DNA from: Candidatus Woesearchaeota archaeon
GTDB lineage: Archaea; Nanobdellota; Nanobdellia; SCGC-AAA011-G17; PNOQ01
Assembly: GCA_018302135.1 (NCBI GenBank)
Contig: JAGWAE010000005.1
Span: 1-35,553 of the forward strand
Direction: 5' to 3'
Length of the DNA stretch: 35,553 nucleotides
Shown: in pieces, positions 1-35,553 of the stretch
Numbering within the stretch: the stretch's first letter is position 1
Layout of the letters: each line of letters opens with the position of its first letter
Position numbers and translations under genes: made by a program
The notes under the pieces: model-generated
The model's database searches: none
The model's input: the letters and a program-made list of their open reading frames with translations, nothing else
Told to the model about the DNA's origin: nothing

Positions 1-996
1 GATGATGAAATAAATTTAAAAATAGATAATTCTGATTTAATTTTTGATTCAGATAATCAAGAAAAAGTAGTAAGTTATAGCTATAATTTACCTGAAAAAT
101 TTGAAAAACCCGGACCACATGAGTTTTCTATAATAACTCGAGAAGTTCCCATGAATCCTGATGATGGTGGAACAGTTATTGTTGCAAGTGTTGCAGTTGA
201 GCATATACTAAAAGTAAATGTTCCTTATCCTGGAAAATATGCTAGTGTAGAATTAAAAGTTTCCGAGACAAATAATGATGCTATCAATTTTATTGTAGTT
301 GTGAATAATCTTGGGTCTGAACAGATTATTAGCTCAAAAGGAATAATAGACATATATAACTTAAAAAACGAAAAAATAAATAGTCTTGAAACTTCTGTTT
401 TGAGTATTGATTCGGGTTCAAGTAAAGAAACTATGGTTGTTTGGGAAGATCTAACTGGGCCTGGTGAATATAAAGCAACTTTAAATTTGATTTATGATAA
501 TCAAGTTGCAATGTGTGATAAATATTTTCAAGTTGGCGAAGCTAATGTTAATATTCTTCATATTTATTCAAATGATTTTAGACTTGGAGAAATTGCAAAA
601 TTCAATATTTTAGTTGAAAATAAATGGTCAGAAAAAATAAAAGAGGTTTATACAGATTTGTTGATATCTGATAAGGGAAATGAAGTAGGTAGATTCAAGA
701 GTGCTACAGAAGATATAAATGAGTTATCTAAAAAAGAGTTAACTGCATATTGGGATAGTGAAGGAGTTGAAGAAGGTGAATATGATGCTAAGTTTGCGTT
801 GCATTATAATGATAAAATTATTGAGAAAGACATGAAAACTAAAATAGAAAAAAATTCGATTTCTTTTAGTGGATTTAGTGGTGCAGTCGTTAGTGATAGT
901 CCTTTTAACAAAAATAATATTATTGCATTTGGAATAATAATTATCGTAATAAATGCTGTTTGGATTATATACTTTAAATTTAGGAAGAAGAAATAA
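1..996 (+). CDS. Membrane-anchored extracellular protein with Ig/CARDB (COG1361)-like repeats, 5'-truncated by window edge
   Basis: Frame 1 is open from base 1 (DDEINLKIDNSD...) through the 281-aa ORF; beta-rich repeats, C-terminal TM IIAFGIIIIVINAVWIIYF followed by KFRKKK. Confidence 0.75.
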   Translation, partial: DDEINLKIDNSDLIFDSDNQEKVVSYSYNLPEKFEKPGPHEFSIITREVPMNPDDGGTVIVASVAVEHILKVNVPYPGKYASVELKVSETNNDAINFIVVVNNLGSEQIISSKGIIDIYNLKNEKINSLETSVLSIDSGSSKETMVVWEDLTGPGEYKATLNLIYDNQVAMCDKYFQVGEANVNILHIYSNDFRLGEIAKFNILVENKWSEKIKEVYTDLLISDKGNEVGRFKSATEDINELSKKELTAYWDSEGVEEGEYDAKFALHYNDKIIEKDMKTKIEKNSISFSGFSGAVVSDSPFNKNNIIAFGIIIIVINAVWIIYFKFRKKK

Positions 997-1561
997 ATTT
1001 TAATATTATATTAAAATTTTTATTATTTTGATTTTGTTTATACTGGATTAATATTCTTTTAAATTCTTCATTTTTGAAATTGAAGATTTCTGAACTCATT
1101 AGAAATTGACAAAATTGTGTTACATTTTTTGGGTTTGATGATTTATAACATCTTTCAAAATCAATAATTGTTACCTCTTTATTTTTTATGAATATGTGTT
1201 TAATTGGGTGTGTGAATTCTAATTTATTTATTTTTAATTTGTCTAAAATTCTGCATTGTTCAAGAATATTTTTTAATATGACAAACTCTTTCTTCTTTTT
1301 TATGTAGTCTATAAATAAGTCTCCTTCAACAAATGAATAGATAATGTAATCTTTGTTTGATTTTATTAATTTTGGGCCTATTTTATGTTTGTTTAACAAT
1401 CTTAAGTATTTTGCTTCGTTTTCTAATCTGCCTTTAGCTTCACTTTTTGGATTCTTTGTTTTTATTGCTACTTTTTTGTTGTTGTAAACTCCTATATATA
1501 CGATAGAGCGCTTTCCTTTAGCGAAATATTGTAAATTTTTTATGTTTTTGGGCAATTTCAT
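980..1561 (-). CDS. Small archaeal predicted Ser/Thr protein kinase (COG2112-like)
   Basis: GKRSIVYIG, VAIKTK and IDFERCYKSSNPKNVTQF motifs; kinase-like N-lobe lysine and DFE in place of DFG. Confidence 0.7.
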   Translation of the reverse strand: MKLPKNIKNLQYFAKGKRSIVYIGVYNNKKVAIKTKNPKSEAKGRLENEAKYLRLLNKHKIGPKLIKSNKDYIIYSFVEGDLFIDYIKKKKEFVILKNILEQCRILDKLKINKLEFTHPIKHIFIKNKEVTIIDFERCYKSSNPKNVTQFCQFLMSSEIFNFKNEEFKRILIQYKQNQNNKNFNIILKFISSS

Positions 1562-1611
1562 GGTATCTTATTAATGGAAACTTTTTTAAATAATTTACTC
1601 CTAACTTATAT

Positions 1612-3354
1612 TTGAAAAAGATGGTTAAGAAATATATACTGCTCGTTTTTTTATTGATGTTTATCAATTCTCTTATTGTGTTTGCTGCAGATAATGAGAC
1701 TTCAACTAAAAGTGTAGACAAGGAAAAAGGATATGCTTGGCTTTTTAATGAATCTAAAAAGGTTAATTGGGGGGGAGATGCTGAGACTGTTTCTTGGGTT
1801 GTTTTGGCTTTGAAGAATAATAGGAATTATGATTACAAAAAGGCATTGGACAAACTAGAAGGAATGGAAGATGATTCTAATTGGAATGATGATATCTATG
1901 AGACTGCATTGGCTACTATTGCTCTTAAAAAAACGGGTAAAAATGTGGACAGTGAGCTTGAATGGTTGTTTGATAGACAGGAAGAAGTTTTAGAATCGGG
2001 TAATTGGTTTATACAATTTTTAACTGAAGGGGAAGATGTATCTTGTAAAGTAATTTATGAAGATGAAGAGGATAAAGAATTTGTAATAAATGGAACTGAA
2101 ATAGTGGATAGTTCTGAAAGTTGTAGTGTTATTGGTGAAAATTGGGTTGATTTTGAAGAATGTGTAAAAGATGATGATGCAGATATGTACGAAAAGTTTG
2201 AAACTGAATGTCTATCTGGTTCGAATGTCAAAACTTCAATTCTTTTCAAAAATAATGCTAATTATTATATAGTTGATCAGGACGAACCATTAGAAATAGA
2301 AAATTCTTGCTTTTATGGAAATAGTAATGATTGTAGTTGCATAAGTACACAATATGCTTCTTGGGCCATGAGTGTAGTTAATGATCAAGATTATAGGGCC
2401 TATACTTTGCCTTATTTAAGGTCTAATTGTAATGAAAATGTTTTGGATAATATATTCTTGTATATGTTAACTTCTTCTGAAGAGTATTATAATTATCTTA
2501 TTTCTGATGAAGGGCAACTTGAGGATGGAAGTTTTGATGGAGATGAATATAAAACTGCATTGGCCTTGATTGCTATGAAAGGTAAAACTTCTTCAGATGT
2601 AACTAAAGCTGTTTCTTGGTTAGGATATAAACAAAGACAAGATGGAAGCTGGGATGGTAGCGTTAAAATTACTGCTACTGTTTTATACGCTTTGACTGCA
2701 GATGTTATTCCTATTACTACAACAAATAATTCAACTTCTGGTTGTGGAGATCTTATATTAAATAATGCAACTGAACAATGTGAGTATACTTCAGATTGTG
2801 ATGAAGGTATGACTTGTAGTGCATGCAAATGTGTTGCGATTACTGGTTGTGTACGTGATGAGGAGTGTACTATTCCTGGATATACTTGTCAAGCTGGAAA
2901 GTGTCTACCAGAAGGCGAGTGTGCAATATCTTCTGATTGTGATCCTGGTGAAATTTGTGTTAATAGTGAATGTGATGTTGAACAAGTCCAGAATGAATGT
3001 GTTGTGGATGAGGATTGTATAGTAGATGGAGAGGTTTGTGAGAGTGGAATTTGTGTTGAACAAGGTAGTAGTTGGATTACTTGGTTAATTGTATTTTTGA
3101 TTGTTATTGTAGCTTTGATAGGAGCATATTTTGGTTATAAAAAATTCTTTAGGAGAAAAGGATCTCCGAAGGGAACAGGATTTAAGCCAAACAATGGTCC
3201 TTTTACACCAAGAAGTGAGTATTCACCAACTAGACAAAACGTTCCTGCAAATGTAAGACAGTCTTCTCCTATTAATGATGGAGGTCAAGACAAGATAGAA
3301 GAACAGTTAGATCAATCCCTTAAAAAGGCTAGAGAGTTATTGAGGGGAAAGTGA
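1612..3354 (+). CDS. Secreted membrane-anchored protein: alpha/alpha-toroid (prenyltransferase/squalene-oxidase-like) repeats, four Cys-rich EB-like repeats, TM and cytosolic tail
   Basis: Signal peptide; repeats ending in ETALATIAL, YKTALALIAM, ITATVLYAL with QDGSWDG; four Cys modules; TM WLIVFLIVIVALIGAYFGY. TTG start at 1612; ATG at 1621 is a plausible alternative. Confidence 0.7.
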   Translation: MKKMVKKYILLVFLLMFINSLIVFAADNETSTKSVDKEKGYAWLFNESKKVNWGGDAETVSWVVLALKNNRNYDYKKALDKLEGMEDDSNWNDDIYETALATIALKKTGKNVDSELEWLFDRQEEVLESGNWFIQFLTEGEDVSCKVIYEDEEDKEFVINGTEIVDSSESCSVIGENWVDFEECVKDDDADMYEKFETECLSGSNVKTSILFKNNANYYIVDQDEPLEIENSCFYGNSNDCSCISTQYASWAMSVVNDQDYRAYTLPYLRSNCNENVLDNIFLYMLTSSEEYYNYLISDEGQLEDGSFDGDEYKTALALIAMKGKTSSDVTKAVSWLGYKQRQDGSWDGSVKITATVLYALTADVIPITTTNNSTSGCGDLILNNATEQCEYTSDCDEGMTCSACKCVAITGCVRDEECTIPGYTCQAGKCLPEGECAISSDCDPGEICVNSECDVEQVQNECVVDEDCIVDGEVCESGICVEQGSSWITWLIVFLIVIVALIGAYFGYKKFFRRKGSPKGTGFKPNNGPFTPRSEYSPTRQNVPANVRQSSPINDGGQDKIEEQLDQSLKKARELLRGK

Positions 3355-4553
3355 AAAAGTATTTGTTGGTTTTAGTTCTATTATTTATATTTGATTTTGT
3401 GGATGGTTTTTCTTTAGATATTGTCCCTGCAAAAGAAGTTTATAATTCTGGTGATACATTTCAAGTAGATATATCTGTGAATGGTGATTTACAAAGTGAA
3501 ATTTTGGTTCAGAATATAGAATTAAAATGCCCAGAAACAATAAGTATTGCTCCTTTTTTGTTGAGATTGACTGATGATCATTATTATTCTTATTTTGATA
3601 TTCCTTCTGAATTAGGTAATAAAAATTGTAGTTTTGTTATTAATAATTTAATATATCTTGAGAACGATTTTTTAGAACAGAAAAGTTTTGTTTATAACTT
3701 TAGTTTAAATGATTCGAATAATAGTGTTTATGTTAATCCTGCTGCAGTTAGAATAACTAATATTGAGAATCAAGATACTTTTGTTATTCAATTAATAAAT
3801 AATGGAATAAATACTACAAATTTTTCTTTTTCAACAATGCAAACATTTTTTGATATGTCTAAACAGAGTTTAGTTTTGAATCCTGGTCAATCTGGCCAGT
3901 TCTATGTTTATATGAGCGATTTTTTATATAATAATATTGGTAAAGCTGAAATAAAAATAGATTATAATTCAGACTATTTTACAATACCTTTCTTTTTTTT
4001 AATTGAAGACGAGCCCATAGTACAAAATCAAACAATTACAGAGTCTAGATTAGATTTTGTTATGGATGTAGATAATTTTAATTTAAGTGTTAACTATGAT
4101 GAATCTACTTCTGGTTTCGTTAAATTTAAAAATTATGGTGATGATATTAATAATCTTACTTTCGAACTTACAAATAATTTAGAAGAAGTTTTAGATTTAC
4201 AGTTTAATATCTTGGATCAAATAAGAAAAGATGAAACCTTAAAACAATATATTTATGTAAATAGAAATAAAAATGTAATTCCTGGTAATTATAGTGGGAA
4301 TTTAAAAATTAATTATGATTCGAAATCTATAGAATTTCCAGTGTATATAGAAATTAAAGAATTTTTCTTAGATAATCATACCCTAATAAACAATACAGTT
4401 AAAAATGATACTGGTAAACCAAAAAATGAAAAATCAACTATTAGTGTGTGGTGGTTTGTGGGATTATTTTTTGTTATTTTGATTACTGTTTTCTTTTTAT
4501 TATACAAAAAGAGAAATAAAAAACCTACTTCTTTCCTAAAATCTTCTGTCTAG
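3351..4553 (+). CDS. Single-pass membrane-anchored extracellular protein, beta-rich
   Basis: GTG start overlapping the previous stop (GTGA), signal peptide, C-terminal TM VWWFVGLFFVILITVFFLLYKKRNKK. Confidence 0.75.
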   Translation: MKKYLLVLVLLFIFDFVDGFSLDIVPAKEVYNSGDTFQVDISVNGDLQSEILVQNIELKCPETISIAPFLLRLTDDHYYSYFDIPSELGNKNCSFVINNLIYLENDFLEQKSFVYNFSLNDSNNSVYVNPAAVRITNIENQDTFVIQLINNGINTTNFSFSTMQTFFDMSKQSLVLNPGQSGQFYVYMSDFLYNNIGKAEIKIDYNSDYFTIPFFFLIEDEPIVQNQTITESRLDFVMDVDNFNLSVNYDESTSGFVKFKNYGDDINNLTFELTNNLEEVLDLQFNILDQIRKDETLKQYIYVNRNKNVIPGNYSGNLKINYDSKSIEFPVYIEIKEFFLDNHTLINNTVKNDTGKPKNEKSTISVWWFVGLFFVILITVFFLLYKKRNKKPTSFLKSSV

Positions 4554-4968
4554 CTTCTTCTATTTGCTTTTTTAATGCTGAATATTCCATTAATATTTTT
4601 GATTGATGATGCAATCTCCCAAGAATATCATTTAAAGTTAAATTAATTTCTTCTGCACCAATCTTTAGTTGTGTAGGTTCAATAATATCTACTGAAGAAG
4701 GCATAAATTCAAAACAAAAGTTTGTTAATGTGTCAAAATTTTTGAATTCAATTTCAAATTCTGTAAATGTTGACCAGACTTTTATTTTTTCTCCTTTTTT
4801 TGTAGGATGATCAAACTCATTTTCTTTTGGTTCGCCAGTTTCTTTTTCGATTATTTTCATGTCTTTGTCTTTTTCAATTAGACTAATAACTTTGTCCATA
4901 GTTTGTTTTACATGTTCAATCGGAGCACCAGCGATTTCAACTATTGTGTTTGCGATTATTTTTTCCAT
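4525..4968 (-). CDS. Conserved hypothetical cytosolic protein
   Basis: 147-aa ORF without signal/TM; coding-like composition; convergent 29-bp overlap with the preceding gene. Confidence 0.65.
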   Translation of the reverse strand: MEKIIANTIVEIAGAPIEHVKQTMDKVISLIEKDKDMKIIEKETGEPKENEFDHPTKKGEKIKVWSTFTEFEIEFKNFDTLTNFCFEFMPSSVDIIEPTQLKIGAEEINLTLNDILGRLHHQSKILMEYSALKKQIEEARQKILGKK

Positions 4969-6395
4969 TTTTCAGCTATTAAATGAATCAGTAAAAGTAC
5001 TAAGATGAAAGAAAAGAAATAAATTCCAGTTCTTTCTGTTTTTTTACTTTTTGATTCATATATTATTGGATTTGTTGTAAGTTGTGAATTTATAACATTT
5101 TCGGATAGACTATTATCTAAAGTTGTTACTACATTTTCTTCTGTACATTCTATTTTTTCCTTTTCACATAAATTTTCAGTTATTCCTTTCAATTCTATAT
5201 CTCTTTCTGTGTTAGTATCTAATCCTTCAACATATATTATATAATCTCCTTCAGGTGAGTTTAGATTACAGTTAGGAATTATTTGAACTGGAACAGTTAT
5301 TATATTATTTGAGTATTTTTCATGAATATTAAATGATGTGGTTTTGCTTATTTTTTTATTATCTTTTTGTATATAAACACTTATACTTTCTTTAGATTCA
5401 TCACCTTTGTAGATATTTAATTTGATTCTTATGTTGTCACCAAACTTTGCAGTTCTGTCTTCTCCTAAATATACTTCTTCTATACTTATTTTTGATTCTT
5501 TATCTTGTTCTGAATCTTCTGGATTTTTTTCATTTGGTGTTGGTTTAGTCAGATACCAAATATTGTTTATTTTTGACCAAGAGTCTCCTTCTTTGCTTGA
5601 AGAATATACTACTTTGTCAATTTGTATTTCATCTTGAGTTAATAACTCGAATTCTTCTAAACCTTCATTATTGAGAAAACCTTCATATTGGCCATTCAAA
5701 TAAATAACCAAGTAACTTTTTTCTTTTATAACTTGTTCATATGTACTTGTTGAAGAAATTATTATTTCTCTATTCGCTTTATCTTTTATTTTATAACCTG
5801 TCAAATCATAATCATTTTCTGTGGGATTGTAAATCTCTATAAATTCTCCATTTGGCATGGCGCCTGAATCATTTCCTTGTGGGTCTGGTAGAAATTCTGT
5901 AATTTCCAATTCAGGAATATTTAGTGTTATTTTATCACTATTATCATATCCTGGAGTTGGATCACATTCTGACCAAATATTTTTTATTTTGCACAAAGAT
6001 TTTTCATTATTATTTGCTCCCCATTCAGAAAAATAGTGTAATGTATCAAGAATAGTTTGATTATTTAGTATTATAATTAAGTCTTCTTCGTTATTTAGAT
6101 TGTTTCCTATTGTTGTTCCAACAGAATAAATATTTGCTTCTATATTTGTATAGTTAAATCCTTCTTCAACTATCAATGAATAATTAGAATTTGATGTTTT
6201 TATTTTTTCTAAAATATCTTCAGAAACTAAGTCTTTTACTATATAGTTAGTTAGGTCTAAATCAGTGTACAGTTCAATATATTCTTGGTTATTATCATTG
6301 CCTTCTGGGTCATAATTTACCTCATTTATGTATAAATATGAATAAACTGTAGGTATTATCAAAAATAGTATTCCTAACAAACTTAGTTTTTTCAA
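4956..6395 (-). CDS. Surface protein with two lamin-tail (LTD)-like domains and C-terminal TM
   Basis: YINEVNYDPEGNDNNQEYIELY and ITEFLPDPQGNDSGAMPNGEFIEIYNPTENDYDLTGYKIKD match the LTD pattern; C-terminal TM TGIYFFSFILVLLLIHLIAEKWKK. Confidence 0.8.
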   Translation of the reverse strand: MKKLSLLGILFLIIPTVYSYLYINEVNYDPEGNDNNQEYIELYTDLDLTNYIVKDLVSEDILEKIKTSNSNYSLIVEEGFNYTNIEANIYSVGTTIGNNLNNEEDLIIILNNQTILDTLHYFSEWGANNNEKSLCKIKNIWSECDPTPGYDNSDKITLNIPELEITEFLPDPQGNDSGAMPNGEFIEIYNPTENDYDLTGYKIKDKANREIIISSTSTYEQVIKEKSYLVIYLNGQYEGFLNNEGLEEFELLTQDEIQIDKVVYSSSKEGDSWSKINNIWYLTKPTPNEKNPEDSEQDKESKISIEEVYLGEDRTAKFGDNIRIKLNIYKGDESKESISVYIQKDNKKISKTTSFNIHEKYSNNIITVPVQIIPNCNLNSPEGDYIIYVEGLDTNTERDIELKGITENLCEKEKIECTEENVVTTLDNSLSENVINSQLTTNPIIYESKSKKTERTGIYFFSFILVLLLIHLIAEKWKK

Positions 6396-6429
6396 AGTAA
6401 TTTGGGGAATTTGTTAATCTTTATAAAAT

Positions 6430-6834
6430 TTACAGTTTTAGCTGTTTGAACTGTTTTATTAATTCTTCAAACTTAATTCCTTTAGATTGTGACAATTTTA
6501 ATGTTACAGTATAATTTCCATTTTTGTTTTTTGGAAGTTCTTTTGCATTTAAAAAATGCCAACCAATATTATCGAAACGCATTGCTATTATTGCTTCTGC
6601 CCCAAGAATATCGGAGAAAGTAGTTAATTGTTCTATTTCTTCTTTTTGAAAATTTTTTGAGTTATTTTTTATTGACTTGCATTCTATTGCTAAAAGGTTG
6701 TCTTTATTGCCCGCAATTAAATCTGGTGAAGGTAGGGGCATTGAACCTGAACCTGCTACACGTATACATGCCCAGTTGTTATTCCAAAACATATGAAGAA
6801 GTTCTCGTTCTGCTCGTGTACCTTTATTTTTCAT
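6430..6834 (-). CDS. hjc: Archaeal Holliday junction resolvase Hjc
   Basis: KGTRAERELLHMFW, RVAGSGSMPLPSPDLIAG, AIECKS catalytic motifs. Confidence 0.92.
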   Translation of the reverse strand: MKNKGTRAERELLHMFWNNNWACIRVAGSGSMPLPSPDLIAGNKDNLLAIECKSIKNNSKNFQKEEIEQLTTFSDILGAEAIIAMRFDNIGWHFLNAKELPKNKNGNYTVTLKLSQSKGIKFEELIKQFKQLKL

Positions 6835-6902
6835 AATGATATTATTTGTTCTAACTTAATAAAACTTTTCAAGAAAAAATTGAAAATAAAAAAGAAAGAT
6901 AA

Positions 6903-7064
6903 TTATAAATCTCTTGCTTGAACAGTTCTTCTTCCATTTGCTTTGCATCGTTCACAAGCTTCATGAATTAAGTGTTCTGCTTTCTTTTCTAGTGCTTCAG
7001 CGAAGTCTCCAGAAACGTTTAGATCTTTTACTATTTCTTTAATCTTTGATTTGACTACTAACAT
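6903..7064 (-). CDS. Short (53 aa) histone-fold protein, absent from the supplied ORF track
   Basis: Own translation: MLVVKSKIKEIVKDLNVSGDFAEALEKKAEHLIHEACERCKANGRRTVQARDL; terminal GRRTVQARDL histone signature; GGAGGTG SD upstream; TATA-like CCTTATAAATACC on minus strand. Confidence 0.88.
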   Translation of the reverse strand: MLVVKSKIKEIVKDLNVSGDFAEALEKKAEHLIHEACERCKANGRRTVQARDL

Positions 7065-7131
7065 TCTTCGCACCTCCTCTAAAAGTGAAGAAAAATAGGT
7101 ATTTATAAGGTTTTTTATGGTTAAGCTCGAT

Positions 7132-8592
7132 TTATAATGGTTTCATGGTTGGGAAGGCTATAACTTCTCTGATTGTAGAAGAATTAGTTAATAACATTAT
7201 TAGCCTGTCTATTCCTATACCTAAGCCACCTGCAGGGGGCATGCCATGTTCTAAGGCAAGAATGAAATCTTTGTCCATTGGATTTGCTTCCTGATCTCCC
7301 TTTAATCTTTCTTTCTCTTGTTTTTCTAAAAGTTCTTTTTGAATTATTGGGTTGTTTAACTCTGAATAAGCATTACCAAATTCGTGACCATTTATGAAAA
7401 ACTCAAATCTTTCTATTAATTCAGGATTGCCACGTTTTTCTTTGCATAATGGACTTGTTTCTTTTGGGTAATCTGTAATAAATGTTGGTTGAATTAAATT
7501 AGGTTCAACTAATTCTTCAAATAAATAATTAATTGCCCATCCTCTGTTATATTCTGCTAGTTCTATTTTGTGTTGTTTTATTAATTTTTTAATCTCGTCA
7601 TCTGGTAATTTTTCTACGTCAATTTTAGCATATTTTTTTAATGATTCGTACATGGTTAATTTTTGCCATGGTTTTTTTAAATTAATTTTTTTATTATCAT
7701 ATTCTATTTCTGTTTTTCCGTTAATCTTTTTTGTTAAATGTACTATTAAATCTTCTACAAAATTCATTATATCATTATAATCTTTGTATGCCCAATATAA
7801 TTCTAACATTGTAAATTCTGGATTATGAGTACGATCAACTCCCTCATTTCTAAAATTTTTGGTAATAGTATAAACTTTTTCAAATCCCCCAACTAATAAT
7901 CTTTTTAAGTATAATTCTGGTGAAATACTTAAGAATAAATCCATATTCCATGCGTTGATACGTGTTTTAAATGGTCTAGCTTTTGCTCCACCATAAATCG
8001 TTTGTAATGTTGGAGTTTCGACTTCTATAAAACCTAACTTATTAGTATAATTTCTTATTTCTTGAATTATTTTGTGCCTTTTTACAAAAATTTCTTTTTG
8101 TTCAGGATTTGCTATAAAATCTAAATACCTTTGCCTATATCTTATTTCAGGGTCTTTCAAGCCCTTCCATTTGTCTGGTAAGGGTAAAAGACTTTTAGAT
8201 AATAATTCGAATTCATTAGCATGAACTGTTATTTCTCCTACTTTGGTTTTAAATACTTGCCCTTTTATACCAATAATATCTCCATGGTCTAACTTTTTGA
8301 ATAATTCATAATTTTTTATTGATTCTGAACTTCCAAAAATTTGTATTTTTCCGGTTTCATCTAAAATTGTTATGAATGAAGCTTTACCCATTACTCTTGT
8401 TGTTATAACTCGACCAGCAATACTTACTTTTGTTTTTGTATTTTCTCCATTTTGTAACTTCTTGAATTTTTCTTGAATTTCAGAAGCATCGTTTTTCTTA
8501 TTAAATGAGTATGGGAATGGATTTATTTTTTCATGAATAATCCAGTTTAATTTTTCTTTTCTTTTCTGATATATATCTAATTCTTCTGTCAT
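7132..8592 (-). CDS. lysS: Lysyl-tRNA synthetase, class II
   Basis: N-terminal OB fold, FRNEGVDRTHNPEFTMLE (motif 2), GLGIGIDRLIMLLTNSSTIREVIAFP (motif 3). Confidence 0.96.
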   Translation of the reverse strand: MTEELDIYQKRKEKLNWIIHEKINPFPYSFNKKNDASEIQEKFKKLQNGENTKTKVSIAGRVITTRVMGKASFITILDETGKIQIFGSSESIKNYELFKKLDHGDIIGIKGQVFKTKVGEITVHANEFELLSKSLLPLPDKWKGLKDPEIRYRQRYLDFIANPEQKEIFVKRHKIIQEIRNYTNKLGFIEVETPTLQTIYGGAKARPFKTRINAWNMDLFLSISPELYLKRLLVGGFEKVYTITKNFRNEGVDRTHNPEFTMLELYWAYKDYNDIMNFVEDLIVHLTKKINGKTEIEYDNKKINLKKPWQKLTMYESLKKYAKIDVEKLPDDEIKKLIKQHKIELAEYNRGWAINYLFEELVEPNLIQPTFITDYPKETSPLCKEKRGNPELIERFEFFINGHEFGNAYSELNNPIIQKELLEKQEKERLKGDQEANPMDKDFILALEHGMPPAGGLGIGIDRLIMLLTNSSTIREVIAFPTMKPL

Positions 8593-8629
8593 GTTTTTAA
8601 TTTAGATTTCAAGTATTAAAAGTTTTCTC

Positions 8630-8974
8630 TTATTTTAGAATTTCGTAAGATTTTTTTAATGCTACTACTAATGCTACGGTTGTTATGAAATAAGTGAAGT
8701 ATGAAATTATATTTCTTAGCATTGATCCTATGTAAGGAATAATTGTTAGGCTTGACCCCCCAATTATAACCAATGTTATTGAAATTAATAGTAAAATGGA
8801 CACTTCTTTTATTTTATATATAAACCCAGTTATTAGACCTAATATTACTAGCAAGAAGGTCCATATTGGTAATGTTACAAATGTGCCACCTATTAAGGAA
8901 CTCAAAGATAATAAAATTGCTAAAGTTATTGCAATGCTGAAGTTTAGTTTACCCCAAGAGAACTGTTTTTTCAT
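8630..8974 (-). CDS. Small integral membrane protein (about 4 TM)
   Basis: Four hydrophobic segments in a 114-aa ORF. Confidence 0.65.
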   Translation of the reverse strand: MKKQFSWGKLNFSIAITLAILLSLSSLIGGTFVTLPIWTFLLVILGLITGFIYKIKEVSILLLISITLVIIGGSSLTIIPYIGSMLRNIISYFTYFITTVALVVALKKSYEILK

Positions 8975-8999
8975 AAATTAATTCTTAATTTTTGTTTTT

Positions 9000-9983
9000 T
9001 TAAGCCTTTCGATTGTATTTTGGATAAGTATTTCTTTTCATGTATACTTTTGATGGTTTAACAACAATACCTTTTTTCTCTTTTAATATTTCTTCTGAAG
9101 ACATTAATGAATTACCCGTGCAAACTAATTCATTTTTTAAAGTTAACACTACTATTAAATCATTTTCTTTTATTTCAGATTCTATTTTGGAAATACCTGG
9201 AATTGCTAATACAGAACCATGGCAAACGGAATCTATTGCTTCATCATATATCCATATTTTTGGTAGATGTTTAATTGCTGATTCAATCGGTTGAATTATT
9301 TTTCTTAATTCTTTTTCATTATTTGATTCGAATGCATCTTTTAATTGATATAACGTAAACATTGTTGATTCATTGAATGGACCAACTCTTGTTCTTATTA
9401 GTTGGGTCATACTAGCTCCGACTTTTAATTTTTCTCCAATGTCATAGCAGAGTTTTCTAATGTATGTGCCTGCTTCACAACCAACTTTGAAAAGAACATC
9501 TTGATTTTTGATTTCTAATATAGTTATATAATAAATTTCTCTTTGTCTCCATTGTCTTTTTACTGCTGATTTTCTTGGAGGTAATTGTTCTATTTTTGTT
9601 ACAAACGAATTTATTACTTGTTTTAATTTTAATTCATCTACTTTATCATGAATGTGCATTAAGCAAATATATTCTTTTCCTGCTTTTAGTAAATTTTGAA
9701 CTACTCTAGTTGCATCTTCTAATGCTACTATTAGTGAGCCCGTTACATTTGGGTCCAAGGTTCCAGAATGTCCAACATGTTTTAATCCTAGAATTTTTTT
9801 TACATAATCAGCAACTTGATGTGAAGTTGGACCTTGTGGTTTATTTATATTTATAATGCCATAAGTTATTAATTCTTTTAATGGTCTTTTGTTTGGATCA
9901 CAACCAAATTTTTTGTCTGATTCTGCTTCTGATTTTACTAAAACTTTCCTTTGTGCCCTTTCGAAGGGAAATTTTTCTTCCAT
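9000..9983 (-). CDS. cbf5: tRNA/rRNA pseudouridine synthase Cbf5 (dyskerin/TruB family) with PUA domain
   Basis: NINKPQGPTSHQVADYVKKILGLKHVGHSGTLDPNVTGSLIVAL; PUA-like C-terminus. Start set at the internal Met (MEEKFPFERAQ); the ORF extends to 10061, overlapping the neighbour. Confidence 0.95.
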   Translation of the reverse strand: MEEKFPFERAQRKVLVKSEAESDKKFGCDPNKRPLKELITYGIININKPQGPTSHQVADYVKKILGLKHVGHSGTLDPNVTGSLIVALEDATRVVQNLLKAGKEYICLMHIHDKVDELKLKQVINSFVTKIEQLPPRKSAVKRQWRQREIYYITILEIKNQDVLFKVGCEAGTYIRKLCYDIGEKLKVGASMTQLIRTRVGPFNESTMFTLYQLKDAFESNNEKELRKIIQPIESAIKHLPKIWIYDEAIDSVCHGSVLAIPGISKIESEIKENDLIVVLTLKNELVCTGNSLMSSEEILKEKKGIVVKPSKVYMKRNTYPKYNRKA

Positions 9984-10036
9984 TTTGTCTTCTTTCTTAG
10001 AACTTTTCTTTTCTTGTGTTAATATTTCATTTATCT

Positions 10037-10399
10037 CTAAAATTCTCCGCCCGATAGCCACCGGTACTTTTTTGGTGGTTCAGAAAACCATTTCCTAAAT
10101 CGTGATCTTTCTCTATATTCTGTTAACCTTGTTGATTTCATATGATATAATGTTCCGTCTCTTGTAATGATATATGGATCATTTGTACCATCTACATCGA
10201 AATCATATTGTCCAACAATATAAACCTCTTCTCCTTTATTTTCCATTTCGTTTATTGCTTGTAGTAAGTGATTGTCTTCCGAGCCATCTCTACTATGTGT
10301 CTTGAATGAACTTCTAGTGCATCCCGTTTGAAAAATCATTAAAACTAATCCGGTACTAATGCCTAACAAATTTCTGTTCATTTTATTTTTAAGATACAA
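10037..10399 (-). CDS. Small putative lipoprotein with DxDxDG-type acidic loop
   Basis: Hydrophobic leader ending QTGC (lipobox-like); GQYDFDVDGTNDPYIITRDGTLYHM. Confidence 0.6.
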   Translation of the reverse strand: MYLKNKMNRNLLGISTGLVLMIFQTGCTRSSFKTHSRDGSEDNHLLQAINEMENKGEEVYIVGQYDFDVDGTNDPYIITRDGTLYHMKSTRLTEYRERSRFRKWFSEPPKKYRWLSGGEF

Positions 10400-10422
10400 T
10401 TAAATAATATAAACTTTTCTTT

Positions 10423-10866
10423 TTATTTAGAACTCTTCTTTTTTGGAACGTTCTTTGTTATTTCTTTTTCTGATTCTTCAACAACTTCTTTAGCTACTTC
10501 TTTTGCAACTTTTTTACCCATTTCAGGTTCAAGTTCTTCTTCTACTTCTTTTTCAACTTCTTTCTTAATTTCTTCTTTTACTTTTTTAGTTTCAGTTGTT
10601 TTCTTTTCTACAACAGGAGCATCAATGAGTTCTACAGTAGCAATGTCATTTTCCTTTGTGATTTTTACTTTAACTCTTGCAGGAGGATATCTAATCCCAT
10701 TAGCCCAGATTGCTTCGTTTAAATATCTACCAACTTTTACTTCCTTTGCCTTAGAATGTTTTAAAGTAAATTCTTTTACTGCAGTTACTGCTTTCTTAGC
10801 CTTTTTGAATCTAGTTGTTTTTTGAAATTCTCTTCTTAAGGGGATTGTATAAATTCTTTCTTCCAT
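10423..10866 (-). CDS. rpl31e: Ribosomal protein L31e with a long K/E-rich C-terminal extension
   Basis: ERIYTIPLRREFQKTTRFKKAKKAVTAVKEFTLKH...GRYLNEAIWANGIRYPPARVKV, then about 60 aa of charged low complexity. Confidence 0.93.
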   Translation of the reverse strand: MEERIYTIPLRREFQKTTRFKKAKKAVTAVKEFTLKHSKAKEVKVGRYLNEAIWANGIRYPPARVKVKITKENDIATVELIDAPVVEKKTTETKKVKEEIKKEVEKEVEEELEPEMGKKVAKEVAKEVVEESEKEITKNVPKKKSSK

Positions 10867-10868
10867 TT

Positions 10869-11042
10869 TTAAGCATTTATTTTAGTTTTTCTCCAGTTTC
10901 TTTTTACAGATGTGAATCTAGAAGGATGTATCTTTTTACCTACACCTGCTGCTTTAGGAACTACCCAAAATGGTGCCCATTTAGTTTGAGTTCCTTTTTT
11001 AGCTAATCTTGCTTTTTTTGCGGGAGTTTTGTATCTTGCCAT
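10869..11042 (-). CDS. rpl39e: Ribosomal protein L39e (57 aa), absent from the supplied ORF track
   Basis: Own translation: MARYKTPAKKARLAKKGTQTKWAPFWVVPKAAGVGKKIHPSRFTSVKRNWRKTKINA. Confidence 0.92.
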   Translation of the reverse strand: MARYKTPAKKARLAKKGTQTKWAPFWVVPKAAGVGKKIHPSRFTSVKRNWRKTKINA

Positions 11043-11443
11043 TTTTTATTTAATAATGAATTACCCTTTGCAGTTAATATTCTACCATGATGATTTCCTT
11101 TTTTTGTCTTTTCTATTAAACCTGCAGTTTCTAATTGCTGTAATATTGTTCTAATTATTTTGCCCGATGCAGGATAAAATCTTTCTGGTTTGTGACCCAT
11201 ATTTTTATTTCCACCATATTTTATTTTTAGTTTATTAACACCTATTGGGCCAAGAATAGAAATTTTTCTTAATATTGAAGCTGCTCTAATGTACCACCAA
11301 TCTTCGCTAACTGGCGGTCTTTCTCTGCCTGCTCCAGTTTTTACAAATTTGCTCCATTCTGGTGCATTTATTTCTTTTATTTGTTTCAATTGTTTTGCAA
11401 TGTTATCTAACAAATCTGATGTTTTTATTTCTTGTACTTTCAT
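11003..11443 (-). CDS. rps19e: Ribosomal protein S19e
   Basis: PEWSKFVKTGAGRERPPVSEDWWYIRAASILRKI...KYGGNKNMGHKPERFYPASGKIIRTILQQLE. Confidence 0.96.
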   Translation of the reverse strand: MKVQEIKTSDLLDNIAKQLKQIKEINAPEWSKFVKTGAGRERPPVSEDWWYIRAASILRKISILGPIGVNKLKIKYGGNKNMGHKPERFYPASGKIIRTILQQLETAGLIEKTKKGNHHGRILTAKGNSLLNKKWQDTKLPQKKQD

Positions 11444-11506
11444 TTTATATTACCTTGATTAAACATGTAGAATGAGCAGAAGTATTTCTTTTAAAAAGGT
11501 TTCTAT

Positions 11507-12853
11507 TTATATTTTTTTGATTTTTTGGCCTTTTTCTGAGTCTTCAATTATAAATCCTAATTCTTTTATAGCGTCTCTTAACTTATCTGCTTTTATCCAA
11601 TCTTTGTCATTTCTTGCTTTTTCTCTTTGTTTTACCATTTCTTTTACCTTTTCAGGGATTTTGTCTTTTTTTAATTTATCTAAGTTTAAACCTAATATTT
11701 TATCTAAGTCAATTATCAAATCATAGGCATTTTTACCGTTTCCTTGTTTGTTGGATTCTCTAATAAAATTGAAAATTACTGCTAATGCTTTTGGAGTGTC
11801 AAAATCATTATCCATATATTCAATGAAATCCTCTTTTGTGGATTCTAGTAATTCTTTATCTATTTCTTTTTTTGATTCTTTTGCGTTTAAAACAAATTCT
11901 TGAATTCTATTTAGTGAATTTTTTGCTTGTTCTAAGTTATCTTTTGAAAAGTCTATTGGTGCTTTGTAATGAGCAGAGAGAATCATATAACGTACAACCA
12001 TTGGATCATATTGTTCAAATATTTCTCTCATTGTTTTGAAATTTCCTAAAGATTTAGACATTTTCTCTTTATTTACTTCTACAAAACCATTATGTAACCA
12101 ATAGTTTGCAAACTTTTTTTTGTTTACTGATTCTGATTGTGCTATTTCATTTTCATGATGAGGAAATATCAAATCTTGACCTCCTCCATGAATATCGAAA
12201 GGCTGGCCTAAGTATTTTGATGACATTGCAGAACATTCTATGTGCCATCCTGGTCTGCCTGTTCCCCATGGGCTTGGCCATGATGGTTCTCCGGATTTTG
12301 ATAATTTCCATAAAACAAAATCTTGGAAGTTTTTCTTTTTTTCATCTGCCTTGATTCTTACTCCGGCTTGTAATTCTTTTATTATTTGGTGGGATAGTTT
12401 ACCGTAATTTTTGAAAGCAGATGTGTCAAAATATAAGCCGTCATCTAACATATATGAAAAACCTTTTTTTTCAATTTCTTTTATTAAATTTATTATTGAT
12501 GTCATTTCTTCTGTAGGTTTTGGTTTGTGTGTTGGAGGTAGAACATTTAATTTTTCATAATCTTGATCATATATTTTTTCGAACTTTTCTGTCAGTTTTT
12601 TTGTTGTCGTATTCTCTCTATTTGCTCGTTCTATTATTTTATCATCTATATCTGTATAATTAAAAACAAAGTTTATTTTGAAATTTTTGTACATAAAATA
12701 TCTTCTAATAATATCAAAATTAACTGCCGATCTTCCGTGGCCTATATGTCCATAATCATAAATTGTTGGACCACAAACGTAAATACTAACTGTTTTTGGC
12801 TTAATAGGTTTAAATTCTTCTTTCTTTCTTGTTAGAGTATTATATACTTTCAT
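11507..12853 (-). CDS. cysS: Cysteinyl-tRNA synthetase
   Basis: YVCGPTIYDYGHIGHGRSAVNFD, GWHIECSAMSSKYLG, HGGGQDLIFPHHENEIAQSE, KMSKSLGNF. Confidence 0.97.
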   Translation of the reverse strand: MKVYNTLTRKKEEFKPIKPKTVSIYVCGPTIYDYGHIGHGRSAVNFDIIRRYFMYKNFKINFVFNYTDIDDKIIERANRENTTTKKLTEKFEKIYDQDYEKLNVLPPTHKPKPTEEMTSIINLIKEIEKKGFSYMLDDGLYFDTSAFKNYGKLSHQIIKELQAGVRIKADEKKKNFQDFVLWKLSKSGEPSWPSPWGTGRPGWHIECSAMSSKYLGQPFDIHGGGQDLIFPHHENEIAQSESVNKKKFANYWLHNGFVEVNKEKMSKSLGNFKTMREIFEQYDPMVVRYMILSAHYKAPIDFSKDNLEQAKNSLNRIQEFVLNAKESKKEIDKELLESTKEDFIEYMDNDFDTPKALAVIFNFIRESNKQGNGKNAYDLIIDLDKILGLNLDKLKKDKIPEKVKEMVKQREKARNDKDWIKADKLRDAIKELGFIIEDSEKGQKIKKI

Positions 12854-12895
12854 TAAATAGAAATAAAAAGAAAGAGATTAATAAAGTTTTGGTTA

Positions 12896-13408
12896 TTATT
12901 TTATGTCTATTACTAGTGTATCGGTATTATCACCTGACAGACCATCTATTATAATATCACAACTTGTTAATCTTATATTCCCACTTTTATCTACTACTCC
13001 TAAAACTTGTGATATTTGGCTACCAGATTCTATTGTTGTTGGACCAACACTGCTAACTAATTTATCTCCTTTTGGAAATCCACATAATAAATTGCTATCT
13101 TCGCTATTTGCTCTTAAAGTTACAGTTATGGGTCCTTGATTTTCTAAGTTTGCAACTACGATACCTATTGCGTTATTCTCTTTAGGTTTTAAGTTTATCT
13201 CAGATGGTTTAATCGTTAGTGGTTTATCTGCTTGTCCGACTTCTGAAATTGCTGTATTTGCATTATCAAATGCTTTACCACTTAGTCCTTCTAAATTTTC
13301 GAAAATTCCTCTTACCCAAACTAATCCTAACGTAAGCAAGGTTATGCCGAGCACAATGACTATAATCGCGGTCATAGAAAGTTCAATTGCACCTTTTTTT
13401 GATTTCAT
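12896..13408 (-). CDS. Archaellin/type IV pilin-like protein with class III signal peptide
   Basis: MKSKKGAIELSMTAIIVIVLGITLLTLGLVW followed by a beta-rich domain; ATG at 13408, GGTG SD-like. Confidence 0.75.
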   Translation of the reverse strand: MKSKKGAIELSMTAIIVIVLGITLLTLGLVWVRGIFENLEGLSGKAFDNANTAISEVGQADKPLTIKPSEINLKPKENNAIGIVVANLENQGPITVTLRANSEDSNLLCGFPKGDKLVSSVGPTTIESGSQISQVLGVVDKSGNIRLTSCDIIIDGLSGDNTDTLVIDIK

Positions 13409-13458
13409 CAAATCACCTCTTTTTATTCTTTAGGTTAATAATTTATAAAATTATTGTT

Positions 13459-15282
13459 TTATTTCCAGTCTGGTTGGGTTTCGCTTATTCCTGAACTATT
13501 TGTCTTATTTGTTTGATTTGAACCATCTACTTTCATAGTCCATAAATCCCAACTACCATTTATCCATCTGGAGTAAGCTATTTCTGTTCCATCTGGGCTA
13601 AAACATGGATATCTATCTGTTGTTCCTTGTGTTAGTGCTACTTGATTCGAACCATCACTATTCATAATCCATATCTTATCACTTCTTGTGAAAACTATTT
13701 TTGTTCCGTCATTGCTAAAGTTTGGTGCAGAATCCAATAATGAATTATTTGTTAATCTTGTTGGATAGGTTCCATCAACTTTGCAAGATCTTATTTCCCA
13801 ATTATTATCAACATTTGTTGAAAAAACTATTTTATCTCCTGTTTGATTTAAACAAGGTTCTTGCGGGCTTCCGTTTGATACAACTAGTGATTCTAATCCA
13901 GTTGGTAAAAATGTTGTGTATAAATCTCCATCTTTTATGTAAACTATTCTATTCCCTTGCCATCCAAATGAAGGAGAATGACTTCCTTCTGTTGAACTTG
14001 TTATTCCACTAGTTGATCCGTCTGAATATTTAACAACTATTTCTGATTTTCCTCCGATTGTTTTTTCCATTGCGATGCTTCCATCTGAGATATTTACCGA
14101 TGGGTTTGTTCCTGATTCTATTCTTGTTAAATTTGTTCCATTTGATGACATAGAATATGTTTCTAAATCTCTTGTGAAAACTATTTTTTCTTGTGTTGGA
14201 GTTGAACCAATTGTGAATGTTTTATCCGTTCCAGTATCTGTTGTTGAAGTTTTGTTTACATTTGTGTCATCAATTACTTCTATAATTACTCTGTATTGTC
14301 CTTCTGGTAAGTTTGTTAGTGTTTTGGTTAATTGATTTGTTCCTGATGTAGTATACAATTGATTGTTTCTAAATACATTTATTGTATAAAATAAATCTGA
14401 GTTTATTGTTGCACCAAATTTTATTGTTGGATCCGGAATAGGAATTAAATTTTGAAAATAATTTTTTGCATCTTGTCCTTGCCATGATAATATTACATTT
14501 GAGCCAGTTATTTGTGGATTTTTTTGTGTTACTGTTGGTTTGTTGCTTGGCATTAAAACATGGAATGCCTTTGTTGGCAAACCAAATGGAGAAAACCAAT
14601 ATAAGTCCCAATTCGTTTCAGGACTGTAATTTTGTGTTAATATATCTTCTAATGAAATATCTTCACCAATTCCGGAAAGAACTTCATTGATTGGAACTGG
14701 ACCACCAGAAACACTACTTCCTACAAATAATAATGTGTTTACAGCTATTCTGTAAGAATCTCTTAGTTGCTCTCCTGTGAATGTTCCACCATATCTAAAT
14801 GATGATAGTAATAAAGGTTCGTTTAAATTTGGAAGGTAAAAATCCAAAAAATTTCTTAATGCAGTTTTTTCATCCGTTCCTGTTATTTGTCTTAATATAT
14901 AATCTGAATCATTCATATGTTGTAATAATTCTACAACATCTATCTTATCGTTTAAATTTGTGTCAAATCTTGTTATAGGTCTATAGTTATTTCCTGGGAG
15001 AAAAGATAAAACTTCATATCTATTCTCTGGAGAACCATTATTATAAAAAACTTGAACATTTTGAATTGGTTGGTTTGATTGAGAAGCACATTTTACTCTT
15101 AGTTGAGAACCATCATTGTTGAAGGTTGCATACCCATTTTTATCTGTTATACTTGATTGAATTTCTGTGTGTTGTGTTTGTTCTGGTGCAGTTGGATCCG
15201 AAGTTTTGGAACAACCCGAAATTAAACTTGTTGCTAAGATGGTTGATAATACTAAACTTTTCACCCTTTTTTTGAAATTCAT
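13459..15282 (-). CDS. Lipoprotein with dockerin/EF-hand-like motif, fibronectin-like region and C-terminal TolB-like (PD40) beta-propeller
   Basis: MNFKKRVKSLVLSTILATSLISGC lipobox; FDTNLNDKIDVVELLQ; repeats such as PNFSNDGTKIVFTRSDKIWIMNSDGSN and PCFSPDGTEIAYSRWINGSWDLWTMKVDGSN. The first 25 codons of the tracked ORF fall largely in the tRNA-side region and were trimmed. Confidence 0.85.
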   Translation of the reverse strand: MNFKKRVKSLVLSTILATSLISGCSKTSDPTAPEQTQHTEIQSSITDKNGYATFNNDGSQLRVKCASQSNQPIQNVQVFYNNGSPENRYEVLSFLPGNNYRPITRFDTNLNDKIDVVELLQHMNDSDYILRQITGTDEKTALRNFLDFYLPNLNEPLLLSSFRYGGTFTGEQLRDSYRIAVNTLLFVGSSVSGGPVPINEVLSGIGEDISLEDILTQNYSPETNWDLYWFSPFGLPTKAFHVLMPSNKPTVTQKNPQITGSNVILSWQGQDAKNYFQNLIPIPDPTIKFGATINSDLFYTINVFRNNQLYTTSGTNQLTKTLTNLPEGQYRVIIEVIDDTNVNKTSTTDTGTDKTFTIGSTPTQEKIVFTRDLETYSMSSNGTNLTRIESGTNPSVNISDGSIAMEKTIGGKSEIVVKYSDGSTSGITSSTEGSHSPSFGWQGNRIVYIKDGDLYTTFLPTGLESLVVSNGSPQEPCLNQTGDKIVFSTNVDNNWEIRSCKVDGTYPTRLTNNSLLDSAPNFSNDGTKIVFTRSDKIWIMNSDGSNQVALTQGTTDRYPCFSPDGTEIAYSRWINGSWDLWTMKVDGSNQTNKTNSSGISETQPDWK

Positions 15283-15327
15283 AAATTTAGGGGAATGTAA
15301 TCTGTTTTTTAAATATTTTGGAAAAAA

Positions 15328-15430
15328 TGGGAACGGGGGGATTTGAACCCCCAACACCTAGAGCTTCAGTCTAGTGCTCTCCTTAACCGAAGTTTTATGG
15401 TTTTTACTTCTCAGGTTGAGCTACGTTCCC
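15328..15430 (-). tRNA. tRNA-Phe(GAA) containing a 29-nt intron in the D-loop (intron = 15383..15411)
   Basis: Sense strand: GGGAACG TA GCTC AACCTG[AGAAGTAAAAACCATAAAACTTCGGTTAA]GGA GAGC A CTAGA CTGAAGC TCTAG GTGTT GGGGG TTCAAAT CCCCC CGTTCCC A; all stems pair. Confidence 0.93.
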
Positions 15431-15435
15431 GCGTA

Positions 15436-15464
15436 AATAACGTTATTATAGCTTCTTTTTAAAG
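15436..15464 (-). promoter_or_regulatory. Putative tRNA-Phe promoter: TATA-like CTTTAAAAAG plus palindrome AATAACGTTATT
   Basis: TATA-like box 25-34 nt upstream of the tRNA 5' end; perfect 12-bp palindrome at 15436-15447. Confidence 0.5.
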
Positions 15465-15481
15465 TTTTTCTTTGTCTTGTT

Positions 15482-15507
15482 TAGAAAGTTTTAAATAATT
15501 CTTTCTA
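15482..15507 (+). promoter_or_regulatory. Putative valS promoter with TATA-like TTTTAAATAATT flanked by inverted repeat TAGAAAG/CTTTCTA
   Basis: Exact 7-bp inverted repeat around an AT-rich core; valS ATG at 15528. Confidence 0.45.
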
Positions 15508-15527
15508 GCTTTTGAATTTTGAATAAT

Positions 15528-17912
15528 ATGGCTAAAAATTATGATTTCAAAGATGTAGAACATAAATGGAATAAATTCTGGGAAGAAGAAGGAATTTATC
15601 TTTTTGATAATACTTCTAAAAAGAAGACTTATGCTATAGATACACCACCCCCAACTGTTTCTGGGGCAATGCATTTAGGCCATGCATTTTCTTATTCACA
15701 TGAAGATTTTATAGCAAGATATCAAAGAATGAAACAAAAGAATGTATTTTTTCCTTTTGGTACGGATGATAATGGTTTACCTACAGAGAGATTGGTTGAA
15801 AAATTAAAAAGTGTTAAGTCTACTGAAATGGATAGAGAAAAATTTGTAAAATTGTGTCAAGATACAGTGACTGATATAAGGCCTAAATTTATACAAGATT
15901 GGAAAAATATAGGAATGAGTTGTAATTTTAATCAATCTTATTCAACAATTGATAATCATTCTATTAAAACTTCTCAATTATTGTTTATTGATTTGCATAA
16001 AAAAGGATTAGTTTACCAGAAATCTGCACCAACAATGTGGTGCGTTAAATGCCAAACTGCAATTGCTCAAGCAGAATTAGAAGATGAAAATTTTAATTCT
16101 ACGTTTAATGATATTATTTTTAAAGTTGGTAAAAAAGATTTAATAATTGCAACAACAAGACCTGAGTTAATACCTGCTTGTGTTTGTATTTATGTTAATC
16201 CAGATGATAATAGGTATAAAGACATTATTGGTAAAAAAGCAGAAATACCTTTGTTTGAATATAAAGTTCCTATCTTTACAGATGAATCTGTAGATATGCA
16301 AAAAGGTAGTGGTGCGATGATGATTTGTAGTTATGGTGATAAATATGATGTTGAAGCGATAGCTAAAAGAAAATTAGAACCTCGAGTTGTTATTGAAAAA
16401 AATGGGATTTTGAATCATTTTGCAGATAAATACAAAGGAATGAATATTAAAGATGCTAGAAAGGCAATACTTGATGATTTAGAAAAACATTCTTTGTTAA
16501 TTAGTAAAAAACCAATACAACATGTTGTTAATGTGCATGATAAATGTGGAACTGAAATAGAATTTTTGTCTTCTAAACAATGGTTTGTTAAAATATTAGA
16601 AAATAAAAAGAAGTTAATCAAATCTGCAGATAAAATAACATGGTATCCTGAGTTCATGAAAACTAGATATGTTAATTGGGTTGAAGCTTTGGAGTGGGAT
16701 TGGTGTATTTCTAGGCAGAGAGCTTATGGGGTTCCATTTCCGATATGGTATTGTAATAAATGTGGAAAAGAAATATTTGCTGAGGAAAAACAATTACCTT
16801 TGTTTCCATCAAAAGCTAAACCATTGAAAAAATGTAGTTGTGGTTCTGATAATTTTGTGGCTGAGCAAGATGTTATGGATACTTGGGCAACTTCTTCTTT
16901 GTCACCACAAATAGTTTGTAATTTTATTAATAGTGAGGAATATAATATTAATTTTGGAAATGTTTATCCTATGTCGTTAAGACCACAAGCACACGATATT
17001 ATAAGAACTTGGGCGTTTTATACGATAGTCCGTGGATTATATCATCATAATAAAGAACCTTGGGAAAATATTATGATATCTGGGCATGTTCTTGATCCTA
17101 AAGGAAAAAAAATGAGTAAATCTAAAGGTAATGTAGTTGAACCTCAAAAAATTGTTCAAACTTATGGTGCTGATTCTTTAAGATTTTGGGCAGCAAATGC
17201 AACATTGGGCAAAGATCTTTCGTATAAAGAAGAGGATGTTAAGAATGCTTTGAGAACAATAACTAAATTATTGAATGCAAGTAATTTTGCCTTTATGCAT
17301 TTAAATGATTTTAAAAATAAAAAAGTTGAACTGGAAATTATAGATAAAGGAATATTATCTAAGTTTAATGAATTAATAAAAGAATGTACTAAATCATTTG
17401 ATGGTTATGAATATTCTAAATCTAAAATGCTAACTGAAATGTTTTTCTGGAGTCAAGTTTGTGATAATTATTTGGAGATTGCTAAGGATAGATTATATAA
17501 TCCAGATAAGCGTGGAGAGGATTCTAGAAAAAGTGCTCAATACGTTTTGTATCAATTAATGCTAGGAGTTATTAAATTATTTGCTCCGATAATGCCTTAC
17601 ATTACTGAAGAAATATATCAATCTCATTTTGTTAAACTTGAAAAAGATAAAAGTATTCACATTTCCAAATGGCCGGAATATGAAAAAAATTTAAAGGATG
17701 AAATAGCAGAAAAAACTTGGGATAAATTTGTTGAAATATTGTCTTTTGTAAGACAAGAAAAGGCTAAGAAAAATGTGTCTTTGGTTACAGAAGTAAAACT
17801 TATAATAACAAAGCAAGATAAATTATTATTAGCTGAATGTTTGGATGATTTGAAAGCAGTGTGTAAAGCAAAAGAAATAAATTATGGCGATGAAGTAAAG
17901 GTGGAGTTTTGA
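15528..17912 (+). CDS. valS: Valyl-tRNA synthetase
   Basis: DTPPPTVSGAMHLGHAFSYSHEDFIARYQRM, KMSKSKGNVVEPQ, WCISRQRAYGVPFPIWYC. Confidence 0.96.
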   Translation: MAKNYDFKDVEHKWNKFWEEEGIYLFDNTSKKKTYAIDTPPPTVSGAMHLGHAFSYSHEDFIARYQRMKQKNVFFPFGTDDNGLPTERLVEKLKSVKSTEMDREKFVKLCQDTVTDIRPKFIQDWKNIGMSCNFNQSYSTIDNHSIKTSQLLFIDLHKKGLVYQKSAPTMWCVKCQTAIAQAELEDENFNSTFNDIIFKVGKKDLIIATTRPELIPACVCIYVNPDDNRYKDIIGKKAEIPLFEYKVPIFTDESVDMQKGSGAMMICSYGDKYDVEAIAKRKLEPRVVIEKNGILNHFADKYKGMNIKDARKAILDDLEKHSLLISKKPIQHVVNVHDKCGTEIEFLSSKQWFVKILENKKKLIKSADKITWYPEFMKTRYVNWVEALEWDWCISRQRAYGVPFPIWYCNKCGKEIFAEEKQLPLFPSKAKPLKKCSCGSDNFVAEQDVMDTWATSSLSPQIVCNFINSEEYNINFGNVYPMSLRPQAHDIIRTWAFYTIVRGLYHHNKEPWENIMISGHVLDPKGKKMSKSKGNVVEPQKIVQTYGADSLRFWAANATLGKDLSYKEEDVKNALRTITKLLNASNFAFMHLNDFKNKKVELEIIDKGILSKFNELIKECTKSFDGYEYSKSKMLTEMFFWSQVCDNYLEIAKDRLYNPDKRGEDSRKSAQYVLYQLMLGVIKLFAPIMPYITEEIYQSHFVKLEKDKSIHISKWPEYEKNLKDEIAEKTWDKFVEILSFVRQEKAKKNVSLVTEVKLIITKQDKLLLAECLDDLKAVCKAKEINYGDEVKVEF

Positions 17913-17913
17913 A

Positions 17914-19011
17914 ATGATGATTGATCAAAAAAAGAAAAGAGAAATGAAAAAAATAATTGATACTTTGAAAAGTATTAAAGGTAGACATACTGAGTTAGTT
18001 AGTGTTTATGTTCCTGCTGATTATAATTTGATTAAAATTATTAACCATTTATCTGAAGAACAAGGTACTGCAGGTAATATTAAAGATAAAAGAACGAGAC
18101 AAAATGTTATTGATTCTTTGGAAAGGATTATTAGACATTTAAGATTGTTTAAAAAAACACCGCCTAATGGGCTGGCTATTTTTGCTGGCAATATTAGTGA
18201 TAATGATAGTCAAATAAATATACAAGTTTTTAGCGTTGAACCACCTACACCATTAAATATCAGAATGTATAGATGTGATCAAATTTTTGTTACAGAAGCA
18301 TTGGAAGATATGTTAAAAGATAAACAAACTTATGGTTTGATTGTTATTGATAGAAGAGATGGGACTTTGGGTTTGTTGAATGGGAAATCTATAACTGAAT
18401 TGTCTAGTTTTAGTTCAAATGTTCCTGGAAAAACAACTAAAGGTGGGCAAAGTCAAACTCGTTATGCAAGATTAAGAGACGAGGCAGCTCATAATTTCTT
18501 TAAAAAAGTTGGTGCTGCTGCGAATGATGCTTTTTCGCAAATTGCTGAATTGAAAGGAATATTAATTGGTGGGCCTGGTCCCACTAAAGAAGATTTTATT
18601 TCTGGTGATTATTTGCAAACTAGAATTAAAGAAAAGATAATTGGTGTAAAAGATTTAAGTTACACTGAACATTTTGGTTTAGTTGAACTTGTTGATAAAA
18701 GCCAGGATGTATTTGCTCAAGAGGGTTTTGTTGAAGAAAAGAAAGTAATGGAGAAATTTTTTAATGCACTTTCTGCTAAAGGTGGAAATAAAGCTGTGTA
18801 CAGAGAAGAAGAAGTTAGAAAAGCTTTAGAAGTTGGTGCTGTTGAAGTTCTTTTATTATCTGAGGATTTGGATGATGCTAAAATTGAAGAGCTTGAGAAG
18901 AAAGCTGAAATGATTGGTGCGGAAGTTAAGATAATTTCCTTGGAGACGAATGAAGGACAGCAATTGAAGTTTTTTGGTGGGGTGGCTGCAATTTTGAGGT
19001 TTAATATTTGA
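17914..19011 (+). CDS. prf1: Archaeal peptide chain release factor 1 (aRF1)
   Basis: GTAGNIKDKRTRQNV, YRCDQIF (YxCxxxF), GKTTKGGQSQTRYARLRDEAAHNFFKKV (GGQ). Confidence 0.96.
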   Translation: MMIDQKKKREMKKIIDTLKSIKGRHTELVSVYVPADYNLIKIINHLSEEQGTAGNIKDKRTRQNVIDSLERIIRHLRLFKKTPPNGLAIFAGNISDNDSQINIQVFSVEPPTPLNIRMYRCDQIFVTEALEDMLKDKQTYGLIVIDRRDGTLGLLNGKSITELSSFSSNVPGKTTKGGQSQTRYARLRDEAAHNFFKKVGAAANDAFSQIAELKGILIGGPGPTKEDFISGDYLQTRIKEKIIGVKDLSYTEHFGLVELVDKSQDVFAQEGFVEEKKVMEKFFNALSAKGGNKAVYREEEVRKALEVGAVEVLLLSEDLDDAKIEELEKKAEMIGAEVKIISLETNEGQQLKFFGGVAAILRFNI

Positions 19012-19012
19012 A

Positions 19013-19531
19013 ATGGAACAGGACAGAAATAAAATAGAGGCAATATTGTTCACAACTGGACAATTCTTAACAGTTGAAGAAATTAGTAAAATGTGTGGAA
19101 TTGGTAGTATTGGTTACATTAAAGGAATTTTAGGAGAATTAAAAGATGAATATAATAAGAAAGAATCTGCTTTAGAAATTGTTAATGAAAAAGACAAATG
19201 GAGATTAAATATAAAAAAAGATTATATGTATTTGACTGAAAAATTATTAACTGATGCTGAACTAGATATGCCAACTCAAGAAACTTTAGCAGTTGTAGCG
19301 TATAAACAACCAGCAGTACAATCTGTAGTTATAAAAACGAGAGGAAACAAAGCTTATGATCATATTAAATTATTAAAAGATGAAGGGTTTATCACATCTG
19401 AAAAATTTGGTAGAACTAAAATATTAAAATTAACTCAAAAATTTTATGATTATTTTGATGTTATGGAAGATCAATTGAAAGAAAAATTGGTTGAAAAGAT
19501 GCAAGATAATGCTGAAACCAAACCTTTATAA
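19013..19531 (+). CDS. scpB: Segregation and condensation protein ScpB
   Basis: IEAILFTTGQFLTVEEISKMCG, LAVVAYKQPAVQSVVIKTRGNKAYDHIKLLKDEGFI. Confidence 0.9.
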   Translation: MEQDRNKIEAILFTTGQFLTVEEISKMCGIGSIGYIKGILGELKDEYNKKESALEIVNEKDKWRLNIKKDYMYLTEKLLTDAELDMPTQETLAVVAYKQPAVQSVVIKTRGNKAYDHIKLLKDEGFITSEKFGRTKILKLTQKFYDYFDVMEDQLKEKLVEKMQDNAETKPL

Positions 19532-19553
19532 TAATTCTTAAATTTCCCAACAT

Positions 19554-20768
19554 ATGGACTGGTTAACTGGAGTATATTTATTTTATATACTGACTTCTTT
19601 GTATGTAACTTTTATTTCATTAATTATATACTATTCTATAAAACATAAATTTTTTGAAGAAGATTTGGAAGAATATATTCCAACTTTAACTGTTTTGATT
19701 CCTGCTTACAATGAAGAAGAAACTATTGCTAGTACTATTGAAGCAGTCCAAGCTAATGATTATCCTAAAGATAAATTAGAAATAATAGTTATTGATGATG
19801 GAAGTAAAGATAAAACTGCAGAAATTGTAAAAAAATATAAAGATGTTATTTTATTTTCAAAGAAAAATTCTGGAAAAGCAGATTCTATCAATCAGGCTAT
19901 TAAGAAAATTAAAGGTGAATTTTTTTGTATAATTGATGCGGATTCTTATCCTGAAAAAGATGCTTTGAGATTGTTAATGAGAAAGTTTAAGGATGAGCAA
20001 GTTGCTGCGGTTACTGGAACTATTCTTGTCAAAAATAAAAGAAATTTAATTGAAAAATGTCAAGCAATGGAATATGTTCTGATTGCTTGGACAAGAAGAT
20101 TATTGGATGCAGTGGATAGTGTTTTTGTTACTCCGGGAGCTTTAAGTGCTTATAGAAAATCTGCGGTTGAAAAAGTTGGCGGGTTTGATAAAAAAGTTAT
20201 GACTGAAGATATTGAAATAGCTTGGAATTTATTGAAACATAATTATAAAATCAGAATGGACCCACAAGCACATGCATTTACTAGTGTGCCTAGTACTGTA
20301 AAAGTTTGGTGGAGACAAAGAGTAAGATGGGATATCGGTGGATTTCAAACTTTTGATAAACACAGAAAAGCAATGTTTAAAACTAATTATAATATGTTTG
20401 GTGTGTTTGTAATACCTTTCTTTTTATCACATATAGTACTTTCTTTTACTGGTTTTTTTGTATTTCTTTACGTTTTATTGAAACAACTTTATAATTGGGT
20501 AGTATTCACTTTTTTGTCTATAGAAACTGATTCTCAAGTTTTTGACCTTTCTGAAATATACTTATTGCCTAATGTTTTTACGTACTTTGCTGTAGTTTTA
20601 GTCTTTCTTTTTGGTTATAGTATTTATCTTTCTTTAAAAACTTTGAAGAAAGCTGAAATAAAGATAGATTTAAGTTTCTTTGTGTATACCCTATTTTACT
20701 TAGCGACTTTCCCCATATTGCTGATAATCTCAGTGTATAAGTGGAAAAAAGGATATTCAAAATGGTAG
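19554..20768 (+). CDS. Family 2 processive-type membrane glycosyltransferase
   Basis: VLIPAYNEEETIASTIEAV, IDDGSKDKTAEIV, DADSYPEKDA, TEDIEIAWNLL, RQRVRW motifs; TM segments. Ends in TAG. Confidence 0.92.
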   Translation: MDWLTGVYLFYILTSLYVTFISLIIYYSIKHKFFEEDLEEYIPTLTVLIPAYNEEETIASTIEAVQANDYPKDKLEIIVIDDGSKDKTAEIVKKYKDVILFSKKNSGKADSINQAIKKIKGEFFCIIDADSYPEKDALRLLMRKFKDEQVAAVTGTILVKNKRNLIEKCQAMEYVLIAWTRRLLDAVDSVFVTPGALSAYRKSAVEKVGGFDKKVMTEDIEIAWNLLKHNYKIRMDPQAHAFTSVPSTVKVWWRQRVRWDIGGFQTFDKHRKAMFKTNYNMFGVFVIPFFLSHIVLSFTGFFVFLYVLLKQLYNWVVFTFLSIETDSQVFDLSEIYLLPNVFTYFAVVLVFLFGYSIYLSLKTLKKAEIKIDLSFFVYTLFYLATFPILLIISVYKWKKGYSKW

Positions 20769-21421
20769 AAAAAAATCCAAAAAGTGCGTTCTGGAAATCT
20801 TTAGTATTGACAATGATATTGTTTTTGATAGGAATTTCGTTAGGTATGTTGTTTGAATCTATCAGGACTAACTATGTTAAAGATAAATATGAAGAACTTG
20901 AATTTCAGTTGTTAGACTCACAACTAAGAACAAATTTTTATCAAAAATTAGATAATGACTTTTGTGATTATGCTATACAAGAAAATTTAGATTTTTCTGA
21001 TAGAATTTATCAAGAAGGTAGAAAGCTAGAAGTTTATGAAAAGTTCAATAAATTAGGAGATAATTTAGAAAAAGAAAAGAAAAAGTATGCATTATTAAAA
21101 GTTGAATTTTGGATGAATTCTAGAACTCTAAAAGAACAATGTAATGCTGAGTATACCAATATAATATATTTTTACAGAAATGAACCTTTAACAGATGAGG
21201 AAAAACAAGAGCAAAATGTTCAGTCTAGGATTTTATTAGATTTGAAAGAAAAGTATGGGGTGGATATAATGCTAATACCAATACCTCTTGATTTTAATAT
21301 TGGAGTTATAAACGTTTATACAAAATCTTTTGATATTACTAATTCACCAAGTATTTTAATTGATGATAGCATTAAGTTAGAAGGAATACATAGTTTAGAA
21401 GAGATAGAAAAATTAATATAA
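20762..21421 (+). CDS. Membrane-anchored protein with possible thioredoxin-like C-terminus
   Basis: N-terminal TM LVLTMILFLIGISLGMLF; C-terminal VINVYTKSFDITNSPSILIDDSIKLEG resembles a thioredoxin-fold ending; overlaps GT2 stop. Confidence 0.6.
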   Translation: MVEKNPKSAFWKSLVLTMILFLIGISLGMLFESIRTNYVKDKYEELEFQLLDSQLRTNFYQKLDNDFCDYAIQENLDFSDRIYQEGRKLEVYEKFNKLGDNLEKEKKKYALLKVEFWMNSRTLKEQCNAEYTNIIYFYRNEPLTDEEKQEQNVQSRILLDLKEKYGVDIMLIPIPLDFNIGVINVYTKSFDITNSPSILIDDSIKLEGIHSLEEIEKLI

Positions 21422-21441
21422 TTTTTTAACCTTTCTTTTTT

Positions 21442-21888
21442 ATGGGCGTTTGTGAAATTTGTGGTAGAATTGGGGAAGTTCGTGATGCAGTTGTTGAGGG
21501 TGCAATGGTACAAGTTTGTTCAAGATGTTCTAAACATGGAAATGTTGTTTTTATTCCAAAACCTGTGGCATTAGAAAGAAAAAAAGAAGTCGAATCTTTT
21601 GAATATATAGATGTTATTGTTGATAATTACTCTTCTTTAATTAAAGATGGAAGAGAGAAGAAAGGTTTAAATCATGAAGAATTGGCTAAAGCAATTGCTG
21701 AGAAAGAATCTGTTATCTCGCAAGTTGAAGCTGGCAATATGAAGCCTAATTTTAAGTTAGCAAAAAAGTTAGCAGTTTTTTTAAATATTGAGCTTATTGA
21801 AAATGTTGAATCTTCAAAAGAAGGGTATAAAAATATAAATTTTAAGGATTCTAGTCTTACTATTGGGGATTTACTTAAAAAAGAATAA
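21442..21888 (+). CDS. aMBF1-type transcription factor (N-terminal Zn ribbon + HTH)
   Basis: CEICGRIGEVRDAVVEGAMVQVCSRCSKHG; REKKGLNHEELAKAIAEKESVISQVEAGNMKPNFKLAKKLAVFLNI. Confidence 0.92.
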   Translation: MGVCEICGRIGEVRDAVVEGAMVQVCSRCSKHGNVVFIPKPVALERKKEVESFEYIDVIVDNYSSLIKDGREKKGLNHEELAKAIAEKESVISQVEAGNMKPNFKLAKKLAVFLNIELIENVESSKEGYKNINFKDSSLTIGDLLKKE

Positions 21889-21928
21889 AGCGAAAGATTT
21901 AAAAGAGGTCGTTTAATCTATTCTGGAC

Positions 21929-22201
21929 ATGGAAATCAAGATTATATCTATGGATAAAACTTCTATGAAAATTGAGCTAATTGGTGAAGATCATACTTTT
22001 GCTAATGCGTTAAGAAATGAGTTATGGGCTAATAAATCTGTTAGAATAGCAGGTTATAACATTGAGCATCCTTTAGTTAGTTCTCCTGTTTTGATGATTA
22101 ATTGTGATGGTAAAGAGGATCCAAAGAAGATATTGTTAAAAACTGTTGAATCTTTGAGAGAAAAGAATAATGAGCTAATATCTAAGCTTAAGAAACTTTA
22201 A
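21929..22201 (+). CDS. rpoL: DNA-directed RNA polymerase subunit L
   Basis: IELIGEDHTFANALRNELWANKSVRIAGYNIEHPLVSSPVLMI. Confidence 0.94.
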   Translation: MEIKIISMDKTSMKIELIGEDHTFANALRNELWANKSVRIAGYNIEHPLVSSPVLMINCDGKEDPKKILLKTVESLREKNNELISKLKKL

Positions 22202-22206
22202 TTATT

Positions 22207-22782
22207 ATGAGTAATACTTTTAAAAAAATATGGGACTTTTTATGGCATAGCGATTCTTTAGCTAGCTGGGTTGTGTCATTTATTGTTGCTTTTATTGTTG
22301 TTAAGTTTGTAATTTATGCTGGAATTGGGCTATTATTGGGAACTAGTTATCCTATTGTTGCCGTTGTTTCTGGGAGCATGGAGCATAATGGAGTAGGTTT
22401 TGACCAATGGTGGGAAGAAAATAAGGATTGGTACGAAAATAAAAATATAGCTAAAGAGGACTTTGAAACGTACATATTTAAGAATGGTTTTAATAAAGGT
22501 GATATAATGATACTAGTTGGTGATGAATCGAAAGATATAAATAAAGGTGATGTGATTGTGTTTCAAGCAAGTAATACAGCACATCCAGTAATTCATAGAG
22601 TGGTTAAAGTTTCGGAAAATGATAACGATTATTATTTTCAAACAAAGGGAGATAATAATGAAGATAGCTATGAACAACTTGGAGAAACTAAGATTAGTGA
22701 AGATAAGCTGATAGGAAAAGCAGTTATTAGGATTCCTTGGTTGGGCTGGGTAAAAATAATATTTGCGGAGATAATACAATGA
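22207..22782 (+). CDS. Signal peptidase I (archaeal/SipW-like)
   Basis: VVSGSMEHNGV, GDVIVFQASNTAHPVIHRVVKV, QTKGDNNEDSYE. Confidence 0.92.
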   Translation: MSNTFKKIWDFLWHSDSLASWVVSFIVAFIVVKFVIYAGIGLLLGTSYPIVAVVSGSMEHNGVGFDQWWEENKDWYENKNIAKEDFETYIFKNGFNKGDIMILVGDESKDINKGDVIVFQASNTAHPVIHRVVKVSENDNDYYFQTKGDNNEDSYEQLGETKISEDKLIGKAVIRIPWLGWVKIIFAEIIQ

Positions 22783-23099
22783 TAGCAAACTTATTTTGTC
22801 CGAAATGTGGAACAATAATGTTACCGGAAGGTAAGAAGTTAAAGTGCTCAGGTTGTAGCTATTCGCCTAGAAGCAAGCCAGAAAATATAATTCTAAAAGA
22901 AAAAGTTGAGGTTTCCAAAGAGCAAGAGATTGAAATAAGAGATCAAAAGGTAGAGACTTTGCCTAAAATAAAAGAAGATTGTCCTAAATGTGGTAATAAA
23001 TTTGCTTATTATTGGACTTTACAGACGAGAGCAAGTGATGAATCTGAGACAAGGTTCTTTGAATGTGTTAAGTGTAAGAATAGATGGAGATTGTATTAA
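22779..23099 (+). CDS. tfs: Transcription factor S (TFIIS/Rpb9-like)
   Basis: Two zinc ribbons: CPKCGTIMLPEGKKLKCSGC and CPKCGNKFAYYWTLQTRASDESETRFFECVKC; ATGA overlap with signal peptidase. Confidence 0.93.
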   Translation: MIANLFCPKCGTIMLPEGKKLKCSGCSYSPRSKPENIILKEKVEVSKEQEIEIRDQKVETLPKIKEDCPKCGNKFAYYWTLQTRASDESETRFFECVKCKNRWRLY

Positions 23100-23154
23100 T
23101 TATATCTTTTAGAATAGTAAATATTAAAAAGCGGGTTTAACTTTCCTATTTAAA

Positions 23155-23904
23155 ATGAGATTTGTTTTAGCTGAGCCAAAATTGTTGAAAGATAGCATTG
23201 GAGTTATTTCTGATTTAGTCAGTGATGTTAGAATGAAGTTTGATTCTGACAAAATGGAAATCATTGCTATGGATCCAGCTAATGTGGCTATGGTTGTCTA
23301 TAAACTGTTGAGTAGTTCATTTGTCGAATATAATGTTAAAAATTTGGAGACTATTGTTGTAAGTTTGGATAATTTAAAACAAATTTTAAGTAGATCTAAA
23401 CCATCAGATACTATAATATTTGAGTTGGATGAAAAAAAGAATAGGTTGAAGATTGAGTTTAAAGGTGAAACTTCAAAACATTTTACGTTATCGTTATTAG
23501 ATACTCATGAAAAAGATCAAAAAGTTCCAGAGTTAAAATTTACTGGAATAATAGAATTGAATACTTTATTGTTTAATGAAGCAATAGATGATATGGATAT
23601 TATTTCTGATTCTATAGTTTTTAATTTGAGTAAAGAAGGTTTGTTGATAGAATCTAGTGGAAATATTAGTGATGCGAGAGCACATTTAATTGCTATGGAA
23701 GGTACTAATATTGTTTGTGATACTGGTGATGTAATAAAATCAAAATACTCAATTGAATATTTAAAAAAAATTGCTAAAGGTGGAAAATTAGCAAATAAAG
23801 TTCTGATAAAATTTGGAGATGATTATCCACTCCAAGTTGAGTATAAAATAAAAGATAAATTGCAGTTAACTACTATTCTTGCACCAAGAGTAAGCAACGA
23901 TTAA
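23155..23904 (+). CDS. pcn: DNA polymerase sliding clamp PCNA
   Basis: DVRMKFDSDKMEIIAMDPANVAMV; YSIEYLKKIAKGGKLANKVLIKFGDDYPLQVEYKI. Confidence 0.96.
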   Translation: MRFVLAEPKLLKDSIGVISDLVSDVRMKFDSDKMEIIAMDPANVAMVVYKLLSSSFVEYNVKNLETIVVSLDNLKQILSRSKPSDTIIFELDEKKNRLKIEFKGETSKHFTLSLLDTHEKDQKVPELKFTGIIELNTLLFNEAIDDMDIISDSIVFNLSKEGLLIESSGNISDARAHLIAMEGTNIVCDTGDVIKSKYSIEYLKKIAKGGKLANKVLIKFGDDYPLQVEYKIKDKLQLTTILAPRVSND

Positions 23905-23940
23905 CCAAAACATTTATAAGTTTGGTTTTGTTTTTGTTAA
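23903..23940 (+). terminator. Putative terminator after PCNA: AACCAAA/TTTGGTT stem followed by T-rich tract
   Basis: 7-bp inverted repeat 23903-23909 / 23921-23927, then TTGTTTTTGTT; loop also contains TATA-like TTTATAAG. Confidence 0.4.
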
Positions 23941-23944
23941 AAAT

Positions 23945-24781
23945 ATGAAAAAGAGGGGACAGGCTACAGTTTTTATAATTCTGGGTATTGTTATTCTAGC
24001 TTTATTTGGGTTGTTGTTTTTTTTAAGAGGAAATTTAGTTTCTGATCTTTTTAATATTGAATCAACAAAACAATATGAATCTGCCGATATTGAACCTGTA
24101 AAAGATGTAATATCAAATTGTGTTGAATTGACTTTACTTGATGGTGTTGAATGGGTTTCTAATCATGGTGGATATTTTAATCCTGTCGATTCTCAAAAAT
24201 ATAGTAGAGATGCTGGAGAAATTTTAGTTTCTTATTCTTGGGGTAAAGATTTAGGAAGTAAATTACCAACTTTACAAGGATTAGGTGAACAAATTAATCT
24301 TTATATGAAAGAGCATAGTGCTGAAATTGAAGGATGTATTGATAGTGGTTTAATTGATTATAAAAAAAGTTGGACTATAACTAATGAAAAAAGTTTTAGT
24401 TTAGAAACTCCACAAATATCTGATAATATTGTTAGACAAAAAATTAATTATGATACAAATCAATTATCAGTTAAGAAAGATGATTATGCAGCAACTGCTA
24501 AAGAAATAATGGCTGAAGTTGAAATTGCTTTGGGGCAAGCACAAAGAATGGCTGTTGAAATAAGTTCTTGTTTCAATGGAGATTATTTACCAACTAACTT
24601 TAATACTTATTGTAATAATGGAGGTGTTCCATTTAGAGCTGAACTTTATAACATGAAATATCCTAATAATGTTGTGAGAATGTTGCATCAAGATTGTGGA
24701 AGATGTGATGACTGCTATGTGTTATTAATTCCAAACCAAGGAGGAGACATAGTATTTAATGTTGCATTGAGAATATGTTAA
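23945..24781 (+). CDS. Pilin-like secreted protein with class III-type signal peptide
   Basis: MKKRGQATVFIILGIVILALFGLLFFLRG; Cys-containing C-terminus. Confidence 0.7.
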   Translation: MKKRGQATVFIILGIVILALFGLLFFLRGNLVSDLFNIESTKQYESADIEPVKDVISNCVELTLLDGVEWVSNHGGYFNPVDSQKYSRDAGEILVSYSWGKDLGSKLPTLQGLGEQINLYMKEHSAEIEGCIDSGLIDYKKSWTITNEKSFSLETPQISDNIVRQKINYDTNQLSVKKDDYAATAKEIMAEVEIALGQAQRMAVEISSCFNGDYLPTNFNTYCNNGGVPFRAELYNMKYPNNVVRMLHQDCGRCDDCYVLLIPNQGGDIVFNVALRIC

Positions 24782-27700
24782 ATAAAAATAAATTTGGTTT
24801 AATATTTGGATTTTTATTAATAATAATTATTTCTAGTAATGTAAATGCTTTGCCTAGTTGTTGTTTGAAAACTAATGATAATCAGTTTTGTATAGATGAT
24901 GCTCTTAATTGTGCTAGTGGACAAAGTATATCTGGTTCTTGTGATGATTTGCAAATAACTCAATGTAATAAAGGAACTTGTGTTCCCTCTAATGGAGTTT
25001 GTTTATCTGATTATAGAAAAGAACAATGTACTTCTCAAGGTGGAATATTCTTTAGTGAACCTAAAGAACAGGTTAGTGAATGTAAAATTGGATGTTGTAA
25101 AGAAACAAGCACTTGTGGTGTGGTGCAGAAAACTCAGTGTAGTGGTGAGTTTGATGCAAGCATAACAGATTCTGCTACGTGTGATAGTTCTTGTGCTCCA
25201 AATGAATTAGGTTGTTGTGTTTCAAGTACAAATTGCGAATTTGGTAAAAGAATTGAATGTACTGATGGAACTTTTGAAGCTGGAAAACAATGTAATCAAA
25301 ATCAATTTTGTAATGCTAAATTTCCAACACATAAGTATACTGCTTGTGGTGATAATAATTTAATTGCTAATTCTGAATTGGATGTTTATTGGTATGATTC
25401 AAATGGTAATATGGAAGAGAAAGTTGGAACTAAAGATTCTAAAGGAGTTGTGTGGAAAGTAGATGGAAAAGATATGGATGGTGAATGTAAATATCCCGAT
25501 GAAAAATGTTTTGATCCGGATGAAAAAGGCGGAAGAGAAAATGCTTATTGTAAATCTACTGCTTGTATAATTGAGGGGCAATGTCCTGAATGTAAACCTG
25601 AAACTTTTTTACATGGAGAATCTATTTGTTTAGATATTTTTAAAGGGCATTTTACTAATGATCAAAAAAGTAAATATTTGAAAGAATACGTATTAGCTTG
25701 TGATAGTGGAGAAATTGTTGAAGATAGAGAATTAACTAGATCTGAAGAAATTTGTGTTGATACGAGTCAAGTAATTGATGGAGTAACAAGAAAAAAAGCG
25801 GATACAATTCCAAATGAATGGCAAAGTTGTTTGGGTTGTGGGGGAGATAGTTCTAGTGTTTTAGATTATGGAGGATATATTCCTATTTTTGGTGCAGTTC
25901 CAATGTCTGCTTTTGGAACTTGGTGTGGTACGGGCTCTATTTCTAATAGCGTTCCGGGTGGTTTTGGTGCAACTACTTGTGATGATATAAAAGGTGAAAG
26001 AGAGGTAACTATGTGTTATTATGATAATGACTTCTGGGCCCCATTAGGTTCATGTAATCCGGTTTATACTCCATCAACTTCTGAAAAATGTGGAGACTGT
26101 GGTAAAGGAGGAGATGGAAAAACTAACGTTTGTACTGAACAAGAATGTAATGCTCTAGGAGATTGTGAGTTTAAAGAAAATAAAGGTTTAGATGTTGATG
26201 GTTTAGCTCAAACCGGAGCTTTAGCTATTGGTGGGGCTACTGCTGTTATGGCTGCTTCGCAGGTTGCTTGTAATGCAATCGCATGGATTCCTGGTGCACA
26301 GGTTGTTTGCTTCCATACTTCTTTAAGTGGGGTTGGCGGTGTATTTGGAAGTTCATTATTCTGGGGAGTTTATAGTTTAGTTATTGGAACTACTGTAGGT
26401 AGTAGTCAAGGTTATGAAGATATGTATAATGATTTTTCTTATAATAAGGGAGGTTATTATGACTTGGCACAGTTTATTGCTGCAGGTAATGCCGTTTCTA
26501 GTTCTTTAGGCAAAGATGTTGGTGTTAATTATAATATGTGGTATCGTTCTACCTCTGCAGGAATTCAAGGAATGAATTTATTATTAGATCTTGAAAATGA
26601 AATTAGTCAGACTAGTGTTGGTAATACAGCAACTTCATTTTTTGCTGAAAAGATTGGAAGAAAGGTTCTATATAATCAAGCTTATGAAAAAGCTGTAAAA
26701 GAATTTGGGGGGACATTTGTTACTGAGGAAGCTTATAAAAAAGCTGCAGAGGAAGCTGGAAAAAAAGCAGGAGAAGCCGCTTCAAAAGAAGCAACAAAAG
26801 AAGCAGCAATTGGAGCTGGTTCAGTTCTCGCTAAAGTATTGAATGTGGCAGGAGTAGCTTATAGTGTTTATAGTGCAAGTGAGGCATGGCAAACTGGTAG
26901 TTGTAATCCTGAAACTGCGCATACTAATAGTGATCATTGTGAACAATGTGGTGCAGGTGAAGGTCAATTCTTCTGTACGGAAGATAGATGTAAGATACTT
27001 GGAGCAGATAATGGTCATTGTAAATATCTTCCTGGAAAGGATGGTGTAGATGGAACTTGCATAACTAATGATCCTGGGGATGTTGCGTTACCAAATATAG
27101 AAAGAATAAAATTAGAATTTTATGATATTAATGAGAGTTTTGTTTTAGAAAAAATTGTTGAAGATAATGTTTTAACTATGGATAATGCTATTGATTGGAA
27201 TAAAGCAGATTTAGTAAAAATTAATATAACAACTAGTAGCAGATCTAATTGTAAAGCTGGTTTTGTTGCCGAAGCTAATTATAGTGGAATGGAATACACG
27301 TTTGAAGATGGTTTTACTGAAACTCATACTTTGAACTTTAGTTTAACTGAAGAAATAAAAACAAATAGTGAATCTACTTTATTCATTAAATGTGAAAATA
27401 CTAATGGAAAAACACACGGTCCAAAAGACGATATGAATAGAATTGTGATGAAATTTAAAGCAAGACCAGATGTTATTCCTCCAACGTTCAAAAGTATTGA
27501 TCCATATACTGCATTTAGTTTGCCAGAAGGAACAAATAATATTACAGTAACTTTGAAAGTTTATGATAATAACGGAGTAGCTGGTTGTAAATTCTCTGAA
27601 GAAAAAACAAATTATGCTGAAATGGAAGGTACATTTAACAAAGGAAGTAAAATAGAATGTCCTGGTTCAACTGTAAAAGATTGTGATACATTTACAAATA

Positions 27701-28398
27701 ACTTTAATTTAGGTGATGCTGGTGAAGAAATTGACCTAACTAGTTATGGTTATGATGAGAATGGAACAATTTACACATATGTTTTGGGTTGTGTTGATGT
27801 AATAAGTCAAGATAATTTTGGAACAATGAATTATTCTTTTATAGTTTATCCATCATTTGGATTAAATGTTAGTGCACCTGAAGATGGAGAAGAACTTTAT
27901 ACAACAAGACCAACTATAAAAATAGAAACTGAAGTTAATAGTCAATGTTTATATAAATTTGATAATGAAATAAATTGGACTAAATTAAATGATTTGATAG
28001 ATACTAAAATATATGATTATAAAATTAAGAGAGATATTACATCTTCTCCAGAAGGAACACAACATACATTGTATGTTAAATGTGTCGATACTGGACATAA
28101 TGTTGTTGAGAAATCAGTTAACTTTTATGCTGTTTCTGATGTTGAGCCAGCTTATCCAGTAAGGATATATACAACTGGAAGTTATGGTAGTGGACAGCTA
28201 CATGTTTTGTTAAATGAGCAAGCAGTATGTAAATTTATGACTGATAATTCTGATTATGATTATGAAAGTGAAGGAACTTTAATGAGGGCTGTACCTCCAG
28301 AAAATGAGGAACAAGTTACTACATGGGATAACACAGTTTATTATATTAAATGTAAGGATGAGTTTGATAATCTTGGAGGATTTACGATCTATCCATAA
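24775..28398 (+). CDS. Giant (1207 aa) secreted Cys-rich protein with internal hydrophobic/amphipathic region and C-terminal Ig-like domains
   Basis: Signal peptide, many Cys in the N-terminal third, central hydrophobic stretches, KKAAEEAGKKAGEAASKEATKEAA helix, beta-rich C-terminus. Confidence 0.8.
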   Translation: MLNKNKFGLIFGFLLIIIISSNVNALPSCCLKTNDNQFCIDDALNCASGQSISGSCDDLQITQCNKGTCVPSNGVCLSDYRKEQCTSQGGIFFSEPKEQVSECKIGCCKETSTCGVVQKTQCSGEFDASITDSATCDSSCAPNELGCCVSSTNCEFGKRIECTDGTFEAGKQCNQNQFCNAKFPTHKYTACGDNNLIANSELDVYWYDSNGNMEEKVGTKDSKGVVWKVDGKDMDGECKYPDEKCFDPDEKGGRENAYCKSTACIIEGQCPECKPETFLHGESICLDIFKGHFTNDQKSKYLKEYVLACDSGEIVEDRELTRSEEICVDTSQVIDGVTRKKADTIPNEWQSCLGCGGDSSSVLDYGGYIPIFGAVPMSAFGTWCGTGSISNSVPGGFGATTCDDIKGEREVTMCYYDNDFWAPLGSCNPVYTPSTSEKCGDCGKGGDGKTNVCTEQECNALGDCEFKENKGLDVDGLAQTGALAIGGATAVMAASQVACNAIAWIPGAQVVCFHTSLSGVGGVFGSSLFWGVYSLVIGTTVGSSQGYEDMYNDFSYNKGGYYDLAQFIAAGNAVSSSLGKDVGVNYNMWYRSTSAGIQGMNLLLDLENEISQTSVGNTATSFFAEKIGRKVLYNQAYEKAVKEFGGTFVTEEAYKKAAEEAGKKAGEAASKEATKEAAIGAGSVLAKVLNVAGVAYSVYSASEAWQTGSCNPETAHTNSDHCEQCGAGEGQFFCTEDRCKILGADNGHCKYLPGKDGVDGTCITNDPGDVALPNIERIKLEFYDINESFVLEKIVEDNVLTMDNAIDWNKADLVKINITTSSRSNCKAGFVAEANYSGMEYTFEDGFTETHTLNFSLTEEIKTNSESTLFIKCENTNGKTHGPKDDMNRIVMKFKARPDVIPPTFKSIDPYTAFSLPEGTNNITVTLKVYDNNGVAGCKFSEEKTNYAEMEGTFNKGSKIECPGSTVKDCDTFTNNFNLGDAGEEIDLTSYGYDENGTIYTYVLGCVDVISQDNFGTMNYSFIVYPSFGLNVSAPEDGEELYTTRPTIKIETEVNSQCLYKFDNEINWTKLNDLIDTKIYDYKIKRDITSSPEGTQHTLYVKCVDTGHNVVEKSVNFYAVSDVEPAYPVRIYTTGSYGSGQLHVLLNEQAVCKFMTDNSDYDYESEGTLMRAVPPENEEQVTTWDNTVYYIKCKDEFDNLGGFTIYP

Positions 28399-28416
28399 GC
28401 CTTTAGGAAAGGCTTA
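28396..28416 (+). promoter_or_regulatory. Perfect 9-bp RNA hairpin at the gene junction (TAAGCCTTT-AGG-AAAGGCTTA)
   Basis: Exact inverted repeat beginning at the TAA stop codon of the giant ORF; no T-tract follows. Confidence 0.6.
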
Positions 28417-28431
28417 TCATCCCAAAGGAAA

Positions 28432-28905
28432 ATGAAAAAAGCTCAGATTATGGCTCAGCCATTGATTTATATTTTTTATGTTGTTGTAGCTGCATTAATT
28501 CTTTTTTTTGGAATAAAAGTTATTGGTAATGTAAATGATAGTGCAGATAAAGTAGAATATTTAACTTTTGTTGGTGATGTTGAAAAAAAAGTTAATACAG
28601 TTTATCAAGATAATTTCGGTAGTGTTATTTCTTTAGATGATATTAGTGTACCTAAAGAAGTTATTGAAATTTGTTTTGTTAGTAATAAAGATTTGACTAA
28701 AGTTACAAATGATAAGTTAAAACAATTAATTAGTATATCTGATTTAACTCAAAATAATGTTTTCTTTGGTGGGGTTGAAATAAAAAACGGTCCAAGTAGA
28801 AATTTTGAGCACTTAACAATTGATGGAACTATATGTGATAGTACAATAGATAGAAAAATAAATTTAGTTTTGGAAAACATTGGTGATAGTGTTAAAGTAA
28901 GATAG
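28432..28905 (+). CDS. Pilin-like protein
   Basis: MKKAQIMAQPLIYIFYVVVAALILFFGIKVIG. Confidence 0.7.
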   Translation: MKKAQIMAQPLIYIFYVVVAALILFFGIKVIGNVNDSADKVEYLTFVGDVEKKVNTVYQDNFGSVISLDDISVPKEVIEICFVSNKDLTKVTNDKLKQLISISDLTQNNVFFGGVEIKNGPSRNFEHLTIDGTICDSTIDRKINLVLENIGDSVKVR

Positions 28906-28941
28906 AAAAGTTATTTAAACTTTGATTCTTAAAATGTTTTT

Positions 28942-29748
28942 ATGAAAAAAGCAGAGGTGCAGTTTAATCTAATTTTTGTAATTGTCGCAGGTGTTATGAT
29001 TTTAGCATTTTTTTTGTTCTTTACAACTAAGTATATTGATCTAAAAGAAAAACAAGAAGCAGCTAAGATATCTGGACAGATTGATAATCTATTATTAGGA
29101 TTGAAATTTAATACACAGTATAAAGAATTAGATGTTCCAAATTTTAATTTGAATGTGAACTGTGGAAATATAACTATTAATAATAGATTTACTAAAGATT
29201 TAGATTATGTGTTTTTTGCAACTAATGGAACTAGTAAAAAATTAACATTCTGGGTTAAAGAAGTTGAAAAGGGATTTAGAATTGATAACGTTGTTTTTAT
29301 TATTGATAATACTAAAAAGTATTATTCTGATAGAGAATTTTTCCCGGACTTTGTAAATGTAAATGAAGACTACGATGTTGGTGTATTTTTTAATAGTTGT
29401 CCAAATAATAATAAAAAAGTAATTTGTGTTGATGGAAATAATATTAATTATAATGGTGAAAGTTTTTATTCGTTTGATGATGCTTTAATTTACGGGGCGG
29501 CATTTGGTAATTTTGATAACTTTAAATGTAGCTATGAAAAATTAGTTGATAAATTGATTATTTTATATGATATTTATTTGAAGAAAAACGAAGGATTTAA
29601 TGATGGCCAAGAAATAAGAAGCCAAATTAGTACTTTACTTTCTGAAAATAAAAATAAAATTGTTAATGGTAATTATGATGTTGATAATAGTCAATTAGAT
29701 TTACTGAATACTAAACTAAGTAATTATGAACTAGAGGTTTTGTACTGA
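28942..29748 (+). CDS. Pilin-like protein
   Basis: MKKAEVQFNLIFVIVAGVMILAFFLFFTTKY. Confidence 0.7.
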   Translation: MKKAEVQFNLIFVIVAGVMILAFFLFFTTKYIDLKEKQEAAKISGQIDNLLLGLKFNTQYKELDVPNFNLNVNCGNITINNRFTKDLDYVFFATNGTSKKLTFWVKEVEKGFRIDNVVFIIDNTKKYYSDREFFPDFVNVNEDYDVGVFFNSCPNNNKKVICVDGNNINYNGESFYSFDDALIYGAAFGNFDNFKCSYEKLVDKLIILYDIYLKKNEGFNDGQEIRSQISTLLSENKNKIVNGNYDVDNSQLDLLNTKLSNYELEVLY

Positions 29749-30185
29749 TGAATAAAAAAGCTCAGATTGGAATACAGGAAACAATTTTAGTAATTTTTGT
29801 ATTTTTTATAGTGTTAATGATAGGTATGATATTCTTTTTTCAGTTAAATATGAAGTCTATTCAAAATGATATTGATCAGTATAATGAATTTAGGTTTAAA
29901 CAGTTAATAGATATTGTTCCCAATATGGCTGAATTAAGATATTCTAAGTTAGGGGTTGAAGATGTATATTGTATTGATTTGTTGAAAGCTAGAGCGTTTA
30001 GTGAGATTAGTAGCGAATATGATTTTGGTAAAAAAGAAATAAAATTAATTTCTGGTGATGAAATAGTTTTGTATTCTAAGATAGGTAGAGGAGAGATAAG
30101 AAAAGTTACTAGCCCTGTTTGTGTTTATGATCCTAGAAATGGTAAATTTTATCTCGGCGAATTAGATATCGGGTGGTGGGCATGA
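29748..30185 (+). CDS. Pilin-like protein
   Basis: MNKKAQIGIQETILVIFVFFIVLMIGMIFFFQ; overlaps the previous stop (TGATG). Confidence 0.7.
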   Translation: MNKKAQIGIQETILVIFVFFIVLMIGMIFFFQLNMKSIQNDIDQYNEFRFKQLIDIVPNMAELRYSKLGVEDVYCIDLLKARAFSEISSEYDFGKKEIKLISGDEIVLYSKIGRGEIRKVTSPVCVYDPRNGKFYLGELDIGWWA

Positions 30186-30598
30186 AAAAAGGACAAGTAG
30201 AAACTGTTGGCCTGGTTATAATAGTAATATTGTTATTATTGATAGGTTTAGTTGTTCTAATATTTTCTAGCAGGAATAAAGTTGATAGTAGTGAAGATTT
30301 GTTTTTGACTATGAAGGCTAATAATTTGGTTAATTCTATTTTGCATGTTGATGTAGGGAATAGTAATTTTGAACAAAAGGTTATTGATTGTTGTGCTGGT
30401 GTGGATGAGCTTTCTTGCAGAGATATGGAAGATGTGATTAGTTCTGGAATGGCTTTAATTGATGAAAAGATGACTTTTTCGGTTATTTGTATTGGTGGTG
30501 AGTTGAAGAGTTTTGGTGATTGTGAGTTTGGATTAAATTCTGTACGTTTGAAGTTGCCTTCCGAGGATATTTTTTACGCAACTATTTGTAGGAAATGA
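30182..30598 (+). CDS. Pilin-like protein
   Basis: MKKGQVETVGLVIIVILLLLIGLVVLIFSS; ATG overlaps the previous stop (ATGA). Confidence 0.7.
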   Translation: MKKGQVETVGLVIIVILLLLIGLVVLIFSSRNKVDSSEDLFLTMKANNLVNSILHVDVGNSNFEQKVIDCCAGVDELSCRDMEDVISSGMALIDEKMTFSVICIGGELKSFGDCEFGLNSVRLKLPSEDIFYATICRK

Positions 30599-30667
30599 GG
30601 TTTTGGGGCTTGTAGTGCCTGAATTTTGATGTTTTGGGGGTATATTATCTACTGTAGTCTATAAATG

Positions 30668-30787
30668 TTTATAAATGAAAAATCTGCCGTTAATCTTACG
30701 AGGCTAGTTTGGTATATGAAGATTAGGCTCGATAAACATACCCTTTTAAGGGAAAAAAATATCTGAACGGAGGTGTAGATTTCAGAT
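30668..30787 (+). promoter_or_regulatory. S-layer gene promoter/leader: TATA-like TTTATAAAT, interleaved inverted repeats, SD GGAGGTG in a hairpin loop
   Basis: TAATCTT/AAGATTA, CGAG/CTCG, GGTAT/ATACC, CCCTT/AAGGG and ATCTGAA/TTCAGAT complementary pairs read directly. Confidence 0.55.
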
Positions 30788-32792
30788 GAAAAATTTTATT
30801 AGAAAAGTAGCAGCTGTAAGTGCTGGTGTAGTAATGTTAGGAACAACACTTGGTGCTGCTGTTGCTGCAGATTTGTCTAACTTACCTGAACCAATTGTAA
30901 CAAATGGTGCGTATATTAGCACAGCAATGGTTGTTGGTAGTAATGACGATATCGGCGCAAGGACAACATTGAAGACATATTTTGACGGACTTGTAACATC
31001 ATCTAGTGACTATACGTATAGTACTGATTATGATGCTGAAGACGATGTTGAGCTGGATAGTAATATCGCAGGTTTCGGTGCAGTTGACGAGGATTTATTG
31101 ACTGGTCTATTCGAAGGTGAAATAGAAGTTAATGATACTGATTACACATCTAGAGAAGTATTTAACTTCACTTCAGGTGCTAGTATAAATACAAGTTGGC
31201 AAAGTACATATGATGACTTTGGAACTGATCCTTATTTAGCATATGCTGCTGGATCATTATTCTATGGTTATTTGTTTACTGATAATGTGCCTAACGAAAT
31301 GGTAAGCAGTACTAAAGAATTACCTTTAACCTTCTTAGGAAAGGACATAGAAATAGTCAGTATAGATTCTGATGGTTCGCCAGATTCAGTTACAATGGAT
31401 ATTGCAACTGAAATATCTCTTGACTCTGGTGCAACATACAGTTATAAAGGACATACTGTGACTTTAGTAAGAGTTTATTCTACTAGTGTAAGTGTTGATG
31501 TCGATGGTGAAGAACAAATAATTAGTACAGCTAGTGAAAAAGACTTTGGAGATGACATTTCTGTTGAATTGGATAGTGTAGGTTATTCTTCGGATGATCC
31601 TGCTTTAAGTTCAGCAGTATTAAAGTTAACTGAGCAAGGTGTTTCAAGCACTGCAGCTGATGGAGATGCATTTGAAGTATTTACTGATTACGATACTAAT
31701 TCGCATTCACCTTGGGTTTGGGATGTTGAGATAGATGGTAGTGGTAATTTAGCCAGGTTTGGAATTGTAAATAGATTTGGAGCAGATGATATCACACCAA
31801 GTCAAAGTTATAAACCAGCTCCAATTACGGTAGACGGAACTGTAGTATTTCCAAATGATTACGCTGCATTAGTATGGGATAGTGTAGATACTGAAAACTA
31901 TGCTGACTTTGAAATAACACTTAGTGCTAGTACAACTTTGAATGATGTAGATGATACCTCTATTCAAGTAACTAGTGTGCCTGTTATGACGATTGACTCT
32001 CCAGATGGTGATTACTTTAAGTCGGGAAGTAGCAATTATGAAACTATGTATTTAGCTTTCAATAACACTAACGGTGCTTATGTTGGTACACAATTATGGG
32101 GTGAAGATAGTGAAGGTACACATAGATTAGATACTTCATTTTTGACTTCAGATTCGTTTACTATAGACTACAATACCAATGATGATGATATTGCTATAAC
32201 ATATGCAAACGTTTCGGAAAATACATCTGTAAATCTTACAATTACTGCAAATGATTGGGTTGCAAGAACTTTATGGACATATGCAAATAACTACTTTGTT
32301 ACGGATGGAGAAGCAGATGCAACAGATATAACAATAAATAATACTCTTTTAGGTACAAGAGAGTATCCTGTATTGTTGTATGATGGTGCCTATTTTGACA
32401 CACCAAAGTCTAATTTCCAGAGCGATAGGATTAAATTTAGTATACCAAGTCAAGATTTGAAATCAACATTCAAGGTGTATTTGATTGAATCTGCTGGAAA
32501 GACTGAAGCTGATTTGATGACTTCAACTGAAGATGTAACTGGTTATGATAACTTAGTATTAGTTGGTGGTCCATGTGTAAACAGTGTAACTGCTGATTTC
32601 ATGGATACGACATTCCCTGCATGTGGAACAGCATCCGGTATTGCTCAAGATAAAGCGGTTATCCAGATGATAACTCAAGGTGAGCAAACTGCTTTGGTAG
32701 TTGCAGGTTGGGAAAAAGCTGATACGCAAAGGGCAGCAACGAAAGTAGCTGATCCAGAAAGTGTATTGACCGGCGCAAGTATGATTGTATAA
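30786..32792 (+). CDS. S-layer protein
   Basis: MKNFIRKVAAVSAGVVMLGTTLGAAVAADLS signal peptide; acidic, Thr/Ser-rich; C-terminal LVLVGGPCVNSVTADFMDTTFPACG resembling archaeal S-layer C-terminal domains. Confidence 0.9.
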   Translation: MKNFIRKVAAVSAGVVMLGTTLGAAVAADLSNLPEPIVTNGAYISTAMVVGSNDDIGARTTLKTYFDGLVTSSSDYTYSTDYDAEDDVELDSNIAGFGAVDEDLLTGLFEGEIEVNDTDYTSREVFNFTSGASINTSWQSTYDDFGTDPYLAYAAGSLFYGYLFTDNVPNEMVSSTKELPLTFLGKDIEIVSIDSDGSPDSVTMDIATEISLDSGATYSYKGHTVTLVRVYSTSVSVDVDGEEQIISTASEKDFGDDISVELDSVGYSSDDPALSSAVLKLTEQGVSSTAADGDAFEVFTDYDTNSHSPWVWDVEIDGSGNLARFGIVNRFGADDITPSQSYKPAPITVDGTVVFPNDYAALVWDSVDTENYADFEITLSASTTLNDVDDTSIQVTSVPVMTIDSPDGDYFKSGSSNYETMYLAFNNTNGAYVGTQLWGEDSEGTHRLDTSFLTSDSFTIDYNTNDDDIAITYANVSENTSVNLTITANDWVARTLWTYANNYFVTDGEADATDITINNTLLGTREYPVLLYDGAYFDTPKSNFQSDRIKFSIPSQDLKSTFKVYLIESAGKTEADLMTSTEDVTGYDNLVLVGGPCVNSVTADFMDTTFPACGTASGIAQDKAVIQMITQGEQTALVVAGWEKADTQRAATKVADPESVLTGASMIV

Positions 32793-32820
32793 AATTACAA
32801 TCAATTTTTTTTCTTTTTTT
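32783..32820 (+). terminator. Hairpin + T-tract terminator of the S-layer gene
   Basis: GATTGTA/TACAATC stem (32783-32789/32796-32802) followed by TTTTTTTTCTTTTTTT. Confidence 0.65.
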
Positions 32821-32870
32821 GTTAATTTTTTTGAATTTATAGAAAACTTTTTAACTTAGATGTTATTTTT

Positions 32871-33368
32871 ATGGTTATGAGAAAAGAAAATAAAACTAAG
32901 AAAATTTGGTTTGGAATCATTATAGTATTTTTAATGGTAAGCAGTACTATTGGATTTATCTATGGCGGAGAATCTAGTATAAAAAAAGTTAATGGTCATA
33001 AATTTTACAAGGAAAATGGTGTGTGGAGAACATATATAGATAGTATTAATTCTTATTGGGATTTTACTTATTTACCTGATGAGTTAGATTATGATACTTC
33101 TATTTTTGATATAAATACTAACAAAGTATATTTATATGGTAAGAATAATAAAACTGTTGATAATTTTAAATTTATTTTGTTGTACAAAGGAATAACTAGT
33201 GAAATTGTTGTTGAAGAGAATTGTAATCTTGGTAATGTTATGTTTGTTATAAACGATGAAACGACTAATACTGCAGAAGTCATAAAAAAAGATAAATGTG
33301 TTTATCTAAATGGAAACATTAATAAATTTATTGATGGTCTTACTTATAAAATATTTGGAGTGATATAG
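32871..33368 (+). CDS. Secreted small protein, member A of a likely paralogous pair
   Basis: N-terminal signal/TM; two Cys in C-terminal half; ends LTYKIFGVI. Confidence 0.65.
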   Translation: MVMRKENKTKKIWFGIIIVFLMVSSTIGFIYGGESSIKKVNGHKFYKENGVWRTYIDSINSYWDFTYLPDELDYDTSIFDINTNKVYLYGKNNKTVDNFKFILLYKGITSEIVVEENCNLGNVMFVINDETTNTAEVIKKDKCVYLNGNINKFIDGLTYKIFGVI

Positions 33369-34028
33369 ATGAAGAAAAAAATAATAATATTCATGATAGT
33401 ACTTTTTTTGGTTGCTTTTTCCATACCTTTTATTAATAATGAATTAACGGGTAATCATGTTCTAGGAAATGGGATGTATAACTATACCTCGCCAAACAAT
33501 AGAACGTTTAGCTTTGAGAAAGGTTTCGTGGGTGAGAATGAAAGGCATCTTTTGTACTATTATAATCTCGTAGATATTGGTGGGGATGTTGGACGTAAAG
33601 AATTGATTAAAATCCCTTTTAGATATGGTCCTTATGATATTGAAGAAATACATATGGATAATGTTAGAAAGGATATAATTGATGCTGAAGTTATATATTT
33701 TACAAGAGATTATAATCTAGATAGGTTAACAGATCAAAAAGATGGTATAGCTATGTTAACTTTGATGAGAGTTTTGGATGATTCTACTTCTCCTGATATT
33801 TATAAAATACCTACTAGTATAGCTATAACTGAAGCGGTTGATGGAGTGGATTCCCCAGTGATTGGTTGTGTTCAATCTACTGCGGAAAGAAGAATTATTG
33901 AATTGAGACAAGGAGAGGAGAATAGAATTTATAAAGAAGGGGAATGTATAGTCATGGAGTTTGTTACAGCTGATGATTCTATAAAAGTTGCAACTAAATT
34001 GACATATCATGTTTTAGGTATAATGTAG
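33369..34028 (+). CDS. Secreted small protein, member B of a likely paralogous pair
   Basis: Starts immediately after the preceding TAG; signal peptide; two Cys in C-terminal half; ends LTYHVLGIM. Confidence 0.65.
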   Translation: MKKKIIIFMIVLFLVAFSIPFINNELTGNHVLGNGMYNYTSPNNRTFSFEKGFVGENERHLLYYYNLVDIGGDVGRKELIKIPFRYGPYDIEEIHMDNVRKDIIDAEVIYFTRDYNLDRLTDQKDGIAMLTLMRVLDDSTSPDIYKIPTSIAITEAVDGVDSPVIGCVQSTAERRIIELRQGEENRIYKEGECIVMEFVTADDSIKVATKLTYHVLGIM

Positions 34029-34064
34029 TTAAGTTTAAATATAATCTGAATTCTTTTTTTATAT

Positions 34065-34179
34065 GCCGCGATCGCCTAACCTGGTATGGCACTGTTTTAG
34101 ATGAAATAACTTTCTCTAAAGTGTAAGCCTTGAAAGCCAGGCCCGAAAGGGCTTCTGGGTTCAAATCCCAGTCGCGGCG
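34065..34179 (+). tRNA. tRNA-Ser(UGA) with 32-nt intron in the 5' anticodon stem (intron = 34095..34126)
   Basis: GCCGCGA TC GCC TAACCTGGTAT GGC A CTG[TTTTAGATGAAATAACTTTCTCTAAAGTGTAA]GC CTTGAAA GCCAG GCCCGAAAGGGC TT CTGGG TTCAAAT CCCAG TCGCGGC G; long variable arm and G73. Confidence 0.92.
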
Positions 34180-34180
34180 T

Positions 34181-34453
34181 TTATAATCCAAATGATTCTT
34201 CAAAATTTTTCATTTCAATTATTTTTTGCGCAAAATCATAACCCTTTTCAGTTATTATGAAATATACAGAATTCTTTTCTTCAATCTTTTTTATCATCCC
34301 TTTTTCTATTAAATCTTCTAAATAAATATTCATCTGATTATACGAAAGATTGGCCTTGTACATTAAGTGGGTTGGCTTTATTTTGCCTCCCTTTTTTTGA
34401 ATAGATATAATCATATCATGAATTATATCAATTCTGCTTCTTTTTCTTTCCAT
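34181..34453 (-). CDS. Winged-helix transcriptional regulator (COG3432-like)
   Basis: [71 protein letters not shown]. Confidence 0.88.
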
Positions 34454-35153
34454 GAATTATTATATTCCTAAGTATTAAAAATAATAATAAATATCCTAAT
34501 AATTGAATTATCTCTGCAAGAATAAAAAATGATTTATCCACTGAAACAAACATGAATAATATTTGACTTATGGCAATGCTACTGAATGAATATCCAAGCA
34601 CTTTTGTAGATTCGTTTCCCTTTAGTGCATATTTATCAAAGTATAATATTGAAATTATAGTTAGCAACAAAAATGAAGTTATATGGAATACATAATAGTT
34701 TAAATTACTGAAATATGTTGAGATGATTATAAAATAAGTTATTAAAAACATCATTGATTTTGCCTGTTTTTCTTGATAAACACTGTATAGAAAATATAAC
34801 CCTATTAAGTTTAAGAATACAAACAAAGTAAATGTTAGATCTGTAAATATATTGTATGATCTAATAGTTTCTAGTGTGTCTGTTATTATTGTTGGTGAAT
34901 CTGCTCTTATAAACTCATTGTAATATAGTGCTAAGTTAGTAATTAATTTAAAGAAAAATGACGCGCATATTAATAAAAACGCGAATGAAATATACTTATA
35001 CTTTTTGTTTCCTCCGCTTAAGTTATAATATTTCAGACTAATTAAACTAATGGAGAAGAGAACTAAAAAACTAAAAAAATCAATAATAATTGATGGTACA
35101 CTAAACCAATTTGGACTGTTTTCTAATGGTATCATTGAATTTTGAGATATCAA
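34428..35153 (-). CDS. Seven-TM integral membrane protein
   Basis: About seven hydrophobic segments; basic C-terminus [11 protein letters not shown]; overlaps the winged-helix start by 26 nt. TTG start at 35153 or ATG at 35135. Confidence 0.75.
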
Positions 35154-35181
35154 TAAACCTTAAAAAGCTTATGAAAACTAT

Positions 35182-35553
35182 TTATTTAACAATTATTGCA
35201 CTATCTATTGCCGTTTTAGCCAGTTCAAGTTTTTCTTTGTTCTCTGAGTAAATTGTGAATAGTTTTTCTCCCTTTTTTATTTCATTATTTACTTTTTTAT
35301 ACAGATATAATCCTGCTCCTTTGTTTGATGGTGCACCGCCTAATGGGGGCTGAATCGGCACTATTATTGCTTGGATTGGCGGAATAGCTGGGGTTTGAGT
35401 CGCCGTTGGGGCATTTTGGGTCAAATTCGGCGTTACCTGCGTTTCGGGCTCGGTTATGGATAGTCTGGTCTGAATTTGTATAGATTCGGGGATAAAATGT
35501 GTAGATTTGGTGGTGGTGGCAATTTCAATGGATATCGGGGTTACTACTGGCGG
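35182..35553 (-). CDS. AMP/thymidine phosphorylase-like C-terminal end; upstream portion anomalous; truncated by window edge
   Basis: GGAPSNKGAGLYLYKKVNNEIKKGEKLFTIYSENKEKLELAK matches the pyrimidine-nucleoside phosphorylase C-terminal pattern; the upstream in-frame peptide does not. Confidence 0.5.
   Translation of the reverse strand, partial: PPVVTPISIEIATTTKSTHFIPESIQIQTRLSITEPETQVTPNLTQNAPTATQTPAIPPIQAIIVPIQPPLGGAPSNKGAGLYLYKKVNNEIKKGEKLFTIYSENKEKLELAKTAIDSAIIVK

Follow-up and report, generated by a model that had tools for sequence, protein, structure and literature searches.

The window analysed here is a stretch of 35,553 nucleotides from a Candidatus Woesearchaeota archaeon, whose draft genome comprises 637 kb in 29 contigs and is 88% complete. 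On the minus strand of the window, from 15430 (position 1) to 15328 (discriminator A73), lies a tRNA-Phe(GAA) gene. The features of this locus are given below, with the basis of each in brackets.

15519–17912, plus strand: valS-type synthetase gene, the divergent neighbour, whose product we take to be valyl-tRNA synthetase from our own reading of the sequence; it serves as synteny anchor (85% identity over 794 aa to the same-genus locus, L100)
15456–15463, minus strand: TATA-like box TTTAAAAA, 26–33 nt upstream of the tRNA 5′ end, of putative function (same-genus alignment)
15328–15430, minus strand: tRNA-Phe(GAA) gene, 103 nt unspliced including A73, with no encoded CCA (sequence; ARAGORN on the spliced form; partial Rfam match)
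15412–15430, minus strand: 5′ exon, positions 1–18, GGGAACGTAGCTCAACCTG (same-genus alignment; ARAGORN on the spliced form)
15418–15420, minus strand: outer helix of the bulge-helix-bulge (BHB), 5′ strand CTC, pairing with GAG at 15379–15381 (BHB scan; fold analysis)
15414–15417, minus strand: BHB central helix, exon strand AACC, pairing with intron GGTT at 15385–15388 (BHB scan; comparison of 16 introns)
15411–15413, minus strand: 5′ bulge TGA, predicted cut after TG, 15412/15411 (BHB geometry; cut rule from PMC4307357)
15383–15411, minus strand: predicted intron of 29 nt, AGAAGTAAAAACCATAAAACTTCGGTTAA, between positions 18 and 19 (BHB geometry; absent from the same-genus orthologue)
15389–15410, minus strand: intron hairpin, inner helix GAAGT/ACTTC with a 12-nt loop (BHB scan; comparison of 16 introns)
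15385–15388, minus strand: BHB central helix, intron strand GGTT (BHB scan; comparison of 16 introns)
15382–15384, minus strand: 3′ bulge AAG, predicted cut after AA, 15383/15382 (BHB geometry)
15328–15382, minus strand: 3′ exon, positions 19–73 (same-genus alignment; ARAGORN on the spliced form)
15379–15381, minus strand: BHB outer helix, 3′ strand GAG (BHB scan; fold analysis)
15365–15367, minus strand: anticodon GAA (sequence; ARAGORN on the spliced form)
15322–15327, minus strand: T6 run directly after A73, a likely transcription terminator (sequence; T-run also in the same-genus genome)

The longest frame of a lipoprotein-like neighbour gene, 13459–15357, begins at a GTG within the tRNA; translation more probably starts at the ATG of MNFKKRVKS (about 15282).

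The acceptor stem (GGGAACG/CGTTCCC), the anticodon stem (CTAGA/TCTAG) and the T-arm (GGGGG/CCCCC) of the tRNA-Phe are formed entirely by Watson-Crick pairs, and the anticodon loop reads CTGAAGC. ARAGORN finds no tRNA in the window and none in the unspliced gene; after excision of the 29 nt it reads a perfect 74-nt tRNA-Phe(gaa). The Rfam tRNA model matches the unspliced gene with 29.9 bits, compared with a gathering score of 29, and places its 5′ end wrongly at 15388, within the intron. Hits to Rfam models of other kinds, obtained at a low threshold, are chance matches. A reading of this DNA from its sequence alone had warned that a default tRNA scan might miss or misfold the gene, which holds for both programs.

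The 38-nt D-loop contains a complete BHB motif of the strict hBHBh′ type. A scan for outer helices of at least 3 bp, central helices of 4 bp, inner helices of at least 4 bp and 3-nt bulges found this motif once in the whole gene and in none of 20,000 shuffled 38-nt D-loops. The sequence-only reading had described the same arrangement, with helices CTC/GAG, AACC/GGTT and GAAGT/ACTTC and bulges TGA and AAG, and all of its helices and coordinates were verified. The outer helix is two bases off the register of the mature D-stem, GCTC/GAGC. EndA cleaves after the second nucleotide of each bulge (PMC4307357), and excision of 15383–15411 by this rule leaves AACCTGGGA.

In a genome of the same genus, tRNA-Phe lacks the intron and likewise lies next to valS, in the same divergent arrangement. 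Its D-loop region reads TAGCTCAATCTGGGAGAGCACTAGACTGAA, compared with TAGCTCAACCTG joined to GGAGAGCACTAGACTGAA, i.e. TAGCTCAACCTGGGAGAGCACTAGACTGAA, for the predicted spliced product, with one D-loop base differing across the 30-nt junction region. The 29-nt gap is the sole large difference between the two genes, which also differ in the acceptor stem and at a few other bases. Both genomes have the upstream block AAAAACTTTAAAAAGAAG, in which the TATA-like box sits, and a T-run after A73. The expectation that removing the 29 nt would yield a normal tRNA is thus borne out by both ARAGORN and the orthologue.

The same boundary is interrupted in other members of the class. Pattern searches that specified exon letters only and left the intron strands unconstrained recovered 15 genomes, including that of the window; a sixteenth (G020, L099), identified by a less stringent anticodon search, carries an extra insertion in the anticodon arm. 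Together they represent 14 families of the class, all with an intron at the identical 18/19 boundary, though the sameness of their exons is partly demanded by the search pattern. The introns are 14–41 nt long and largely unrelated in sequence, and all 16 have the central helix ARCC/GGYT and 3-nt bulges. This helix covaries, being AACC/GGTT in two genomes and AGCC/GGCT in the rest (one A-U/G-C change). Of 64 possible inner-helix positions, 61 are paired; exchanging 3′ halves between introns gives 30.9 ± 4.4, and none of 10,000 exchanges reached 61. In one more genome, the seventeenth (G038, L073), the insert is similar but has a single mismatch in the central helix. The placement between positions 18 and 19, already proposed from the sequence, agrees with the intronless orthologue and with the 15 further genomes, and an intron at this site, with predicted EndA-type cuts after the second bulge nucleotides, is strongly supported by the comparison.

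When the anticodon was left free, the pattern matched tRNA-Phe in 15 of 16 cases, the remaining one reading TAT; this points to a preference of the site for tRNA-Phe, as far as a pattern demanding a Phe-like D-arm can show it. Five of the 16 introns begin their inner helix with GAAG/CTTC, which suggests a common origin. Among the genomes of the window's own family with a readable tRNA-Phe, only the source genome has the 18/19 intron; the intron may be old and often lost, or may have been gained many times. In other genomes of the order (L061, L086, L087, L098), insertions in tRNA-Phe fall elsewhere, between the D-stem and the anticodon loop; within the order this tRNA is therefore interrupted at several sites.

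We conclude that the locus is almost certainly a working gene for tRNA-Phe(GAA) whose D-loop is interrupted between positions 18 and 19 by a 29-nt BHB intron, and we infer that the gene is expressed and its transcript cleaved and ligated. Two pairings would form in the precursor: A14-A15-C16-C17 with the GGUU located towards the 3′ end of the intron, and C11-U12-C13 with G20-A21-G22, a register displaced by two bases from that of the mature D-stem. On its exon side, the central helix would then consist of nothing but the ordinary D-loop bases A14-R15-C16-C17, and the GAG of the outer helix would occupy positions 20–22, as against 22–25 in the mature D-stem; the GAGAGC repeat of the 3′ exon permits both pairings. 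An EndA encoded by one gene, probably an α4 homotetramer, would cleave each 3-nt bulge behind its second nucleotide, RtcB would join the exons, and the D-stem would re-form as GCUC/GAGC, closing the loop AACCUGGGA.

When it is folded in isolation at 37 °C, the precursor does not favour this structure: the BHB form has −31.5 kcal/mol and the minimum −35.9, a gap of 4.4 kcal/mol, and the central pairs have a probability of only about 0.13. In the minimum-energy fold the mature D-stem is retained and CCU pairs with AGG. What supports the BHB is therefore comparison and not thermodynamics, and we left energy-based folding out of the evidence for it; given the gap, the BHB form would have to be picked out by enzyme capture or cotranscriptional folding.

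These energies lend something to a different view of the intron, namely that it is real but presents a relaxed motif, with the mature D-stem kept, and would need a broad-specificity enzyme, as the sequence-only reading had supposed. A fold with the mature D-stem and an intron hairpin is, in isolation, 0.9 kcal/mol better than the BHB. The processing genes of the source genome bear on this. It has one RtcB gene and a single EndA gene (PF01974), a 175-aa frame at a contig end, and a search for a paralogue found none at E ≤ 10, including none of the β-like type. Exactly one EndA gene is present in 17 of 18 genomes checked, and none was found in the other, a 59%-complete intron carrier. By sequence, the closest solved structures are the catalytic subunit of Nanoarchaeum equitans (3iey_A, the best PDB match) and the α4 enzyme of Methanocaldococcus jannaschii. 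The former belongs to a heterotetramer listed as broad (PMC6379350), which again favours the relaxed view, whereas the latter is listed as narrow (PMC6379350). Compared with ARMAN-2, the protein is without the ARMAN-type ASL insertion, the loop that holds Y160-K161, and its ASL region aligns without gaps to 1A79; in a sub-sequence search, the CSL region was not alignable to a crenarchaeal chain. With the size of the M. jannaschii α4 enzyme, one gene of about 175 aa and no second subunit found, EndA is probably an α4 homotetramer, judging from gene number and length.

Relaxed motifs are cut efficiently only by (αβ)2 and ε2 enzymes, and what reviews ascribe to broad specificity is the recognition of relaxed motifs, not the place where a strict one lies (PMC6379350). 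Narrow specificity and a strict motif at a new position do not conflict, so the requirement for a broad-specificity endonuclease falls away, the hBHBh′ here being complete and the one EndA having neither a paralogue nor the ASL insertion. All 16 introns, moreover, keep the 4-bp central helix and the 3-nt bulges, which relaxed recognition would not need. We consequently consider a relaxed motif in this gene unlikely.

Still less probable is that the gene is a decaying pseudogene or a silent copy with a D-loop insertion, the working tRNA-Phe lying in unassembled DNA. The incomplete draft assembly leaves some room for this and for a second tRNA-Phe in its missing part, but no other tRNA with a GAA anticodon was found in the 88%-complete genome. 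Decay is also at odds with the perfectly paired mature stems, the retained TATA-like box and T-run, the orthologue at the same place in the same-genus genome and the recurrence of introns at this boundary in 15 other genomes. Finally, that the 38-nt D-loop is retained in the mature tRNA as an extended arm, as the D-stem and loop hairpin of the minimum-energy fold might suggest, is hardly credible when the inserts differ freely in length and sequence yet preserve the bulges and central helix, and when the excision product is what the same-genus genome encodes directly.

Several other tRNA genes of the source genome are interrupted. Tandem genes for tRNA-Asp(GUC) and tRNA-Lys(UUU) (L092, minus strand, about 394–190; G000 contig C14) contain identical 19-nt T-loop introns, ACAAATAAAATTGTGAAAG, at site 59/60, with a complete BHB in each. 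No copy of this intron occurs in eight genomes of the family, and its identity in the two neighbours suggests recent copying between them. A tRNA-Ile with anticodon UAU has a 28-nt intron at 37/38 (L018, 1501–1603; G000 contig C20); archaea mostly read AUA with a modified CAU anticodon, and tRNA-Ile(UAU) is unusual among them. The tRNA-Lys(CUU) gene (L027, 950–1061, minus strand; G000 contig C3) has two introns, a 23-nt one at 30/31 with a complete BHB and a 14-nt one at 37/38 that lacks an inner helix; 30/31 is also where tRNA-Lys(CUU) is split in N. equitans and Staphylothermus (PMC3218864). One EndA gene is thus found alongside introns with the complete motif in several tRNAs, located in the D-loop, the anticodon stem and the T-loop.

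BHB introns at non-canonical positions of tRNA genes are a known kind, described from Crenarchaeota, Thaumarchaeota and other archaea (PMC4090602; tRNAscan-SE 2.0, PMC8450103). Like these, the intron described here is short, with a strict hBHBh′ and 3-nt bulges, and D-arm sites are known in other tRNAs; the sites named are 20/21, 22/23, 25/26, 29/30, 30/31, 45/46, 53/54, 56/57, 59/60 ‘etc.’, and 18/19 of tRNA-Phe is not among them. The host differs in being a DPANN archaeon with one EndA gene in place of an (αβ)2 enzyme. With the M. jannaschii type, which combines canonical 37/38 introns and an α4 EndA, it shares a single EndA of about 175–180 aa and a strict BHB substrate; yet the intron lies in the D-loop, and a review ties α4 enzymes to the canonical position (PMC4090602). 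N. equitans and Nst1 resemble it as DPANN-type archaea and in the closeness of its EndA to the N. equitans catalytic subunit, but N. equitans has a second, structural EndA subunit and split tRNAs. In the literature on DPANN and Woesearchaeota tRNA introns that we searched, a scope short of GtRNAdb and many subscription papers and therefore no proof of absence, we found no report of an 18/19 intron in tRNA-Phe; what looks new is that this site recurs, with a bias to Phe, in DPANN archaea that have a one-gene EndA.

Beyond this locus, we propose that one-gene, α4-type EndA enzymes of DPANN archaea routinely remove introns at non-canonical sites, provided that the motif is strict, and that 18/19 of tRNA-Phe recurs because the ARCC of the D-loop and the GAGAG repeat of the 3′ exon supply the exon half of the motif in advance. 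We hold this generalization with no firmer than even confidence. If true, it would uncouple the place of an intron from the specificity of the enzyme, two things that reviews connect. The locus itself makes testable the accepted correlation that pairs narrow α4 endonucleases with 37/38 introns only. The patchy presence of introns at one exact site is a ready-made set of data on how introns are gained and lost. Gene finders, moreover, miss or misplace this tRNA-Phe in a group of archaea in which genome reduction makes it tempting to claim that tRNAs are missing: for the nanoarchaeon Nst1 a tRNA-Phe gene was reported missing (PMC3655853), which an unrecognised D-loop intron could explain.
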